Source of the DNA: Desulfobacula sp.
GTDB lineage: Bacteria > Desulfobacterota > Desulfobacteria > Desulfobacterales > Desulfobacteraceae
Direction of reading: 5' to 3'
DNA: 62,116 nt
Assembly: GCA_013792075.1 (NCBI GenBank)
Contig: VMSR01000107.1
Coordinates: forward strand, 1 to 62,116
Positions 1 through 62,116 of this stretch are shown here, in pieces (positions within the stretch are counted from its first letter, which is position 1; each line of letters begins with the position of its first letter). The notes beneath the pieces were generated by a model that saw only the letters and a program-made list of their open reading frames with translations, did no database searches and had not been told where the DNA came from. A program made the position numbers and the translations under genes.

Positions 1-134
1 CTAGAGCCTGTCACCTGGCCTATCCAGCGACAGAAAGGCACACCGACCGGAACGGGTATCAGGCGGGTTATTAAAAAGCTATATGCGATTGCCCTGGTAT
101 TTCCAGTTCCGAAATTGATCCAGCTTTTGGATTC
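1..134. other. left-edge sequence, no gene called
   Basis: No gene can be supported here. One plus-strand frame is open from the left edge to a TAA at 72-74 and could be the last two dozen codons of a gene starting outside the window, but the peptide matches nothing I recognise. Confidence 0.3.
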
Positions 135-458
135 TTATTTCTGGCAATCACATTTTATGTTGCCTGCAATAATCTGCTGCCAATCTCCGATTACGTCGTG
201 GGTCCAGCAATCATCGGCACCGGCAGCCTCCCGCATGACCAAGGCCAGAATATACGCCAGTTCTTTTACCGTTGCCCCGGCTTCCAGGGCGCCTTTAAAG
301 TGCTTGAGCACGCAGGGTTTGGACCTGGCCTTTACGGAAAGGGCGAAACAAATAAATTGGTAGGTTTTTTCATCAATGGTTCGTTTTTCCGCATAAAGGG
401 CATCCATTTCGTCCAGCATCCCGGTGAATTCCGGAAAAAACTCGGCCAAAAATCTCAT
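135..458 (-). CDS. carboxymuconolactone decarboxylase (CMD/AhpD-like) family protein
   Basis: A 107-residue single-domain alpha-helical protein of the CMD/AhpD fold. The middle carries the family-style helix with a Cys and a nearby His (SKPCVLKHF, about residues 47-55) followed by a GAT.KEL helix. AhpD enzymes use a CxxC pair for peroxide or thiol chemistry; only one Cys is at that place here, though a C-x-C pair sits at the extreme C-terminus. The start has an AAGGAG eight bases upstream. It is the last gene downstream of the glpAB-type operon, 136 bp after the CCG protein, so it may be co-transcribed. A redox or peroxide role is only an inference; the substrate is unknown. Confidence 0.75.
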   Translation of the reverse strand: MRFLAEFFPEFTGMLDEMDALYAEKRTIDEKTYQFICFALSVKARSKPCVLKHFKGALEAGATVKELAYILALVMREAAGADDCWTHDVIGDWQQIIAGNIKCDCQK

Positions 459-594
459 GATTTCATCTCCTTGTCCATGGGTATAAACGACAGACCCTGT
501 TCGCAGCTTCGCCTGTCAGATCTGTGCCAATTGCTATCAAAAAACCAGAGGGTTGGCAAGATTGGCCCAAGAAAAGAATACGCTCACCGTGTTT

Positions 595-1431
595 TCACCC
601 TCCCATTTTTCCCAGGGGAATCCCCAGGCAAGTTCCCAGAATAAAAGGATAAGAGACTGCTGAAATCTTGTTCTTTGCAAGGATATGCAACGCTTCAGCT
701 CCCTGGTATTGTATCTGGCAATGGGTACAGGCTGTGCAGATATAGGCGGCACCCTCACGGGCAGCGTCTTCCACCTTATGGCGCAGTATCTTCAGTGACA
801 ATTCCTTGTGGTCCTCGGCAATTGGGTTGCCGCAGCAACTTGTTTCCTTTGACCAGTCAATGACCCGAAGGCCTGTAATTTCCACCAATGCCTTAAACAT
901 CTTGGGGGCAAAGGGATTGTCAAACCCGGTAACACCGTAGGGTCGCAGGGCATGGCATCCTTGCTGAAGTGCTGTTTTCACAGGTTCCCAAGGCCTTATG
1001 ATTTTTTCCTTCAACCGGGTTATCCCAATGTCATGGAGCAAAAAAGAGAGCAAATGCCGGATCACAGGAGAATGACTGCCCGGGTCACGGGAGGGGGGGG
1101 TGTAAAAAAGGCCCTCCTGTGCCAGTATCCGATTGATGTTGTCCCGGAGGTCTTTTCTGGTTTCATACCAGTACACACCCTGTTTGAGCTGGCCAAAGCA
1201 GCACTTGCAGGGGGTCATAATATCCAGTCCATATTTTGCGGCCAGGGCCAAATTTTTTATGGCAGAAAAGACGCTCACCTCAAGGTTTTTCCCCCGGGAC
1301 GGGTTGCCGCAGCAGCTAAAGGGCAGGCGGACAAGACTTACCCCCAATTGTGCCATGACGGTCTCCACTGCCGACCCGTAATCCCCAAGAACAAAATCGA
1401 TCTTACACCCGGGAAAATATGCAACTCTCAT
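595..1431 (-). CDS. HdrB-like CCG-domain iron-sulfur protein (second half of a split GlpC)
   Basis: A 278-residue cytoplasmic protein with two cysteine-rich CCG domains: C9, C40-C41 and C75/C78, then C159, C199-C200 and C232/C235. Both keep the CCGNP signature that in HdrB ligates unusual [4Fe-4S] clusters, and that in GlpC and succinate:quinone reductase SdhE-type subunits contacts the quinone or disulfide site. The start overlaps the stop of the membrane Fe-S gene by 4 bp, so the two are translationally coupled. E. coli GlpC carries its ferredoxin and CCG domains on one chain; here the CCG part is separate. I infer it is the terminal electron-transfer subunit of the G3P dehydrogenase encoded just upstream. 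The exact acceptor (menaquinone, disulfide, cytochrome) cannot be read from sequence. Confidence 0.85.
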   Translation of the reverse strand: MRVAYFPGCKIDFVLGDYGSAVETVMAQLGVSLVRLPFSCCGNPSRGKNLEVSVFSAIKNLALAAKYGLDIMTPCKCCFGQLKQGVYWYETRKDLRDNINRILAQEGLFYTPPSRDPGSHSPVIRHLLSFLLHDIGITRLKEKIIRPWEPVKTALQQGCHALRPYGVTGFDNPFAPKMFKALVEITGLRVIDWSKETSCCGNPIAEDHKELSLKILRHKVEDAAREGAAYICTACTHCQIQYQGAEALHILAKNKISAVSYPFILGTCLGIPLGKMGG

Positions 1432-3065
1432 TTGTCAGACCCCTGGTTGGTTAATTGGGATACTTTAATCTGTTCTGCGGTCCTATGGCCCTGGGCACGA
1501 AGTTCCAGCAGGATATCGGCAACCCGTATGCCCTGGGGGCATAATTCCTGACAGGCATAACAGGTGAGGCAATGCCAGACCATCCGGGATCCAGCAGCCA
1601 TCTGTTTTCTTCCCAGGCGCAGCAGGTTCATGATCTGGTGAGGGCCCAGGTCATTTTGGTTCAGGTCATGGGCCACCACCGGGCAGGCATTGGTGCAGAT
1701 CGTACACTGGACACAATGTTCAAAGGCTGCCACCCGGTCTGCCAGCCCCGGGGAAGAACCTGTGCCCGGCACCTGCGGAAGAGGAAACGGTTGTGTCCAA
1801 ATGTCAAAGGATGTCCCCAGGGCCTGGGTACAATTGTCCGGGAACCCAAGGCTTTCCATCAGATGGTCGGCAGCCGTCCACAACCGGACCAGATCAATAC
1901 CCGAAGGGCAGATATCCCCACAGCGGCCGCAGCGGGTGCAGTCATCATTTCCAGACCGCAACCGGGCCACGGCCCTGGCATCCCAAAGCCCCTTGCCCGC
2001 CATGGTCTTGACCACATCAATTTTTACATGGGGCAGTATTTCCCGGTTTCCCGTGATCTGAAAATTCGGATACACCGCACAGACCTGGGAACAAAACCCG
2101 CAGTTTGTGCAGGCTGTCAGGCTGAAAATCTCCAGCAATCCCATCTGTTTTTTCAGGTTGACATGGGTGCTTTTTTTCCAGGCGCTTGTAACGGGAACGG
2201 CAACCAGGTGAAACATCCGGGAGAAGGGGAGAAAGGCCAGCAACAACAGGCCTGCTCCGTAGTGGAACCAATACAAAAAAAGGTCAACCCGAAAACGGGC
2301 CAACCAGTTGCCAATGGGGGTTATTCCCCCTGCCAGGAAACTTGAAACAAATGCCGGGTCCGGTCTTTCATGGCAGTCCAGGCAGTATTCCTGGTTCAGG
2401 GCCTTGCCTGTTTCAAAATCAGCTGATGCAAAAGGGATTGCCTCTTTGAGCACCAGATGATAGTTCCGGGCCCAGTAAGCCCGCAACTCATTCAGTCCCC
2501 CTGCCTCGTCCAAACCGGAATATTCTTCAACCATCTCGTCAAACCTGGGTTCCGAAATGATCCTCAGGGCTTCCAGCAAAAAGCCGGATCCCACAAGGCT
2601 AAGGATCAGAAAAATGGAGACCGTGCCCTTAAAAAGGCCCCCCTTGTCTCCTGTTTCCCGAATATTTCTGGCACGGTTCATCCGGCGTACCAAAAACAGG
2701 ATGCACCCCAGGCCGACACCAACCCCTGCAAGATTTCTCAGGAACCTGAACGGGCCGATTCCCGGCTGATACCAGGAAAACATCATGGAGGTGACATCAT
2801 CCAGGGCATGGACCACCAGAAGGTAGGAAAATCCGGATATGACAAGGCCATGGACCAGCCACCTTAATTTTCCAGCCTTGAACAATTTTATCTGGAACAG
2901 GGTGTTGAACAGGAACCCCGTGGCAGTGAAATTAAAAATTTTTTTTGCCCAGGGTTCCTTGTCCCGTTCAAAAAACCGGCTCTTCCTTGCAATGGACCGG
3001 AAACGATAGACAAGGCCGATCAAAAAAATTACCAGGACCCCATATAGAAGGATACGAAATATCAT
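1428..3065 (-). CDS. membrane cytochrome b / c-type-motif / poly-ferredoxin electron-transfer subunit
   Basis: 545 residues. The N-terminal half is a NarI/HdrE-like membrane domain, with hydrophobic segments near 5-22, 70-88, 112-126, 147-165 and 262-282 and several membrane His residues that could bind b heme. Between the fourth and fifth segments lies a hydrophilic loop (about 168-255) containing a CxxCH c-type heme motif at 228-232. The C-terminal half has four CxxCxxCxxxC motifs (C319-C329, C376-C386, C451-C461, C499-C509), enough for four [4Fe-4S] clusters. It starts inside the glpB stop and ends inside the CCG-protein start, each with a 4-bp overlap. I infer that it takes electrons from GlpAB through the Fe-S wire into the membrane. 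The c-type motif and the double dicluster make it larger than GlpC or HdrE. Confidence 0.82.
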   Translation of the reverse strand: MIFRILLYGVLVIFLIGLVYRFRSIARKSRFFERDKEPWAKKIFNFTATGFLFNTLFQIKLFKAGKLRWLVHGLVISGFSYLLVVHALDDVTSMMFSWYQPGIGPFRFLRNLAGVGVGLGCILFLVRRMNRARNIRETGDKGGLFKGTVSIFLILSLVGSGFLLEALRIISEPRFDEMVEEYSGLDEAGGLNELRAYWARNYHLVLKEAIPFASADFETGKALNQEYCLDCHERPDPAFVSSFLAGGITPIGNWLARFRVDLFLYWFHYGAGLLLLAFLPFSRMFHLVAVPVTSAWKKSTHVNLKKQMGLLEIFSLTACTNCGFCSQVCAVYPNFQITGNREILPHVKIDVVKTMAGKGLWDARAVARLRSGNDDCTRCGRCGDICPSGIDLVRLWTAADHLMESLGFPDNCTQALGTSFDIWTQPFPLPQVPGTGSSPGLADRVAAFEHCVQCTICTNACPVVAHDLNQNDLGPHQIMNLLRLGRKQMAAGSRMVWHCLTCYACQELCPQGIRVADILLELRAQGHRTAEQIKVSQLTNQGSDK

Positions 3066-4360
3066 GGGCCTGCCTTTGACCGTCTTTTGTGGAACCTGTC
3101 CACTGCCGCACAGGCAGACACCAGGCAGACACCGGCCCCGGATTTGAGCCGTATCCAGTCATTGTGGGCCAGGATACTGCCAACGGCGTAAAGATGATCG
3201 AACACGGGTGCCCCCCTTTTGTTAAGGGGCCTGAAGTCCTTGTCGGTTTCAATGCCGGCCCGATTGACAAGGTGGCCCTGGCGGGTCAGAAAATCGGTCC
3301 CATGCCAGAGGCTGCGCGTCACAGGCTGGTGCACATTCAAGTGAAATATCGTCTCCACAATCCGTTCCCGCCTGGCATGGAGGCCGTTGCCGGGGAATCT
3401 TCCCGTGGCAAGGACCACGCCCCCGGCAGAAATGGACAATTCGCGATTGTCCGTACTCCCGGTAAGGGTAAATTTTTTACCATTAAATACCGGGTCTTTT
3501 ATCGTAACATTGCTTAAAAATGTCACCCCTGATGCTGCCAATGAAGTTTCAAAGGCATTTTTCAGCCGCAGACCGGGAACACTGGGGGGAAGCCCCGGAA
3601 TCTCAAACAGGGGAAGCCCTGTCAAGTTTTCTAGCCGCTGCTGGATTCCCAGACTATTGTGAACCCCGCAAACAGCCGGCATACCCGCAATATCAACTTT
3701 GTCCGAAAAGGCGAGCACCTGGCGGACAAAGGCCTCCTGCACCTTCGGGTCTTCAAACAATTGGGCCAGAACAATTGGCGGAATGGTTTGGGAAATGCCC
3801 GGAATCTCAACCGTTACGGGAATGACCCTGGCCAGGCGATGTTCCATTCCGGCTGCCACCTGCCGGGCGCTGAAGCCCTGGAGGCCCTTTATGTCAATGA
3901 CAAGCAATGATTTTTTCTCGGCTGTCTCCCCAAAAAGGCGGGTCCCTTTTTCCATGGTTTTGGGCACCATGAAACTGGGTTTAAGGGTGCCCATGGCCGT
4001 TAAAACCGAAAGATTCCGGCCGCCGGACAAATGGTAGGCAAGGCCTGCCTTTCCCAGAACCTTTTTTACAAAGTCAAAGCCCTGGAGGATCTGTTCATGG
4101 TCGACGCTTCCATAGGGATGATCGGGTTCCGCTGCCCTGAGGCCGGCAAGGCCCAGGGCAGGATCCGCCACGCTCTTTCGGGCCTCCATGGGATATACCC
4201 CCAAATAGTCCATCATCCCGCTCACAAAGATCAGGGACCCGGAATTTCCCGCCAAGATGGTTCTGATCCCAAGGCTTGCTGCCCGGGCCGCTGCCACCAT
4301 GCCCGCCATTCCGGCACCAATCACCAGCAGATCGCAGTCCATCTTCCTGTATTCTGTCAT
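3062..4360 (-). CDS. glpB: anaerobic glycerol-3-phosphate dehydrogenase subunit B
   Basis: 432 residues, close to the usual GlpB length. An N-terminal Rossmann FAD/FMN motif is visible (VIGAGMAGMVAA, about 11-22), as is a second nucleotide-binding stretch near the C-terminus ending in LYAVGSILAHNDW. GlpB is the flavin subunit that links GlpA to the Fe-S subunit in the GlpABC complex oxidising sn-glycerol-3-phosphate to dihydroxyacetone phosphate under anaerobic conditions. It overlaps glpA by 4 bp upstream and the membrane Fe-S gene by 4 bp downstream, so stoichiometric production is expected. Confidence 0.9.
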   Translation of the reverse strand: MTEYRKMDCDLLVIGAGMAGMVAAARAASLGIRTILAGNSGSLIFVSGMMDYLGVYPMEARKSVADPALGLAGLRAAEPDHPYGSVDHEQILQGFDFVKKVLGKAGLAYHLSGGRNLSVLTAMGTLKPSFMVPKTMEKGTRLFGETAEKKSLLVIDIKGLQGFSARQVAAGMEHRLARVIPVTVEIPGISQTIPPIVLAQLFEDPKVQEAFVRQVLAFSDKVDIAGMPAVCGVHNSLGIQQRLENLTGLPLFEIPGLPPSVPGLRLKNAFETSLAASGVTFLSNVTIKDPVFNGKKFTLTGSTDNRELSISAGGVVLATGRFPGNGLHARRERIVETIFHLNVHQPVTRSLWHGTDFLTRQGHLVNRAGIETDKDFRPLNKRGAPVFDHLYAVGSILAHNDWIRLKSGAGVCLVSACAAVDRFHKRRSKAGP

Positions 4361-5922
4361 GGAAGGTCACCTTGCCCCAATTCAAGGCAGAACAGACCGC
4401 AGTGGATCATCTCCTTGAGGGAAGACTGGGCAAGGGAGGTGCCCCACAACAGGGCACGCTCTCCTTTCCACCGTTCATTTAAAAAACGCCTCAGGCCATC
4501 CACCCCTTGGGGGCCTGTGATCTCCCCCCGGTTGTACAAATGGGACAAAACCCTCAGACTGCAGGAAGATCCCTGGCAGGGACCCTTCCCCATACGGCTT
4601 CTTAACGCAATGGACAATAGATCCGGCACAGCCCTGTTTTTCCGGATGCCGGCAACAATGGCATCAATGGCACTGGCCGGCACCATTTCACATTCGCACA
4701 TCATCTCTTCTCTGCCATGGAAAGAAGATCCCTGTCCAAGGGAGACACCCGGTTCGGTCCATCCGCTGCCTTCGGTTTGTGGCAAGGCCAGGTACCTGGT
4801 CCGGCAGACCGAAGGCAACCCCAGCCGTTCACAGGCCAGGTCGGATGTTTTTTCGGCCATCAGCCGAAAGGTGGTCAGTTTTCCGCCGGTGATGGTGATA
4901 AAATTCTCCACCCCGTCATTGGCATGGTCCAGAAGACAAAACCCCCGGGACAGGTCTCTATCGTCAGTTCCTCCGGAACCGATCAGAGGACGGACGCCGC
5001 AATAGGCACGGATATACCTGCGGGACCCCAGGTCCGGGACCATTTGTTTGCCCTGGTTGATGATCAGGTCCACTTCGTCCACACTGGGAAAAATATTGTC
5101 CGGCGATTTCACCCGCAAGGATGTGGTGCCGATGATGGAAACCACGCCGCCGGGCACCAGGATATCAGCGTCCCCTGCCTGTCTCAGCCGGTTAATAACC
5201 CGGGTTGCCATGCGCTGGCCCGTCACCAGCAGACTGCCTTTGGAATAGACCATGGGGATATCCACACCGGCCATGGCAGCCACAAAACCGGCCCAGGCAC
5301 CGGTGGCGCTGATATAGATATCTGCACGGATACGCGAGGTTTCATTGGTTTTTGTGTCCAGTATCCTGGCAAAAATAATTTTCCGGTCTTTGCGGATGAA
5401 TTCCTTCAGCTGGGAATGGTTAGAATATTTGCCCCCCTGGGCAAGGGAATGGTTCATATTTTCGATGGAGAGTTTGAATGGATCAATGGCGGCATCCGCC
5501 ACCTCAAAGGCGGCAATCAACAGGGGAGACAGACAGGGCTCCATTTGCCCGGCATCCTTTACATCCAGTGGTCGGCAGGGGATCCCGGCGCGTTCACACA
5601 TCCCGGGAAAATCGGCAATATAGGCCTCATCATCCCCGGGAACCGCCACAAAAAGACCGCCGGTCTCTTCAATGCAATGGGGGGCAATCTGTTTGAGGAG
5701 CAGTCCCTCTGAACGGCATTCCATGGCCGCCTCAATATCGGAATGGACATACCGTGCCCCTGAGTGCAAAAGGCCGTGGTTCGCCCCGGAAGCGCCGGCG
5801 TTTAAATCGCTTTTTTCAATGAGAATCACCCGGACGCCGCGAAGGGAAAGGTCCCTTGCAATGCCGGTACCGGTCGCCCCGCCGCCGATGACCAGCACCT
5901 GGGTCTCGATTGTTTTTTCCAT
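4357..5922 (-). CDS. glpA: anaerobic glycerol-3-phosphate dehydrogenase subunit A
   Basis: 521 residues. FAD-binding GxGxxG is at about 12-17 (GGGATGTGIARD), followed by the DAO-type body typical of GlpA/GlpD. The C-terminus is a BFD-type [2Fe-2S] domain with a C-x-C pair (CEC) and a later CQGSSC pair. This is the catalytic subunit oxidising G3P to DHAP. It is the first gene of the operon, with AAGGAAC upstream of the ATG. No glycerol kinase or facilitator gene lies next to it, so G3P may come from phospholipid turnover or a distant glpK. The identification is firm. Confidence 0.93.
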   Translation of the reverse strand: MEKTIETQVLVIGGGATGTGIARDLSLRGVRVILIEKSDLNAGASGANHGLLHSGARYVHSDIEAAMECRSEGLLLKQIAPHCIEETGGLFVAVPGDDEAYIADFPGMCERAGIPCRPLDVKDAGQMEPCLSPLLIAAFEVADAAIDPFKLSIENMNHSLAQGGKYSNHSQLKEFIRKDRKIIFARILDTKTNETSRIRADIYISATGAWAGFVAAMAGVDIPMVYSKGSLLVTGQRMATRVINRLRQAGDADILVPGGVVSIIGTTSLRVKSPDNIFPSVDEVDLIINQGKQMVPDLGSRRYIRAYCGVRPLIGSGGTDDRDLSRGFCLLDHANDGVENFITITGGKLTTFRLMAEKTSDLACERLGLPSVCRTRYLALPQTEGSGWTEPGVSLGQGSSFHGREEMMCECEMVPASAIDAIVAGIRKNRAVPDLLSIALRSRMGKGPCQGSSCSLRVLSHLYNRGEITGPQGVDGLRRFLNERWKGERALLWGTSLAQSSLKEMIHCGLFCLELGQGDLP

Positions 5923-6193
5923 TGAAGTTCCTTTTTTTGTTCAACCAATCTTGTCCAAACACAGCGGTTGAAACCCTGTTAAAAATCCGAAAATAAAACT
6001 ATCACGCCTGGTTTGCCTTCACAAGTGAAGATTGGGCCGGTTTTTTTCTGGATATCTTTTTCGGCCTGTGGTATCACTCGTTCAAATCCTTGTTCATTTT
6101 ATAACAGAAAATGGTTCCCATGGCTTCTAAAAAAAAATCCACGAACCATCCACCGGGATAGCCTGAAAACGATAAAACGGAGATCGGCAGATA
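5923..6193. other. divergent intergenic region glpA / DMT transporter
   Basis: 270 bp between two divergent starts. A short inverted repeat with arms CTTCAC and GTGAAG around AA sits at 6017-6030, about 100 bp upstream of glpA, and could be a regulator site. No clear promoter pair or RNA gene was found. Confidence 0.3.
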
Positions 6194-6637
6194 ATGAAAC
6201 TGGTTCTTTTATTCATCGCCCTGGTTGCCGGAATGCTGGCACCCCTGCAGGCAGGATTGAACGCAAAGATGGGCCGGGCCATCGAAAGCCCCGTATATGC
6301 AGCATTGATATCCTTTGCCGTGGGAACCCTGGTGCTTTTTTGCTATGCCCTGGCCACCCGGGTGGCGTTTACAAATATCCGGTTTGCCGCCAACACCCAC
6401 TGGTCTGTCTGGTCTGCCGGCTTTTTGGGCGCTTTTTATGTTACTGCAGCCATTATGTTAACCCCCCGCCTGGGAGCGGCCCTGACCTTTGGGCTTGTGG
6501 TGGCAGGACAGCTTTTGATGGCGGTCTTCATGGATCATATCGGGCTTCTGGGAGTGCCGGTTCAACCCATCGGCTGGCAACGATTGGCAGGGATTGCCCT
6601 GATCACGGCAGGGGTTCTTCTGATCAGAAAATTCTAA
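6194..6637 (+). CDS. YdcZ/DUF606-type small DMT-superfamily transporter
   Basis: 147 residues, almost entirely hydrophobic, with four or five predicted membrane helices. It has the DUF606 opening pattern (MAPLQAGLNAKMG-like at about 15-26) and a Gly-rich end ...GIALITAGVLLIRKF. The length matches the family (about 140-150). Members are half-size relatives of EamA exporters and probably dimerise; substrates are mostly unknown. It stands alone, divergent from glpA and convergent with the flavoprotein gene. A GGAG lies rather far (11 nt) upstream of the ATG, so translation may be weak. Confidence 0.8.
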   Translation: MKLVLLFIALVAGMLAPLQAGLNAKMGRAIESPVYAALISFAVGTLVLFCYALATRVAFTNIRFAANTHWSVWSAGFLGAFYVTAAIMLTPRLGAALTFGLVVAGQLLMAVFMDHIGLLGVPVQPIGWQRLAGIALITAGVLLIRKF

Positions 6638-6657
6638 CATAATTCCAATGTAAAACA

Positions 6658-6685
6658 GCCCTGCCCCTGATTCAGGAGGCAGGGC
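6658..6685. terminator. stem-loop between convergent genes
   Basis: The 8-bp GCCCTGCC/GGCAGGGC stem is continued by an inner CCTG/CAGG stem and lies between the stops of the convergent DMT and flavoprotein genes. T-rich stretches lie within about 25 nt on both sides rather than directly adjacent, so termination is probable but not textbook. Confidence 0.55.
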
Positions 6686-6710
6686 CGCAATAACGACTCA
6701 AGACTTTTTT

Positions 6711-7412
6711 CTAGGCCGTCTCTCCAAACCCGGACATCATTTTATCGCGCACCTTCTGGGTCACGGCTGCCCGGTCATGTCCCTCGGTAAGCCGTTTTCC
6801 CAACAATTTGCCTGCCTGGACAGCAGATGCCATCACATCTGCCTGTTTTTCCACATTGGGAATGATATTGTCGGTAATTTTAACCCCCGGGCCATGGATC
6901 ATGGTGGGAATTCCCACCTGACAGGTTTCGCCGTAACCACAGGTATAACAGGAAGCCGCACCCTGGCCGGTTACCTTGGCCACTGTTTCTATAAAATTAT
7001 ACATAAAAAATTTTTCCAGTGCATCTGCAGGGGCTGCCCCGGTTGTCCCGCCCACACCTACAGCCACAGCCAGCTTCCCCCACAGGGTCCGCCCTGTCTG
7101 GTGACGGAACTGGAACCAGCGCTCCAAAAATGCATGGGTTAAGGCATTCAAAGTGGAATAATAATTGGGCGCACCCATCACGTAGGCATCTGCCGCAACA
7201 ATCTTATCCCGCAACGGCATTAAATCATCATTTACCTTGCATATATTGTCCTTGACGCATCCAAGACAGGCGATACACCCACCAATGGATTTATTTCTCA
7301 AGGATATCAATTCATACTCGCAGCCGGTGTTTTCCAAAACGGTTTGGACCAGTTTCATTCCCCCTGAACTGCCTTCTTTGCGTGAACTTCCCGAAATACC
7401 AAGAATTTTCAT
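6711..7412 (-). CDS. iron-sulfur flavoprotein (flavodoxin-fold NAD(P)H:FMN reductase family)
   Basis: 233 residues from the ATG at 7412, which has GGGAGA just upstream; an earlier ATG extends an unrelated leader. The flavodoxin-like phosphate loop GISGSSRKEGS (about 5-15) binds FMN. A compact cysteine motif C46-x2-C49-x2-C52-x5-C58 matches the [4Fe-4S] ligand set of archaeal and clostridial Isf flavoproteins. Extra cysteines near 160-170 (SCYTCGYGETC) are unusual and could bind a second metal. Isf proteins move electrons from ferredoxin to unknown acceptors or reduce O2/H2O2. It is monocistronic; its partner is not evident. Confidence 0.82.
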   Translation of the reverse strand: MKILGISGSSRKEGSSGGMKLVQTVLENTGCEYELISLRNKSIGGCIACLGCVKDNICKVNDDLMPLRDKIVAADAYVMGAPNYYSTLNALTHAFLERWFQFRHQTGRTLWGKLAVAVGVGGTTGAAPADALEKFFMYNFIETVAKVTGQGAASCYTCGYGETCQVGIPTMIHGPGVKITDNIIPNVEKQADVMASAVQAGKLLGKRLTEGHDRAAVTQKVRDKMMSGFGETA

Positions 7413-7613
7413 TTCATTCTCCCATGCATATGATAAATTTCCCGTTCTGCATTCAGCTATCATCCGGTGTCCCGGACAATGGGGCTGGCCCCCGTTGCCC
7501 AATGGGACAGATGAACTCCAATCTTGGGTCAGGATACAATATTATATGGACTGCGTCCAGCAAGGGTATGAAAATATTCTGGAAGATCCAGTTTAGGGCT
7601 TGCCCTGATTTGA

Positions 7614-8699
7614 CTAAGCGCGGAGTCCCCCTATCGATCCTGCCATAATGCTGTTGTAACAGCTCATGCAACTCTTGGGCACAGGCTGGGGGTCCATGAC
7701 AAATTTTGTCATAGCTATATCATAAAATTTTCTGAACTGGCGATATTCTTTTTTGTTCCAGATTCGGGTGAGACTCTCTTGGCCAATATTTCCGAATGAC
7801 AGAGGGTAACAAGGTGAAGTACGATTTTGAAAAATATGAACCAAGGGTTTCTGACCGTCGGTTTGGGAAAGAGTTGGTGAAGTAAAAACACAGGGACTGA
7901 TTTCTCCTGTTACACTGACCACGCATGCGTTGCAGATATTTTCACTGCAATGCACCGATTCATTCCCTAATACGGGACTTTTGTATGCAAAAATCAAGTT
8001 CTCTTTCCGCGCCTCCTGGGCGACGGCTTCCAATAGGCTGATAAAATAGGGTTGTTTTTCCTGTTGGGTAAAAACAGCTTCTTGACACAGGGTTTCTTTC
8101 ATGATCAAGGTCATGTTGCTGCAAACGATCTGGTCTGCCCCCAGTTTTTTTGCCAGCCGCACCACTTCCTTCAGTTCATGGAAATTTGATGCCCACATAA
8201 GATATGCCAAATGCAGGGCCGGATACAGGGACCCCTTTTGTGCCTTGATCTGCTGCAACTGTTCAAGATTTCCAATGATTTTTACAAGATCGGTGCCCAT
8301 TCTTATTCGGTTATGGGTTGAAGGACTTGTGCCGGCAAGGCTGACGCCCAAAATATCTGTTTCAAGATCAACAAGCCTGCAGATGGTTTCCGCGTTGAGC
8401 AGCATGCCGTTGGTGGTGAAGCCGACGCGTTTTCCTCTTGCTTTGCACACCTGAATCATGTCAAAGATATCCGGATTCAGGAGCGGTTCCCCCCAGCCCT
8501 GGAGATAAACAAGATCTGTATACCCAAGATAGGGAATTAGCTGTTTGAAAAGCTTGAACCCCATATTCTGTTTTTTATGGAGCAGGGGCTGGGGGCAGTA
8601 GATACAGGCAGCATTGCAGCGGGTTGAGATCTCTACCTGTATCCAGTCAAGCTCGGGACTGCCAATCTTGTCAAGAATTTTTGTTATCCACTGGCCCAT
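7614..8699 (-). CDS. radical SAM protein with SPASM-type C-terminal cluster region
   Basis: 361 residues from the ATG at 8699, chosen because it follows the upstream stop at 8749 and has an AAGGA about 11 nt before it; a longer frame reaches 8822. The CxxxCxxC motif that binds the SAM-cleaving [4Fe-4S] cluster is at C28, C32 and C35 (CNAACIYC). A GWGEPLL motif and TTNGM typical of the twitch/AdoMet barrel follow. The C-terminal half has further cysteines (CSENICNAC..., then CMSC near the end) consistent with a SPASM or twitch auxiliary cluster. SPASM enzymes modify peptides or proteins. No obvious peptide substrate lies in the operon, whose other members are membrane proteins. It is last in a four-gene minus-strand run beginning with the YeiH transporter. 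Confidence 0.83.
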   Translation of the reverse strand: MGQWITKILDKIGSPELDWIQVEISTRCNAACIYCPQPLLHKKQNMGFKLFKQLIPYLGYTDLVYLQGWGEPLLNPDIFDMIQVCKARGKRVGFTTNGMLLNAETICRLVDLETDILGVSLAGTSPSTHNRIRMGTDLVKIIGNLEQLQQIKAQKGSLYPALHLAYLMWASNFHELKEVVRLAKKLGADQIVCSNMTLIMKETLCQEAVFTQQEKQPYFISLLEAVAQEARKENLIFAYKSPVLGNESVHCSENICNACVVSVTGEISPCVFTSPTLSQTDGQKPLVHIFQNRTSPCYPLSFGNIGQESLTRIWNKKEYRQFRKFYDIAMTKFVMDPQPVPKSCMSCYNSIMAGSIGGLRA

Positions 8700-8748
8700 G
8701 ATAATGGGTATCCTTAAAAACAGCGTTCCGCCAGGAAATAGTTTCCCT

Positions 8749-9321
8749 TCAACAAAAAATAGTTCTGCCCGTTTCGGACCGCAATCGTCGGGACTCAGAT
8801 TCAATCTTGGCTGCGATGTCAAAAGCCCCTTCTACAGAATCAAGATATGGTTTGAGCGCTGTGTAAAAACCCTTCTCAGCCATGCTCAACCGGTCGATGA
8901 CAACCCGATAATTTTTCCGGTTCCGGTAGGCTGCACAGACCAGAGAGCCAAAATCATCACCCTCTGCTGTGAGCAGGTCCAGATAGTGGTTGGAAAGGGT
9001 TTGTATCCATGAAGCATAGGGTTTCCGGAGAGGTTCTGGAAGATCCGGGATTTGTGGGACGCCTTCCAGGCTTGGTCCGCCCTGTTCTGCCCCATCAAAC
9101 GCTTTGTCCATTGCGGCCCGGCGCACGGTCATCAAATCTTCAACAAATTTAACCCTGTCTTTCTTGAATTTTTTCATGCGATAAATAAAAAAAAGAAAGA
9201 GAATCGGAATGAAAATCATCCAGGTACTGACCTTGGGTTTTTCCAATACGGCAGATCCAATGGTCTCTGATAACATCCGTTCGTGTTGAAGAATAATTTC
9301 TTTTTTTTGAGTCAAATCCAT
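8749..9321 (-). CDS. unknown one-helix membrane protein
   Basis: 190 residues from the ATG at 9321, which has AAGGA eight bases upstream. An alternative start at 9396 overlaps the preceding stop as ATGA but lacks a ribosome-binding site. It has a short polar N-terminus, one hydrophobic helix at about 33-49 ending in RMKKFKKDR (positive-inside rule: C-terminal domain in the cytoplasm), then a helical, charged soluble domain. I recognise no catalytic motif. It lies between another small membrane protein and a radical SAM gene in the YeiH operon. Function unknown. Confidence 0.7.
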   Translation of the reverse strand: MDLTQKKEIILQHERMLSETIGSAVLEKPKVSTWMIFIPILFLFFIYRMKKFKKDRVKFVEDLMTVRRAAMDKAFDGAEQGGPSLEGVPQIPDLPEPLRKPYASWIQTLSNHYLDLLTAEGDDFGSLVCAAYRNRKNYRVVIDRLSMAEKGFYTALKPYLDSVEGAFDIAAKIESESRRLRSETGRTIFC

Positions 9322-9392
9322 CAGATCCGTCCTTGCAGAAGTTAAAAAAGTTTTGGAACCTTGCCGGCGAACCGGATTGTGCCCCTTGAAAA

Positions 9393-9683
9393 TCATGGTT
9401 TGAAACCCGGCAGGTAATCCAGGCGGTCACGAATGATTTCAGAACCTGTTGCCGGCTCCTCAAAGTCGGTGTAATAAACGGCAGTGGCCCTTATGTTGCC
9501 CTCATCAATCACATACGCCATGTGACGGGCTCCGGGGATCAGCTGGGCCAGAGATCCGATTCCAAAAATGAAGGTGAGGATCAGAATGATCCCCATGATC
9601 AGTTTCAGCCAGGGGTTGACCCCGGCCTGGGGAATAAAACCCTTGCAGGCCGGGGAAGTTATATTTGTTTTTTTTGCTGTCAC
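9393..9683 (-). CDS. unknown small one-helix membrane protein
   Basis: 96 residues: a short cytosolic-looking N-terminus, one strong hydrophobic segment (about 25-48) and a roughly 45-residue tail with the pattern DEGNIRATAVYYTDFEEP. It begins three bases after the YeiH stop, so the two are almost certainly co-translated, and it may be an accessory subunit of that transporter. No family recognised. Confidence 0.7.
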   Translation of the reverse strand: MTAKKTNITSPACKGFIPQAGVNPWLKLIMGIILILTFIFGIGSLAQLIPGARHMAYVIDEGNIRATAVYYTDFEEPATGSEIIRDRLDYLPGFKP

Positions 9684-9686
9684 GGT

Positions 9687-11447
9687 TTAGATTCCAGCCG
9701 TCACTTCAGGGAAAACAATATAGAACATGATGTAAGCCACTATCAATGTTAGAATGAGCTGGAACCCCTGGCCGAACACGTATAGGGTAATGGGTTTGCC
9801 TCCCTTGAAGTAGGGGCCGAACTCCTTGAAGTTGGTCTCAAGGCCGATGCAGGTGAAGGCCAAAACAAAGAACCACTCCCGGGCGATGCGGGTGAATCCC
9901 CGTAAAACCCCGTGGTCGATGAGGATGGCACTCATGTCCTTGCCGATGGTCTGGTCAACGATGGAGAAGACGATGGATGCGATAATGAATCCGACAACAA
10001 ACTTGGGGAAGCGGTACCAGATTTCCCACCAGCTTACATGGGTTCCTTCCTTGCAGTCCACCCGGGCACACCAGTAAACAGCCACACAAAAGGCCACGAC
10101 TCCGATCAAAATATTCTGGATCATCTTGATAGTGGCCGCGACGTAAAGGGCCTTTTCGCCATAGAATGCACCGGCTGCTGCCACGGCACCCGTGGAGTCA
10201 ATGGTGGCACCCATCCATGCGCCGGCCAGAATCTCCGGCATTCCGACCAGTTTGGCAAAGGCGGGCTGGGCCACCATGCAGATGGCTGTAAAGACCATGG
10301 AAAGGCCTATGGCAAGTGTGAGTTCCTCCTTCTTGGCCCTGCAGGCAGCAGCTGTGGCAATGGCTGCGGAAACACCGCAGACAGACATATCAGCGGAAAT
10401 GGTGATGTTCAACGTCTTGGAGGGCATTTTGATAATTTTCTGTCCCACCCAATAGGTCAGAATCAGGGTGATGGGCGTGCAGATCCAGGCAAGAAAAATG
10501 CCGGGCTTACCAATGGCGAGAATCTTGCCGAAAAGGATTTCAGCCCCGAGAAGGACCAAACCTGTTTTGATGAAAAACTCTGTGGCCACGGCGGGTTCCA
10601 CCCACTTGGGGGTTCCGATGGTATTGCTGATGAGCAGGCCAAAAACAATTGCCCACAACGGGTAGCCAAACCCCCAGTGTTTCATCAGGGCCTGGGTTTC
10701 TGCCAAATACGCCAGCACGGCAAGAAAGAAAACAAAAATAAATCCTATAAAAAATTTTCCAAAAGACTTGCCCATGATGGCCTTGCCAATACCGAAAAAA
10801 GCCCCCATGATAAGACACAATCCAATGAGATAGGGAAAACGGTTAAATGGTTTGATCGAAGCCTTTGACTTGGCTTTGGAAGTCTTTCCCTTTGCAGTTT
10901 GCCAGGTTTTGATTTCCGTGTCAGCCGCCTCATTCAGAGCTGTATCCTTGTATAAGGCGGCTGCTGCCGCTGCCTGGGAGACTGTTGCCGTGGCAAGGGC
11001 AGCTTCCTCACCAGCCTTGGCCTTGTCAAAGGCTTCTTTGGCAGAAGCACTCTTTTTATCTGCGGCCTCCTGGCTCAGAACCAGTGCATCCAAGGGATTG
11101 TTTTTCCAGTCACTGGGGGCTGCAAGAAAATTGGCAATGGTTTTGGCAAAAGCCTGATCCGTTCCCCGGATGGCCCGCTTGGCCGAAGAGGCATTATACC
11201 ATTCAATGGTTTTGAACGGTGCCTTGGCAGCCTCTTTCTTTAAAACCGAATTGTACTGGGTCAAGTTTTCGTTCATATTGACCGGAGGATTCGGCAAAAA
11301 GATAAGCATGCCCACAATGAGCAGAAAAAACCCCATCCAGATGGCCATCCAGTCTTCCTTGGTATAGAGATCTTTGAAAGATGTCCTGCCAGTCTCGATG
11401 ACAACATAATCAGGTTCTTTTTGTGATTTTACTTTAGCAGCATTCAT
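9687..11447 (-). CDS. YeiH/UPF0324-type membrane transporter (putative sulfate exporter family) with large N-terminal insert
   Basis: 586 residues, far longer than the usual 330-350 of YeiH. The C-terminal part (about 205-586) is the normal polytopic domain with family motifs such as GLVLLGAEILFGKI, SADMSVCGVSAAIATAAA and GAWMGATIDSTGAVAAAG. Ahead of it are a single helix (about 34-51) and a 150-residue hydrophilic, Ala/Lys-rich, probably coiled-coil stretch (54-203). The family is annotated as sulfate exporter, but the evidence is thin and the transported ion is uncertain. A strong GGAAGGAGG precedes the ATG. It heads a minus-strand operon with two small membrane proteins and a radical SAM enzyme. 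Confidence 0.85.
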   Translation of the reverse strand: MNAAKVKSQKEPDYVVIETGRTSFKDLYTKEDWMAIWMGFFLLIVGMLIFLPNPPVNMNENLTQYNSVLKKEAAKAPFKTIEWYNASSAKRAIRGTDQAFAKTIANFLAAPSDWKNNPLDALVLSQEAADKKSASAKEAFDKAKAGEEAALATATVSQAAAAAALYKDTALNEAADTEIKTWQTAKGKTSKAKSKASIKPFNRFPYLIGLCLIMGAFFGIGKAIMGKSFGKFFIGFIFVFFLAVLAYLAETQALMKHWGFGYPLWAIVFGLLISNTIGTPKWVEPAVATEFFIKTGLVLLGAEILFGKILAIGKPGIFLAWICTPITLILTYWVGQKIIKMPSKTLNITISADMSVCGVSAAIATAAACRAKKEELTLAIGLSMVFTAICMVAQPAFAKLVGMPEILAGAWMGATIDSTGAVAAAGAFYGEKALYVAATIKMIQNILIGVVAFCVAVYWCARVDCKEGTHVSWWEIWYRFPKFVVGFIIASIVFSIVDQTIGKDMSAILIDHGVLRGFTRIAREWFFVLAFTCIGLETNFKEFGPYFKGGKPITLYVFGQGFQLILTLIVAYIMFYIVFPEVTAGI

Positions 11448-11853
11448 TTTTTCCTCCTTCCCTGTCAGGTTTTGTATGTGAACATCTAATAAACTTCGAC
11501 CATTGAGGGAAAAAACGCTTCCCTATTCGAACAAAAGGGAGCAATAAATATGCCACGTTCTTAGGAAATTTTCTATTATTAAAAACCCACTAGCATTGCT
11601 TGGAATGACATATAGTTACTATACTTTCCATCAAAAACATAGAAACGCATCTGTCTGGTATTTTCACTGACTTGTGTCATTGTTTTTTACACTTGGGAAA
11701 ACAAACCGATCCTTATTCTGCCTATTTTAGGATTGCTTTATCAAAAAATAGCAAAACAAAAATATACCTTGCCTTATAAAAAATACTCGTGTATTATTCT
11801 AAATTTTCGACCTCTCTATTGCTGGTAATCCCGGCTTTTTTTTAAGGAACCCT
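11448..11853. other. 400-bp AT-rich divergent promoter region
   Basis: It separates the divergent YeiH operon and the DEAD-box helicase gene. A good promoter toward the helicase sits at 11769-11797. No coding frame or RNA gene is evident in the rest; it is AT-rich with several A/T tracts. Confidence 0.5.
11769..11797 (+). promoter_or_regulatory. sigma-70-type promoter for the DEAD-box helicase
   Basis: TTGCCT, 17-bp spacer, TATTAT. Predicted transcription begins about 50 bases before the ATG at 11854. Confidence 0.6.
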
Positions 11854-13662
11854 ATGTCCGAAAACACTTCACCCTTGATCGGGTTTGACGAAATGAACAT
11901 GAGCCCCCTAGTACTGGCTGCGGTACAGGATGCCGGCTATTCCACGCCCACACCCATACAGGCATTAACCATTCCCCACCTGATCCAGGGTAAAGACATG
12001 ATCGGCCAGGCCAGAACCGGTACCGGCAAGACGGCAGCCTTTGCATTGCCCCTGCTGTCCCGGATTGACCTTGAAAACAGACGGCCCCAGGTGCTGGTGC
12101 TGACTCCCACCCGGGAACTTGCCATCCAGGTGGCGGAGTCCTTTAAAACCTATGGGTCAAAGATGAACGGGCTGAATGTATTGTCCGTATACGGCGGCCA
12201 AAGTTACGAGATCCAGCTCAAGCAGCTAAAACGGGGCGTTCATGTGGTCGTGGGAACACCCGGACGGCTCATGGACCACATGCGAAGAAAAACCGTTTCC
12301 TTTGCTGATATTTTCTGTGTGGTGCTGGATGAGGCGGATGAAATGCTTCACATGGGGTTTATTGAGGATGTGGAGTGGATTCTGGACAGAACCCCGGATG
12401 AGTCCCAAACCGCCCTGTTTTCAGCCACCATGCCAAAACCCATCCGGGATATCGCCCAGAAATACCTGACGACACCCAAAGAAATCATGATCAAAACAGA
12501 CACAACAGGTGTGGATACCATCAACCAGAAATACTGGATGGTCAATGGGGCAAAAAAAGCCCAGGCCCTGATCCGGATTCTGGAAGCCGCCACCTATGAC
12601 GGGGTCATCGTGTTCGTCAAAACCAAAACCGCTACCCTTGAGGTGGCAAAAAGCCTTGAGGACAAGGGATTCAAAGTAGAAGCCCTGAACGGGGACATCG
12701 CCCAGAATGCCAGAGAACGGACCATCAGCCGGCTGAAAAGCGGGCATATCGATATCCTGGTGGCAACGGATGTGGCTGCCAGGGGCCTGGATGTGGAACG
12801 GATCTCCCATGTGATCAATTATGACATGCCGCCCAAGGCAGAGCCCTATATCCACAGAATCGGCAGGACCGGCAGGGCTGGCAGGTCAGGGGAAGCCATC
12901 CTGTTCGTGAACAGAAACGAGCGCTGGATGCTCAATGTTCTGGAAAGAGCCACCAAACGCCCTATCGAAGAAATATTACTCCCCTCGGACAAGGACATCA
13001 ATAAAAAACGGGTGGCAGACTTTAAACAGGCCATCACCCAGACCCTTACCTCCCAGGACCTGGGTGTTTTCCAGGAATTGATCGAGGCCTATGCCCTTGA
13101 ACAGGATCTCCCGGTCGCCAATGTGGCTGCCGCCCTTGCGAAGCTGGCCCATGGGGATACACCCTTCCTGCTGGCAGACCGGAAAGAATACAAACAGCCC
13201 CCGTTGAAAACAAAAACAACCCGGCCGGAACGGCAGGTCCGACCCGACCGGGAGGATTTTTCCAGGAAAAAACCCCTGGCTGCCAGAGAAAAACCCCTGG
13301 CTGACAAAAAGCCTGTATTTGTAAAAACAGCCCAGCCAATGGTGGATGCTGTGCCCAAAAAGAAAAAAGCCGTCCCCGTTAAAAAAGCAGCTTTGCCAAG
13401 GGAGATTCCCGGAATGCCCCTGAAAAAAGGGATGGAACGGTATCGCATTGAGGTGGGACACTCCCACGGCGTCCGGGCAGGAGATATTGTGGGGGCCATT
13501 TCAAATGAAGCCGGCCTTGACAGCAAATACATTAAAAGCGTTGATATCAATCAGGATTTTTCTTTTGTGGATCTGCCATCTGATATGCCAAAGGATATTT
13601 TCAAGCTATTACAAAACACCTGGGTTAGATCCCAGCAGATGTCGATTTCAAAACACGCCTGA
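11854..13662 (+). CDS. deaD: DEAD-box ATP-dependent RNA helicase (DeaD/CsdA-like)
   Basis: 602 residues. The motifs are in order: the Q motif before PTPIQ, motif I ARTGTGKT, Ia PTRELAIQ, Ib GTPGRL, II DEAD, III SAT, then in the second RecA domain ATDVAARGLD (V) and HRIGRTGRAGR (VI). A Lys/Pro-rich linker (about 435-525) is followed by a DbpA-type RNA-binding domain (about 527-590, RYRIEVGHSHGVRAGDIVGAI). This architecture is that of DeaD/CsdA, which unwinds RNA during ribosome assembly and mRNA turnover, often in the cold. Monocistronic, with its own promoter and a terminator. Confidence 0.9.
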   Translation: MSENTSPLIGFDEMNMSPLVLAAVQDAGYSTPTPIQALTIPHLIQGKDMIGQARTGTGKTAAFALPLLSRIDLENRRPQVLVLTPTRELAIQVAESFKTYGSKMNGLNVLSVYGGQSYEIQLKQLKRGVHVVVGTPGRLMDHMRRKTVSFADIFCVVLDEADEMLHMGFIEDVEWILDRTPDESQTALFSATMPKPIRDIAQKYLTTPKEIMIKTDTTGVDTINQKYWMVNGAKKAQALIRILEAATYDGVIVFVKTKTATLEVAKSLEDKGFKVEALNGDIAQNARERTISRLKSGHIDILVATDVAARGLDVERISHVINYDMPPKAEPYIHRIGRTGRAGRSGEAILFVNRNERWMLNVLERATKRPIEEILLPSDKDINKKRVADFKQAITQTLTSQDLGVFQELIEAYALEQDLPVANVAAALAKLAHGDTPFLLADRKEYKQPPLKTKTTRPERQVRPDREDFSRKKPLAAREKPLADKKPVFVKTAQPMVDAVPKKKKAVPVKKAALPREIPGMPLKKGMERYRIEVGHSHGVRAGDIVGAISNEAGLDSKYIKSVDINQDFSFVDLPSDMPKDIFKLLQNTWVRSQQMSISKHA

Positions 13663-13670
13663 CCCAAGTC

Positions 13671-13726
13671 ACCCCATGGCCGCCGGCCGAGTATGAGGCG
13701 CGTGGCCAATGGGGTATCGGCTTTTT
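13671..13726 (+). terminator. terminator after deaD
   Basis: An 11-bp stem with one bulged A (ACCCCATGGCC with GGCCAATGGGGT), a 22-nt loop, then CTTTTTATT. It starts 9 nt after the deaD stop. Confidence 0.6.
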
Positions 13727-13755
13727 ATTGAGATAAGGTCTCCATCAACGGTGTT

Positions 13756-14259
13756 TCAAGATATCCCTTTGTCATTCATGCCTGTGATGATGAAGTGTTC
13801 CAATGCTTTTGAGGATTTGGAAGACTTGCCGGCTGGTTTGTCTTTTTTGATATTTCTCACAAGCTGCCGCAGCCGCTGACGGTCCAGCCCCGGAAAGAGC
13901 CCCATAAACGAGTCCATGATAGCCGGATCACCTGTTGATAGTCTTTCCAGCCACATCCGAGCCTCATTGACAAGTTCAGCTTCAACGGAAAGGCCGGTAA
14001 GGGTTTCCAGCAATGCCCGGCGGATGGGTTCCGGATCCACATCCCGCATCAGGGTTCCGATGAACTGCCGCTGCCGTCTGGCTGCAATGTTGGATTTAAT
14101 AGATCCGGCGTCTATCAAGGCATTGTGCAGCGCATCGGGAAGACCCATCCCTTCCAATTGCTGCCTGGACAATTTGATGAGTTCTTCTCCGAGTTCCTGA
14201 AGCGATTCTGCCTCTCTTTTTGCCTGTGATCTGCTCTTGTCTTGATAGTCGTTTTCCAT
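13756..14259 (-). CDS. darP: DarP/YjgA-type ribosome-biogenesis factor (DUF615)
   Basis: 167 residues from the ATG at 14259, chosen because the family begins with a charged SRSQAKREAESLQELGEEL stretch; the longer frame adds a hydrophobic leader unlike the family. It is all-helical and basic, with the LNR..RRQ..IG.LMR pattern (NIAARRQRQFIGTLMRD, about 55-70). DarP promotes late assembly of the 50S peptidyl-transferase centre in E. coli. The family is best known from beta- and gammaproteobacteria. It lies convergent to deaD, another ribosome-assembly gene. Confidence 0.82.
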   Translation of the reverse strand: MENDYQDKSRSQAKREAESLQELGEELIKLSRQQLEGMGLPDALHNALIDAGSIKSNIAARRQRQFIGTLMRDVDPEPIRRALLETLTGLSVEAELVNEARMWLERLSTGDPAIMDSFMGLFPGLDRQRLRQLVRNIKKDKPAGKSSKSSKALEHFIITGMNDKGIS

Positions 14260-14444
14260 GATTTCCGCCGGGAATAAAAAAACCTGAAATGTCAGGCTGT
14301 GAAATAATGGAATATAGGACAGGACCTCCCTTCTTGTCAAGGAAACTTCAGGCATGCCAGGATTGTAATATTAAATCCATTGACAAATTTTTGACCCCTC
14401 AGTATTTCATGTTCAGGAACTTTGGATAACGCAAAGGATACAAA

Positions 14445-15332
14445 ATGGGAAACTACCGGATTGGAATCGATCTTGGGGGCACAAAAATAGAAAGCGTATT
14501 GTTGTCACCCGATGGGACGGAACTGCATCGAAGCCGCATTCCAACACCAAAGGACAAGGTGTATTCTCTGGTTTTAAATGCAACCCATGAACAGATCCTG
14601 GACACAGCAGGCCAAATCCCCGGCGATCACCCCTTTTCTGTGGGCATTGGCATCCCGGGTGCCATGGACCGCAGAACCGGGATCATTCACAAGGCAAATA
14701 CCACCTGCCTCATTGGAAAGCCGTTTCGCCATGACCTGGAACAGCTTCTGGGCCAGAAAATAGCAATGGAAAATGATGCCAATTGTTTTACGTATATTGA
14801 GGCCCTGAAGGGGGCGGGAAAAGGATATGGGACCCTGCTGGGAATCATCATGGGCACCGGCTGCGGCGGCGGGATCTGCATCAACAACACCCTATGGAAA
14901 GGGCTGCATGGAATGGCAGGAGAGTGGGGACATTTTGCCATAGATCCCCTTGGCAGAAAATGCTATTGCGGAAACCGGGGATGTGTGGAGACAAAAATCA
15001 GCGGATCAGGGGTGGAAGCTTCTTTTCATGAGGCCTTTGGCAGGCCCATGAAAATGAAGGAGATTGTCATGGGATTCAGGAGCCAGGACCCCCACTGCAG
15101 CCGGATATTCCTGCAATTTCTGGAGGATTTCGGAAGGGTGGTGGGCGGTCTTGTGTCCATGTTTGATCCGGATGCCGTTGTCCTCGGGGGAGGACTGTCA
15201 AATATTGATGAGCTTTACGATATCGGCGCCGATCGCGTATCCGGCTATGCCTTTCATAAGGGCACGGCCACACCTGTTTTAAAAAACATGCTGGGGGATT
15301 CTGCCGGTGTACTGGGTGCGGCATGGCTCTAA
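14445..15332 (+). CDS. ROK-family sugar kinase (fructokinase/glucokinase-like)
   Basis: 295 residues. N-terminal ATP-binding DLGGTK is at 6-11, catalytic END near 107-109 (MENDANCF), GTGCGGGI near 140-147, and the ROK zinc motif CYCGNRGCVE (about 179-188) is intact. The enzyme phosphorylates a hexose; similarity in length and motifs to Mak-type fructokinases suggests fructose or glucose, but specificity is not readable. No transporter or sugar gene lies nearby. Divergent from darP, convergent with the hybrid kinase. Confidence 0.87.
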   Translation: MGNYRIGIDLGGTKIESVLLSPDGTELHRSRIPTPKDKVYSLVLNATHEQILDTAGQIPGDHPFSVGIGIPGAMDRRTGIIHKANTTCLIGKPFRHDLEQLLGQKIAMENDANCFTYIEALKGAGKGYGTLLGIIMGTGCGGGICINNTLWKGLHGMAGEWGHFAIDPLGRKCYCGNRGCVETKISGSGVEASFHEAFGRPMKMKEIVMGFRSQDPHCSRIFLQFLEDFGRVVGGLVSMFDPDAVVLGGGLSNIDELYDIGADRVSGYAFHKGTATPVLKNMLGDSAGVLGAAWL

Positions 15333-15354
15333 CGCCCTGGCGGATCTCGCCCTT

Positions 15355-17814
15355 TTATTTTTCCAAAGCTTTCTTCACGGCAAACCCCAGGGTTTCAAAT
15401 GTATATGGTTTTTTGATATAATCCCCGGCACCCAGTTTGCGGGCGGCTTTCACACGGGATGTCTCTGAAAAACCGCTGGTAATAAGCGCCTTTTGCCCTG
15501 GATGGTAGGTGAGGATTTGTCTGTATGTTTCGCACCCGTCAATCCCCGGATCCATTATCATGTCGAGAATCAAAAGATCTGCAGACCCTGTTTTCATATA
15601 TTCAACTGCTTTTTCACCGCTTTCCACTGCCGTGACACAATACCCAAGTTTCCCTAAAATTTCAGATACAATATGCCGTTGCCCCGCCACATCATCCACC
15701 ACCAGTACAGACTCTTGGTTTCCCTGGTACGCTTCAGGGGGCAAGGCGATTTTGGGATCACAGAGTTCTCGCTGGGTTGTTGGAAAACAGAGGGTAAAAA
15801 CAGTGCCTTTATGGGGAATGCTGTGGACATCAATTTCCCCGCCATGATCCTTTACCGTACCCCAAACCACTGCCATGCCCAAACCGGTCCCGCTTTTTCC
15901 CATGACTTTTTTTGTATAAAACGGTTCATAGATCCGCTTTATATCATGGGATTCAATACCGGTTCCTGTATCTGAAATTTTCAGAACGGCAGATGTCTCT
16001 TCTTTTTTATCCCCAACGTTACTAGGGCATTGATTCTCCGTGGAGATGAGAATATTCCCGCCATCGGGCATTGCTTCTGCTGCATTGTTGATAAGGTTCA
16101 TGATCGTCTTGAACAAATGGACCGGGGACCCCAGAATATTGAGCAGGCCCGGGTCAAGTTGGGTTGTGAAACCGACATTGGGGTGAAATTTTTTCAGTCG
16201 TTTACATTCCGGAGAGTCCAGATAGGTTTTAACAATGGTATTTAAATTTGTGACATCCTTGATAATAAGCCCCCGCCTTGCCATGGTCAGCAAATCCTGT
16301 ACAATTGCAGCGGCTTTCTCTCCGGATTCCCGAATCTGGATAATCGGGTCCCTCAACGGGCTGTTCTCGGGAAGATCCATCAAAAGCAAATCAGGATAAG
16401 CGACCTGGGCACTCAACACATTGTTCAAATCATGGGCAACCCCCCCGGCCAGGGTACCGATGGCTTCCATTTTCTGTGCCTGTTGGAGTCTTCCCTCCAT
16501 CTTTTTTCTTTCACTGACCTCTTTTCGAAAGGCGGTATTGGTTTTTACCAAAAGATGTTTCTGCATTTCAACCCTGTCCAGTGCCCGTGAAAACCTGAAG
16601 GACAGAACCGAGGCCTGGGAAAAAATAAAGATGAAGATACCGATGGGAAGAAAAAAGCCGGTTTCAAGGATCTCATTGGCCTGAAGAATATCATAAATCA
16701 CGGACAAAAATAAAAACATAAACCCAATAGAAAGAGCGGTTATGCCGTCCCGCCTTTTTTTGTGCGCCTTATACAGAATAAAGATAAGGTAGGTGCAGGA
16801 CAGAAGCGTAAACGCCTGGTATGACAAAAGGGTATGGGTAAAAAACCGGGCGGGAAGCAGGATGACGCTTGAAGAAAAAACAAGGGCAAAGACCTGGACA
16901 GCCTGTAAACTCTTTTTGGGAAATTCCCTGGGAAAAAGCAAAAACATAAACATGCCGAACAAGGGCACCGCCAGGTAAAAGGTCACATATTCCAGTTTCA
17001 ACAGCAGGCCCCAGCTTATCTTTGGCAACAGGGTGTGCAGGTATCGTTCATTGACAACAAGGGATCTTAGGGTGATCACACAGCAGAAAAGGCCGAAATA
17101 CAAGGCGGGTTTAAACTTCTGACTGATGATGAACAAACCGAGATGGTAAAGCCCCATGATGAAAATACTGCCGATTAAAAAGGTATTTAAAAAAAAGGAC
17201 CGGGTCTGTTTTTCCTGAATCTGATCTATGCTGCCCAAATTAATCACAGACCAGGGGCCGCCTTTCCGATGGTGAAAATTGGATATGTGCAGCACCAGTT
17301 TTACCGGATTTTCCGAAAGGGGAAATTGGACGGTGGCGGGCTTAAATTCAGGAATCATGGTGTCCCGGGTTTTTCCGACAACGCCGTTTGAACTGATTTT
17401 TCTGCCGTCGGCATATAGGGTATAGGCCGAGGCCATATCCTTGATCTCAAGCGACAATTGCCCCTGGGGCCCATTATGAAAAATGGTGAGGGCAAAACTG
17501 GCATACCCCTCGGAGGGGTAGCGGCCTCCACTGACTTTCTGGTTGTTCCAGACCCCGGGAAAATCATAATATCCAGTGGGTTTCGGGGGGCTTTCCGAAT
17601 GAAGGGGTTGGGGGTTCAACAGAGACTGCCAGAAAAATTCCCATTGGCCATTTAAAGCGACAATGCCGTCTTTTTCAAAATTCCAGTTTCGAAGGTCCAG
17701 GATGCCTTTTTCGGCAAAAGGGCTTGATTTTTTCGTTCCAGGGCCCGCACAGCCTGAAAACAGAGCCATGCAAAACAGGAGGATCACTAGAATTTTCATT
17801 CGTGTATAAATCAT
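15355..17814 (-). CDS. lipoprotein-like 7TMR-DISM hybrid sensor histidine kinase
   Basis: 819 residues. The N-terminus is a lipoprotein-like signal with lipobox FSGCAG (Cys about 22); a second in-frame ATG five codons later is equally possible. An extracytoplasmic beta-rich sensory region follows (about 35-190, 7TMR-DISMED2-like, jelly-roll), then seven hydrophobic segments (about 208-410), a short coiled coil, a HisKA box with phospho-acceptor His (AGGVAHDLNN), HATPase motifs (NAAEAM, DTGTGI, GTGLGMAVV) and a C-terminal receiver with the phospho-Asp in LLILDMIMDPG. Such kinases often sense carbohydrates or small periplasmic ligands. No HPt or separate output regulator lies in the window. Promoter at 17878-17906. 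Confidence 0.87.
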   Translation of the reverse strand: MIYTRMKILVILLFCMALFSGCAGPGTKKSSPFAEKGILDLRNWNFEKDGIVALNGQWEFFWQSLLNPQPLHSESPPKPTGYYDFPGVWNNQKVSGGRYPSEGYASFALTIFHNGPQGQLSLEIKDMASAYTLYADGRKISSNGVVGKTRDTMIPEFKPATVQFPLSENPVKLVLHISNFHHRKGGPWSVINLGSIDQIQEKQTRSFFLNTFLIGSIFIMGLYHLGLFIISQKFKPALYFGLFCCVITLRSLVVNERYLHTLLPKISWGLLLKLEYVTFYLAVPLFGMFMFLLFPREFPKKSLQAVQVFALVFSSSVILLPARFFTHTLLSYQAFTLLSCTYLIFILYKAHKKRRDGITALSIGFMFLFLSVIYDILQANEILETGFFLPIGIFIFIFSQASVLSFRFSRALDRVEMQKHLLVKTNTAFRKEVSERKKMEGRLQQAQKMEAIGTLAGGVAHDLNNVLSAQVAYPDLLLMDLPENSPLRDPIIQIRESGEKAAAIVQDLLTMARRGLIIKDVTNLNTIVKTYLDSPECKRLKKFHPNVGFTTQLDPGLLNILGSPVHLFKTIMNLINNAAEAMPDGGNILISTENQCPSNVGDKKEETSAVLKISDTGTGIESHDIKRIYEPFYTKKVMGKSGTGLGMAVVWGTVKDHGGEIDVHSIPHKGTVFTLCFPTTQRELCDPKIALPPEAYQGNQESVLVVDDVAGQRHIVSEILGKLGYCVTAVESGEKAVEYMKTGSADLLILDMIMDPGIDGCETYRQILTYHPGQKALITSGFSETSRVKAARKLGAGDYIKKPYTFETLGFAVKKALEK

Positions 17815-17877
17815 TCAGTCCCGGGATAAGGGTATAAAACGCGTCTCACACTGCTATCGTTCCAAAATTTAAAAACA

Positions 17878-17906
17878 AGAATATAAGTATCGACAGTCAA
17901 TGTCAA
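17878..17906 (-). promoter_or_regulatory. sigma-70-type promoter for the 7TMR-DISM kinase
   Basis: Read on the minus strand: TTGACA, 17-bp spacer, TATTCT; about 60 bases before the kinase start. The -35 box is a perfect consensus. Confidence 0.65.
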
Positions 17907-17966
17907 ATTTTTCCATGGACTATAGAAATATCACCCGGGTATGGTCGAAATAGACCTATCCTGCAG

Positions 17967-18749
17967 CTATGGGTTGTTTCTTTCCAGCAGGGTGATGACC
18001 TCTACCAGCCGGGACACCAGATGGTCATGGTAAATTTTACCGCCATCACGACTTGCCTTGGAAGGTTCTCCTGTGGTGCCTTTGGATTTGAGCGTCAGGT
18101 GTTTCATCTCTTCCGGGCTGGATGGCAGATAGCAGAGGGTATCCTCTGTATAGGACGGATCCACGCTGTACAACTCACTTTTAGGATGGGGATTGTCAAT
18201 GGCCCGATCCATCTTCACCAGATCCGGATATCGGTACATCATGTGGGAGCCTTCTATCTCCTCTGCATGGCCCACCGGCCCCCAGCCGAGTCCTTGGGTG
18301 ATGGTCTTGGACATATAGGCCGGATCAAAGATCACCACTTTTGCCGCAAGCTCCCGTTTGGCCCGTTCACCCGCCATCTGCATCCAGGTAATGTTGACGA
18401 TGCGATGGCCATTGATCAATACAAATTTTTCAAACCCGTGATGGTGAAGGGAGGTGATGATATCAAATGCCATTTCCGCCAATATATCCGGACGGATGGT
18501 GATGGTGCCGGGCAATACCATGTGATGGGGACTCCATCCGAACCAGAGGGGAGGTGCAGCCAGAATCCCGGTTTTTTCAGCCGCATCCTGGGCCAGGGTC
18601 ATGGCCACCATGGTATCAGTACCACAGGGCAGGTGGGGCCCATGCTGTTCTGTGCTGCCAAAGGGAAGTAAAATGGTTTTTGAACCCTGATCCAGTTTTT
18701 CCCGCACTTCCTCCCAGGTTAAGTCCTGGAGCCATACGCTGTCTGTCAT
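17967..18749 (-). CDS. creatininase-family metal-dependent amidohydrolase
   Basis: 260 residues from the ATG at 18749 (GAGG five bases upstream); the start lies one base past the biotin carboxylase stop. The creatininase metal motif is clear: GSTEQHGPHLPCGTD (31-45), giving E34, H36 and D45, then NGH with H115. In creatininase the residue two after that His is a Glu ligand; here it is Ile117, and the family's common NGHGGN is NGHRIVN. E164/E166 in HAEEIEGS may fill the site. The family hydrolyses cyclic or linear amides (creatinine, formamide intermediates, peptide tails). It closes an operon with the biotin carrier and biotin carboxylase, pointing to an amide or lactam substrate. Actual substrate unknown. 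Confidence 0.83.
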   Translation of the reverse strand: MTDSVWLQDLTWEEVREKLDQGSKTILLPFGSTEQHGPHLPCGTDTMVAMTLAQDAAEKTGILAAPPLWFGWSPHHMVLPGTITIRPDILAEMAFDIITSLHHHGFEKFVLINGHRIVNITWMQMAGERAKRELAAKVVIFDPAYMSKTITQGLGWGPVGHAEEIEGSHMMYRYPDLVKMDRAIDNPHPKSELYSVDPSYTEDTLCYLPSSPEEMKHLTLKSKGTTGEPSKASRDGGKIYHDHLVSRLVEVITLLERNNP

Positions 18750-18750
18750 A

Positions 18751-20106
18751 TCATCCTCGCTTTGCTGTTTGTCCCATGGTATCCAGAAAATGGGTGTCAA
18801 TCTCCCCTTTCTGAAATTGTTCATTTTCAAATACCCGCCGATAAAACCCGATGGTGGTTTCGATCCCCGTGATTTCAAATTCCGCCAATGCCCTTTGCAT
18901 GCGCCTGATGGCAGACGGTCTGTCCTTGGCCCAGACAATCAGCTTTCCAATGAGGGAATCGTAAAACGGGGTGACCATGTAGTTATCATAAATATGGGTA
19001 TCCACTCGAACCCCCGGCCCGCCGGGGAAGATGACAGACGCAATCTGGCCGGGAGACGGCATGAAATTGTCATTGGGGTCCGAAGCATTGATCCGGCACT
19101 CCATGGACCACCCATTGAACCGGACATCCTCTTGTTTTATGGCTAAGGCCCGGCCTGCGGCCATCAAGATCTGCTGTTCCACGATATCAATACCGGTGAC
19201 AGCTTCTGTGACCGGATGTTCCACCTGGACCCGGGCATTGATTTCCATGAAATAAAAATTTTTATCTTTGTCCACCAGAAATTCCATGGTGCCTGCGTTG
19301 GTATAGTTGACCGCTTTTGCAATCCGGATGGCGGTTTCGCCCAATTTTCTGCGAAGCGTTTCATCCACAAAACAAGAGGGAGATTCTTCGATGAGCTTTT
19401 GGTATCTCATCTGGATGCTGCATTCTCTTTCCCCTAAATGGATATAATTGCCATGACTGTCCCCCAAAATCTGAATCTCGATGTGCCGGGGTTTTTCAAT
19501 ATATTTTTCAAGATATAAGTTGGGATTTCCAAAGGCCGCTCCGGCCTCACCTGCGGCAACGGCAAAGGCCGATGATAGTTCTTCGGGGGTGCGGGCGATT
19601 CGCATGCCCCGGCCGCCGCCCCCGCCGGCTGCCTTTAGGATCACCGGATACCCGACCCTGTCCGCAATACTGCAGGCCGCCTCCGGGGAGACGACAATAT
19701 CATCACTGCCCGGAATAACCGGGATGCCCATTTCAGTCAGGATCTTTCGGGCAGCAGACTTGTCACCGGCCATGGCAATGGTATGGGCAGATGGTCCGAT
19801 AAAGGTGATCCCCCCATCAAAACAGGCCTTTGCAAATTCGGCATTTTCCGAAAGAAACCCGTATCCCGGATGGATGGCATCGGCCCCTGTCTCTTTGGCC
19901 GCCCCAATGATGCACGCCATGTTCAAATAGCTTTTCCGGCTCAGGGCCGGGCCGATATTGACGGCATGATCTGCAAATTTCACATGGAGACTGTCCTTGT
20001 CTGCATCGGAAAAAACCGCAATCGTTTTGATGCCCATTTCCCTGCAGGCCCGGATAATTCTCAGGGCTATTTCTCCCCTGTTTGCTATTAATATCCTTTT
20101 AAACAT
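18751..20106 (-). CDS. accC: biotin carboxylase (AccC-type)
   Basis: 451 residues from the ATG at 20106 (GGAGG seven bases upstream), matching the roughly 449 of AccC. It has the N-terminal IANRGEIALRI, ATP-grasp Gly-rich loop GGGGGRGM (about 162-169), and catalytic-site stretch EINARVQVEHPVTE (about 285-298). It carboxylates biotin on a carrier using ATP and bicarbonate. AccA/AccD carboxyltransferase genes are absent here, while the divergent operon carries PxpB and PxpC, homologues of the urea-carboxylase carboxyltransferase region. I therefore think it serves an amide or lactam-modifying complex rather than fatty-acid synthesis, but a housekeeping role cannot be excluded. Confidence 0.9.
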   Translation of the reverse strand: MFKRILIANRGEIALRIIRACREMGIKTIAVFSDADKDSLHVKFADHAVNIGPALSRKSYLNMACIIGAAKETGADAIHPGYGFLSENAEFAKACFDGGITFIGPSAHTIAMAGDKSAARKILTEMGIPVIPGSDDIVVSPEAACSIADRVGYPVILKAAGGGGGRGMRIARTPEELSSAFAVAAGEAGAAFGNPNLYLEKYIEKPRHIEIQILGDSHGNYIHLGERECSIQMRYQKLIEESPSCFVDETLRRKLGETAIRIAKAVNYTNAGTMEFLVDKDKNFYFMEINARVQVEHPVTEAVTGIDIVEQQILMAAGRALAIKQEDVRFNGWSMECRINASDPNDNFMPSPGQIASVIFPGGPGVRVDTHIYDNYMVTPFYDSLIGKLIVWAKDRPSAIRRMQRALAEFEITGIETTIGFYRRVFENEQFQKGEIDTHFLDTMGQTAKRG

Positions 20107-20128
20107 CCGTTTCCCTCCGGGACCTTGT

Positions 20129-20380
20129 TTAATGAATTTCAATCTCTATCAATGCCTGATTCTTCATGACAGGGTCTTCGTTTTCCACCAGGAATCGCTT
20201 TACAATGCCGGGATGTTCACAGCGAAGTTCCGTAAAAATTTTCATGGATTCAATCATGCAAACAATATCGGATGGGGTGATGGCCTGACCCTCTTCCACC
20301 AAAGCGGCCTTCCCGGGTGCCGACGACCTGTAAAAAGTTCCCATGACCGGGGATGTGATGATATGGTTTTTTTCGTCCAT
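20129..20380 (-). CDS. minimal biotin carboxyl carrier protein
   Basis: 83 residues, just the biotinyl domain. It has the bacterial AccB thumb signature (SPVMGTFYR, 10-18) and the biotinylation loop ESMKI with the acceptor Lys47. Normal AccB adds 70 or more N-terminal residues including a flexible Ala/Pro linker; none is present. The residue after Lys is Ile rather than Met. It precedes the biotin carboxylase by 22 bp and is first in the minus arm of the divergent locus. It is the likely mobile carrier between AccC and a carboxyltransferase, proposed here to be PxpBC. Confidence 0.88.
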   Translation of the reverse strand: MDEKNHIITSPVMGTFYRSSAPGKAALVEEGQAITPSDIVCMIESMKIFTELRCEHPGIVKRFLVENEDPVMKNQALIEIEIH

Positions 20381-20457
20381 TGAAATTTCTCCTTTTTTTA
20401 TGCTAGTGTGGGTCTGGCCGGTTCAATTTTTTGGAAACGCAAGCTGAATTTTTCAAA

Positions 20458-20496
20458 ATATACTTGACATATATTTTGAATCTATGTCAAGTATAT
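20458..20496. promoter_or_regulatory. perfect inverted repeat, likely GntR operator with divergent promoters
   Basis: The left arm ATATACTTGACATA (20458-20471) and the right arm TATGTCAAGTATAT (20483-20496) are exact reverse complements separated by 11 bp. Each arm contains TTGACA, a consensus -35 box, one on each strand, so RNA polymerase and a dimeric regulator would compete. It sits between the biotin-carrier start and the GntR start, and is the natural candidate for autoregulation by the adjacent GntR/FCD protein. Confidence 0.72.
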
Positions 20497-20529
20497 TTTT
20501 GTCCCGGGAACACCACCAAAAAAAGGCAA

Positions 20530-21231
20530 ATGCAAGCTATGCGTCATCCGTCCATATCAAAAAAAATTCCCAAACAGCCCCTGGCTGTCATTGCCTATGA
20601 AACCATTGTCAGAAAAATTATCTGTCTGGAATACCAACCCAGCCAGCACCTGGAAGAGAATCAGCTGGTGGAAGCCCTGGGCATCGGAAGGACCCCCATA
20701 CGGGAAGCCCTTGTTCGCCTCCACGGAGAAAAAATGGTAGAGTCCCACCCCAAAAGAGGGGTAATTGTCCGGCCCATTACCCTGCAAAACACCAAGGCCA
20801 TGTTTGAAGGCATGAACATCATTGAAATCGGCCTGGTGGATATCGCCGTTCATAAGGAGTGTTCCAATTTTATCCAGCGTATGCGCGCCGCCAACCTGGA
20901 GGTCCAAAGGGCCATTACGGCAAACGACGTCTTCGAACTGGTGGAAGCAAACCATGAGTTCCATATGAATTTTGCACGGTGTTCCCAGAATGAATTTCTC
21001 TTCCGGGCGGCCCAGGATATCAGGACCGAGGCCAAACGCCTCTCCTATTTATCCTATGACAATATCATCGACCCCAAAAAACCGATCAAGGACCATTATG
21101 AGTCGGTGTTCCAGGAACACGAACTGATCATTGAAGCCCTGGACAAAAAAGAGGGGGACCGCTTAAAAGAACTGATAGAAGACCACATACGAACTTTCAG
21201 ACAGCGAATCATTGTTTTCATGACATCCTGA
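20530..21231 (+). CDS. GntR/FCD-family transcriptional regulator
   Basis: 233 residues from the ATG at 20530 (AAGG nearby); the longer frame runs back through the operator and is unlikely. The winged helix-turn-helix is at about 20-85 (LEENQLVEALGIGRTPIREAL, then HPKRGVIV), and the all-helical FCD ligand domain at about 95-225 has metal-ligand-style His/Asp residues (EANHEFHMNFA). FCD regulators bind carboxylic acids or similar metabolites, usually through a metal. Its position in front of a TRAP transporter and PxpABC makes it the probable local repressor responding to the transported compound. Confidence 0.87.
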   Translation: MQAMRHPSISKKIPKQPLAVIAYETIVRKIICLEYQPSQHLEENQLVEALGIGRTPIREALVRLHGEKMVESHPKRGVIVRPITLQNTKAMFEGMNIIEIGLVDIAVHKECSNFIQRMRAANLEVQRAITANDVFELVEANHEFHMNFARCSQNEFLFRAAQDIRTEAKRLSYLSYDNIIDPKKPIKDHYESVFQEHELIIEALDKKEGDRLKELIEDHIRTFRQRIIVFMTS

Positions 21232-21292
21232 ACAGATGTACCAGCGTGAAAACGCTTATAAGATAAACTTTTCACACAATAAGGAGAAAAAA

Positions 21293-22282
21293 ATGAAACG
21301 GGTATTAATGGGTTTAATGGGTTTGATCTTTTCTTTAGCTGTATTTTCCAATGCCATGGCACAAACCAAATGGGATCTGCACCTGAACTACCCTGCGGGC
21401 AATTTCCACTCCCAGGGGGCACAGGAGTTTGCTGACAAGGTGGCCAAAGCCACCAATGGAGAGTTGACCATTGTGCTGCACCCCGGGGCTTCCCTTGGAT
21501 TTAAAGGACCGGAATTGTTAAGGGCGGTTGCCGAAGGCCAGCTGGCAGTGGCCGAGATTCCAACGGGCATGGTTGAAGGAGATGCCCCGGTACTGGCCCT
21601 GACAGCCCAGCCCTTTATCTCCACCAACGCCTTTGAGCAGCGCCTTTTGTACCAGCTGGCAAAACCCGTGTATGCCAAACAATTGAAAAAATTCAACCAG
21701 ATGACCCTCTACACCTCCATCTGGCCTTTTTCCGGCATCTACACCCAGCGCCCGATTCAGTCTGAAGCCGATCTGAAGGGCCTGAAAATGAGGGTCTATG
21801 ACGGAACCGGCCTTGCCTTTGGAGAAGCCACGGGGATTGCGGCCAGAAAAATGCCCTTTTCAGAAGTGTACCCGGCCATGAAAGCAGGCCTCCTGGATTC
21901 CATGTACACCTCTTCTCCTTCGGGGGTTGATGCAAAGGCCTGGGAAATTTTAAAATATTTCACCCCCATCAATATTGTGGGCTCTGTGAACATGATCAAT
22001 GTCAACCAGGCTGCCTGGGACAAACTGGACACAAAAACCCAGGAAATCGTTCTTGAAATAGCCGCCCAGATGGAAGACGACATGTGGAACCTTGCCGGGG
22101 ACATGGACCGGAAAAGCCGGGCCACTCTCATGGAAAACAAGATGACCATTACCCCGGTGAACAAGGAATTCCGGGCCCAGCTCAATGCCGTAGGCGAACG
22201 CTTGAGAGCAGAATGGGCCACAAAGGCGGGAGCGGATGCCCAGGCGGTTCTGACCCAGTATTACCAGATCACGGGCCGTTAG
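21293..22282 (+). CDS. dctP: TRAP transporter substrate-binding protein DctP
   Basis: 329 residues from the ATG at 21293 with AAGGAG upstream. Signal peptide of about 23 residues ending in SNAMA before QTKWDL. The DctP fold is evident, including the SEADLKGLKMRVYDG region (about 145-160) where the conserved Arg binds a ligand carboxylate. It captures a probably carboxylated substrate in the periplasm for DctQM. Next to PxpABC this suggests a compound such as a lactam acid or oxoproline, by inference. Confidence 0.88.
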   Translation: MKRVLMGLMGLIFSLAVFSNAMAQTKWDLHLNYPAGNFHSQGAQEFADKVAKATNGELTIVLHPGASLGFKGPELLRAVAEGQLAVAEIPTGMVEGDAPVLALTAQPFISTNAFEQRLLYQLAKPVYAKQLKKFNQMTLYTSIWPFSGIYTQRPIQSEADLKGLKMRVYDGTGLAFGEATGIAARKMPFSEVYPAMKAGLLDSMYTSSPSGVDAKAWEILKYFTPINIVGSVNMINVNQAAWDKLDTKTQEIVLEIAAQMEDDMWNLAGDMDRKSRATLMENKMTITPVNKEFRAQLNAVGERLRAEWATKAGADAQAVLTQYYQITGR

Positions 22283-22322
22283 AAGCATTTGCTTGTTTTA
22301 ACTTTATCTTGAGTCAATCCCG

Positions 22323-22352
22323 TGGTAATGGGCCTCCAGGGGTCCATTACCA
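22323..22352 (+). promoter_or_regulatory. intercistronic stem-loop between dctP and dctQ
   Basis: A 9-bp perfect stem (TGGTAATGG with CCATTACCA) extended by about three weaker pairs, with no U-run after it. In transporter operons such hairpins commonly shield the 3' end of the binding-protein message, raising its level over the membrane subunits. Confidence 0.5.
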
Positions 22353-22370
22353 TACCCTTTGGTGATCTGA

Positions 22371-22874
22371 ATGAAAAAATTGATACGGCTGGCAGACAAT
22401 TTAAGCCAATTTGCAGGCAAAATTTCCGCTGTGATTTTAGGGCTGATGACACTTCTGATTCTGGTGGAAATTTTTATCTGGAATCTATTTGAAAAGACAA
22501 CATTGATCGCTGACGAGTACAGCGCATACGGCCTGGCGGCCATTATCTTTCTGGGGGCAGGATACTGCCTTAAGGAAAAAGCCCATATCCGAATCACACT
22601 GGTTCTGGGATTTTTACCTCCGAAAGCCGCCAGAATCATCACCTTTATGGCCACCCTGATCACCACGGCCTTCATGGGGTATCTCTGGTGGTACTTGTTT
22701 AAAATGGTGCAATCGGCCATATGCTATGGCTCAACTTCCGGCACCCTGACCCACACGCCCCTGTGGATACCCCAGACTGTCATGCTCATGGGGGCCGGTG
22801 TCTTTTTTGTTCAGCTGGTTGCCACCAGCATGAAAACCTTCCAGGCCATCTCTACCCATGAGGAGGTGGTATAA
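22371..22874 (+). CDS. dctQ: TRAP transporter small permease DctQ
   Basis: 167 residues with four hydrophobic segments (about 18-38, 53-70, 84-108, 132-155), the standard DctQ layout. It acts as membrane scaffold for DctM in the Na+-dependent TRAP transporter. Its stop overlaps the dctM start. Confidence 0.86.
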   Translation: MKKLIRLADNLSQFAGKISAVILGLMTLLILVEIFIWNLFEKTTLIADEYSAYGLAAIIFLGAGYCLKEKAHIRITLVLGFLPPKAARIITFMATLITTAFMGYLWWYLFKMVQSAICYGSTSGTLTHTPLWIPQTVMLMGAGVFFVQLVATSMKTFQAISTHEEVV

Positions 22875-24184
22875 TGGAAGAAAACCTTTTGATCATGACC
22901 TGCGTGGTGTTCGGCGTCCTTTTCCTGGCCCTGGCCGCAGGCGTCTGGGTGGGCTTTGCCTTATTTATCGTCGGGTTCATCGGCATGACGGTGTTCGGAA
23001 CCCTGCCCGCCGGCAGCAATATGGCCTCCTCTTTGTGGGCCACCATTGAAAAATGGGAATATGTGGCCCTGCCCCTGTTTATTCTCATGGGAGAAATTCT
23101 CTATCGGTCGGGAATTTCTGAAAAGCTGTTCAAGGCCCTGGTTCCCTGGCTCTATCGCCTGCCCGGGGGACTATTGCTCATGAACATTGTCTCCTGCACC
23201 CTGTTTGCAGCCGTATCCGGCTCCAGCGCCGCCACCACCGCCACCGTGGGCCGGATCACCCTGGCGGAATTTGAAAAACTGGGGTATGACAAAAGCCTTT
23301 CCATGGGCTCCCTTGCCGGGGCCGGCACCCTGGGGTTTTTAATCCCCCCTTCCCTGATCATGATCATCTATGCCATCCTGGCAGAGGTGTCCATCGGGAA
23401 AATGTTCATGGCCGGAATTTTACCCGGGCTGCTCCTTGCCGGAATTTATGCCTGCTACATTATTTACCGGGGCATCAGAAATCCGGAAATCGCCCCCCGG
23501 ACCCAGGACAGCTATTCCTGGGCAGACCGGATCATGGGGCTTAAGGATCTTGCCCCCACCTTTATGTTGATTCTCATGGTTCTGGGCAGTATCTACGGCG
23601 GATTTGCCACCCCCACAGAAGCTGCGGCCCTGGGGGTTTTCGGGGCCTTTGTCTTTGCAGCCCTCAACCGCCAGATGAACGGGAAAATTTTGTTTGAGTG
23701 TCTCATGGGGGCGGTCAAAACCAATGCCATGATCATGCTCATTGTTGTGGGGGCCGGGTTTTTATCCCGGGTCATGGGGTTTTTGGGAATTCCTGCGGCC
23801 ATTACCCAGGCAATTCTGGACCTGAACCTGTCGCCCTACATGCTCATGCTGCTGTTGGGAGGGGTGTATATTCTTCTGGGATGCCTGCTGGACGGATTTT
23901 CCATTGTGGTCATGACCCTGCCCATTGCCCTGCCCATGGTGACAGCAGCCGGATTTGATCCCATCTGGTTCGGCATCTATCTTATTTTAATGGTAGAGGT
24001 CAGCCAGATCACCCCGCCCGTGGGGTTTAACCTGTTTGTAATCCAGGGCCTGACCGGAGAGCCCATCCTGCAGATTGCCAGGTACGCCCTGCCATTCTTC
24101 TTTTTAATGTTATTGACAACCGTCATTCTGACCATTTTTCCGGAAATTGCCCTGTACCTGCCCAACCTCATGGCAACCCATTAG
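22874..24184 (+). CDS. dctM: TRAP transporter large permease DctM
   Basis: 436 residues, polytopic throughout, the normal DctM length. Family stretches include SGSSAATTATVGRITL (about 115-130) and GSLAGAGTLGFLIPPS (about 144-159), forming the substrate and Na+ path. It is followed 14 bp later by pxpA, so uptake and catabolism are on one transcript. Confidence 0.92.
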   Translation: MEENLLIMTCVVFGVLFLALAAGVWVGFALFIVGFIGMTVFGTLPAGSNMASSLWATIEKWEYVALPLFILMGEILYRSGISEKLFKALVPWLYRLPGGLLLMNIVSCTLFAAVSGSSAATTATVGRITLAEFEKLGYDKSLSMGSLAGAGTLGFLIPPSLIMIIYAILAEVSIGKMFMAGILPGLLLAGIYACYIIYRGIRNPEIAPRTQDSYSWADRIMGLKDLAPTFMLILMVLGSIYGGFATPTEAAALGVFGAFVFAALNRQMNGKILFECLMGAVKTNAMIMLIVVGAGFLSRVMGFLGIPAAITQAILDLNLSPYMLMLLLGGVYILLGCLLDGFSIVVMTLPIALPMVTAAGFDPIWFGIYLILMVEVSQITPPVGFNLFVIQGLTGEPILQIARYALPFFFLMLLTTVILTIFPEIALYLPNLMATH

Positions 24185-24198
24185 ACAGGAGAAAACCT

Positions 24199-24972
24199 AT
24201 GAATTTTATTGATTTAAACTGCGACATGGGCGAAAGCTTCGGCGCCTGGCCCATGGGCATGGACGAAAAGGTCATGGACCATATATCTTCTGCCAACATT
24301 GCCTGCGGCTGGCATGCAGGTGATCCTTCGGTAATGGAAAAAACCGTGAGGCTTGCCGTTGAAAACCGGGTGGGTATCGGTGCCCACCCGGGGTATCCGG
24401 ATCTTCTGGGGTTTGGCCGCAGAAACATGGCCTGTACACCAGAGGAGGTCCGGCAATACATCCTTTACCAGGTCGGGGCCCTTGGCGCCTTCTGCAGGGT
24501 TCACAAAACCCGACTCCAGCATGTAAAACCCCACGGGGCCCTTTATCTTGAGGCCGTTGAAAATGAAGCGACCGCCCGGGCCATTGCCATGGCCATCATG
24601 GACCTTGATCCGAGCCTCTATTTTGTTGCACTGGCAGGCAAAAAAGGGGAAACCATGCGGCGCATGGGAGAGGAAGTGGGGCTGAAGGTGGTGTATGAAG
24701 CCTTTCCCGACCGGGCCTATACCCCGGAGGGAACCCTTGTGTCCAGAAAACTGCCGGGAGCCGTCATCTCCGACCCAGGTACAGTGGCCCAACGGGCCCT
24801 GGACATGGCCAGAGGATTTGTCACCGCCGTCGACGGCAGTACTATTGCGCTTTACGTCCAGACCCTTTGCGTCCACGGAGACAACCTGGAGGCTGTCAAT
24901 CTGGTCCGAACGATCAAACAAGTGCTGGGTGCAAATGATATTCAGGTAAGACCCATGGGAGAAAAAAGCTGA
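24199..24972 (+). CDS. pxpA: 5-oxoprolinase subunit A, LamB/YcsF family
   Basis: 257 residues. It has the family start IDLNCDMGESFGAW, then ANIACGWHAGDP (about 33-44) and GAHPGYPD (about 55-62) with metal-binding His and Asp, and KPHGALY near 112-118. PxpA with PxpBC hydrolyses 5-oxo-L-proline to glutamate at the expense of ATP in known cases. A good GGAG precedes the ATG. Here the neighbouring biotin carboxylase and carrier raise the possibility of another cyclic amide substrate. Confidence 0.9.
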   Translation: MNFIDLNCDMGESFGAWPMGMDEKVMDHISSANIACGWHAGDPSVMEKTVRLAVENRVGIGAHPGYPDLLGFGRRNMACTPEEVRQYILYQVGALGAFCRVHKTRLQHVKPHGALYLEAVENEATARAIAMAIMDLDPSLYFVALAGKKGETMRRMGEEVGLKVVYEAFPDRAYTPEGTLVSRKLPGAVISDPGTVAQRALDMARGFVTAVDGSTIALYVQTLCVHGDNLEAVNLVRTIKQVLGANDIQVRPMGEKS

Positions 24973-25685
24973 TGATGGCAAGCGGACTATTTGAAAAAGC
25001 CGTATACCGTCTGGCAGGAGACACTGGGTTTCTGGTTGAATTCGGAGAGGGCATTGACCCGACGATCAATGCCAGGGTCAGGGCCATGGCCAAAGCTCTG
25101 GAAAACAAGAAGCCTTTGGGCGTGGGAGAAATTATTCCCACCTACAGGTCTATTCTGATTATCTATGATCCGGGAGAAACCTGTCCGGACGCCCTTTTTC
25201 CCGTGATTGAACGGCTTGAAACCAGCCTTAAAACCCTTAAGCTGGAACCTGCCAGACTAGTTGAAATTCCGGTCTGTTACGGTGGGGATTTCGGGCCGGA
25301 TATGGTAAATGTGCAAAAGGCCCATGGCCTGACATCGGATCAGGTGGTCCAAATCCATTCACATCCTGAGTATCTGATCTATATGGTGGGATTTACCCCG
25401 GGTTTTCCTTTTCTGGGCGGACTGGACAAACGATTGTTCACTCCGAGGCTTGAAACCCCCCGCATGCGCGTTCCCGAAGGATCGGTGGGCATCGCCAACA
25501 ACCAGACCGGCATGTACCCCATCGCAAGCCCCGGCGGATGGCAGCTCATCGGGAAAACTCCCTTAAAACTCTTTGCACCGGACCGCACCACTCCTTTTTT
25601 GTATAAGGCCGGAGATCGCATAAAATTTATTCCCATATCTGAACAACAGTTTTCACGGATTGCCCGGCAGGAGGAAGACAGATGA
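24972..25685 (+). CDS. pxpB: 5-oxoprolinase subunit B (KipI/AHS1 domain)
   Basis: 237 residues, one AHS1 (allophanate hydrolase subunit 1) domain. A family signature is GFTPGFPFLGGLD (about 138-150), followed by a TPRLETPRMRVPEGSVGIA stretch. Its start shares bases with the pxpA stop (TGATG), so the two are coupled. AHS1 with AHS2 makes the carboxyltransferase-like half of urea carboxylase and the PxpBC heteromer of 5-oxoprolinase. Confidence 0.9.
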   Translation: MMASGLFEKAVYRLAGDTGFLVEFGEGIDPTINARVRAMAKALENKKPLGVGEIIPTYRSILIIYDPGETCPDALFPVIERLETSLKTLKLEPARLVEIPVCYGGDFGPDMVNVQKAHGLTSDQVVQIHSHPEYLIYMVGFTPGFPFLGGLDKRLFTPRLETPRMRVPEGSVGIANNQTGMYPIASPGGWQLIGKTPLKLFAPDRTTPFLYKAGDRIKFIPISEQQFSRIARQEEDR

Positions 25686-26623
25686 CAGCATTAAAAATTT
25701 TTGCCCCGGGCGGCTTTACAACGGTTCAGGACAGGGGCAGATTCGGATTTCAGCAAATGGGAGTACCGGTTTCCGGCGCCCTTGACCTTTTTGCCTTTCA
25801 GGTGGGGAACCTGCTGGTGGGGAACCAGGACACCTGTGCCGGCCTTGAGATAACCGTCATGGGACCGAAAATTGAAATACTAAAAGAAATGGACATTGCC
25901 CTCACCGGTGCAAAAATGGCCATGACCCTGAATGATAAACCGGTTGAACAATGGACGTCCATCCGGGTCAGGCCCAAAGATATCCTGACCATCTCCATGG
26001 TTCAACAGGGGTGCAGAGCCTATCTTGCCGTCAGCGGCGGCATAAAGGTTGCCAAAGTCATGGGCAGTTATGCCACCTATGTGGGGGGAAAAATCGGCGG
26101 ATTCATGGGAAGACCCCTTCAGCAAGGGGATATCCTTGAAACCCATGGAGCCGTCTTGCTCAAAATCCCCCGGGCCCTGCCCCGGAAAGATATCCCAAAA
26201 TATCCGACCCATGCCCTTATCCGGGTGATTTGCGGCCCCCAGGACCATTATTTTGATATGGATGCCTCCCCCCTGCTGGGCACCCCCTATATGGTGACGA
26301 CAAAGGCGGACCGCATGGGCTACCGCTTACAGGGCAGGGCTGTTCCCATAAAAGAAAACATGCCCAAAAGCATTGTTTCGGAACCGGCCATGCCCGGCAG
26401 CATCCAGATCCCACCCGATGAACAGCCCATCATTCTATTGGTGGAACAGACCGTTGGCGGGTATGCCAAAATCGCCACCGTGATTTCCACGGACCTGCCC
26501 AGGGTGGCACAAACCACCCCCGGAGACATTGTTCAGTTTGAAAAAATTGATCTGGCATCCGCCCATCGTCTCCACAGGGAAGAAACACAAAAATTCAGAC
26601 GACTCAAAGCGTTTTTCGGATAA
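25682..26623 (+). CDS. pxpC: 5-oxoprolinase subunit C (KipA/AHS2 domain)
   Basis: 313 residues, one AHS2 domain, beginning with the diagnostic TTVQDRGRFGFQQMGVPVSGALD (in part, residues about 13-35) and ending after the QTTPGDIVQF element. It overlaps pxpB by 4 bp. It is the last gene of the gntR-dctPQM-pxpABC arm and is convergent with a hybrid kinase, whose stop is only a few bases away. Confidence 0.9.
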   Translation: MTALKIFAPGGFTTVQDRGRFGFQQMGVPVSGALDLFAFQVGNLLVGNQDTCAGLEITVMGPKIEILKEMDIALTGAKMAMTLNDKPVEQWTSIRVRPKDILTISMVQQGCRAYLAVSGGIKVAKVMGSYATYVGGKIGGFMGRPLQQGDILETHGAVLLKIPRALPRKDIPKYPTHALIRVICGPQDHYFDMDASPLLGTPYMVTTKADRMGYRLQGRAVPIKENMPKSIVSEPAMPGSIQIPPDEQPIILLVEQTVGGYAKIATVISTDLPRVAQTTPGDIVQFEKIDLASAHRLHREETQKFRRLKAFFG

Positions 26624-26626
26624 AAC

Positions 26627-29152
26627 TTAAGCATTGGATATGTATTCCTGGGTATCCCCTTTTTCTCCATCCAATACATTTCGAACCCTCTTTGCCAGGT
26701 CTTTTTTTGAAAAGGGTTTTTGGATGAAGTTCACGCCCTTGTCAAGAACACCGTGGTGGGCAATGGTATTGGCCGTGTATCCGGACATGAAGATGCACTT
26801 TAAGTCCGGGCGAACCGATTGCAGACACTTTTTTAGCTCAAGTCCGTTCATTTCAGGCATGATCACATCGGTGACCAGCAGATGAATTTTTCCTGCATAT
26901 TCCCCTGCCAGCCGGATGGCGTCTCGGGGTTTACCGGAGGTCAACACGGTGTAGCCCAATCCGGTCAGGATCTGTTGGGCAAGTTTGAGGATGGCAGCAT
27001 CATCCTCAACAATCAAAAGTGTTTCACCGCGACCCCGGACAATTTCTTCCGTGCTTTCCTTTCGGGGGGCAGCAGCCGTGCCTTCGTTCCGGGGCAGGTA
27101 GATCTTAATGGTGGTGCCCACCCCCTTTTCACTATAGACATTTATGAATCCGTTGTTCTGTTTAACAATGCCGTAAACCGTTGATAATCCAAGTCCTGTG
27201 CCCTTATCCGGTGTCTTTGTGGTAAAAAACGGTTCAAAAACAATATCCAGTATTTCCTTGTCCATACCGCAGCCATTGTCGCTCACGGCCAGGGTGACAA
27301 ACTCGCCCGGAACAAACCCATGGTGGTCTGAACAATAGGCGGCATCAAACACTGCCGTTTCTGTTTCAATGGTGATTTTACCCACGCCCGAGATGGCATC
27401 CCTTGCATTGACGCACAGATTTGCCAGAACCTGATCCAGCTGGGAGGGGTCCATTTTAACGGCCCACAGCCCTGCCTTGGGCAGCCAGGCAAGGGAAATA
27501 TCCTCGCCGATGAGGCGCTGGAGCATTTTGAGCATTATGGCCACATGCTTGTTCAGGTCAATCACCTTGGGGGCGATGGTCTGCTTGCGGGCAAAGGCCA
27601 ATAGTTGCCGGGTAATATCGGTTGCACGTTTTGCCGCCAGAAGAACTTCATCCAGGTCCGACCGCAGGGAAGATGCCGGGTCCACCTCGGCTGCCGCAAG
27701 CTCTGTAAAACCGATAATCACGCTGAGGGCATTGTTGTAGTCATGGGCCACCCCGCCCGCCAGGCGCCCGACGGATTCCATTCGCTGGGCCTGTGTCAAT
27801 GCAGCCTCCAGTTCCAGGCGTTTGGCCTTTGTTTTTTTGTCCTCGGTCAGGTCATGGGTGATGCTTAGGATCTCAATTACCTTGCCCTTGGTGTCCAGCA
27901 GGGGAATGCAGCTAATCTTAAGATAGCTGTTGGACCTGCCCTCTGAAAATTGGAGCTCTGTTTCCAGGGTCTGAAGGGTCCCGGTGTCCAGGGCCAGCCT
28001 AAGCGCCGGCAGATAGCGGGAATACACCTGGGGCGGCCAGATTTCCTCTTCCCGCCTGCCGATAAAATCGGATTCCGGCCGGCCCGTGAGCCGGACACAG
28101 GCCCCATTGATGTATCGAATTTTTAATTGGGTATCGTAAATGACAAACATATCCGGATGATTCTCAAACGCCCTTTCAAACCGCTCCCGACTTTCACGGA
28201 GGGCTGTTTCAATTTTTTTCCGGACGGTCACCTCTGTTTTAAGCCGTCTGTTCCAGAACAGAAAAAACAGCACCAACACCCCTGCAAGGCCGGCAGCCCC
28301 TAAAAACAACTGGACGCCATCTGCTGCACTTATCCCATGTTCATATCGAATGGCAAGCCACTTGTTTCGGATGGCGGCATGTTCCCCGGGCGTCATGGCA
28401 GCAAGGGTCTTGTTGATAATGCCGACCAGCTCCGGCCAGTCATTGCGGACGGCCATGGCCTGGTTGTGGTTGCCAAAGGGGGTCGGGGCTGCCACCTTTA
28501 TGTTCGTATACCCCCGGGTCTGCAGCAGATACGTGGTGGACAAAAGATTGCCGATATAGGCATCCGCAAGGCCAGTGGACAGATCTTTCACTCCTTGTTC
28601 GGTAAAATCTTTCGAATCGGCCGGCACAACCTTCAGACGGATACCGGGATACTCTTGTTGTAATTTCTGGTGGATGACATACCCTTCCTCCACAGACACA
28701 ATTTTTTGGTTCAAGTCATCCATTGAACCGACAAACTCCGAATCTGTCCGGGTAAAGATAACCCATGGCGAAAAAATATACTCATCGGTAAAGAGCATGT
28801 CCTTTTGCCGCTCCGGGGTAATTTTTGCGGTGGGAACCATGTCCACCACCTGATGCTGTTTTATATACTCAAGTGCTGCAGGCCAGGTCACTTCAGATTC
28901 ACCGACATATTTGAGTTGAATCTTGTTACGATCAGATATATGTGTCAGATAGTCTATGGCGATTCCCTTAATGTTTCCATCGGCAACCATAAATGGCGGC
29001 GCATGGCCGATGCGTACCCGGACAATGTGCTGTTCGTTGATCCAGGCCCTTTCTTCAGGGCTTAAATTTATTACTGAATCGCTTGCCCGGCAAGGACTTG
29101 TAAAAACAAGCCCCAAAATAAAAACGAAACGAATCATGGCGATAATTGTCAT
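26627..29152 (-). CDS. BvgS-like hybrid sensor histidine kinase with periplasmic binding domain
   Basis: 841 residues; a second ATG five codons in is possible. Signal sequence about 1-23, then a solute-binding-3 periplasmic domain (about 35-265, Venus flytrap), one membrane helix (about 275-297), a PAS domain (about 325-435), a HisKA box with [13 protein letters not shown], HATPase motifs ([21 protein letters not shown]) and a C-terminal receiver (phospho-Asp in [11 protein letters not shown]). It resembles one-flytrap BvgS relatives that sense amino acids or related acids. Position next to pxpC suggests, but does not show, that it monitors the same substrate class. No HPt domain. Confidence 0.88.
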
Positions 29153-29269
29153 TTTATGAGCAGTGGCTCCTTAATGAAGTGGAGGCGATCTAAGCGGTAT
29201 ATGAACCGCCGATGTTTTCAGATTGCTGGCGGGTTAAAATCCAAATGATCTGGGGGTACCCATGTCCTT

Positions 29270-29299
29270 ATAGTATCGTGTTTTGCAGTCCCAAGTCAA
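29270..29299 (-). promoter_or_regulatory. sigma-70-type promoter for the BvgS-like kinase
   Basis: On the minus strand: TTGACT, 18-bp spacer, TACTAT. It predicts a leader of about 110-125 nt carrying a small GCGGT/ACCGC hairpin before the start codon. Confidence 0.55.
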
Positions 29300-29349
29300 A
29301 GCATTTAACGCCTTGACGTCTTAAACATCGGTTTTTTTTGCGGTCTTTC

Positions 29350-30300
29350 TTAAAAATAATTCCTTAATTTCAGTTCAAAGGGATGGGGATTCAGATAGGT
29401 CTGGGTTTTCAGCCAGGGCTGATCGTATTTCATCACATAATGCCGTATCAGGGTGATGGGAACGATGAGGGGAAGGTATCCCGAAACATACTGATCAAAG
29501 ATGGCCAGTAATTCCTGCTTTTCACCATTGGTCAGGTTGCGCTTAAAATACCCCATGATATGCTGGAGCACATTGATATTTTTTTTCACTGTGGTTTTTA
29601 GGGCCAGGGCCTTGAGCAACAATTGCTCATAGGCGTCAAACAAATGATCGGGTGTCTGCTGTTTGCCCTTGGCAACCAGGCGACCCATCTGTCTGTAGAT
29701 GTCCTGGCTGTGGGACAGGATCAACAATTTGTTGACGGTATGGAAGGTTACCAGCCCGCCCAGTGTCCGCTGGGTCCCAAGCAGCTGGCGCCAGCGCTGG
29801 AGGGAAAAGATCTGTTCAATAAAATTTTCCCGGATCCCCGGGTCACAAAGCCTTCCCGACTCTTCCACCGGAATTCGGGGAAAATGCCGGGTAAAGGCCC
29901 GGGCAAACAGGCCGGTACCCGTTTTACGGATCATCCCGTCATCCCCATACACACGGATCCGGTAAAGCCCGCTGCTGGGGGACTTGCCCTTGAAAATAAA
30001 TCCGCACAGATCCTCCTGTTCAAGGTCTTTCAACCGGCCTTGTATCCAGTCCTGCATCTGCCGGGTTTTATCAATCCCTGTTTTCTGGGTGACCAAACGC
30101 GGATTTTCAGGGTCTCCCACCAGGCGAACTGCCTCCCGGGGAATGGGCATACCGCATTCCACTTCCGGACATACCGGGACATAGGTTGCAAAAAGCCCCA
30201 GGGTCTGTGTCAAAAAACGGTCATGGCTGTGTCCGCCGTCATACCGGACCTGATTGCCGAGCAGACAAGAACTGATACCAAGTTTTATGGGAGTCATCAT
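29350..30300 (-). CDS. DUF523-DUF1722 (YbgA-type) fusion protein
   Basis: 316 residues from the ATG at 30300 (GGAGG five bases upstream; ATG at 30297 also possible). The N-terminal DUF523 domain (about 5-140) has the pattern LGISSCLLG..VRYDGGH and a CPEVECGMPIPRE stretch with cysteines. The C-terminal DUF1722/YbgA domain (about 185-305) contains the basic, helical YKRNLTNGEKQELL region. The same fusion occurs in many proteobacteria, often near photolyase or thiol genes. Biochemical role unknown. Confidence 0.85.
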   Translation of the reverse strand: MMTPIKLGISSCLLGNQVRYDGGHSHDRFLTQTLGLFATYVPVCPEVECGMPIPREAVRLVGDPENPRLVTQKTGIDKTRQMQDWIQGRLKDLEQEDLCGFIFKGKSPSSGLYRIRVYGDDGMIRKTGTGLFARAFTRHFPRIPVEESGRLCDPGIRENFIEQIFSLQRWRQLLGTQRTLGGLVTFHTVNKLLILSHSQDIYRQMGRLVAKGKQQTPDHLFDAYEQLLLKALALKTTVKKNINVLQHIMGYFKRNLTNGEKQELLAIFDQYVSGYLPLIVPITLIRHYVMKYDQPWLKTQTYLNPHPFELKLRNYF

Positions 30301-30443
30301 TTGCACCTCCGAAAAATGTATGTGTAAAAACCGATCCGTTGATCTCGAAGTTTAAAGACAGGCTGTCATTGACATTTTTCCAATGAGTATATAGATTTTA
30401 TGTCATATTGAAACTCTTTTTTCAAAAAAAAGGCGCACCCCCA

Positions 30444-31994
30444 ATGACCCATAATCCCCAAAAAAAATACCCCACCGTTCTGGTGACCGGAGCAACCGGC
30501 TACGTGGCCGGCCGCCTTGTGCCCCTGCTTCTGGAATCCGGTTATCGGGTTCGGACCATGGGCCGGTCCATCGAAAAAATGGCCGGACGCTCCTGGGGGC
30601 ACCATCCGATGGTTGAGCTGGTAAAAGGGGATATCATGGATGAAAATTCCCTGAAAAGCGCTGTCTCAGGCTGCGGCACCATTTATTACCTGGTCCACTC
30701 GATGATCTCCCAAAAGGGCAGATACCGAAATGCAGATAGAAAAGGCGCGCGGAACATGGCCAGGGCCGCGGCCGCTAACGGGGCGGAACAGATCATATAC
30801 CTGGGGGGCCTGGGCGATATTACCCACAAAAATATCAGTGCCCACCTGGCTTCGAGAAATGAAGTGGGACAACTTCTGAAAAAAGGCCCGGTACCGGTCA
30901 CCATTTTGCAGGCAGCCATGATCCTGGGGTCCGGCAGTGCCAGCTTCGAGATTTTAAGGTACCTGACGGAACGCCTGCCGGTGATGGTGACCCCCAAATG
31001 GGTCAGAATGCCCACCCAGCCCATTGCCATTACCAACGTACTGGGGTATTTGAAAGGGTGCCTGGAAAATCCGGAAACCCGGGGGAAAACATTTGATATC
31101 GGTGGACCCGATGTGCTGACCTACCAGGATTTGTTTTGCTTGTTCGCCAAACAGGTCGGTCTGCCCGCTCCGTTGATGATTAGGGTTCCGGTATTGACCC
31201 CGAGACTGTCTTCCCTGTGGATTCACCTGGTCACACCAGTGCCGGCAGCCATTGCCCGGCCATTGGCCGAAGGGTTAAGCCTGCCCACTGTCTGTAGGGA
31301 AAATTTTATCACCCGCCTCATCCCCCAGGAACTGATCACCTGCAAAGAAGCCATCCGCAGGGCCGTTGACCGCATCCGCCAGGAACAGGTGGACACCTGC
31401 TGGACAGACGCAGGCCAGATTGTATACCCGGAATGGGCCCATTGCGGAGATTCCGCCTATGCCGGCGGCACCATTCTCCAGTGCGGGTACCGTGCCCCCG
31501 TAAACGGAAGCGCCCGAAAACTTTGGCCTGCCGTTCACAAAGTGGGCGGCCAGACCGGTTATTATGCCGCAGATCTTCTGTGGCAGATCCGGGGCCTTAT
31601 GGATGTTGTTACCGGCGGGGTGGGGCTGAACCGGGGCCGTAGGTCAAAAGACAGGCTCCAGGTGGGGGATGCCCTTGATTTCTGGCGGGTTCTGGATGTC
31701 AAACCGCCCTCAAAACTTTTGCTTCTGGCCGAAATGCGGACTCCGGGACAAGCGTTGCTGGAAATCCGGATTGACCCCATTGGCGAAACCCTCTGCCAGA
31801 TAACCCTGCTCTCCCGGTTTTTGCCCAAAGGATTGCCGGGCATGGCCTATTGGTATATCCTCTACCCGTTTCATCAATATATTTTCACCCGGATGCTCAG
31901 GGGCATGGTCAAGGCCGCTGGCCTTGACCTCACGGCACCGCCACGACGATTTACCCCCAAAATAAGTCGATCCTGCACCCCGACAAACACCTAA
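30444..31994 (+). CDS. SDR-type NAD(P)-binding epimerase/dehydratase with DUF2867 C-terminus
   Basis: 516 residues from the ATG at 30444; a TTG further up is unlikely. The N-terminal extended-SDR Rossmann fold has VTGATGYVAGRL (about 13-24). The catalytic Tyr region of classical SDRs is atypical, as in atypical SDR5 members. From about 330 on lies a DUF2867 domain (START/SRPBCC-like, predicted lipid or polyketide cavity). This two-domain protein is widespread but uncharacterised. It is followed 19 bp later by a flavin-binding protein gene, so the three-gene run to 33593 is probably one operon. Confidence 0.83.
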   Translation: MTHNPQKKYPTVLVTGATGYVAGRLVPLLLESGYRVRTMGRSIEKMAGRSWGHHPMVELVKGDIMDENSLKSAVSGCGTIYYLVHSMISQKGRYRNADRKGARNMARAAAANGAEQIIYLGGLGDITHKNISAHLASRNEVGQLLKKGPVPVTILQAAMILGSGSASFEILRYLTERLPVMVTPKWVRMPTQPIAITNVLGYLKGCLENPETRGKTFDIGGPDVLTYQDLFCLFAKQVGLPAPLMIRVPVLTPRLSSLWIHLVTPVPAAIARPLAEGLSLPTVCRENFITRLIPQELITCKEAIRRAVDRIRQEQVDTCWTDAGQIVYPEWAHCGDSAYAGGTILQCGYRAPVNGSARKLWPAVHKVGGQTGYYAADLLWQIRGLMDVVTGGVGLNRGRRSKDRLQVGDALDFWRVLDVKPPSKLLLLAEMRTPGQALLEIRIDPIGETLCQITLLSRFLPKGLPGMAYWYILYPFHQYIFTRMLRGMVKAAGLDLTAPPRRFTPKISRSCTPTNT

Positions 31995-32013
31995 GCTTTT
32001 CAAAGGAACTGCC

Positions 32014-32463
32014 ATGGAAACCGCACACGCCCTGGACACCATCAGACACTTGTTTGACAGCCAGGATCTGTCTGTCCTGTCCACCCAGAAAAACGGCCAG
32101 CCCTACGCAAGCATTGTGGCAGTTGCCGCCACTGCCGACTTGAGGCGGATCATTTTTCTGACCCCCCGCACCACCCGGAAATACGAGAACCTTGTGGCAA
32201 GTCCCCGGGTGGCCATGTTGATCACCAATAGTCAAAACAGAGCCGAAGACATCACCAATGCCATCTCTGTCACTGCGACGGGAAAAGCCTTCCCGGTCCT
32301 GGACGAACACCTCGAAAATCTGCTGGCCTTGTACCTGGATCGCCATCCCCATATGAAATTTTTTGCCCAGACCCCCACCACCGCAGTGGTGTGTATGGAA
32401 GTGACCACCTATATCATGGTCAGCCAATTTCAAAATGTGATCAAAATCGAGGTAACGCCATGA
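32014..32463 (+). CDS. pyridoxamine 5'-phosphate oxidase-family (split-barrel FMN-binding) protein
   Basis: 149 residues, a single split-barrel domain with the typical start STQKNGQPYASIVAVAATAD and later KYENLVASPRVAMLI, which line the FMN or F420 site. It is too short and lacks the C-terminal part of true PdxH, so a general flavin-linked reductase or heme-related role is more likely. It overlaps the next gene by ATGA. Confidence 0.82.
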   Translation: METAHALDTIRHLFDSQDLSVLSTQKNGQPYASIVAVAATADLRRIIFLTPRTTRKYENLVASPRVAMLITNSQNRAEDITNAISVTATGKAFPVLDEHLENLLALYLDRHPHMKFFAQTPTTAVVCMEVTTYIMVSQFQNVIKIEVTP

Positions 32464-33593
32464 TGCCTCTGATGTCTTTTCGAAGGTGTCTCTTGTCTTT
32501 TTTGCTGTTGCTCCCGGCATTGTTTGCCTGCTCTTCCCCGGAGAAAAAACATTTTTCAGAAACAAACTGGGCCCTTCAAGTGGAAGCGACACAGGCCCAG
32601 GATCTGTATGCCCCCCATGAGAAAGACGGTCGCTTCTTTGCCCCCTGGATGGAGATGGGGGATAAAAGTTTTCTGGATGTGCTGGGGTGGAAACTCTTCT
32701 CTTCCACCGACTACACCGACCGGGAACGTGCCTTTCTTCCAAGGGTTCTGCCGGACACAGCCAGCCGCATAGAACAGACACCCGGCGATTTTATTTTGTG
32801 GATCGGCCACAACACATTTCTGATTCGCATTAACAACGCCTATTGGATAACAGACCCGATTTTTTCCAAACGGGCCCTGCTGCTGGCAAGGCTGACACCC
32901 CCGGCCCTGACCCTGGACCAATTAAACCACCTGATAACCCAAGGTCAGACAAAAGAAGTGAACATTCTGATATCCCACAACCACTATGACCACCTGGACC
33001 GATCCAGCGTAAAAGGCCTGCCCCGGGATGCGAAGGTTTTCGTTCCCAAGGGGCTCAAAGAGCTGGTCATGAACATGAACAAACCCCTGGTAACCGAAAT
33101 GGACTGGTGGGAAACCATTGAACTGGGCAAGGGGACCCGGTTGATCTGCCTTCCCGCCCAGCACTGGTCCCTGCGGATAGGCCAGGGAAGAAACCGGTCT
33201 TTGTGGGCGTCTTACCTGCTGATAACCCCTGAAACGACGTTTTATTTTGGCGGGGATTCGGGATATTTCAAAGGATTCAGGGAAATCGGGCAAAAATTTC
33301 CCAAGATCGACTATACCTTCATGGCCACCACAGCCTACCACCCAAGGTGGTTCATGCAATACCAGCACATGAACATAACAGAGGCCATCAAAGGGTTTGA
33401 AGACCTTGGGGCAAAATATTTCATCCCCACCCAATGGGGGACCTTTCACCTGGGAAGCGAACCTGCCGGATATCCCGGTCTGGATCTGGCCCGCCACATA
33501 AAACAAAAACAATTGAATCCGGACCGATTCAAAATACTGGATATCGGCCAGATTCTTCCCATTGAACCTCCGGGATTGGGGAAGATCAGGTAA
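32460..33593 (+). CDS. metallo-beta-lactamase-fold lipoprotein, NAPE-PLD-like hydrolase
   Basis: 377 residues from the ATG at 32460, sharing ATGA with the preceding stop. Lipoprotein signal with lipobox LFAC (Cys about 21). The MBL motif HNHYDHLD is near residues 177-184, with later GGDSGYF (metal Asp) and a C-terminal PTQWGTFHLG His, as in NAPE-PLD/UlaG-type enzymes. The group cleaves phosphodiester or lactone bonds. Being exported and lipidated, it could act on membrane phospholipid, but the substrate is unknown. Confidence 0.85.
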   Translation: MMPLMSFRRCLLSFLLLLPALFACSSPEKKHFSETNWALQVEATQAQDLYAPHEKDGRFFAPWMEMGDKSFLDVLGWKLFSSTDYTDRERAFLPRVLPDTASRIEQTPGDFILWIGHNTFLIRINNAYWITDPIFSKRALLLARLTPPALTLDQLNHLITQGQTKEVNILISHNHYDHLDRSSVKGLPRDAKVFVPKGLKELVMNMNKPLVTEMDWWETIELGKGTRLICLPAQHWSLRIGQGRNRSLWASYLLITPETTFYFGGDSGYFKGFREIGQKFPKIDYTFMATTAYHPRWFMQYQHMNITEAIKGFEDLGAKYFIPTQWGTFHLGSEPAGYPGLDLARHIKQKQLNPDRFKILDIGQILPIEPPGLGKIR

Positions 33594-34056
33594 TATGGGG
33601 GTTCAGGGTCCATTTGATCGACCAGTCCAGCTGTCCATCCGCATTTTGTTCTGCTTCCAGGCAGACAATCCCGGAATTTTGGAACCGGTAGACCCGGATT
33701 TCCTCGGATCCGGTGGTAAGATAGGATACCAGTCTTTCCATGAAGGGCATGTGGCCCACCACCATCCAGTTGGCGTCAGGGTCAATGCGGGCGGCAAAGG
33801 CCCTTACATCGTCCAGGGGATTTATCCCAGAAATCGTCTCCATGGGAGCTTGTATTTCCAGGGCTTCATGATAAATCCGGGCGGTCTGTTCCGCCCGTTT
33901 CTTGCCCGAATGAAAAATTTTTTTAACAGGTATGCCGTACCCCTTTGCCACCGGGGAGATCCTTTGGGTCTCCCTAAATCCAAGATCGGAAAGTTTTTTT
34001 TGGGGATCCACATCCCTGGATACACTTTTGCCATGCTGTACTAAAAACAATGCCAT
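33586..34056 (-). CDS. sixA: SixA-like phosphohistidine phosphatase
   Basis: 156 residues from the ATG at 34056; the much longer frame upstream would be a non-conserved basic tail. The histidine-phosphatase RHG motif appears as LVQHGKS (catalytic His8), with H43SGKKRAEQTA and a later second His in VVGHMPFM (about 99). SixA removes phosphate from HPt domains or PTS NPr. With two orphan hybrid kinases in this window such a modulator is plausible, though unproven. Its 3' end slightly overlaps the convergent lipoprotein gene. Confidence 0.85.
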   Translation of the reverse strand: MALFLVQHGKSVSRDVDPQKKLSDLGFRETQRISPVAKGYGIPVKKIFHSGKKRAEQTARIYHEALEIQAPMETISGINPLDDVRAFAARIDPDANWMVVGHMPFMERLVSYLTTGSEEIRVYRFQNSGIVCLEAEQNADGQLDWSIKWTLNPHIT

Positions 34057-34211
34057 CTTCTCACCGCCTCCAAACCCGTCCAATCTATTTTGTCCGGGCT
34101 TTGTTCTTTTAAATTTCCATCTGAACGGTATAGAAAAAATAAAATCTTGTGTCAATCGGGTCTTAAAAAAGAGCATCCCCAAACCGAAAAACCATAAATT
34201 TTGCGCCCTAT

Positions 34212-34232
34212 CCAAAAAGATAATCTTTTTGG
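34212..34232. promoter_or_regulatory. perfect 21-bp dyad upstream of the IHF-like gene
   Basis: Arms CCAAAAAGAT (34212-34221) and ATCTTTTTGG (34223-34232) around one A. It lies 12 bp before the -35 box of the 34244 promoter and in the shared region with divergent sixA, so it looks like a regulator-binding site. As RNA it would leave almost no loop, making a terminator unlikely. Confidence 0.55.
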
Positions 34233-34243
34233 TCCTATATTCC

Positions 34244-34273
34244 TTGACATTCTGCTCCAATAAACGTAATTAT
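34244..34273 (+). promoter_or_regulatory. promoter for the IHF/GIY-YIG operon
   Basis: Perfect -35 TTGACA at 34244-34249, then an 18-bp spacer and AATTAT as -10. The predicted start is about 35 bases before the TTG start codon. Confidence 0.5.
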
Positions 34274-34314
34274 TCCATTAAATTTTAAACACTTGAAAAA
34301 GGAATCATTCAACC

Positions 34315-34605
34315 TTGACTTGCACCAAAACAACAATCATTGAAAAAATCTCCGAAGAGAACGACCTTTCACCCTCTAAAGCAAAAGATACCATAGAGAC
34401 CTTGCTTGAAATAATCAAAGAAACCCTTGTTTCCGGAGAGGATATGATGATTTCAGGGTTTGGAAAATTCCAGGTAAATGAAAAAGCCCAGCGCAAGGGA
34501 AGAAACCCTGCCACGGGCAAATCCATGATGCTGGAAAAAAGGCGGGTTGTTACATTCAAATGTGCCGGCAAACTAAGGGACAAAATCAACGGGGACAGCG
34601 AGTGA
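34315..34605 (+). CDS. HU/IHF-family DNA-binding protein, IHF-alpha-like
   Basis: 96 residues, starting at a TTG with AAGGA ten bases before; no good ATG exists upstream. It has the family layout: helical dimer body, beta arm with FGKFQVNEKAQRKGRNPATGKSM (in part, about 48-68; the Pro that intercalates DNA is in GRNPATG) and a C-terminal helix. It bends DNA. The protein is closer to IHF-alpha than to HU by the arm sequence. The stop overlaps a GIY-YIG nuclease start. Confidence 0.88.
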   Translation: MTCTKTTIIEKISEENDLSPSKAKDTIETLLEIIKETLVSGEDMMISGFGKFQVNEKAQRKGRNPATGKSMMLEKRRVVTFKCAGKLRDKINGDSE

Positions 34606-34862
34606 AAGAATGGCAGGTCTATTTGTTAAAATGTGCGGACAGGTCCTTGTACTGCGGAATCACCAACGATCTGCCTGCCAGAGTTGACACCCACAATACC
34701 GGCAGGGGAGCAAAATACACACGGGGACGGCTTCCGGTTGTATTGGTGGCCCAAAGCCGGGAAATGACCAAAAGCCAGGCCCTCAAGTGTGAGATAGCGA
34801 TCAAACAGCTGCCCGCACAAAAAAAAATTACAGCCCTGGCCTTCCAAGAGGCGTTTGAATAG
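34602..34862 (+). CDS. GIY-YIG nuclease-family protein (YhbQ/UPF0213-like)
   Basis: 86 residues from a GTG at 34602, overlapping the IHF stop. The GIY-YIG motif appears as VYLLKCADRSLYCGIT (about 6-21) with the usual downstream Arg (ARVDTHNTGRGAKYTRGR) and a Glu near 71. It is a stand-alone nuclease domain with no extra DNA-binding part. YhbQ is reported to cut damaged or branched DNA. Pairing with a DNA-bending protein suggests a small DNA-processing unit. Confidence 0.85.
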   Translation: MKEWQVYLLKCADRSLYCGITNDLPARVDTHNTGRGAKYTRGRLPVVLVAQSREMTKSQALKCEIAIKQLPAQKKITALAFQEAFE

Positions 34863-34864
34863 GG

Positions 34865-35113
34865 ATGGGGCAGGCGCTTACACCTGACAAAGCAGCCTTT
34901 CTCCAACTGGCTGCCATGCGCATGCCCTTTGGAAAATACAAGGGTCTTCTTCTGGTGGATCTTCCGGAACCCTATCTGGTTTGGTTTTCCCGTAAAGGTT
35001 TCCCCGAAGGCGCTTTGGGAGAGATGTTGCAGGCCATGTATGAAATAAAACGCAACGGCCTGGAATATTTGTTTAATTTCAGAAAAATCCAAGGAGGAAT
35101 TGATGGGTGCTGA
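34865..35113 (+). CDS. DUF3820-family protein
   Basis: 82 residues with the DUF3820 pattern MPFGKYKGLLLVDLPEPYLVWF (in part, about 20-40), where FGKYKG is the hallmark also seen near exonuclease domains. Function unknown; it may bind DNA or a nuclease partner. It starts two bases after the GIY-YIG stop and its end overlaps the DUF362 gene start. Confidence 0.8.
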   Translation: MGQALTPDKAAFLQLAAMRMPFGKYKGLLLVDLPEPYLVWFSRKGFPEGALGEMLQAMYEIKRNGLEYLFNFRKIQGGIDGC

Positions 35114-36245
35114 TGTATTTTTCATGGACCTGGTTGCCACATCCCGGGAAAATCTTCCCGAAAAATTGTCCCGGCTGGTGAAAAAAGCCGGAATCAAACA
35201 TATTTTATCACCAAAGGATCTGGCTGCCGTAAAAATTCATTTTGGAGAAAAGGGAAACACCGCTTTCATACGGCCCATTTATATCCGGCAACTGATCCAG
35301 ACCATTCGCCAGACAAAGGCCACCCCCTTTCTGACCGATGCCAACACCCTCTATGTGGGAACAAGGTCCGATGCGGTCTCCCATATTAAAACCGCCATCG
35401 AAAACGGATTTTCCTATTCTTCCATGGACGGAGCACCGGTGATCATTGCCGACGGATTGTTCGGAAAAAGTGAGACCCCCGTACAGGTGGACCTGAAACA
35501 GTGTAAAAACGTTTATATCGGTTCGGAAATTGTAAATGCGAACGCCTTGGTATCTGTGGCCCATTTCAAGGGACATGAATTGTCCGGGTTCGGCGGAACC
35601 CTTAAAAACTTAGGCATGGGTTGCGCCTCCCGCCGGGGGAAGCTGGATCAGCATTCCAATGTCAGCCCCAAAATAAAACGCAAAACCTGTATCGGCTGCG
35701 CCCAATGCGTCGAACATTGTCCGGGCGGCGCCATATATCTTGAAGAGAAAAAAGCCTTCATCAACAAAGACCTGTGCATCGGGTGTGCTGAATGTATTGT
35801 CCGGTGCCCTACCCAATCCATCAATATCAATTGGAACCAGTCGGTTCCGGTCTTTCTGGAAAAAATGATGGAATACACCGCCGGGGTGCTCAAGAACAAA
35901 ACAGGCAAAGCCCTGTTCGTTAACTTCATCACAGACATTGCCCCCAAATGCGACTGCCTGCCCTATTCCGAATCCCCCATCTGCAGTGATATCGGCGTGG
36001 TGGCATCCTGCGACCCGGTTGCCATTGACCAGGCCAGCGCAGACCTTGTCAACGGGCAGATGGCCCTGCCGGGTTCTATTTTAACGACAAACCTGAATCC
36101 CGGAGAAGACAAATTCAAGGGGCTTTACCCCTATGTGGACTGGGAACACCAGCTGGACTACGCCGAAAAAATAGGCCTGGGCACCCGGCAATACACCCTT
36201 AGACGAATCAAGACCCTGTCCTATAAAACATCCCAGGGCCATTAA
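35103..36245 (+). CDS. DUF362 ferredoxin-type protein
   Basis: 380 residues from the ATG at 35103 with a strong AAGGAGG. The DUF362 domain (about 1-180 and 255-355) surrounds two [4Fe-4S] motifs, CIGCAQCVEHCPG (about 198-210) and CIGCAECIVRCPT (about 227-239). DUF362 proteins are common in anaerobes and of uncertain function; some are suggested to act in electron transfer or cofactor maturation. It is the last gene of the IHF, GIY-YIG, DUF3820 run. Confidence 0.87.
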   Translation: MGADVFFMDLVATSRENLPEKLSRLVKKAGIKHILSPKDLAAVKIHFGEKGNTAFIRPIYIRQLIQTIRQTKATPFLTDANTLYVGTRSDAVSHIKTAIENGFSYSSMDGAPVIIADGLFGKSETPVQVDLKQCKNVYIGSEIVNANALVSVAHFKGHELSGFGGTLKNLGMGCASRRGKLDQHSNVSPKIKRKTCIGCAQCVEHCPGGAIYLEEKKAFINKDLCIGCAECIVRCPTQSININWNQSVPVFLEKMMEYTAGVLKNKTGKALFVNFITDIAPKCDCLPYSESPICSDIGVVASCDPVAIDQASADLVNGQMALPGSILTTNLNPGEDKFKGLYPYVDWEHQLDYAEKIGLGTRQYTLRRIKTLSYKTSQGH

Positions 36246-36269
36246 AACAACCAACACGCCTTTGATCCC

Positions 36270-36327
36270 GGCAGCCAGGTTCTGATGCTTAAAAAATTTC
36301 ATTTCCCAAGGACCGGCTGCCCTTTTT
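36270..36327 (+). terminator. terminator after the DUF362 gene
   Basis: GGCAGCC pairs with GGCTGCC, extended by GG/CC across a bulged A, with a 33-nt loop and a CTTTTT tail. The large loop lowers certainty. Confidence 0.5.
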
Positions 36328-36364
36328 CCTATACAGAAGACCAAATCCCGGGTATGATTTGTCC

Positions 36365-37354
36365 ATGTATCTGGCCCTTGTAAAAACCCGGAAAAAAGTT
36401 ACCTATATCCTCAGGGAGTCCCTTCTCTCCGAAGGAAAACCGATCCATTGCGACCTTTTTGACCTGGGCCCCTCGCCCGGGGCATGGATAGATTACCCCG
36501 GCGGCAATGCCTGGTATCTTGATGAACGATTGGAAACCATTGTCTCCGGCATTTGTCAGAACTTTGATTCAGACGAACTTGAACGGCTTTTCAGGCCCTG
36601 GATACGCCCGGATATCCGCCGGGCGGTTGAGGCCTTCTGGAACAGGTCCGGGTCACAGGAAAGCCCCAGACTTACAGATGTACAAAAGGAAAGCATATCA
36701 CGCGCAACCCATGCCTTTGACAAACGGCGGGCCCATTTTTTAAAATTCGGAAACATGGACCAGGGCCCTTTGCCCAACATGCCGGCCGCCCTGTTCAAAA
36801 ATCTGCAGCAAAAATCCCGGGACGAAATAGAACAAGGCTTCATGGCCCGGGAAAAAAATCTAAAGGCCAATGATCTCAAGTCCTATGTGTATACAATTTT
36901 TGATCTTCACTCCTTTTTCCAAGGATTTATGGCCAAACAAATGCCCCATGCCATGGATCAGAACAAAGTGGAAGCCTGTTTCTTAAAGGAAATCTGCCGG
37001 ACCAATAAAAGCCTGTTTGGTTTGACCTCCCATCTGGATCCTTATTTGATACGATATGTGATCATGTTTTTTGATAATGACTATGCCGACACCGTCCTTC
37101 TGGAAGAAATGGAAAGGGCTTTCAGGTTCCGTAGCCGTTCGTTTACCTCCCCTCGGCCCAAGGCCTTTTCTGGCAGTAAGGCCCGGAGCATCTTTAACCT
37201 GAACAAAGAAGAATTAAAACACCTGAACAAACGCACATTGACCAAAATTTACAGACGGCTGGCAAGAGCTCACCACCCGGACAAGGGAGGCTCCCATGAT
37301 CGATTTGTTGAGATCAACGAAGCCTACCAGATCCTGCTGGAACGCATCCGATAA
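36365..37354 (+). CDS. protein with C-terminal J-domain
   Basis: 329 residues from the ATG at 36365. The last 60 residues are a J-domain with intact HPD (RAHHPDKGGSHDRF), needed to stimulate an Hsp70 ATPase. The first 260 residues are a helical, charged region without recognisable family; there is no Gly/Phe or zinc-finger part, so it is a class III J-protein. The unknown part likely picks the client. A strong terminator follows. Confidence 0.8.
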   Translation: MYLALVKTRKKVTYILRESLLSEGKPIHCDLFDLGPSPGAWIDYPGGNAWYLDERLETIVSGICQNFDSDELERLFRPWIRPDIRRAVEAFWNRSGSQESPRLTDVQKESISRATHAFDKRRAHFLKFGNMDQGPLPNMPAALFKNLQQKSRDEIEQGFMAREKNLKANDLKSYVYTIFDLHSFFQGFMAKQMPHAMDQNKVEACFLKEICRTNKSLFGLTSHLDPYLIRYVIMFFDNDYADTVLLEEMERAFRFRSRSFTSPRPKAFSGSKARSIFNLNKEELKHLNKRTLTKIYRRLARAHHPDKGGSHDRFVEINEAYQILLERIR

Positions 37355-37445
37355 ATCCGTCTGATTTAAAATAAGGTCCCACAATGACCAAACCTGACTG
37401 AGCTTTCTATCCTGACCCCATTCACACCAGGGGGCAGGATAACAC

Positions 37446-37493
37446 ACCAGGCCCATGGAAAAATTCTGATCCTGGGCCAGGTTTCTTTTTTTT
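37446..37493 (+). terminator. strong intrinsic terminator
   Basis: A long stem (ACC-A-GGCCCA-T-GGA with TCC-T-GGGCC-A-GGT; one mismatch, one bulge), a 10-nt loop, then TTCTTTTTTTT. It lies 90 bp after the J-domain gene. Confidence 0.75.
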
Positions 37494-37610
37494 ATAAAAA
37501 ACAGACCTGCCAATTGAAAAATCCCAGGAATGGTATACCTTATGCCCTGTGTTTGCGCCCCAAAAAAGACAGGGTGCACAAATTAAAATAGACAACGCTA
37601 AGGAAATATC

Positions 37611-39329
37611 ATGGCCAAACATATTGTTATTGTGGGCGCGGTCGCCCTGGGACCCAAGGTGGCCTGCAGGCTTCGGCGCCTGGACCCCGACGCCCAGATC
37701 ACGGTCATTGACCGGGACAACCTGATCTCTTACGGCGGATGCGGCATCCCCTATTATGTGGGGGGGGATATTGCCGATATTGAAGGACTCTATTCCACCA
37801 CCTCCCATGCCATACGGGACCCCCAATTCTTCAAGGACTGTAAAGGCATTCAGATCCTGCCGAAAGTTGAGGCCCTTGGCATTGACCGGAAAAAGAAACA
37901 ATTAAAAATCCGGCATCTGGATGACGGCAAAGAAGGGGCCCTGGCCTATGACTTTTTGGTGATTGCCACCGGGGCCACCCCCTTTCGGCCCCCCATACCC
38001 GGTGCAGACCTGCCCCAGGTTTTCACCGTGTCCAATCTTCACAATGCCAAGGACATAAAAGAGATTCTTTCCAAAGGCCAGGTAAAAAAGGCCGTGGTCA
38101 TCGGAGCCGGTGCCATTGGAATTGAGATGGCCGAAGCCCTCACCGATCTGTGGGGGGTGGACACCACCATTGTCGAGATGGCCGAGCAGGTGCTGCCGGC
38201 AGCCCTGGGAAAACATCTTTCACGGATTGCAAAAAACCAGCTTGAACAAAACGGGGTAAAAGTGCTGCTCTCGGAAAGGGTATTGCGGATAAACGGCCAC
38301 CCTACTTCAGGCGTCACCTCGGTGGAGACCTCTGTAGATACCCCTGAGGGTGTCCTTGCCTGTGATCTGGTGGTCATGTCTGCCGGTGTCCGGCCCAACA
38401 CCCTTTTTGCCGCTGAAGCCGGACTTGCCCTGGGCAGTTCCGGTGCATTGCTGGTGGACCGACGCATGCGGACCATTGACCCCTATATTTATGCAGGCGG
38501 CGATTGTGTGGAACTTCGGCACCTGGTGAGCGGCGAAAACATGACCATGCCCCTGGGGTCCCTTGCCAACCGACAGGGCAGAATCATTGCCAATAATATC
38601 CATGGCAGGGCAAGCCAGTTCAAGGGAACCGTGGGCACCTTTTGCATCAAAATATTTGACATGGGAATTGCCACGGCAGGGCTGACAGCCACCCAGGCAA
38701 AGGCCAGCGGATTTGATCCTGTCCACGCCATGGTGGCCCAGCATGACCGGGCCCATTTTTATCCCGATTCCCGGATGATGTTCATCACCCTGATTGCAGA
38801 TGCCAAAACCCGGAAAATTCTAGGCATTGAGGCGGCCGGACACCAGGGAGATGCCATTAAGGCCCGGGTGGATGCCATTGCGCCTTTGTTCCAGACAGGC
38901 CTGAATGTGGACGATGTTTGCGTCCTTGAAACAGGTTACGCTCCCCCCTACGCATCGGCCATGGATATCATCAACAATGCCGGCAATGTGCTGGACAATA
39001 TCCTGGAAAAAAGGAACATCCCCATTGATGTGATGGATTTTGTCGAAAAATTTACCCTCCAGAAAACCCGGGTTCTGGATGTCCGGGATCCCAAAGAGGC
39101 AGCACCCTTTATTGAACGGTTTAAAGACCGCTGGATCAATATCCCCCAGCCGGAACTTAAGTTGCGGATCAATGAGGTTCCCAGGCAAGACGCCTTGTGC
39201 CTGCTCTGCGGCACCGGCGCCAGATCCTATGAGTGCCAGGTATTGCTGGCCCAGAACGGTTTTACCAACACGAAAAATATCCAGGGAGGGTATGCCATGC
39301 TGGCGGCAGCAGCCCCTGAATTTATTTAA
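37611..39329 (+). CDS. CoA-disulfide-reductase-like flavoprotein with C-terminal rhodanese domain
   Basis: 572 residues. It has two Rossmann folds (GxGxxG-like VGAVALGPKVA at the start and GAGAIGIEMAEAL near 164-176) and the single redox Cys of the CoADR/NADH-peroxidase group in SYGGCGIPYYVGG (Cys about 44). The rhodanese domain (about 475-572) keeps the active loop CGTGARS, so it can carry a persulfide. Related proteins (Npsr-type) use NAD(P)H to reduce CoA-persulfide or polysulfide to sulfide, fitting a sulfur-metabolising anaerobe. The first Gly motif differs from canonical (Val-Ala in the middle). Monocistronic. Confidence 0.87.
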   Translation: MAKHIVIVGAVALGPKVACRLRRLDPDAQITVIDRDNLISYGGCGIPYYVGGDIADIEGLYSTTSHAIRDPQFFKDCKGIQILPKVEALGIDRKKKQLKIRHLDDGKEGALAYDFLVIATGATPFRPPIPGADLPQVFTVSNLHNAKDIKEILSKGQVKKAVVIGAGAIGIEMAEALTDLWGVDTTIVEMAEQVLPAALGKHLSRIAKNQLEQNGVKVLLSERVLRINGHPTSGVTSVETSVDTPEGVLACDLVVMSAGVRPNTLFAAEAGLALGSSGALLVDRRMRTIDPYIYAGGDCVELRHLVSGENMTMPLGSLANRQGRIIANNIHGRASQFKGTVGTFCIKIFDMGIATAGLTATQAKASGFDPVHAMVAQHDRAHFYPDSRMMFITLIADAKTRKILGIEAAGHQGDAIKARVDAIAPLFQTGLNVDDVCVLETGYAPPYASAMDIINNAGNVLDNILEKRNIPIDVMDFVEKFTLQKTRVLDVRDPKEAAPFIERFKDRWINIPQPELKLRINEVPRQDALCLLCGTGARSYECQVLLAQNGFTNTKNIQGGYAMLAAAAPEFI

Positions 39330-40813
39330 AACGGCCCGAACCTGAACCCAACCGCTGCCATGAGGAACACCATGGACAGGAGGGCAATGCCCACCTGCAT
39401 CTTCCAGGTCCAACGCATCCACCGGGGGTAGCTGACCACGGTAAAACTCAACCCGATGAGCAGCAGGGCATTGGTGGGAAAGACCATGTTTGAAAACCCG
39501 TCGCCCATGTCAAAGGCAAAGACGGCCGTCTGCCGGGTGAGTCCCACCAGATCTGCCAGAGGGGCAATAATGGGCATGACCAGAAAGGCTTTGGCCGATG
39601 CACTGGAAATAAAAAAGTTCAGAGCCAGGGTCAGCAGATAAATGTAGAAGCCTGCCTGGTAAGGGTTGGTTCCCTCTATGGCCTGGGAAGCGTAAAAGAG
39701 AATGGTGTCCATGACATGGCCCCGGGTCATGATATGGGGCACGCTCATGGCCATGAGGATCAATACAATTCCCGGGAGCATGTTCGAGGCCCCCTGGCCC
39801 AGGACCTTGAAAAGCTCGGTCCAATTATAGCCGACAATACGTCCGGCACCGGCACCTCCCAGCAAAAAGAGAAGGGCTACGGTGGGGAAGGCGGCATCCG
39901 ACGGGATGGCCGGAACCAGTCCGGCCAGGATCATGAACACAATGGCCACCCCCAGGCAGGCGCCGAACCAGACGGCGGCTTTCATTTTCAGGGGATCTTT
40001 TTCTCCCTGGTTTCCCAAAACCTTTTCAAGGCTGAACCGTTCCCGGATCCTGGAATCTGCATCATACACCATGGAGAGTGTGGGGTCTTTTTCAATTTTC
40101 CGGGCATACCGACTCACAAAGGTGTAGCACATAGCATAGGTGGCCATAAAAAACAGAATCCGAAACCAGGCCCCGGAAAAAAGGGGAAGGCCCGATAATT
40201 CCTGGGCCACGGCAACGGTAAACGGATTGGTGACCGCTGCTGCAAACGCAAAGCTTAAGGCCAGCATACTCATTCCAAGGCCTGTCAGAGAATCCCACCC
40301 CAGGGCCAGGGACAAGGGAACAATGATCACAATCAGGGGGACCAGGCCTTCGTATACCCCCACAAAGGCGGCCAGAAACATCATGACAAACATGATCACC
40401 GCCATGAGCCGGTACTTGTTGTTCCGGAACCGGGCCACGGTGCCGACCAGAAGCGCCTGCATGACGCCCCCCTTTTCCAGAACGGTAAAAGACCCCCCTA
40501 AAAAAATCATGAACAAGGAGAGCACCAGCACCATGAGCCAGTTATCCCCCCAGATCACCTCTATGGGGGCGCAAAACCATCGCCACACAGGATAACCCGC
40601 CTCTTCCAGGTATTGAAAAGAATCTGCAACAACCGCCATCCGGCCATCAATGACAACCCTTTCATAGGCCCCTGCCGGAATCTGGCGGGTTAAAATTCCT
40701 GAAAAAACAATGAGCAGCATCAATATGGCAAAGGCAGTGAGAAAGGGTTTCAGCCCTATCTTGAGCATGGAGTCTTCCTGGGATGCTTCCGGGTCCGCTT
40801 GAATTTCATTCAT
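39326..40813 (-). CDS. YfcC/DcuC-family membrane carrier
   Basis: 495 residues with about 12 membrane helices, and a basic/acidic loop near 245-275 between the two halves. The GVYEGLVPLIVIIVPL and SASAKAFLVMPI stretches are typical of the YfcC (C4-dicarboxylate/amino-acid carrier) family. It is translated just after an M20 peptidase gene (18 bp gap), as in many bacteria where YfcC- or AbgT-type carriers pair with M20 peptidases. Substrate likely a dipeptide, acyl-amino acid or its product. Confidence 0.85.
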   Translation of the reverse strand: MNEIQADPEASQEDSMLKIGLKPFLTAFAILMLLIVFSGILTRQIPAGAYERVVIDGRMAVVADSFQYLEEAGYPVWRWFCAPIEVIWGDNWLMVLVLSLFMIFLGGSFTVLEKGGVMQALLVGTVARFRNNKYRLMAVIMFVMMFLAAFVGVYEGLVPLIVIIVPLSLALGWDSLTGLGMSMLALSFAFAAAVTNPFTVAVAQELSGLPLFSGAWFRILFFMATYAMCYTFVSRYARKIEKDPTLSMVYDADSRIRERFSLEKVLGNQGEKDPLKMKAAVWFGACLGVAIVFMILAGLVPAIPSDAAFPTVALLFLLGGAGAGRIVGYNWTELFKVLGQGASNMLPGIVLILMAMSVPHIMTRGHVMDTILFYASQAIEGTNPYQAGFYIYLLTLALNFFISSASAKAFLVMPIIAPLADLVGLTRQTAVFAFDMGDGFSNMVFPTNALLLIGLSFTVVSYPRWMRWTWKMQVGIALLSMVFLMAAVGFRFGPF

Positions 40814-40831
40814 GAATGTATCCTTTTTCCA

Positions 40832-42313
40832 TTAGAGGTGACAAAACAATTGATAATAAAATCTCAACCCATTGTTCAAATTTTCCAGAGAGACTTTTTC
40901 ATTCACCCCATGGATGGCGGCAACATCCTTAGGGTTAAGCACCAAAGGGGTAAAGCGTAAAATTTGGTCTGTAAGGTCCCCATAGTATTTGGAATCAGTG
41001 GAGCCGTTGACAAGATAGGGAACGGCCACAACCCCCGGATGGGTCTGTGCCAGGACCTCGCGAATCAGCTGGAAACCGGACCCTTCCGGATCACCGGCCG
41101 TGATGGGGTTGTTGGCCGGCCAGTTGCCCGCATCGCCCAGGCCCAGGTCTTTGTCCCCGAGAACCTGTCTGTGGCGATCCCGTATGAAGTTTATGGTATC
41201 TCCGGGAAGAATCCGATGGTTCACCAGGCAGACAGCTTCATTGGGCAGAATATTTTCCTGCTCTCCGGCTTTGAAAACCGTTATGGCCTGGGTGGTCCGG
41301 ATCAGGCTGTCCGTGGTCTTGTTCCGTGAGAAAATAAACAGGATCAAAGGGGAAAAAAGCCAGAGATTGGCAAAGACCAGCCCCAGGCCGAAGGAAACAC
41401 AGGGAACAAACCGTTCCAGCATGTTTCTGATCATTGGATCAAGGCGGCTGGGAAAAGGTTTCTTCTCCAGGCGCACGATCCCTTTGGCCAGACGTCCGAT
41501 GGCCGTTCCCTTTCGTTCGGGCATGGAAGAATGGCCGCTTACGCCCTGGGCTGTGATCTTAAAGGTGACAAACCCCTTTTCCGCAAGTCCCACAAGGGCT
41601 GCGGGCCGCCCCTTTAAAAAGGCCAGCTGATCCTTTGCAATCACGCCGCCTTCATCCACAACAAACTCGAAATAAAGTTTTTTTTCTTTAAAAACAGCCG
41701 CCATATTCCGGGCACCTTCCTGGCCGGAAATTTCCTCATCTCCGCCAAAGGCAAAATAGATATCCCTGTCCGGCTGCCACCCCTGTCCCAAAAGTCTTTC
41801 TGCTGTTTCCATCTGGAAAGCCAGCTGGGATTTGATGTCCAAGGTCCCGCGGCCCCAAAGAACCCCGTCCTTTATGGTTCCGTTGAAGGGACCTTGTTCC
41901 CAGGTGTCTTCCCCTGCTTGTTCTGCCGGCACCACATCATAATGGGCCAGAAAAAGAACCGGTTTTTTTTGCGCATTTTTTCCCTTCCAATGATAGATCA
42001 GGCCAAAAGGACCCAGGACCTGTCGTTCCAATTCCCGGTGAACCAGGGGAAACAGCTGAATAAGCGTTTCCTGGAACTTCACGAACATGGCCGTATCCCG
42101 ACGGCTGCGGTCGGTCCAGGACACTGTGGGAATTTGAATTAATTGGCCAAGCTTTCGGGCAAAGGCGTCCTTGTCTGCAATGCCCGGTATGTCCGGGGGT
42201 GCCTGGCGTTCAGCTGCCAGGGCATATCGTTTTTTCATCAAAAGATATCGGATAAAAAGGGTCAGGATCAGTCCGATGGCAGCCGGAACAAGAAGCGTCA
42301 AAATCAGGGGCAT
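40832..42313 (-). CDS. membrane-anchored M20-family metallopeptidase (CPS1/PM20D1-like)
   Basis: 493 residues from the ATG at 42313 (GAGG six bases upstream; ATG at 42319 is the alternative). One N-terminal membrane helix (about 5-25). The two-zinc M20 core is intact: FLAHYDVVP (His, Asp), GRGTLDIK (Asp), DEEISGQEGARN (catalytic and metal Glu), and a C-terminal HGVNEKV His. The CPS1/PM20D1 group hydrolyses N-acyl amino acids or C-terminal peptides. It overlaps no other gene and precedes a YfcC carrier. Confidence 0.87.
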   Translation of the reverse strand: MPLILTLLVPAAIGLILTLFIRYLLMKKRYALAAERQAPPDIPGIADKDAFARKLGQLIQIPTVSWTDRSRRDTAMFVKFQETLIQLFPLVHRELERQVLGPFGLIYHWKGKNAQKKPVLFLAHYDVVPAEQAGEDTWEQGPFNGTIKDGVLWGRGTLDIKSQLAFQMETAERLLGQGWQPDRDIYFAFGGDEEISGQEGARNMAAVFKEKKLYFEFVVDEGGVIAKDQLAFLKGRPAALVGLAEKGFVTFKITAQGVSGHSSMPERKGTAIGRLAKGIVRLEKKPFPSRLDPMIRNMLERFVPCVSFGLGLVFANLWLFSPLILFIFSRNKTTDSLIRTTQAITVFKAGEQENILPNEAVCLVNHRILPGDTINFIRDRHRQVLGDKDLGLGDAGNWPANNPITAGDPEGSGFQLIREVLAQTHPGVVAVPYLVNGSTDSKYYGDLTDQILRFTPLVLNPKDVAAIHGVNEKVSLENLNNGLRFYYQLFCHL

Positions 42314-42466
42314 GGGCATCCTCTATTACATCCTTAAGATTATGGTAAAGATCTGCTATAGGACGGGAAATTGCCGGTTGTCAAGGAAAGATTATTCGAC
42401 ACACAATTCCCCGATGAAACAAAACCAACAGGAATCGCTCCTCTGTCCATGTCACTTGTTCTGCGA

Positions 42467-43231
42467 TTACAATTTTCCGACAATTTTATCAAACCGACTG
42501 TCCATACAGACGCTGATATCTGTTGTTACAAATTTACCCCCCAGAAACAGACTGAAAATCGTAGCCGGTGTTGGGGCTGATTGCGCTTGCGCCATTGTTT
42601 CCAGCTTGATCGCCTTGAGGGGTAGATTTCGTTTAGCGGCGGTTTCAACCAAAGATTCTTTAACATGGTATTCCGAATAAGGGCAGCGGTTGGAATAATA
42701 GGCAACAATGCCGCTTTTTTCAGGACATTCACCTTTCTTAACTGAGTCGTTAAAATAAGGTCGCTTCTCCGGTTTATTAAACGCCATCGATATTAGGCTG
42801 AAGCCTGAAAAATTGCTGTCACAAATTTCAAACCCTTGTTTCATAAACCATTTGGTATCGCTCATAAAATGGAATTTTTTCCTACCCACCACAGTCACAA
42901 GACCCTCCATTCCATGATGCTTTGCAGCTTCGATTGCATCTTGCAATAACGCTTTGCCATGTCCGTTTTGTTTATATTTCCCAGAAACCCAAAAACATCC
43001 AATCATCATATAATTCGGGGCTGTCACCGGCACCCATGCTTTTTCAGCCGGTCCGTATTCGATAAAAACTTTGGCACGTTCATTAAGACGCCTAAAGACA
43101 TAGCCATTATCAAATTCTCTTACCAGCCATCGCTTTTTAAAGTCATAGCTTTCTGAGCATTTCTTGTCCGAAAAGGCACAGCAAATATGCTCAGCGTCAA
43201 TGTTCTCTTTTGTTAAAGAAATGTATGGCAT
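42467..43231 (-). CDS. GNAT acetyltransferase with C-terminal YoaP domain
   Basis: 254 residues from the ATG at 43231 (GAGGAG eight bases upstream). The N-terminal GNAT domain (about 1-150) has the acetyl-CoA loop (GKYKQNGHGKAL). The C-terminal YoaP domain is roughly 190-235 (YYSNRCPYSEYHVKESL). YoaP-type proteins are seen in Bacillus and many anaerobes; the acetylated substrate is unknown. A DUF3795 gene lies upstream on the same strand with a 62-bp gap. Codon choice looks more AT-rich than the neighbours, hinting at acquisition. Confidence 0.8.
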   Translation of the reverse strand: MPYISLTKENIDAEHICCAFSDKKCSESYDFKKRWLVREFDNGYVFRRLNERAKVFIEYGPAEKAWVPVTAPNYMMIGCFWVSGKYKQNGHGKALLQDAIEAAKHHGMEGLVTVVGRKKFHFMSDTKWFMKQGFEICDSNFSGFSLISMAFNKPEKRPYFNDSVKKGECPEKSGIVAYYSNRCPYSEYHVKESLVETAAKRNLPLKAIKLETMAQAQSAPTPATIFSLFLGGKFVTTDISVCMDSRFDKIVGKL

Positions 43232-43293
43232 TTCAATTACTCCTCTGCCGATGATCCTATCAGACACATAACACCGCACTGGCTTGGCAATTA

Positions 43294-43620
43294 TTATTGC
43301 CTGAGCCTTTCGAGGGCCAAGCCTGCTTCAGGCGCCAGCTTGATGAAGCCGGCCAACATATCACAGACATATTGGTCACATGCCGCACAATGTTCAATAC
43401 CTTTGGAAGTGCAACATTGGCGGATGTCACAATGACCACAATGAAAAAATTTAGCACCGCTCGATTTACAACCGGTACAATTTATTTGTTCCGGCTTAAT
43501 ATCGTGTTTGTACATCTGAGACCATTTTTCCGCTGTTTCTTGCCTTTTGGTACGATTATTCTCCCTGGTAGCAAGATATGCATCACATTTCAAACAATCC
43601 AAACCGCAATATGCAATCAT
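43294..43620 (-). CDS. DUF3795 cysteine-rich protein
   Basis: 108 residues with 14 cysteines, several arranged as C-x2-C pairs (CGLDCLKC at 5-12, CTGC, CGHC, CAAC), suggesting metal or Fe-S binding. DUF3795 proteins are common in clostridia and sulfate reducers and uncharacterised. Like its YoaP-GNAT neighbour it is AT-richer than the surroundings. Confidence 0.82.
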   Translation of the reverse strand: MIAYCGLDCLKCDAYLATRENNRTKRQETAEKWSQMYKHDIKPEQINCTGCKSSGAKFFHCGHCDIRQCCTSKGIEHCAACDQYVCDMLAGFIKLAPEAGLALERLRQ

Positions 43621-43765
43621 AATGTCTCCTTTTTAATGCATTCGAACAAGGTAATCTAAAGATTTGGGTATCCTGTTAATTTGAATGATATCCCAATTAC
43701 TGTGAAAACATTCAAAAAACCGCTCCATGGCCTAAATATGATTAGCCGGGATAGTATCACGATTC

Positions 43766-44713
43766 TTAAGCCTCTCCTGTGTCCTTTGTATTCAGAAACA
43801 TTCGGATGTCACTGATCTTTTCCCGGGTGGCGATGTACCCTTCTTCGATGGCGTGCTGAACCTGATCATAGTCCAGCATTTTAAGGTCGCCCAGGCGGGG
43901 GGTGATGAGGATATCCGGCGGGTTGACAGCGAAATTAGCCCGGGTGATCCGGTCCTGCATGAGTTGAATGGCAGCATTGATAACCTGCCGGGTACCGGGC
44001 GGCGTTGGCTTCTTTTTTTTCTGGCGTTCCAGACGGTCCCGAATTGTTTTCTCCACGGCTTCATACCGGGCAGCCAGGTTTTTTAAAAATTCATTACGGA
44101 CCGGAGACGATTTCATTTCAGGAATAATGTCTGTTTTCTGGTGGCGCTTGCGTGATACCAGTTCAGAATCAAGGTTCACGGCGATGACAATATCCGCACC
44201 CATTGCCCGGGCCACGCCAACGGGAACCGGATCGACCACGCCTCCGTCTATCAGCCACCGGCGCTTGTGGTATACCGGTGCAAAAAGACCCGGGTAGGAC
44301 ATGGATGCCCGCAGGGCTTTGAGCAGGTCACCGGAATCCAGAATCACCTGGCGGCCGGAATGCATGTCCGCAGCAACAACCTTTAACGGAATCTCCAGTT
44401 CATCAAACTCTTTTTTGTCACTGTGCATGCAAAAAAGTTCCCTGAGTTTTTTGTCACCGTCCAGGAATCCGGGTCTTATGAGGCTCAAGTCTGAAAAGGA
44501 GAACATGCTCTCGCCGTCCATTTCAACAACATATTTTTTCAGCTGCTCCAGACCGCCACTGGCAAAGATCGCGCCCACAAAAGCCCCGACACTGCACCCT
44601 GCCACAAGATGGATGGGAATATCCGCATCCTGGAGGGCCTCAATAACCCCGATATGGGCCCACCCCCGGGAGGCCCCGCTTCCCAGCACCAACCCCAGCT
44701 TATAGGTATTCAT
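43766..44713 (-). CDS. RssA-like patatin phospholipase
   Basis: 315 residues. The patatin Ser-Asp dyad is intact: oxyanion loop GSGASRGWAHIG (about 11-22), nucleophile elbow GCSVGA (Ser about 41) and DGG (IDGGVVDPVP, about 152). An extra C-terminal region (about 200-300) with basic helices distinguishes it from minimal RssA. It likely hydrolyses phospholipid acyl chains in the cytoplasm. It is last in the minus-strand cNMP-binding, OadG, OadB run, 77 bp after OadB. Confidence 0.87.
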   Translation of the reverse strand: MNTYKLGLVLGSGASRGWAHIGVIEALQDADIPIHLVAGCSVGAFVGAIFASGGLEQLKKYVVEMDGESMFSFSDLSLIRPGFLDGDKKLRELFCMHSDKKEFDELEIPLKVVAADMHSGRQVILDSGDLLKALRASMSYPGLFAPVYHKRRWLIDGGVVDPVPVGVARAMGADIVIAVNLDSELVSRKRHQKTDIIPEMKSSPVRNEFLKNLAARYEAVEKTIRDRLERQKKKKPTPPGTRQVINAAIQLMQDRITRANFAVNPPDILITPRLGDLKMLDYDQVQHAIEEGYIATREKISDIRMFLNTKDTGEA

Positions 44714-44790
44714 AGCTTGTGTTCCTTAAACTTGAAACCCCGCCCTTTTAAGAGGACGGATTTTGGCACCTGCACAGAGAGCTATCTGGT

Positions 44791-45927
44791 TTAAACAGTC
44801 TTGGCCATGAGGCTCCAGAGAACACCCGCAGCAATGGCCGACCCGATTACCCCGGACACATTGGGTGCCATGGCGTGCATGAGAAGGAAATTGGTGGGGT
44901 CCTCCTGCTGGCCCACAACCTGAACCACCCGGGCTGAATCAGGAACCGCAGACACGCCGGCAGCTCCCAGCAACGGATTGATTTTGCTCTTTAAAAACAG
45001 GTTCATGAACTTTGCAAATAAAACGCCTGCGGCCGTGGCAATACAAAAAGAGACCGCCCCGAGAACAAAAATCCCCACGGAACTGGTGGTTAGAAACACA
45101 TCTCCCTGGGTACTGGCCCCCACGGTTATTCCCAGAAGGATGGTGGCCGTATCAATAAGGGAGGTCCTGGCCGTCACGGCAAGGCGCTCTGTTACCACAG
45201 CTTCCTTGAGCACGTTACCAAAACAGAGCATGCCAAGAAGCGGCAGGGCCGCAGGTGCCAGAAAGCAGCAGAGCAAAAATGCAACAATGGGGAAAATCAT
45301 TTTTTCCCTTTTGCTAACCTGTCTGGGTTCTTCCATCCGGATGAGCCGCTCTTTTCTTGTGGTCAAAAGCCGCATGATGGGCGGCTGAATAACGGGAACC
45401 AGGGCCATATAGGAGTAGGCGGCCACGGCAATGGGACCGATGAGATTGGGGGCAAGTTTTGCGGTAAGGAAGATGGCGGTCGGCCCGTCTGCACCGCCGA
45501 TAATTCCGATGGCAGCCGCTTCATTGGGCGCAAATCCCAGGGCCAGAGCTCCCAGAAAAGTGACAAAGATTCCGGCCTGGGCCGCAGCGCCCAGCAACAT
45601 GAGGACAGGTCTTGCCAAAAGGGTTGAAAAATCGGTCATGGCACCGATCCCTAAAAAAACAAGGGGCGGATAAATTCCCTGGGTCACCCCGAAATACAGA
45701 TAATGCAGGACAGAATTTGTCTCATAGATGCCAAGTCCCAATCCCTTGAAAATGGGGATATTGCCGATGAGCATGCCAAATCCAATGGGAACCAAAAGCA
45801 GGGGTTCATAATCCTTGGCAATTCCCAGATAGATAAAGACCATACCGATGACAATCATTATGATATTCCGGTAGTCGCATAAATAAAACCCTGTATTTTG
45901 AAAAAATTCTAAAAATAAGCTGTCCAT
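44791..45927 (-). CDS. Na+-pumping decarboxylase beta subunit (OadB/GcdB/MmdB family)
   Basis: 378 residues with about nine to eleven membrane segments, matching the beta-subunit length. It has the characteristic [18 protein letters not shown] (in part, about 158-175, containing the Na+-site Asp) and a late Asn/Ser-rich segment ([19 protein letters not shown] region). The beta subunit couples decarboxylation of a carboxybiotin to Na+ export. A good GAGGAAATAAC precedes the ATG. No alpha or biotin-protein gene is adjacent. Confidence 0.9.
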
Positions 45928-45965
45928 GTTATTTCCTCTTGGGTGTCATTATCCTTCAGACGGGT

Positions 45966-46406
45966 CTAATATGAAATGGTTTTGATATACAAATCCTGAT
46001 CCCAGCAAAAATATCCTTCTTTATCCGGAAAGATAATGGCGGACTTGAGGAGAATATTTAAATTTGAATGGAAATTTTTCACCCCGCTGATCCGGGCAAG
46101 GTTCAACAGTCGGGGCAATGAAAAATGATCTTCCATGGTCCGGACCAAAAGGGCGAATTGTTTGGCAATTTCCTTTTGTTCTTCGGTAAGGACCATTATG
46201 ACAGCAGATGTTTCCAGGGGGGTGTCATTTTCTTTCCCCCTGGAAAACCAATTTTTTATTTTCCGGGGATTTTCATACAAATCCAAAAATTTATGCAATT
46301 GTGAAATCACAAGGGCGAGCACGACAAGGCCTGAAAATACAATGGTAATTCCCACAACCGAAATGGCCCATCCATTGTTTGCGTTGATGGCTTCTATTCC
46401 GTACAA
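45966..46406 (-). CDS. OadG-like gamma subunit of Na+-pumping decarboxylase
   Basis: 146 residues starting at a TTG with a strong AAGGAGG six bases before. One membrane helix at about 13-36 (VVGITIVFSGLVVLALVIS), as in OadG, then a polar linker and a roughly 75-residue helical tail ending in a cytoplasmic winged-helix-like segment, longer than classical OadG (about 80-90). It is placed 38 bp ahead of OadB. The gamma subunit holds the pump together. Confidence 0.78.
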   Translation of the reverse strand: MYGIEAINANNGWAISVVGITIVFSGLVVLALVISQLHKFLDLYENPRKIKNWFSRGKENDTPLETSAVIMVLTEEQKEIAKQFALLVRTMEDHFSLPRLLNLARISGVKNFHSNLNILLKSAIIFPDKEGYFCWDQDLYIKTISY

Positions 46407-46423
46407 ACCACTACCTCCTTACC

Positions 46424-46873
46424 CTAAAAGATTGCAGGAACATCAATGTCCTCAATAATTTTTACAAATCCAGCCCTTTGATCAAGATAGTCCTGCCATG
46501 CATCCATGATGGCGGCAGCTCCGGGTGTATCCTCCTGAATAAAGGCCAGAAAGGCCCCTCTGGGCACGGCAAAGACCACCCCGTTCTCAAGGGCTGTCGT
46601 TGTGGCCTTATAAATTCCCCGGGCGCTTAAAAGCTCCATGGCAATAAAATCCCCGGAAGCCGAAAGCACGACGGATCTGCCCTGGTCCATGGCCAGAAGC
46701 AAGGTGCCCCTTTCCACTATAAAAAAATATTGGGCCGTTTCTCCCGCCGTGGTAATCACATCCCCTGTGTGGAGTTCCCATCTTTCAAACAGGGGAATGA
46801 GCCCTTGAAGGTCTGTTACTTCCAGAGATTTGAAAACAATCGACTTTTTTAAAACATCTGATATGCTGCCCAT
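46424..46873 (-). CDS. cyclic-nucleotide-binding-domain protein
   Basis: 149 residues from the ATG at 46873 (GAGG five bases upstream). A single cNMP-binding beta-barrel (about 15-120) with the sensor start FKSLEVTDLQGLIPLFERWELHTGDVITTAGE (in part). The phosphate-binding cassette is not canonical (no clear GE..LL....R.A), so ligand binding is doubtful. It has no DNA-binding domain, unlike CRP. It precedes OadG by 17 bp. Confidence 0.75.
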   Translation of the reverse strand: MGSISDVLKKSIVFKSLEVTDLQGLIPLFERWELHTGDVITTAGETAQYFFIVERGTLLLAMDQGRSVVLSASGDFIAMELLSARGIYKATTTALENGVVFAVPRGAFLAFIQEDTPGAAAIMDAWQDYLDQRAGFVKIIEDIDVPAIF

Positions 46874-47058
46874 GACACCCTCGTTGCATGATTTTTTTTG
46901 CACTGCCTCACCCAAAAGAAAATCATTCAAGCATATTTTATTCTTCCTGTCGATAGAAAAAAACGCTGAAAACTCCACCTCCTGGGCTCAAAACACCATT
47001 AACAACCCGGCAAGCTGGCTTTGGGACAACCGCCTTATGGCCTTGTCCATCATAATGG

Positions 47059-47088
47059 TTGACTGGAAAGACCAAAATATCGTATTAT
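47059..47088 (+). promoter_or_regulatory. sigma-70-type promoter for the BMP lipoprotein
   Basis: TTGACT, 18-bp spacer, TATTAT; predicted start about 30 bases before the ATG at 47127. Confidence 0.6.
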
Positions 47089-47126
47089 CCCCCACAAATT
47101 TTTTCACTTATAACATGGAGCTTAGT

Positions 47127-48368
47127 ATGAGAAAAAAAATCATTGTAATTGCATTATTTTTTGTTTTTTTAACCGGCCTTTTCTCCTGTGGCCAGCAGGA
47201 AGAACAAACCGACACATCAAAACCAAAAGAACAAATAGCAGCATCAACCCAAAAATCCGATGAGGCAGCCAAAGAACAGGCCCCTGCCAAAAAACTCAAG
47301 GCAGGCTTTGTTTATGTCGGACCTGTGGGGGATTACGGCTGGTCCCATGCCCACGACCAGGGCAGAAAATTTGCCGAAGAAAAATTTGACTGGCTTGAAA
47401 CGGTTATCGTTGAATCAGTTGACGAAGCAGACTCTGCCAGAATCATCGACCGCCTGATCCAGGAACAAAAATGCGACGTGGTTTTTACCACAAGCTTCGG
47501 GTATATGGACGACACCCTGAAAGCCGGTGCCAAATATCCGGACAAATTGTTCATGCATTGTTCAGGTTTTAAACGTTCCGCCAATGTGGGAACCTATTTT
47601 GGGGATCTTTACCAGATGTACTATCTGAACGGCATCATGGCAGGCGCCCTGACCCAAACCGATAAAATCGGTTATGTGGCCGCCTTCCCGATTCCCGAGC
47701 TGGTCCGCCACATTGATGCCTATGCCCTGGGTATCAAGGCCACCAACCCGAAAGCAAAGCTAAATGTCAGATGGATCTATGCCTGGTACGGACCGGACAA
47801 AGCCAAGGAAGCGGCCCAATCCCTTATTGCAGAGGGCTGCGATGCCCTGGCGTTTACCGAAGATACCCCGGCGGTCATTGAAGTGGGCCAGGAAGTAACG
47901 GAAAAAGGCAAACAGATTTACACCTTTTCCCACTACTCGGCCATGCAGCCCTATGGAAAAGACTCTGTTGTTTCCGGTCAGCTCATGGACTGGGGTGGAA
48001 TGTATGCCAAAATCCTGGAAGATATCCACACACAAAAATGGAACAATGAAGATGTCTGGTGGCTGACCAAGGAAAAAGCAGCCCTTCTGGGCGGCAGCCC
48101 CACTGACATGATCAACCCCAAGTTTGTCCCTGCATTAAAAGAGGCCATGATCGACAGCCCGGAATTCGGCCAGATATCTGCCTATGACCTGGTGATGAAA
48201 CGGTACGAGCAAATGAAACAGGGAGTTGATGTCTTTGAACCCTTTACCGGCCCCATTGCGGACAACAAGGGAGTGATCCGGATCCAAGCCGGTGCCAAGG
48301 CGTCCAAAGAAGACCTTCTGAGCATCATGTATTATGTAGACAATGTTGAAGGCGACATCCCCCAATAA
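47127..48368 (+). CDS. BMP-family ABC transporter substrate-binding lipoprotein
   Basis: 413 residues from the ATG at 47127 (GGAG six bases upstream). Lipoprotein signal with Cys in LFSCGQQ (about 21), a charged linker (about 24-55), then the BMP/PnrA-like domain starting KAGFVYVGPVGDYGWSHAH (in part) and ending near 410. BMP/NupN proteins bind purine nucleosides. It is separated from its ATPase gene by a strong terminator, so the binding protein is probably made in excess. Confidence 0.88.
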   Translation: MRKKIIVIALFFVFLTGLFSCGQQEEQTDTSKPKEQIAASTQKSDEAAKEQAPAKKLKAGFVYVGPVGDYGWSHAHDQGRKFAEEKFDWLETVIVESVDEADSARIIDRLIQEQKCDVVFTTSFGYMDDTLKAGAKYPDKLFMHCSGFKRSANVGTYFGDLYQMYYLNGIMAGALTQTDKIGYVAAFPIPELVRHIDAYALGIKATNPKAKLNVRWIYAWYGPDKAKEAAQSLIAEGCDALAFTEDTPAVIEVGQEVTEKGKQIYTFSHYSAMQPYGKDSVVSGQLMDWGGMYAKILEDIHTQKWNNEDVWWLTKEKAALLGGSPTDMINPKFVPALKEAMIDSPEFGQISAYDLVMKRYEQMKQGVDVFEPFTGPIADNKGVIRIQAGAKASKEDLLSIMYYVDNVEGDIPQ

Positions 48369-48389
48369 TCAAGCACCCAACCAACCAAC

Positions 48390-48421
48390 AAAAAGGCCGG
48401 GGAAAATTTCCCGGCCTTTTT
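48390..48421 (+). terminator. strong intrinsic terminator inside the transporter operon
   Basis: A perfect 12-bp stem (AAAAAGGCCGGG with CCCGGCCTTTTT), an 8-nt loop and a T-run. It lies directly after the substrate-binding gene; read-through would feed the ATPase and permease genes. Confidence 0.85.
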
Positions 48422-48433
48422 GTAAAGTCGTAT

Positions 48434-49948
48434 ATGAAAAAAATACAACGCCTTGAAATGAAGGATATCTGCAAATCATTTCACGGCATCCATGCCAATA
48501 AAGATATCAACCTTTATGTCAGGTCCGGCGAAATACTGGGCCTTTTAGGGGAAAACGGGGCCGGGAAAACCACCCTGATGAATATCCTCTACGGGCTCTA
48601 CCAGCCAGACTCAGGACAGATAGAGATCAACGGATCTCCCATCCGCATCAGCAATCCCGTTGAATCCATCACCCACGGCATCGGCATGGTTCACCAGCAC
48701 TTCATGCTGATCCAGAATCATTCAGTCCTTGAAAACATTGCCCTGGGGTATAAAGACACCCCTTTTTTTTCCCCGAAAAAAAAATTGCGCAAACAGGTGG
48801 AAGAATTTTCCAAGCAATTTGATTTCAAGATGGATCTGGACCAGCGGGTCTGGCAATTGTCCGCCGGAGAGCAGCAGCGGATTGAAATTATAAAAGCCCT
48901 TTTAAACGGCGCGGATCTGCTGATTCTAGATGAACCCACCTCTGTGCTGACCCCCCTGGAAATTAAGGAATTAATCAGTATCCTGCGGCAAATGAAGGCC
49001 GACGGCCATATGATCATCTTTATTTCCCACAAATTGGACGAGATCATGGACATCTGTGACCGGGTGACCGTGCTGCAAAAAGGCAGGGTTGTGGGACATG
49101 CCGACACCGCCGACACCAACAAGAAAGCCTTGGCCCGAATGATGGTGGGACGGGATGTGGTCTTCAACATTGACAGGGAAAAACTTGAACCCGGGAAAAA
49201 GGTTTTGTCGGTTCAGGAGATCCATGTCACGGGAGACAAGGGAATGCCGGCTGTAAGGGGCGTTTCCTTTGAATTGTTTGAAAACGAAATTTTCGGTATC
49301 GCAGGGGTTGCAGGCAACGGTCAGAGGGAACTGGCCGAAGCCATCACCGGCATCCGGAAAATCGATTCAGGGTCCGTTCGAATGAATGACAAGGATATCA
49401 CCAACAAATCCCCCCGCCATATCTATGACAACGGCGTCTCCCACGTGCCCGAGGAACGAATCCGGTTCGGTATTGCGCCGGGGCTGTTTCTCTACGACAA
49501 TGCCATCTTAAAACAGCACCACCTGAAAAAATTTTCCAAGCGGTATTTTCTCAAGTACAGCCAGGTAAAAAACCACACAAAGACCATTATCAGCGATTTC
49601 AAGGTTGCCACCCATTCCATTAACAACCAGATCCGAAACCTGTCCGGCGGCAATATCCAGAAACTGATCCTGGGAAGGGAAATCAGCGAACAGCCCCGGC
49701 TGCTGGTGGCATCCCACCCCACCTACGGACTGGATGTGGGGGCCACACAATTTTTAAGAGAACACCTGCTGGCGCTTCGAAAGCAGGGCAGTTCCGTATT
49801 ATTGTTTTCAGAAGACCTTGAAGAGATCTTTGAGCTGTGTGACCGGGTGGCTGTTATCTTTGCCGGAGAATTCATGGGAATTTTAAAATCCGATGATGAA
49901 AAGCTATGTGACATCGGCCTGATGATGGCCGGTTCCAAAGGATTCTGA
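48434..49948 (+). CDS. nucleoside-type ABC transporter ATP-binding protein (NupO/RbsA layout)
   Basis: 504 residues, two ATP-binding domains in tandem. The first has intact Walker A LLGENGAGKTTL (about 35-46), signature LSAGEQQ and Walker B ILDEP. The second has a degenerate P-loop (AGVAGNGQREL) and signature LSGGNIQK, with Walker B lacking the usual Glu (LLVASHPT). One active and one degenerate site is the family norm. It energises the two following permeases. Confidence 0.92.
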   Translation: MKKIQRLEMKDICKSFHGIHANKDINLYVRSGEILGLLGENGAGKTTLMNILYGLYQPDSGQIEINGSPIRISNPVESITHGIGMVHQHFMLIQNHSVLENIALGYKDTPFFSPKKKLRKQVEEFSKQFDFKMDLDQRVWQLSAGEQQRIEIIKALLNGADLLILDEPTSVLTPLEIKELISILRQMKADGHMIIFISHKLDEIMDICDRVTVLQKGRVVGHADTADTNKKALARMMVGRDVVFNIDREKLEPGKKVLSVQEIHVTGDKGMPAVRGVSFELFENEIFGIAGVAGNGQRELAEAITGIRKIDSGSVRMNDKDITNKSPRHIYDNGVSHVPEERIRFGIAPGLFLYDNAILKQHHLKKFSKRYFLKYSQVKNHTKTIISDFKVATHSINNQIRNLSGGNIQKLILGREISEQPRLLVASHPTYGLDVGATQFLREHLLALRKQGSSVLLFSEDLEEIFELCDRVAVIFAGEFMGILKSDDEKLCDIGLMMAGSKGF

Positions 49949-49999
49949 TAGAACGACCTAACCGTTTAAGCCAAGACCCGTGATAAAAAGAAACCCCAT

Positions 50000-51088
50000 A
50001 TGATAAAGATCACCACAAGCGACCGATACGACATTACCCCCTTGAGATCCCTGATGACCAATATTTTCTCCCTGGTCGCAGGCCTTTTTGTTATCGGCAT
50101 TATTTTTCTTATTGCCGGTGTAAACCCTTTGTATGCCATTTCCGAAATATTTTTAGGCTCTTTTGGTTCTCTCTATGGAATTAAAGAAACCGTGACCAAG
50201 GCTATCCCCCTGATTCTCATAGGTGCGGGACTTACCCTGGCCTTTCGGGCCAAGTTCTGGAATATCGGGGCAGAGGGCCAACTGCTCATGGGCGCCATTT
50301 TTTCCACCTGGACAGGACTTACATTTGGTGATCATCTTCCCTCTTATTTGATTGTACCCTTGATGTTTTTTTCAGGTTTCATCGGCGGGGCCCTGTGGGG
50401 CATCATTCCCGCCATCCTCAAAATCAAATATTCCATCAATGAGGTTATTTCCACATTGATGCTCAATTATATCTGCGCCGAATTTTTAACCATGCTCATT
50501 GTAGGCCCCTGGAAGGGAAGCACCCGGTTCGGGTTTCCCGGCACCGACAATCTTCCGGAAGCAGCCATTCTCGGTGTAATCCCCGGGTCCCGCATTCACT
50601 ACTCCACCCTGATTTTAAGCCTGATCTGTGCCGTTATCCTCTGTGTGGTGATTTACAGAACACGGTTCGGGTATGAAACCCGGGTGGTGGGGGAAAACCC
50701 CGATGCCGGTAAATATGCAGGTATCAATTTTCTCAAGACAAGCCTGATTCTCATGGCCATCTCCGGGGGATTGGCCGGATTTGCCGGCGTGGGTGAAATT
50801 GCCGGCATCCACCATTATCTCGGATATCCTGCATCTGTCTCATCAGGGTATGGATTTACCGCCATCATAGTGGCCTGGCTTGCCAAGCTCAACCCCTTGT
50901 ATGCAGTTTTCTCGGGACTTTTTTTTGCCGGTATTCTTGTGGGGGGAGATGCCATCCAGATCTCGCTGGGACTGCCGGCCGCCACGGTTGAAATCGTTAA
51001 CGGCACCCTGCTGATTTTTTTAATTATGGGTGAGTATTTTTTAAACAACAAAATAAGTGTTCACGTTTCAACCAAATCAAAGGGATAG
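50000..51088 (+). CDS. nucleoside-type ABC transporter permease (NupP/BmpB family)
   Basis: 362 residues, nine or ten hydrophobic segments. The motif GAEGQLLMGA is at about 89-98 and the EAA-like loop GENPDAGKYAGIN at about 232-244. It is partner of the next permease in a heterodimeric channel. It follows the ATPase gene by about 50 bp. Confidence 0.9.
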   Translation: MIKITTSDRYDITPLRSLMTNIFSLVAGLFVIGIIFLIAGVNPLYAISEIFLGSFGSLYGIKETVTKAIPLILIGAGLTLAFRAKFWNIGAEGQLLMGAIFSTWTGLTFGDHLPSYLIVPLMFFSGFIGGALWGIIPAILKIKYSINEVISTLMLNYICAEFLTMLIVGPWKGSTRFGFPGTDNLPEAAILGVIPGSRIHYSTLILSLICAVILCVVIYRTRFGYETRVVGENPDAGKYAGINFLKTSLILMAISGGLAGFAGVGEIAGIHHYLGYPASVSSGYGFTAIIVAWLAKLNPLYAVFSGLFFAGILVGGDAIQISLGLPAATVEIVNGTLLIFLIMGEYFLNNKISVHVSTKSKG

Positions 51089-51097
51089 GAATAAAAA

Positions 51098-52018
51098 TTG
51101 GAAGAAATTATCATTTCAACACTCCAGCGGACAATGATTGCCGGCACGCCTTTGCTGCTGGCCACCACCGGAGAAATCATCTGTGAGAGAAGCGGCATCC
51201 TGAACCTGGGAGTGGAAGGGGTCATGGCCGTGGGAGCTGTGGTGGCCTTTATGGTTACCATGACCACAGGTCTTCCCTGGCTGGGCGTTTTGGCTGCCGT
51301 TGCCGCCGGCATGACCCTGTCCGTCATCCATGCCGTTGCCGCCATCACCCTCCAGGCCAACCAGGTGGTATCGGGCCTGGCACTGACAATGCTGGGTCTG
51401 GGACTTTCCGGCATGCTGGGAAAACCCTACGTGGGCAAACCCCTTACCCTTAAAATGAACGATATTGCCATTCCCTATTTGTCGGACCTTCCCTATATCG
51501 GAAAAATACTATTTTTCCAAAGTCCCTTTTTCTATCTGGCAATTTTTCTGGCCCTTGGGGCCTGGTTTTTACTGGAACGGACACGGCTGGGCATCCAGAT
51601 CCGTTCCACGGGAGAAAATCCCAGGGCCACCGAGACCCAGGGGGTAAATGTGTTTTTAATCCGCTATCTGTGCGTGATCACAGGCGGCGGATTTTCCGCC
51701 CTTGCCGGGGCCCATTTGTCCATCTCCTATTCTAAATCCTGGATCGAGGGCATGACCGCAGGCCGCGGCTGGATTGCCATTGCCCTGACCATCTTTGCCC
51801 TGTGGAACCCGGGCCGGGCCATCTGGGCCGCCTTTCTTTTCGGCGGCATCTTTGTGGTCCAGTATCTAATGCAGCCCTTGGGAATCTCCCCGAATTTTTT
51901 GTCCATGCTGCCCTATATTGCCACCCTGGTGATTTTACTGCTCATCAGCCTGAAAGATCCCAAACGGCTCAATGCGCCTGCCATGCTGTCGGCACCTTAC
52001 AACAGAGGGGAAAGATAA
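51098..52018 (+). CDS. nucleoside-type ABC transporter permease (NupQ/BmpC family)
   Basis: 306 residues starting at a TTG with AGGA eight bases before; the next in-frame ATG is 11 codons on. Eight or so membrane helices, family stretch ERSGILNLGVEGVMAVGA (in part, about 28-45) and loop STGENPRATETQGVN (about 169-183). It completes the BMP lipoprotein, ATPase, permease, permease system, which in other bacteria imports purine nucleosides. Confidence 0.9.
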   Translation: MEEIIISTLQRTMIAGTPLLLATTGEIICERSGILNLGVEGVMAVGAVVAFMVTMTTGLPWLGVLAAVAAGMTLSVIHAVAAITLQANQVVSGLALTMLGLGLSGMLGKPYVGKPLTLKMNDIAIPYLSDLPYIGKILFFQSPFFYLAIFLALGAWFLLERTRLGIQIRSTGENPRATETQGVNVFLIRYLCVITGGGFSALAGAHLSISYSKSWIEGMTAGRGWIAIALTIFALWNPGRAIWAAFLFGGIFVVQYLMQPLGISPNFLSMLPYIATLVILLLISLKDPKRLNAPAMLSAPYNRGER

Positions 52019-52091
52019 CCTTTGACTTTTGCCTTGATTTTATTGATACTTATTAGTTGATGAACACCATCTGAAACAAAAAGGAGCCATC

Positions 52092-52625
52092 ATGCCAGAA
52101 CCCATCATATCCATTGACGAAATTTCCAGGATTTTTCTTAAGACTGCCCAGAAGACCCTTGAATTGAGCACCAAACAAGAGGTAACCTATTCTAGCACCA
52201 TCCAGAAGATTCCCAAAGTTTCCATGAAACCGGACCTGACCTGTTTTGTTCAGTTTGACGGGGATTATACCGGATTGGTGGTCTTAAATTTCTCAGCCGA
52301 TGCCGCCTATGAGATCTATAAAAAATACATGCTGGCCATGGGGATACCCAAGAACGAGCTGGCTTCCAGCATCTCCTCTCCGGAAGTCTCGGACAGCATC
52401 GGAGAAATTACCAACCAGCTCATGGGCCAGCTGGTCAAGGATGTGGGAGAAAACTTTGATCTGAATGCCGTCTTTGGCCAGCCCAAGGCCCTGACCCTGA
52501 ACTCTGCCATCACCCTGGTGATTGATGCCCATTATGCAGAAAACCGACGGCTGTCCTTTAAAATAGGCAATTATAGTTTCCGCATTGAAATTGCCATGGA
52601 ACACACGGAATTTATCCAGATCTGA
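52092..52625 (+). CDS. CheX-like protein (DUF3334-type)
   Basis: 177 residues in the CheC/CheX fold. The phosphatase signature E-x2-N is intact (GEITNQLMGQL, E105 and N108). CheX dephosphorylates CheY~P; a single copy of the motif fits CheX. It lies alone, not in a chemotaxis operon, so it may act on another response regulator. It has AAGGAG before the start. Confidence 0.75.
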   Translation: MPEPIISIDEISRIFLKTAQKTLELSTKQEVTYSSTIQKIPKVSMKPDLTCFVQFDGDYTGLVVLNFSADAAYEIYKKYMLAMGIPKNELASSISSPEVSDSIGEITNQLMGQLVKDVGENFDLNAVFGQPKALTLNSAITLVIDAHYAENRRLSFKIGNYSFRIEIAMEHTEFIQI

Positions 52626-52658
52626 TTCCCCCTTACCACAAGAATACAGGGTTTTTAT

Positions 52659-54071
52659 ATGCAAGTTTACAAACGTTTTTTAACCGGCTGTTTGACCATT
52701 CTCTTCCTTTGCTGGAATTGTTCACCCGGTTTTGCCATTTCCATTCCCGATGAACAAAAGCTTAGCAAGGAATTTATGGAAATGATCCAGGAACAGCGGA
52801 TCACCCTCCGTGACCCCATTGCCATGCACATGATCAATACCGTGGGCAACCATATTCTGTCAAGCTTGCCCGTCCAGCCCTTTAATTATACCTTTTACCT
52901 GATCAATGATGACTCTTTTAATGCATTTGCAAGCCCGGCCGCCAATATTTTTGTTTATAAGGGGCTGATTTTCGCCCTGGAGAGTATTGACGAGTTTGCC
53001 GGAATAATGGCCCATGAAATTGCCCATGCCGCCAGCCGCCATGTATCCGAGTCCATTGACCGGTCCAAGGTGGTGGGATACAGCTCCATGGCCGGCATGC
53101 TGGCCGGTATCCTCATCGGAGCCGCCGGCGGGGGAGAAGCGGGCTCGGCAATGACCATCGGCTCCATAGCCGCCGGCCAGTCCGCCATGCTGGCCTTTAC
53201 CCGGGAAAATGAAAGCGATGCGGACCAGAAGGCCATCACATTTTTGGGCGAAACCGGATATTCCCCGGCAGGGCTTTTATCCGGGCTTACCAAGATGCGG
53301 GCAGCCGATTACCAGGGGATTGAAGGCATCCCTGACTATTTTAAAACCCATCCGGGCACGGGGAACAGAATTATCCACATCGCCGGACTTTTATCCGATT
53401 ACACGCCGCCCCCCCACATAAAATCAAGGCCGGAAACCTTTGAATTTAACATGGTCAAATTCAGGCTCATGGGGCTGTACGGAAACTTGGCCAAAAGCTT
53501 CAACAAAGTGGAAACACGATTGAAGGATGAGCCTGAAAACCCTGCCCTCCACTATGCCATGGGGCTGTTATACGCCAGAAAAAACAAACGGGCCCTGGCC
53601 ATCACCCATCTGCAGAAAGCCCTGGCCATTAACCTGTTCGAGCCCATGATCCTTTTGGAACTGGGCCGCGTCTATACGGATGACGGACAATTTGAAAAAG
53701 CCAAAGAGGTGCTGGCAGGCGTTGAGGAAAACCCCATCATGGGGCTTTGGGCAAAATATTATCTGGCCATTGCCCAGCTTGAATCCGGATATCTGGGTCC
53801 TGCCCAGAAAAATTTCAAAGAGGTGGTTGACCGGGAGGCCGAAAGTTTTCCCAGGGCCTATTACCATCTGGCCAATATCATGTCCCAGGATAAAAACCAG
53901 TCCATGTCCCATTATTATCTAGGCGTTTACTATTCAGAGGACAGGGATTTTAAAAATGCTGTTCTCCACCTGAGCCGGGCCATTGACACTCTGGAAGATC
54001 AAAAAATCAAGGACGATGCCAAGAAACGCCTTGAGAGCGTTTCCGGCATGATCAAAAGGCAAGTCCCTTAA
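52659..54071 (+). CDS. bepA: M48 metallopeptidase with TPR repeats (BepA-like)
   Basis: 470 residues. Signal peptide about 1-26. Zinc-binding HEIAH at 119-123 and a downstream Glu185 in ENESDAD. The second half (about 285-460) is TPR repeats, as in BepA. BepA degrades or helps fold LptD and other outer-membrane proteins in the periplasm. The length agrees with BepA (about 487). It follows the CheX-like gene by 33 bp and is convergent with an EF-G gene. Confidence 0.87.
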   Translation: MQVYKRFLTGCLTILFLCWNCSPGFAISIPDEQKLSKEFMEMIQEQRITLRDPIAMHMINTVGNHILSSLPVQPFNYTFYLINDDSFNAFASPAANIFVYKGLIFALESIDEFAGIMAHEIAHAASRHVSESIDRSKVVGYSSMAGMLAGILIGAAGGGEAGSAMTIGSIAAGQSAMLAFTRENESDADQKAITFLGETGYSPAGLLSGLTKMRAADYQGIEGIPDYFKTHPGTGNRIIHIAGLLSDYTPPPHIKSRPETFEFNMVKFRLMGLYGNLAKSFNKVETRLKDEPENPALHYAMGLLYARKNKRALAITHLQKALAINLFEPMILLELGRVYTDDGQFEKAKEVLAGVEENPIMGLWAKYYLAIAQLESGYLGPAQKNFKEVVDREAESFPRAYYHLANIMSQDKNQSMSHYYLGVYYSEDRDFKNAVLHLSRAIDTLEDQKIKDDAKKRLESVSGMIKRQVP

Positions 54072-54078
54072 GGGAACA

Positions 54079-56112
54079 TCAAACCCTGTCAAATTTTGAA
54101 AATTGCATGCTGAATGTCCCCCTGCCCTGGGTGGCAGACCGAATGGCCGTGGAATACCCGAACATTCTGGATAGGGGAACCACGGCCTTAATCACCTGGA
54201 TCCCTGCCTTTGGGTTAATGGACTCCACCCTGCCCCCCCGGGCGTTTAAATCGGAGATGGCATCCCCCATGTAGGCGTCGGGCACAAAGACTTCCACGGA
54301 CATGATGGGTTCCAAAAGTGCAATTTTGGTGCTGTTCAGTGCATTCTTACAGGCCATGGACGCACACACGGAAAAGGCAAGCTCCGAACTTCTGCCCTCT
54401 TCAAAGGCACCGCTTTCCAAGACAATTTCCACATCCACCAGGGGATATCCTTTTAAAAAACCGCCTTCAAGACTTTCCCGGATCCCGGTTTCAATGGCCG
54501 CAACATATTGCTCAGGTATTTGTTCGGGTGTGGTTTCCGAGATAAAGCTAACGCCCTTTCCCCGTTCCAGGGGCATAAGCCGTATGGCCACCTTTGCATA
54601 ATGCGCTTTTCCGGTAATCTCCCGTTCAAAAACAGCCTCCCCCCTTGCAGGAGCGGTAACCACTTCCCTGTAAACCACCTGGGGGCTGCCCACGTTGACA
54701 TGGGTGTTAAATTCCTTGTGCATCCGGGATATGATGATCTCAAGATGGAGTTCTCCCATGCCCGAAAGAATGGTCTGGCCGGTTTCTTCATCCCGGCTCA
54801 CCTTAAGGGTGGGATCTTCAATGGTAAATTTCTCCAGCACATTGTCTATTTTTTCCTGGTCTGCATGGGTCTTGGGTTCAATGGCAATGGAGATCACCGG
54901 GGCCTCATATTCCATTTTTTCAAGAAATGCCGGAAAGTTCTGGGAACACAGGGTATCACCGGTTCCCGAATCCTTAAGCCCCACAATGCCGATGATATCC
55001 CCTGCCGATGCCTGGTCGATGCGTTCCCTTTTATTGGCATGCATCTTCAGGATTCGGGACAATTTTTCAGTTCTGTTCAAAGCCGGATTAAACACCTCTG
55101 ATCCGGATTCGAGTTTTCCCGAATAAATTCTGGCAAAGGAAAGCTTTCTGCCCTCAATCATGGACACCTTGAAGATAAGCGCCGCCAGGGGGCCGTTCTT
55201 TTCGGGTAAAAATTTTACTTCCTCTCCTGTTTCCGGATGAATCCCCTTTATGGGGGGCACATCCTTGGGACTTGGTAAAAACAATTCCACGGCATTGAGC
55301 AGGGGCTGGATCCCTTTGTTTTTTAATGCGCTGCCGCAGAGAACCGGCACAATTTTCCGGGCAATGGTGGCAGAACGGATGGCAGCTATCAAATCCTGGC
55401 TCGGGATCTCTTCTTCACCCAGATACCGTTCCATGATCGTATCATCCACCTCGGACAAGGCTTCCAGCAGACGTTCCCTGTATTCCAGGGCCAGGTCTGC
55501 ATATTCCCCGTCAATATCACTGATGGTAAATTGGGCACCCAGGCTTTCATCATTCCAACAAATCTGCTGCATGTTGATCAAGTCGATCACGCCGGCAAAC
55601 CGATCCTCAGACCCCATGGGCACCTGAATCATCACCGGGTTGGCATGCAATTTTTGGATCATGGAATCCACGGCTGCAAAAAAATCAGCCCCGGTTCGGT
55701 CCATCTTGTTGATAAAGGCCATCCGGGGGACCGAATAGCGATCTGCCTGGCGCCATACGGTTTCAGACTGGGGTTCCACTCCGCCGACGGCGCAGAACAC
55801 CCCGATGGCACCGTCCAGCACCCGCAGGGCCCGTTCCACTTCCACGGTAAAATCCACGTGTCCCGGGGTGTCGATGATCTGGATCACGGATTCATTCCAT
55901 TCACAGGTGGTAACCGCAGAGGTAATGGTGATTCCCCGGTCCTGTTCGTCCTGCATCCAGTCCATAATCGCCTCGCCATCATGGACCTCGCCAAGTTTAT
56001 AGGACTTGCCCGTATAGTACAGAATCCGTTCCGTTACCGTGGTCTTGCCCGCATCAATATGGGCCATGATGCCGATATTTCTAATCTTTGATATATTTTT
56101 TTGTTTGCTCAT
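54079..56112 (-). CDS. fusA: elongation factor G paralogue
   Basis: 677 residues, all five EF-G domains. The G motifs are AHIDAGKTT (about 16-24), switch [12 protein letters not shown] (about 81-87) and NKMD. The segment before RGITI is MQDEQD, not the MEEKE- form usual in the str-operon EF-G, so this is probably an EF-G2/FusA2-type second copy. It stands alone with no rpsL/rpsG/tuf, and the start lacks a clear ribosome-binding site. A -10-like TATAAT lies at 56145-56150 on the minus strand. Confidence 0.88.
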
Positions 56113-56528
56113 TTTACAATCAACATATTTGGTTTGATAAAAGTATTATATAAAAATCCGTCAAAAAGACGTGTTTTTGCAACGCCCTTGTCAGTGGTGC
56201 TCTGATCCTGCATGTCCGGGTCAGGGCTGCCTGAATTCGTATTTTCCCGGTTTGCCCCGCCGGCAGACCCGCAAACCATAAAGCATATCGGCCCAATAAA
56301 AAAAATACTATTTTTTTTTAAAATTCATCCAGTGAAAAAGCCCATAAATTCCTTAATTTAAATGGGAATTAATACAGTATTGCCTAGGGCGTGTCAAGAA
56401 AATATACCTTGCAAAACAGGGACAGGTTTAATAAAATCAGGCGCAAAACCCTAAGGATGGTTCCCGGATGGATGCAACCGTCTTTTTCCAAGACAACCCT
56501 TTTTCAATCAGGAGCAGGCGGATAAAAT
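56113..56528. other. 416-bp intergenic region upstream of the EF-G paralogue
   Basis: Contains a possible -10 for EF-G at 56145-56150, an unexplained 7-bp stem-loop with 15-nt loop at 56249-56277 (GGTTTGC and GCAAACC), and an A8-TA-C-TA-T9 palindrome at 56298-56319. No gene is recognised. Confidence 0.5.
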
Positions 56529-56900
56529 ATGATTCCAGGGTTTGAAAAACTGGTGGAGCAGAGAATACAAAAGGCCCAGAAGGAAGGCGTGTTTGACAAT
56601 TTGGAAGGCCGGGGCCGGCCCTTAACTTTTAAAGATGAGCATGTCCCCGAAGAGTTGCGCCTTGCCCATAAAATTCTTAAAAATGCCGGATTTCTGCCCC
56701 CTGAAATAGAATTAAAAAAGAAAATAACCCAGGTTGAGCATTTGCTTGAAGCCACGGAATTTGGCTCTCCCCAGCGAGCGGCCATCCAAAAAAAGCTCAA
56801 CTACCTTTTGACAAAACTTAACACCGCCAGGGGAAGCACCGCCTCTTTTTCCCTGATGACAGAACACTACAGGGAAACGATTATAAAGAGATTATCATGA
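56529..56900 (+). CDS. DUF1992 (DnaJC28-like conserved domain) protein
   Basis: 123 residues with the DUF1992 core: IQKAQKEGVFDNLEGRGRPL (in part, about 12-32), then a helical coiled C-terminal part. It resembles the conserved domain of eukaryotic DNAJC28 without the J-domain. Function unknown. Its stop overlaps the next gene by ATGA. Confidence 0.85.
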   Translation: MIPGFEKLVEQRIQKAQKEGVFDNLEGRGRPLTFKDEHVPEELRLAHKILKNAGFLPPEIELKKKITQVEHLLEATEFGSPQRAAIQKKLNYLLTKLNTARGSTASFSLMTEHYRETIIKRLS

Positions 56901-57391
56901 ATATACGAAAATCAGACAAAGACGGACTTTTCAAAAGTATTTTTACAGCCTATTTTATTTTGCTGTTACACGTGTTTCTGTTGGCAGGTGTCGGTCTGTC
57001 GGTGGTTCTTTTCAAGGGGGTATACCATTATCTGCCCTATATAATGGCAGGTCTTGCCATTCTGGTTCTGTCCGTGGCCTGGATTGTATACCGGCGGATG
57101 CGGGAAAATTCAATTCATATCCGGGACGTGCTTTCCATGCCGGAATTCCAGGACAGAACCGTTGAAGTCAAACTGCTGGGCGGCCTGGCTTCGTTTAAGA
57201 TAAAGGCAAAGGAAAAGAACCCTCTGCTTTTGGATCAGGCTTCCGGCCTGTCCTTGGCCGACAACCGCCTCATTGAAACTTCAGTGATCACGGCGGAACG
57301 CAAACTGCTCGAACTGAACACCCTCCATGAAAAGGACCTGATAACCCAGGAAGAATTTGAAACCGCAAGACAAAATATTATCCAGGGATAA
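56897..57391 (+). CDS. membrane protein with two helices and SHOCT-like tail
   Basis: 164 residues: two hydrophobic helices (about 15-40 and 48-67), a soluble helical domain, and a C-terminal EKDLITQEEFETARQNII stretch like SHOCT oligomerisation tails. Family not recognised beyond that. It is translationally coupled to the DUF1992 gene and followed by ddl. Confidence 0.7.
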   Translation: MNIRKSDKDGLFKSIFTAYFILLLHVFLLAGVGLSVVLFKGVYHYLPYIMAGLAILVLSVAWIVYRRMRENSIHIRDVLSMPEFQDRTVEVKLLGGLASFKIKAKEKNPLLLDQASGLSLADNRLIETSVITAERKLLELNTLHEKDLITQEEFETARQNIIQG

Positions 57392-57408
57392 TGCCCAAGG
57401 AGTGTAAG

Positions 57409-58368
57409 ATGAAAAAAATCAGACTGGCCCTTTTGTCCGGCGGCGTCTCTTCGGAAAGAGAGGTCTCCTTGAACAGCGGCGCCCAGGTGTATAACGCCCT
57501 GGACAAAGATCGCTACGCGATTACCCAATACGACCCGAAAACCGATTTGCCGAAACTTGTCATGGATGCACCTGATATCGATGCTGCCCTGATCATCCTC
57601 CACGGACCCTTTGGCGAGGACGGAACAGTCCAGGGACTCTTGGATCTTCTGGACATCCCCTACCAGGGTGCAGGCGTACTAGGGTCTGCCGTTGCCATGA
57701 ACAAACTGGTTGCCAAACGCCTGTATGAAGGCGCCAAGGTTCCCACGCCCTCCTATCTTTCCTTTACCCTGAACCAAGAAATCAACATCCCGGAAGTGGT
57801 CACACGCCTTGGCCTCCCCCTGGTGGTCAAACCGGCCTGTGCCGGATCCAGTGTGGGCATGACCATTGTAAAAGCGCAAAAAGAGTTGGCAGAAGCTATC
57901 CGACTGGGGTTTGCCCATGACGACACCCTGATCTTTGAAACCTATGTCAAGGGGATAGAACTGACCTGCGGGGTCCTGGGAAACGAAACCCTGGAGGCCC
58001 TGCCGGTCATTGAAATCATACCCGGGGCATCCCATGAATACTTTGATTACGAGGCCAAATACGTGGCAGGGGAAACCGAAGAGATCTGCCCGGCCCGCAT
58101 TGATGAGCCGACCCGGGAAAAGGTTCAAAAATTGGCCATAAAAGCCCATGAGGCATTATTTCTCAAGGGGTATTCCAGAACCGATATGATCTTGAAAGAC
58201 GGAAACTTGTCCGTCCTTGAAACCAATACCATCCCCGGCATGACGGCCACCAGCCTCTTTCCCCAGTCGGCACAGGTGGGTGGATACTCATTTTCAGCCT
58301 TGCTGGACAAATTGATCCAATTGGCCATTGAAGAAAACAAACGAACAAATTTAAGGAGAGTAAAATGA
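57409..58368 (+). CDS. ddl: D-alanine-D-alanine ligase
   Basis: 319 residues from the ATG at 57409 with AAGGAG upstream; an ATG six codons earlier is less likely. N-terminal LLSGGVSSEREVSLNSG (in part, about 7-23), GEDGTVQG near 74-81, ATP-grasp body, and C-terminal LETNTIPGMT. It makes D-Ala-D-Ala for peptidoglycan. It overlaps the PurD-PurE gene by ATGA. Confidence 0.92.
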   Translation: MKKIRLALLSGGVSSEREVSLNSGAQVYNALDKDRYAITQYDPKTDLPKLVMDAPDIDAALIILHGPFGEDGTVQGLLDLLDIPYQGAGVLGSAVAMNKLVAKRLYEGAKVPTPSYLSFTLNQEINIPEVVTRLGLPLVVKPACAGSSVGMTIVKAQKELAEAIRLGFAHDDTLIFETYVKGIELTCGVLGNETLEALPVIEIIPGASHEYFDYEAKYVAGETEEICPARIDEPTREKVQKLAIKAHEALFLKGYSRTDMILKDGNLSVLETNTIPGMTATSLFPQSAQVGGYSFSALLDKLIQLAIEENKRTNLRRVK

Positions 58369-60128
58369 AAATTCTCGTCATCGGCAGTGGCGGCCGGGAA
58401 CATACATTGGTATGGAAGATATCCAAAAGTCCTCTGGTTGAAAAGATCTATTGCGCCCCGGGCAATGCCGGCACCCACGAACTGGCTGAAAATATTCCCA
58501 TCGATGCCGAAGATATTGACGGGCTGGCAGCCTTTGCAAAGGAAAATCAGATCGACCTCACAGTGGTAGGACCCGAAGGCCCCCTGGTAAAAGGGATCAT
58601 CGATGTATTCGAGCAGCAGGGCCTTGTGGCCTTTGGCCCCAGCAAGGCCGCGGCCCAGCTTGAAGGCTCTAAAATTTTTTCAAAAAATCACATGCGCAAG
58701 TACAATATCCCCTGTGCCATGGGCAAGGCCTTTACAGACCCGGCAAAGGCCAAGTCCTATGCCAAGGCCCTTGGCGCCCCCTGCGTGGTCAAGGCCGACG
58801 GGCTTGCGGCCGGAAAGGGCGTGATCATCTGTGCCACTCTGGACGAAGCAGACCAAGCCATTGACAGCATGCTCACAGAAAATGTTTTCGGGGATGCCGG
58901 GGCCATTGTGGTGGTGGAAGAATGCCTAAAGGGAGAGGAAGCCTCCTTTATCGCCCTCACCGACGGCAAGACCGTACTGCTGTTGCCCGAATCCCAGGAT
59001 CACAAACGGGTGTTTGACAATGATGAAGGCCCCAACACCGGCGGCATGGGCGCCTATTCCCCGGCTCCGGTCCTGGACCACATGCTCAGACAAAAAGCCA
59101 TGCGAGAGGTCATGATCCCCACGATCCAGGGAATGGCCAAGGAAGGCACCCCCTTTAAAGGGGTTCTCTATGCAGGGCTCATGGTGGACAAGGATCAGAT
59201 CAAGGTGCTCGAATTCAATACCCGCCTGGGAGATCCCGAGACCCAGCCCATTTTAATGCGCCTTGAAAATGACCTGGTCCCCCTGATGGAAGCCTGTTGT
59301 GACGGCACCCTGCACCTCCACACCACAAAAATTGATCCAAGAGCCGCCATCTGCGTGGTTGTTTCTGCCGGAGGATACCCGGGCGCCTATGAAAAAGGCC
59401 ATGAAATTCTGGGCCTTGAACAGGCCAACCAGGTAAAAAACACCGTGGTCTTCCATGCAGGAACCAACCTTGATGGGAAGACCATCGTCTCTGCCGGCGG
59501 CAGAATTTTGGGGGTTACCTCCCTGGGGGATACCATCGAACAGGCAATTAACACCGCCTATGCGGCATGTGCGAAGATTTCCTTCAAAGACCACTTCTAT
59601 CGAAAAGATATCGGGGCCAAAGCCCTGAAACGCCTGTCCATTCCCCCCAAGGTCGGGGTGATCATGGGAAGCGATTCGGATTTTTCCGTCATGGAAAAGG
59701 CATTGTCCGTCCTGAAAAAATTTGATATCCCCTATTATGTGACCGTGGCATCGGCCCACAGGACGCCGGATGCGGCGGCAAAGCTGGCAAAAGAAGCCAG
59801 GGAAAAAGGGGTGCAGGTCTTGATCTGCGGGGCAGGACACGCTGCCCATCTGGCCGGGGTCATTGCCGCCCATACCACCCTGCCCGTACTAGGGGTTCCC
59901 ATTGATTCCTCAGCCCTCCAGGGATTGGACAGCCTATTGGCCACCGTTCAGATGCCCCCGGGTATTCCCGTGGCCACCATGGCCATCGGCAAATCCGGCG
60001 CCCATAACGCAGGTATTTTTGCAGCCCAGATTATCGGGGTCTCAGATCCTGGAATGGCCCAGAAACTTGCGGATTTCAAACAGGAAATGGCGGACGCGGT
60101 CCGCAAAAAAGCCAAAAGCTTTGCCTGA
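58365..60128 (+). CDS. purDE: PurD-PurE fusion: GAR synthetase joined to N5-CAIR mutase
   Basis: 587 residues in one frame. Residues 1-420 are PurD (phosphoribosylamine-glycine ligase): GSGGREHTL at 6-14, GPEGPL near 70, ATP-grasp KADGLAAGKGV and LEFNTRLGDPE. After a short linker, residues 428-587 are PurE: GSDSDFSVM, SAHRTPD and GAGHAAHLAG, the class I mutase motifs. The two act at steps 2 and 6 of purine synthesis and are normally separate polypeptides. No frameshift or stop lies between them, so it looks like a true fusion. Confidence 0.9.
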   Translation: MKILVIGSGGREHTLVWKISKSPLVEKIYCAPGNAGTHELAENIPIDAEDIDGLAAFAKENQIDLTVVGPEGPLVKGIIDVFEQQGLVAFGPSKAAAQLEGSKIFSKNHMRKYNIPCAMGKAFTDPAKAKSYAKALGAPCVVKADGLAAGKGVIICATLDEADQAIDSMLTENVFGDAGAIVVVEECLKGEEASFIALTDGKTVLLLPESQDHKRVFDNDEGPNTGGMGAYSPAPVLDHMLRQKAMREVMIPTIQGMAKEGTPFKGVLYAGLMVDKDQIKVLEFNTRLGDPETQPILMRLENDLVPLMEACCDGTLHLHTTKIDPRAAICVVVSAGGYPGAYEKGHEILGLEQANQVKNTVVFHAGTNLDGKTIVSAGGRILGVTSLGDTIEQAINTAYAACAKISFKDHFYRKDIGAKALKRLSIPPKVGVIMGSDSDFSVMEKALSVLKKFDIPYYVTVASAHRTPDAAAKLAKEAREKGVQVLICGAGHAAHLAGVIAAHTTLPVLGVPIDSSALQGLDSLLATVQMPPGIPVATMAIGKSGAHNAGIFAAQIIGVSDPGMAQKLADFKQEMADAVRKKAKSFA

Positions 60129-60138
60129 CAGAACAAAA

Positions 60139-60783
60139 ATGGTCCGGGTGGATCCGGAAAACCTGAGGTTACCCACCCACCCGGACCATGGGAAAATCAT
60201 TGAAGCCGGAAAGATCATCTGTTGCCAGGGAATTGTGATTTTTCCGGCCCAATGCCTTTATGGGGTGGCCGCAAATGCCCTGGATCCCGGCGCCGTCCGG
60301 AAAGTTTTTGAGATCAAACAGCGGCCCCTGAACAATCCGATCCTTGTCCTGATTCATACCCGTGATGATTTAAAACACCTGGTTAAAAGAATTCCCGATA
60401 CAGCCCAGCTCCTCATGGACCGGTTCTGGCCCGGCAATCTGACCCTGATCTTTGAGGCCGCCGACCATGTGTCCCCCCTTCTGACTGCCGGCACCGGAAA
60501 AATCGGCATCCGGATCCCCGCCCACCCCGCGGCCCGGGCCCTGGTGGAAAAGGTAAAAGGCCCCATCACCGGCACCAGCGCCAATCTTTCAGGACAGCCC
60601 GGCTGCAGCCGGGTCGATCAGCTGCCTGCTGCCATTATTCACGGGGCAGATCTGATTTTAGACGCAGGTCCCCTAAAAGGAGGCCCGGGATCCTCCATTG
60701 TGGATGTCACCACCGATCCTGTGCGCATTCTCCGCCAGGGGGCGGTTGCCGCCTGGCAAATCCACCAGGCCCTTTTATCTTAA
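60139..60783 (+). CDS. tsaC: threonylcarbamoyl-AMP synthase
   Basis: 214 residues from the ATG at 60139, 10 bp after purDE. A YrdC/Sua5 domain with the family start VIFPAQCLYGVAANAL (in part), KQRPLNNPI near 60-70, PGNLTLIF near 100, and GTSANLSG (about 151-158). It makes threonylcarbamoyl-AMP for t6A37 tRNA modification. Short form without the Sua5 C-terminal domain. Confidence 0.9.
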   Translation: MVRVDPENLRLPTHPDHGKIIEAGKIICCQGIVIFPAQCLYGVAANALDPGAVRKVFEIKQRPLNNPILVLIHTRDDLKHLVKRIPDTAQLLMDRFWPGNLTLIFEAADHVSPLLTAGTGKIGIRIPAHPAARALVEKVKGPITGTSANLSGQPGCSRVDQLPAAIIHGADLILDAGPLKGGPGSSIVDVTTDPVRILRQGAVAAWQIHQALLS

Positions 60784-60809
60784 AAATAAGGCTATTAAAA
60801 CGAGCTTGC

Positions 60810-61544
60810 TTATTTTTCAAAATACCCATGCTGTAAAAAATATTTTGTCTGATGAATAACATCCTCGGATTTCATTATAAACGGGTGGGAATGGGGCAAA
60901 ACCAGAAAATCAGACATGCCGTCAACCTTTGCGTTGTCTATTGAGACTTTTCCGTCATCCTCACCCGGGATCAGAAGCGACAGGATGAAGTTGATGCTCT
61001 TGTTCCCCGTAATGACCCCCAATTCAAAATGAACCGCCCCCAGCTTGGAAGGAATACCATCGGTCCCCAGCTGTAAGCCTGCCGGGCCGTTGAGCCAGTA
61101 GAATCCGGGCAGCTGCCCTATCTTATCCACAACCTGGCTGCCCTTGTTCGGCGGACTGAGCATCACGACCCGCCCAAGATTTTCAATCTGATTTATTGAA
61201 AGGTATTGGCGGACAAGAATGCCCCCCAATGAATGGGTGACAAAGTGAATTCGCTTGGGAAAAAAAGCCTGACATTGGATGAGGGCTTTGGAAATCGTAT
61301 CATTTGCCAGTTTCTCGATTCCGAACTTTCTGGATGGATACTCCATGTTAACAACCCTATACCCCTCCCGGGACAAGGCTTTTTCCATGGCGCCCATGGA
61401 ATTGCGGGTCCGGGCCAACCCATGCAAAAGGATGACGCACTCATTTTCAGGAGAGGTGATCTTATTTTCCGACGGTCCCGCAAAACCATATCCGCAAAAC
61501 ACCAGGGGTATTAAGAACAGCAATAGAATTTGAAATGTCCCCAT
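60810..61544 (-). CDS. exported alpha/beta-hydrolase (lipase/esterase-like)
   Basis: 244 residues. N-terminal signal (about 1-22), oxyanion segment ILLHGLARTRNSM (about 38-50) and nucleophile elbow THSLGG (Ser about 107). The fold and HGLA...R pattern match bacterial triacylglycerol lipase/acetyltransferase-like hydrolases. The substrate is presumably a lipid ester, by family. Convergent with tsaC. Confidence 0.84.
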   Translation of the reverse strand: MGTFQILLLFLIPLVFCGYGFAGPSENKITSPENECVILLHGLARTRNSMGAMEKALSREGYRVVNMEYPSRKFGIEKLANDTISKALIQCQAFFPKRIHFVTHSLGGILVRQYLSINQIENLGRVVMLSPPNKGSQVVDKIGQLPGFYWLNGPAGLQLGTDGIPSKLGAVHFELGVITGNKSINFILSLLIPGEDDGKVSIDNAKVDGMSDFLVLPHSHPFIMKSEDVIHQTKYFLQHGYFEK

Positions 61545-61643
61545 TTTGTTAGTTCCCCTTCACTTTTGATACTCGTGTCATTGTCTATCTTTTTGTTCAA
61601 AAACAAGCAAGCGATCATTTTTAGGTGCAGATTGTCAAACAGC

Positions 61644-61685
61644 GTCCAAAATTGACCCCCCATCACCGTCAAATTTTGACCCCCC
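61644..61685. repeat. tandem terminal repeats of the IS21-type element
   Basis: Two near-identical 18-mers, GTCCAAAATTGACCCCCC at 61644-61661 and GTCAAATTTTGACCCCCC at 61668-61685, 24 bp apart in the same orientation, as in IS21 ends where several such sites bind the transposase. Confidence 0.65.
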
Positions 61686-61699
61686 TAAAATTAAAAAAA

Positions 61700-62116
61700 T
61701 TATCCTTTTCTACTCTTTAATCTCCAGCTTTCATTACCTGTTTCAATTATGTCGCAATGATGTGTGAGACGATCTAAAAGTGCTGTTGTCATTTTTTTAT
61801 CTCCAAACACCTTTGCCCATTCTCCAAAATTTAAATTAGTGGTAACAATCAGGGAGGTTCTTTCATATAGTTTGCTGATCAAGTGGAACAACAATGCACC
61901 CCCGGCCTGAGAAAAAGGCAGATATCCAAGTTCATCGAGAACAACAAAATCAATATTTACCAACCGATTTGCAAGCTGGCCAGCTTTTCCTAAATGCTTT
62001 TCCGTTTCAAGCTGATTGACCAAATCAATGACCCCAAAATATCGGCCTTTTTTGCCCATGCGTATACTGTGGGAAGCTATTGCAGTGGCCAAGTGAGTTT
62101 TACCGGTACCTGTCCC
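61700..62116 (-). CDS. istB: IS21-family transposition helper ATPase IstB (partial)
   Basis: The C-terminal 138 residues are present and the 5' part is off the right edge. Walker [11 protein letters not shown] is at the very edge (62087-62116), then Walker [12 protein letters not shown], and the AAA+ motifs TTNLNFGEW and [11 protein letters not shown]. IstB is the DnaA-like ATPase that selects target DNA for IstA. No internal stop, so it may be functional. Confidence 0.88.

Follow-up and report, generated by a model that had tools for sequence, protein, structure and literature searches.

The window, by which we mean the whole stretch of DNA analysed (62,116 nucleotides, one complete contig, from a relative of sulfate reducers), contains a divergent locus, probably for a split, biotin-dependent 5-oxoprolinase that has an importer and a regulator of its own. 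The basis for this reading is the gene content, the linkage and co-occurrence of the genes, a conserved operator, the kept motifs of the biotin carboxylase (BC) and biotin carrier (BCCP), and the kinship of the receptor. Counted against it were an Arg in place of a urea carboxylase Lys, genomes with PxpABC that lack BC, a PxpC below its equivalog cut-off, and a 2026 paper that assumes phosphorylation.

Pfam and NCBIfam profile searches of the open reading frames found all ten genes where the preliminary description had placed them, with BCCP, BC, and a creatininase-family hydrolase in the minus arm, and GntR, TRAP DctPQM, and PxpA, PxpB, and PxpC in the plus arm (Table 1). Three start codons were placed by inspection: ATG 20106 for BC, whose frame is itself open from TTG 20142; ATG 18749 for the creatininase homologue, immediately after the BC stop; and ATG 20530 for GntR. 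No AccA/AccD-type gene lies nearby, as described earlier, nor anywhere else on the contig. All parts of a biotin-dependent carboxylase, BC, BCCP, and carboxyltransferase (CT), are present and linked at the locus, and the window proteins retain the biotinyl lysine of BCCP and the BC motifs, which presumably hold the catalytic residues. The gene set is far from chance: many related genomes have it too, again with this operator.

Table 1. Features of the divergent locus (positions in the window; bit scores against cut-offs where two values are given)
Feature	Position	Strand	Evidence
Creatininase-family amidohydrolase, 260 aa from ATG 18749	17967..18749	-	PF02633 212.9 bits, above cut-off
Biotin carboxylase, AccC-like	18751..20106	-	PF00289/PF02786/PF02785; TIGR00514 687.9 vs 626.5
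BCCP, single biotinyl domain, motif ESMKIFTEL	20129..20380	-	PF00364
Putative shared operator, 21-nt inverted repeat	20455..20499		TTGACA in each arm; kept in relatives
GntR/FCD regulator	20530..21231	+	PF00392 + PF07729
TRAP solute receptor DctP	21236..22282	+	PF03480
TRAP small permease DctQ	22371..22874	+	PF04290
TRAP large permease DctM	22874..24184	+	PF06808
PxpA (LamB/YcsF), presumed ring-opening hydrolase	24199..24972	+	PF03746; NF003814 354.9 vs 226
PxpB, carboxyltransferase subdomains C-D	24972..25685	+	PF02682; TIGR00370 224.7 vs 145.55
PxpC, carboxyltransferase subdomains A-B	25682..26623	+	PF02626; TIGR00724 285.5 vs 230.2

In the proposed pathway, DctPQM would import a lactam acid, either pyroglutamate (5-oxoproline) itself or a near relative of it, and BC would carboxylate biotin on BCCP with ATP and bicarbonate. 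PxpB and PxpC, as the two halves of a urea-carboxylase-type CT, would then transfer the biotin-bound CO2 onto the N (or O) of the lactam and so weaken the ring amide, and PxpA would hydrolyse the ring to N-carboxy-glutamate. Because this product would shed CO2 by itself, the net reaction would convert lactam, ATP, and H2O to glutamate, ADP, and Pi. The GntR protein may govern both arms through one operator, and the creatininase-family protein may carry out some step of the same pathway.

The operator had been postulated before and was located as a 21-nt inverted repeat, 95% complementary, at 20455-20475 and 20479-20499 between the two arms. Its 13-nt half-site, with up to two mismatches allowed, occurs twice in the window (0.28 expected), both times at the operator, and the operator pattern was present in 15 of the 98 related genomes (reversed control, 0). 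A classical FadR-like operator, TNGTNNNACNA, was rejected; it had five matches in the window against 8.6 expected, none of them at the operator position.

The imported compound had been described as a cyclic amide of lactam, hydantoin, or oxoproline type, and the receptor sharpens this. Among the best 60 of 90 matches, the closest solved relatives of DctP were 2pfz (3.4e-49), 2pfy (7.2e-47), and 6wgm (2.2e-42), and the others were at 2e-19 or weaker. We take 2PFY and 2PFZ to be the two DctP receptors of B. pertussis. Those two receptors are described as being of the pyroglutamate-binding kind (PMC5812351, PMC12344293).

PxpA and PxpB score above the cut-offs of their 5-oxoprolinase models (NF003814; TIGR00370), and PxpC is below the cut-off of its equivalog (NF045499, 228.7 vs. 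500). The latter result would fit the same biotin machinery with a different substrate, PxpBC carboxylating another lactam, a cyclic imide, or a ureide, and the creatininase homologue being a second hydrolase for it. We consider this rather unlikely, given the receptor and the PxpA and PxpB scores, although the creatininase homologue remains a companion of the system even where its position shifts (it can follow BC, follow pxpC, or face BC). This protein scores below the NCBIfam cut-offs of creatininase (TIGR04448, 121.4 vs. 235), IolN, and MftE and belongs to a subfamily without a name. Its window-type orthologue was found in 12 of the 98 related genomes, all within the 16 that have the window-type BC, and a creatininase homologue was present in 7 of the best 80 of 578 PxpC loci. 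Another point in favor of a different substrate is that linked and unlinked PxpABC sets (with and without an adjoining BC/BCCP pair) coexist in Brevibacillus G126, Paraburkholderia G103, and Helicobacter G108, as do linked PxpABC and unlinked PxpBC in Burkholderia G112. Such coexistence suggests two substrates or two modes.

The window-type BC forms a separate subfamily (identity of at least 66%, next best 56%) present in 16 of the 98 genomes, and it adjoins a window-type BCCP in every case. PxpC was found in 15 of these 16 genomes, the last one being broken at the contig, and in 23 of the 82 without this BC. Six of the 23 matches are frames of 1214-1226 aa that resemble fused urea carboxylases and are included in the total of 38 PxpC genomes among 98; the association of the window-type BC with PxpC gave a Fisher p of 1.0e-6 with these frames and 4.0e-8 without them. 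The pxp genes lie within 20 kb on the same contig in 13 of the 16 genomes, and the remaining three contigs end inside the gntR/TRAP arm. The locus core was seen in 15 of the 98 genomes and is confined to loci of this kind. Across these genomes, BC and BCCP form a module of their own that accompanies PxpABC, as had been supposed.

PxpABC can also occur alone. The relatives G001 and G028 have a close PxpABC without the window-type BC, and so do G004, G015, G047, and G095, whose contigs are cut near there. A BC was absent from 9 of 62 genomes searched, a sample in which 61 had PxpC and from which most relatives with a linked BC were left out; of the nine, G021 and G088 were rated 100% complete, three had short contigs, and four were metagenome-assembled genomes. 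The preliminary description had named PxpABC activity independent of biotin as a reason to abandon the joint enzyme. This held in part, for other PxpABC sets: G021 (two contigs) encodes PxpABC and gave no BC match.

These genomes favor an ordinary, biotin-free 5-oxoprolinase, with BC/BCCP serving another carboxylase (ACC) from the locus, as do the score of the window BC above the AccC equivalog cut-off and the other CT genes of the genome (five Carboxyl_trans matches, all on other contigs). We regard it as improbable. No member of the BC subfamily turned up outside such loci in the 98 genomes, PxpABC has recruited different BCs, a solved complex holds PxpBC homologues together with AccA3 (PDB 9yx5, below), and the genome has another acyl-CoA carboxylase with its own CT, BC, and BCCP, the BC being split across two contig ends. 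The other stated ground for abandoning the idea, a full acc set at another site that depends on this BC/BCCP, was looked for in the draft assembly; no E. coli-type AccA was found there, only three weak ACCA cross-matches on other contigs (the best with PF03255, 33.4 bits over 122-212 of 310). The window BCCP is a biotinyl domain only (83 aa) and falls below the AccB model (TIGR00531, 82.3 vs. 115.2). Housekeeping ACC subunits were rejected as the main reading of BC/BCCP and are unlikely, in view of the missing AccA, the separate acyl-CoA carboxylase, the dedicated BC subfamily, and the several BCs recruited to PxpABC.

The statement that the full set could not be named did not stand. Clusters of BCCP, BC, and PxpABC exist in several phyla and are visible in public annotation, and the locus is a variant of this kind. 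Other BC/BCCP pairs adjoin PxpABC in Rhizobium (R. etli CFN 42 among them), Burkholderia, Pseudomonas, Lactiplantibacillus, Brevibacillus, and Helicobacter, in annotated plasmids as well as in genomes; no relatives of the locus were found in viral contigs. A replication among the relatives of Pseudomonas G107 (its family, 39 genomes) gave no match to the PxpC of the plasmid at E 1e-60. The plasmid BC, at 1e-150, matched a single BC per genome at 62-65%, taken as housekeeping AccC, which leaves the linkage neither strengthened nor weakened. Among the best 80 of 578 confirmed PxpC loci, many of them on short contigs, a BC was present in six (one a fragment at a contig end).

A single clade of all linked BCs was rejected (p-AU 4.8e-39), with six label changes on the BC tree, at least four of them forced. 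Its rows had been picked for being linked or for coming from genomes with PxpC; the tree is therefore evidence that linked BCs do not form a single clade, and not a measure of how frequent linkage is. In a quick PxpC tree (which omitted L070, L071, L073, L074, L116, L201, and L208), linked PxpCs were scattered over several places. Judged from these trees, different BCs were recruited separately to PxpABC. In desulfobacteria, linked and unlinked PxpC rows are so strongly mixed that residue columns separating them are not trustworthy there.

The AlphaFold model of PxpC (pLDDT 90.9) superimposes on urea carboxylase (5i8i_B) with Z 38.9 and an rmsd of 2.1 over 310 aligned residues. The general base of the urea carboxylase CT domain is Lys1605 (PMC5770610). 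In this column the window PxpB has Arg, as do 107 of 108 PxpB rows, linked or unlinked, counting three rows that repeat others (L116, L201, and L208 repeat L051, L043, and L047; the BC of L043 was found in L201, a longer stretch of the same locus). The only row with Lys, L069, comes from a relative and belongs to an additional system there that resembles urea carboxylase. This column, the only one compared, does not separate linked from BC-less PxpB. Duplicates, fragments, and fusions were omitted from the PxpA/B/C alignments (L066, L070, L072, L076, L077, L079, L082, L087, L101, L103, and L132), L070 being set apart as a urea carboxylase row for PxpB and PxpC. Compared with urea carboxylase of K. 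lactis (3VA7/5I8I), the locus has BC, BCCP, and CT of the same kinds, but as separate proteins, with Arg for the general base and apparently with PxpA where urea carboxylase has allophanate hydrolase.

The proposed joining of PxpBC with biotin parts has a parallel in PDB 9yx5, known here from its title ("Structure of the long chain acyl-CoA carboxylase complex from Mycobacterium smegmatis with MSMEG_0435-MSMEG_0436 bound") and chains, in which PxpC and PxpB homologues stand alongside the BC-BCCP protein AccA3. There the BC-BCCP is common to acyl-CoA carboxylases, unlike the dedicated module of the locus. The presence of these homologues in a carboxylase complex would also fit BC/BCCP and PxpBC forming a carboxylase whose product is used elsewhere, without lactam hydrolysis. 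This seems very improbable, as PxpA is in view at 70 of the 80 best PxpC loci (of 578), and many of those where it is not lie on short contigs. In a literature collection mostly without subscription journals and preprints, no paper was found that deals with the 9yx5 complex or with a 5-oxoprolinase dependent on biotin.

The prokaryotic 5-oxoprolinase PxpABC was reportedly described by Niehaus in 2017, a study cited in PMC13274462. The locus resembles it in having pxpA, pxpB, and pxpC in one operon and a receptor probably of pyroglutamate type, and differs in the dedicated BC and BCCP that adjoin the shared operator, its creatininase-family neighbor, and a PxpC far under the equivalog cut-off. 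That citing paper, of 2026, assumes that PxpBC phosphorylates 5-oxoproline (PMC13274462). The joint locus suggests that this common pyroglutamate-recycling enzyme can work by attaching CO2, not phosphate. More tentatively, PxpBC may be by nature a carboxyltransferase and not a kinase; in most bacteria with the widespread prokaryotic 5-oxoprolinase, this enzyme might then open its lactam via CO2 carried on biotin, BC and BCCP being encoded beside it, as at this locus, or borrowed from acyl-CoA carboxylases, as 9yx5 hints, and BC-less genomes having lost or replaced the donor. Use of carboxybiotin by the linked systems would give a widespread enzyme a different chemistry, make growth on pyroglutamate depend on biotin and bicarbonate as growth factors, and mean that many genes labelled accB or accC do not serve lipid synthesis.

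Two other systems bear comparison. In P. aeruginosa, PA0492, PA0495, and PA0496 are presumably PxpA, PxpB, and PxpC. The available parts of two papers describe PA0493 as a biotin-requiring protein and PA0494 as a BC in a PA0493-PA0496 operon whose function is called unknown; compared by these descriptions, PA0492-PA0496 have no TRAP, GntR, or creatininase homologue named with them (PMC5521831, PMC6249292). The P. jessenii caprolactamase resembles the proposed enzyme in its ATP-dependent lactam opening, in which bicarbonate takes part, but consists of unrelated proteins and works without biotin; of the three mechanisms considered for it, one runs through a carboxylated lactim (PMC8453981).

All ten genes claimed in the preliminary description were found at the locus, as ORFs and with Pfam and NCBIfam profiles, and the locus itself is confirmed. 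The window is the entire contig C221 of a 5.3-Mb draft genome with a completeness rating of 98.9%; the closest named loci belong to MAGs of Desulfobacula and Desulfobacteraceae. The locus is well supported as a functional unit, and it probably encodes a biotin-dependent 5-oxoprolinase. On each side of it lies a gene that resembles a sensor histidine kinase with a receiver domain (see table). Elsewhere in the window, one frame gave a weak match (32 bits) to the biotin carboxylase (BC) model; it is perhaps another ATP-grasp protein.

With the window's BC as query against 98 related genomes, 16 had a BC with at least 66% identity (window-type), and the remaining matches were at most 56% identical. 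PxpC was present in 15 of these 16 genomes; in the other (G003) the contig ended inside the same locus. A PxpC search of the 82 genomes without a window-type BC gave a match in 23, six of them resembling fused urea carboxylases (Fisher p for co-presence 1.0e-6 with the six fused frames, 4.0e-8 without). The pxp genes lay on the BC's own contig in 13 of the 16, and the other three contigs ended in the gntR/TRAP arm. The biotin carrier (BCCP) adjoined the window-type BC in all 16; in the desulfobacterial group it is a lone biotinyl domain with the motif ESMK[IV]FTE[LI]. Judged from these sequences, BC and BCCP are a pair dedicated to the pxp locus.

The genome containing the window encodes a second carboxylase (658-aa CT, BC, and BCCP) at two contig ends (C56 and C263) that probably belong together, and a pyruvate carboxylase on contig C174. 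An E. coli-type AccA was not found in this draft assembly. No BC was detected at E 1e-60 in 37 of the 98 relatives, many of them incomplete; in genomes without an E. coli-type AccA or without a BC match, malonyl-CoA is perhaps made via transcarboxylation. Two BC-BCCP pairs distant from pxp genes (L240 in G133, L186 in G065) were sister to the linked desulfobacterial BCs, that is, those adjoining pxp genes (support 97/96); both genomes have PxpC, which these pairs may serve in trans.

The shared operator of the preliminary description was kept in relatives. In the window it is a 21-nt inverted repeat, 95% complementary, with the divergent arms of the locus beginning on either side. Since TTGACA was seen by eye within each repeat arm, the -35 box of either promoter may overlap with the operator. 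The repeat could be scored between BCCP and gntR (or dctP) in 18 loci, and the 9-nt arms CTTGACATA and TATGTCAAG were both exact in 14; of the other four, two deviated by one or two changes (L204 and L045), one was shortened (L055), and one was a half-site (L202). A 19th locus (L057), with overlapping gene calls and no intergenic region to cut, was left out. The exact pattern occurred in 15 of the 98 genomes, at a single place in each except G047 (two), and read backwards it gave no match in the same genomes. By coordinates, every place was a BCCP or pxp locus of the window's kind, including one in G028 upstream of pxpA in a locus without BC. The GntR regulator would therefore have a single target, as far as the pattern tells.

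The creatininase homologue's subfamily (at least 65% identity; next best 43%) occurred in 12 of the 98 genomes, all among the 16 with a window-type BC (Fisher p 2.2e-12). In eight it followed BC; in two (G066 and G091) its place was behind pxpC, and in the last two (G074 and G086) it faced BC. This distribution suggests that it belongs to the same gene set as BC. It also adjoined PxpABC with no BC in view in L100, and likewise in L098 and L111 (short contigs) and L078 and L085 (contigs starting nearby); its tie may thus be to the substrate instead of biotin. It scored under the cut-offs of three named NCBIfam subfamilies; its best solved relatives were creatininases (E 2.6e-23 and weaker).

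The nearest solved relatives of DctP were 2pfz, 2pfy, and 6wgm, with E-values some 23 orders of magnitude better than the next; we take 2PFY and 2PFZ to be the pyroglutamate-holding DctPs of B. pertussis. A review and a paper state that two DctPs of this species, solved in 2007, hold pyroglutamate (PMC5812351, PMC12344293). In G017, ORF starts indicate that a peptide-type ABC transporter seems to stand in place of TRAP.

Urea carboxylase moves CO2 from biotin onto an amide nitrogen. By an analogous transfer, 5-oxoproline would be converted to an N-carboxy lactam, which would be hydrolysed more easily; PxpA would open it and the resulting carbamate would lose CO2, the net being the known 5-oxoprolinase reaction with one ATP. 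For caprolactamase, an unrelated enzyme, one paper weighs a carboxylated lactim as intermediate (PMC8453981).

The PxpC model (pLDDT 90.9) matched E. coli YbgK (Z 39.8, rmsd 1.4, 298 aligned) as well as the CT of K. lactis urea amidolyase (Z 38.9, rmsd 2.1, 310 aligned). PDB 9yx5 was released 2025-11-26 as 'Structure of the long chain acyl-CoA carboxylase complex from Mycobacterium smegmatis with MSMEG_0435-MSMEG_0436 bound'. PxpC and PxpB of the window match its chains V and W, respectively, and the same entry contains AccA3, a BC-BCCP protein. Our literature search found no publication on 9yx5, and the complex is described here from its title and chains.

Some results argue against biotin dependence. 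In urea carboxylase, Lys1605 is presumed to act as general base (PMC5770610). Unlike that enzyme, PxpB had Arg at the equivalent column, located by counting in the alignment, in 107 of 108 rows (three of them repeats), so carboxyl transfer, if it occurs, would proceed without this base. The sole Lys was in L069 (G022:C74); this is a split set resembling urea carboxylase (PxpA-PxpB-PxpC-BCCP-BC), present in its genome in addition to a window-type locus. BC was absent from 9 of 62 genomes searched (61 with PxpC, plus G003; most relatives with a linked BC and the genome of L130 lay outside this set). Two of these, G021 (two contigs) and G088, have completeness ratings of 100%, four are MAGs, and G047, G064, and G095 have their pxp genes on contigs shorter than 7 kb. 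Biotin thus cannot be a universal requirement of PxpABC, unless a different donor takes its place. The close relatives G001 and G028 kept PxpABC and lacked the window-type BC.

Linkage in other bacteria argues for the use of carboxybiotin. BCCP, BC, and PxpA/B/C were annotated together on plasmids of Sinorhizobium, Rhizobium beringeri, R. etli, Paracoccus, P. aeruginosa, and Lactiplantibacillus plantarum (6/6 regions, hand-picked from 40 listed of 742 records). Among 40 BC loci from PxpC-bearing genomes, pxp genes adjoined in five: Brevibacillus, Paraburkholderia (two), Burkholderia, and Helicobacter. A tree built from 82 BCs united the linked desulfobacterial ones in one clade (19 rows, support 100/98); the linked proteobacterial ones were nested in a clade of that phylum's BCs, taken for housekeeping AccC, and the other linked BCs stood apart, some on long branches. 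A single clade for all 31 linked BCs was ruled out (log-likelihood 243.8 lower, p-AU 4.8e-39). Linked rows were also scattered in a quick PxpC tree (seven proteobacterial; L069, L214, and L239; L154; desulfobacterial), the desulfobacterial ones intermixed with unlinked rows. Different carboxylases have thus joined one and the same partner, and this would be difficult to account for if PxpBC did not use carboxybiotin.

The combination of BCCP, BC, and PxpABC spans several phyla, annotated gene by gene; published work notes something similar in SAR11 (PMC10308929) and part of the combination in P. aeruginosa (PMC6249292). The window's locus is set apart by its creatininase partner, a TRAP receptor of the pyroglutamate type, and one conserved operator. 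Biotin-linked and unlinked PxpABC occur in one genome in G103, G126, and G108, and G112 has an unlinked PxpBC besides a linked PxpABC; such pairs suggest that there are two modes or two substrates. A second BCCP-like protein, around 150 aa long and lacking the biotinyl lysine motif, is encoded in proteobacterial accBC-pxpABC loci and is "hypothetical" wherever annotation was seen.

Coordinates of features in the window and in proteobacterial accBC-pxpABC loci
Feature	Sequence	Position	Strand	Remark
Sensor histidine kinase-like gene	window	15355-17814	minus	ORF, by eye
Inverted repeat (operator)	window	20455-20499		
Sensor histidine kinase-like gene	window	26627-29152	minus	ORF, by eye
Weak BC-model match	window	from 58605	plus	598-aa frame
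Second BCCP-like protein	locus L157	4824-5294		
Second BCCP-like protein	locus L153	4812-5297		
Second BCCP-like protein	locus L158	9462-9953		
Second BCCP-like protein	locus L225	from 4456		
Second BCCP-like protein	locus L222	from 3859
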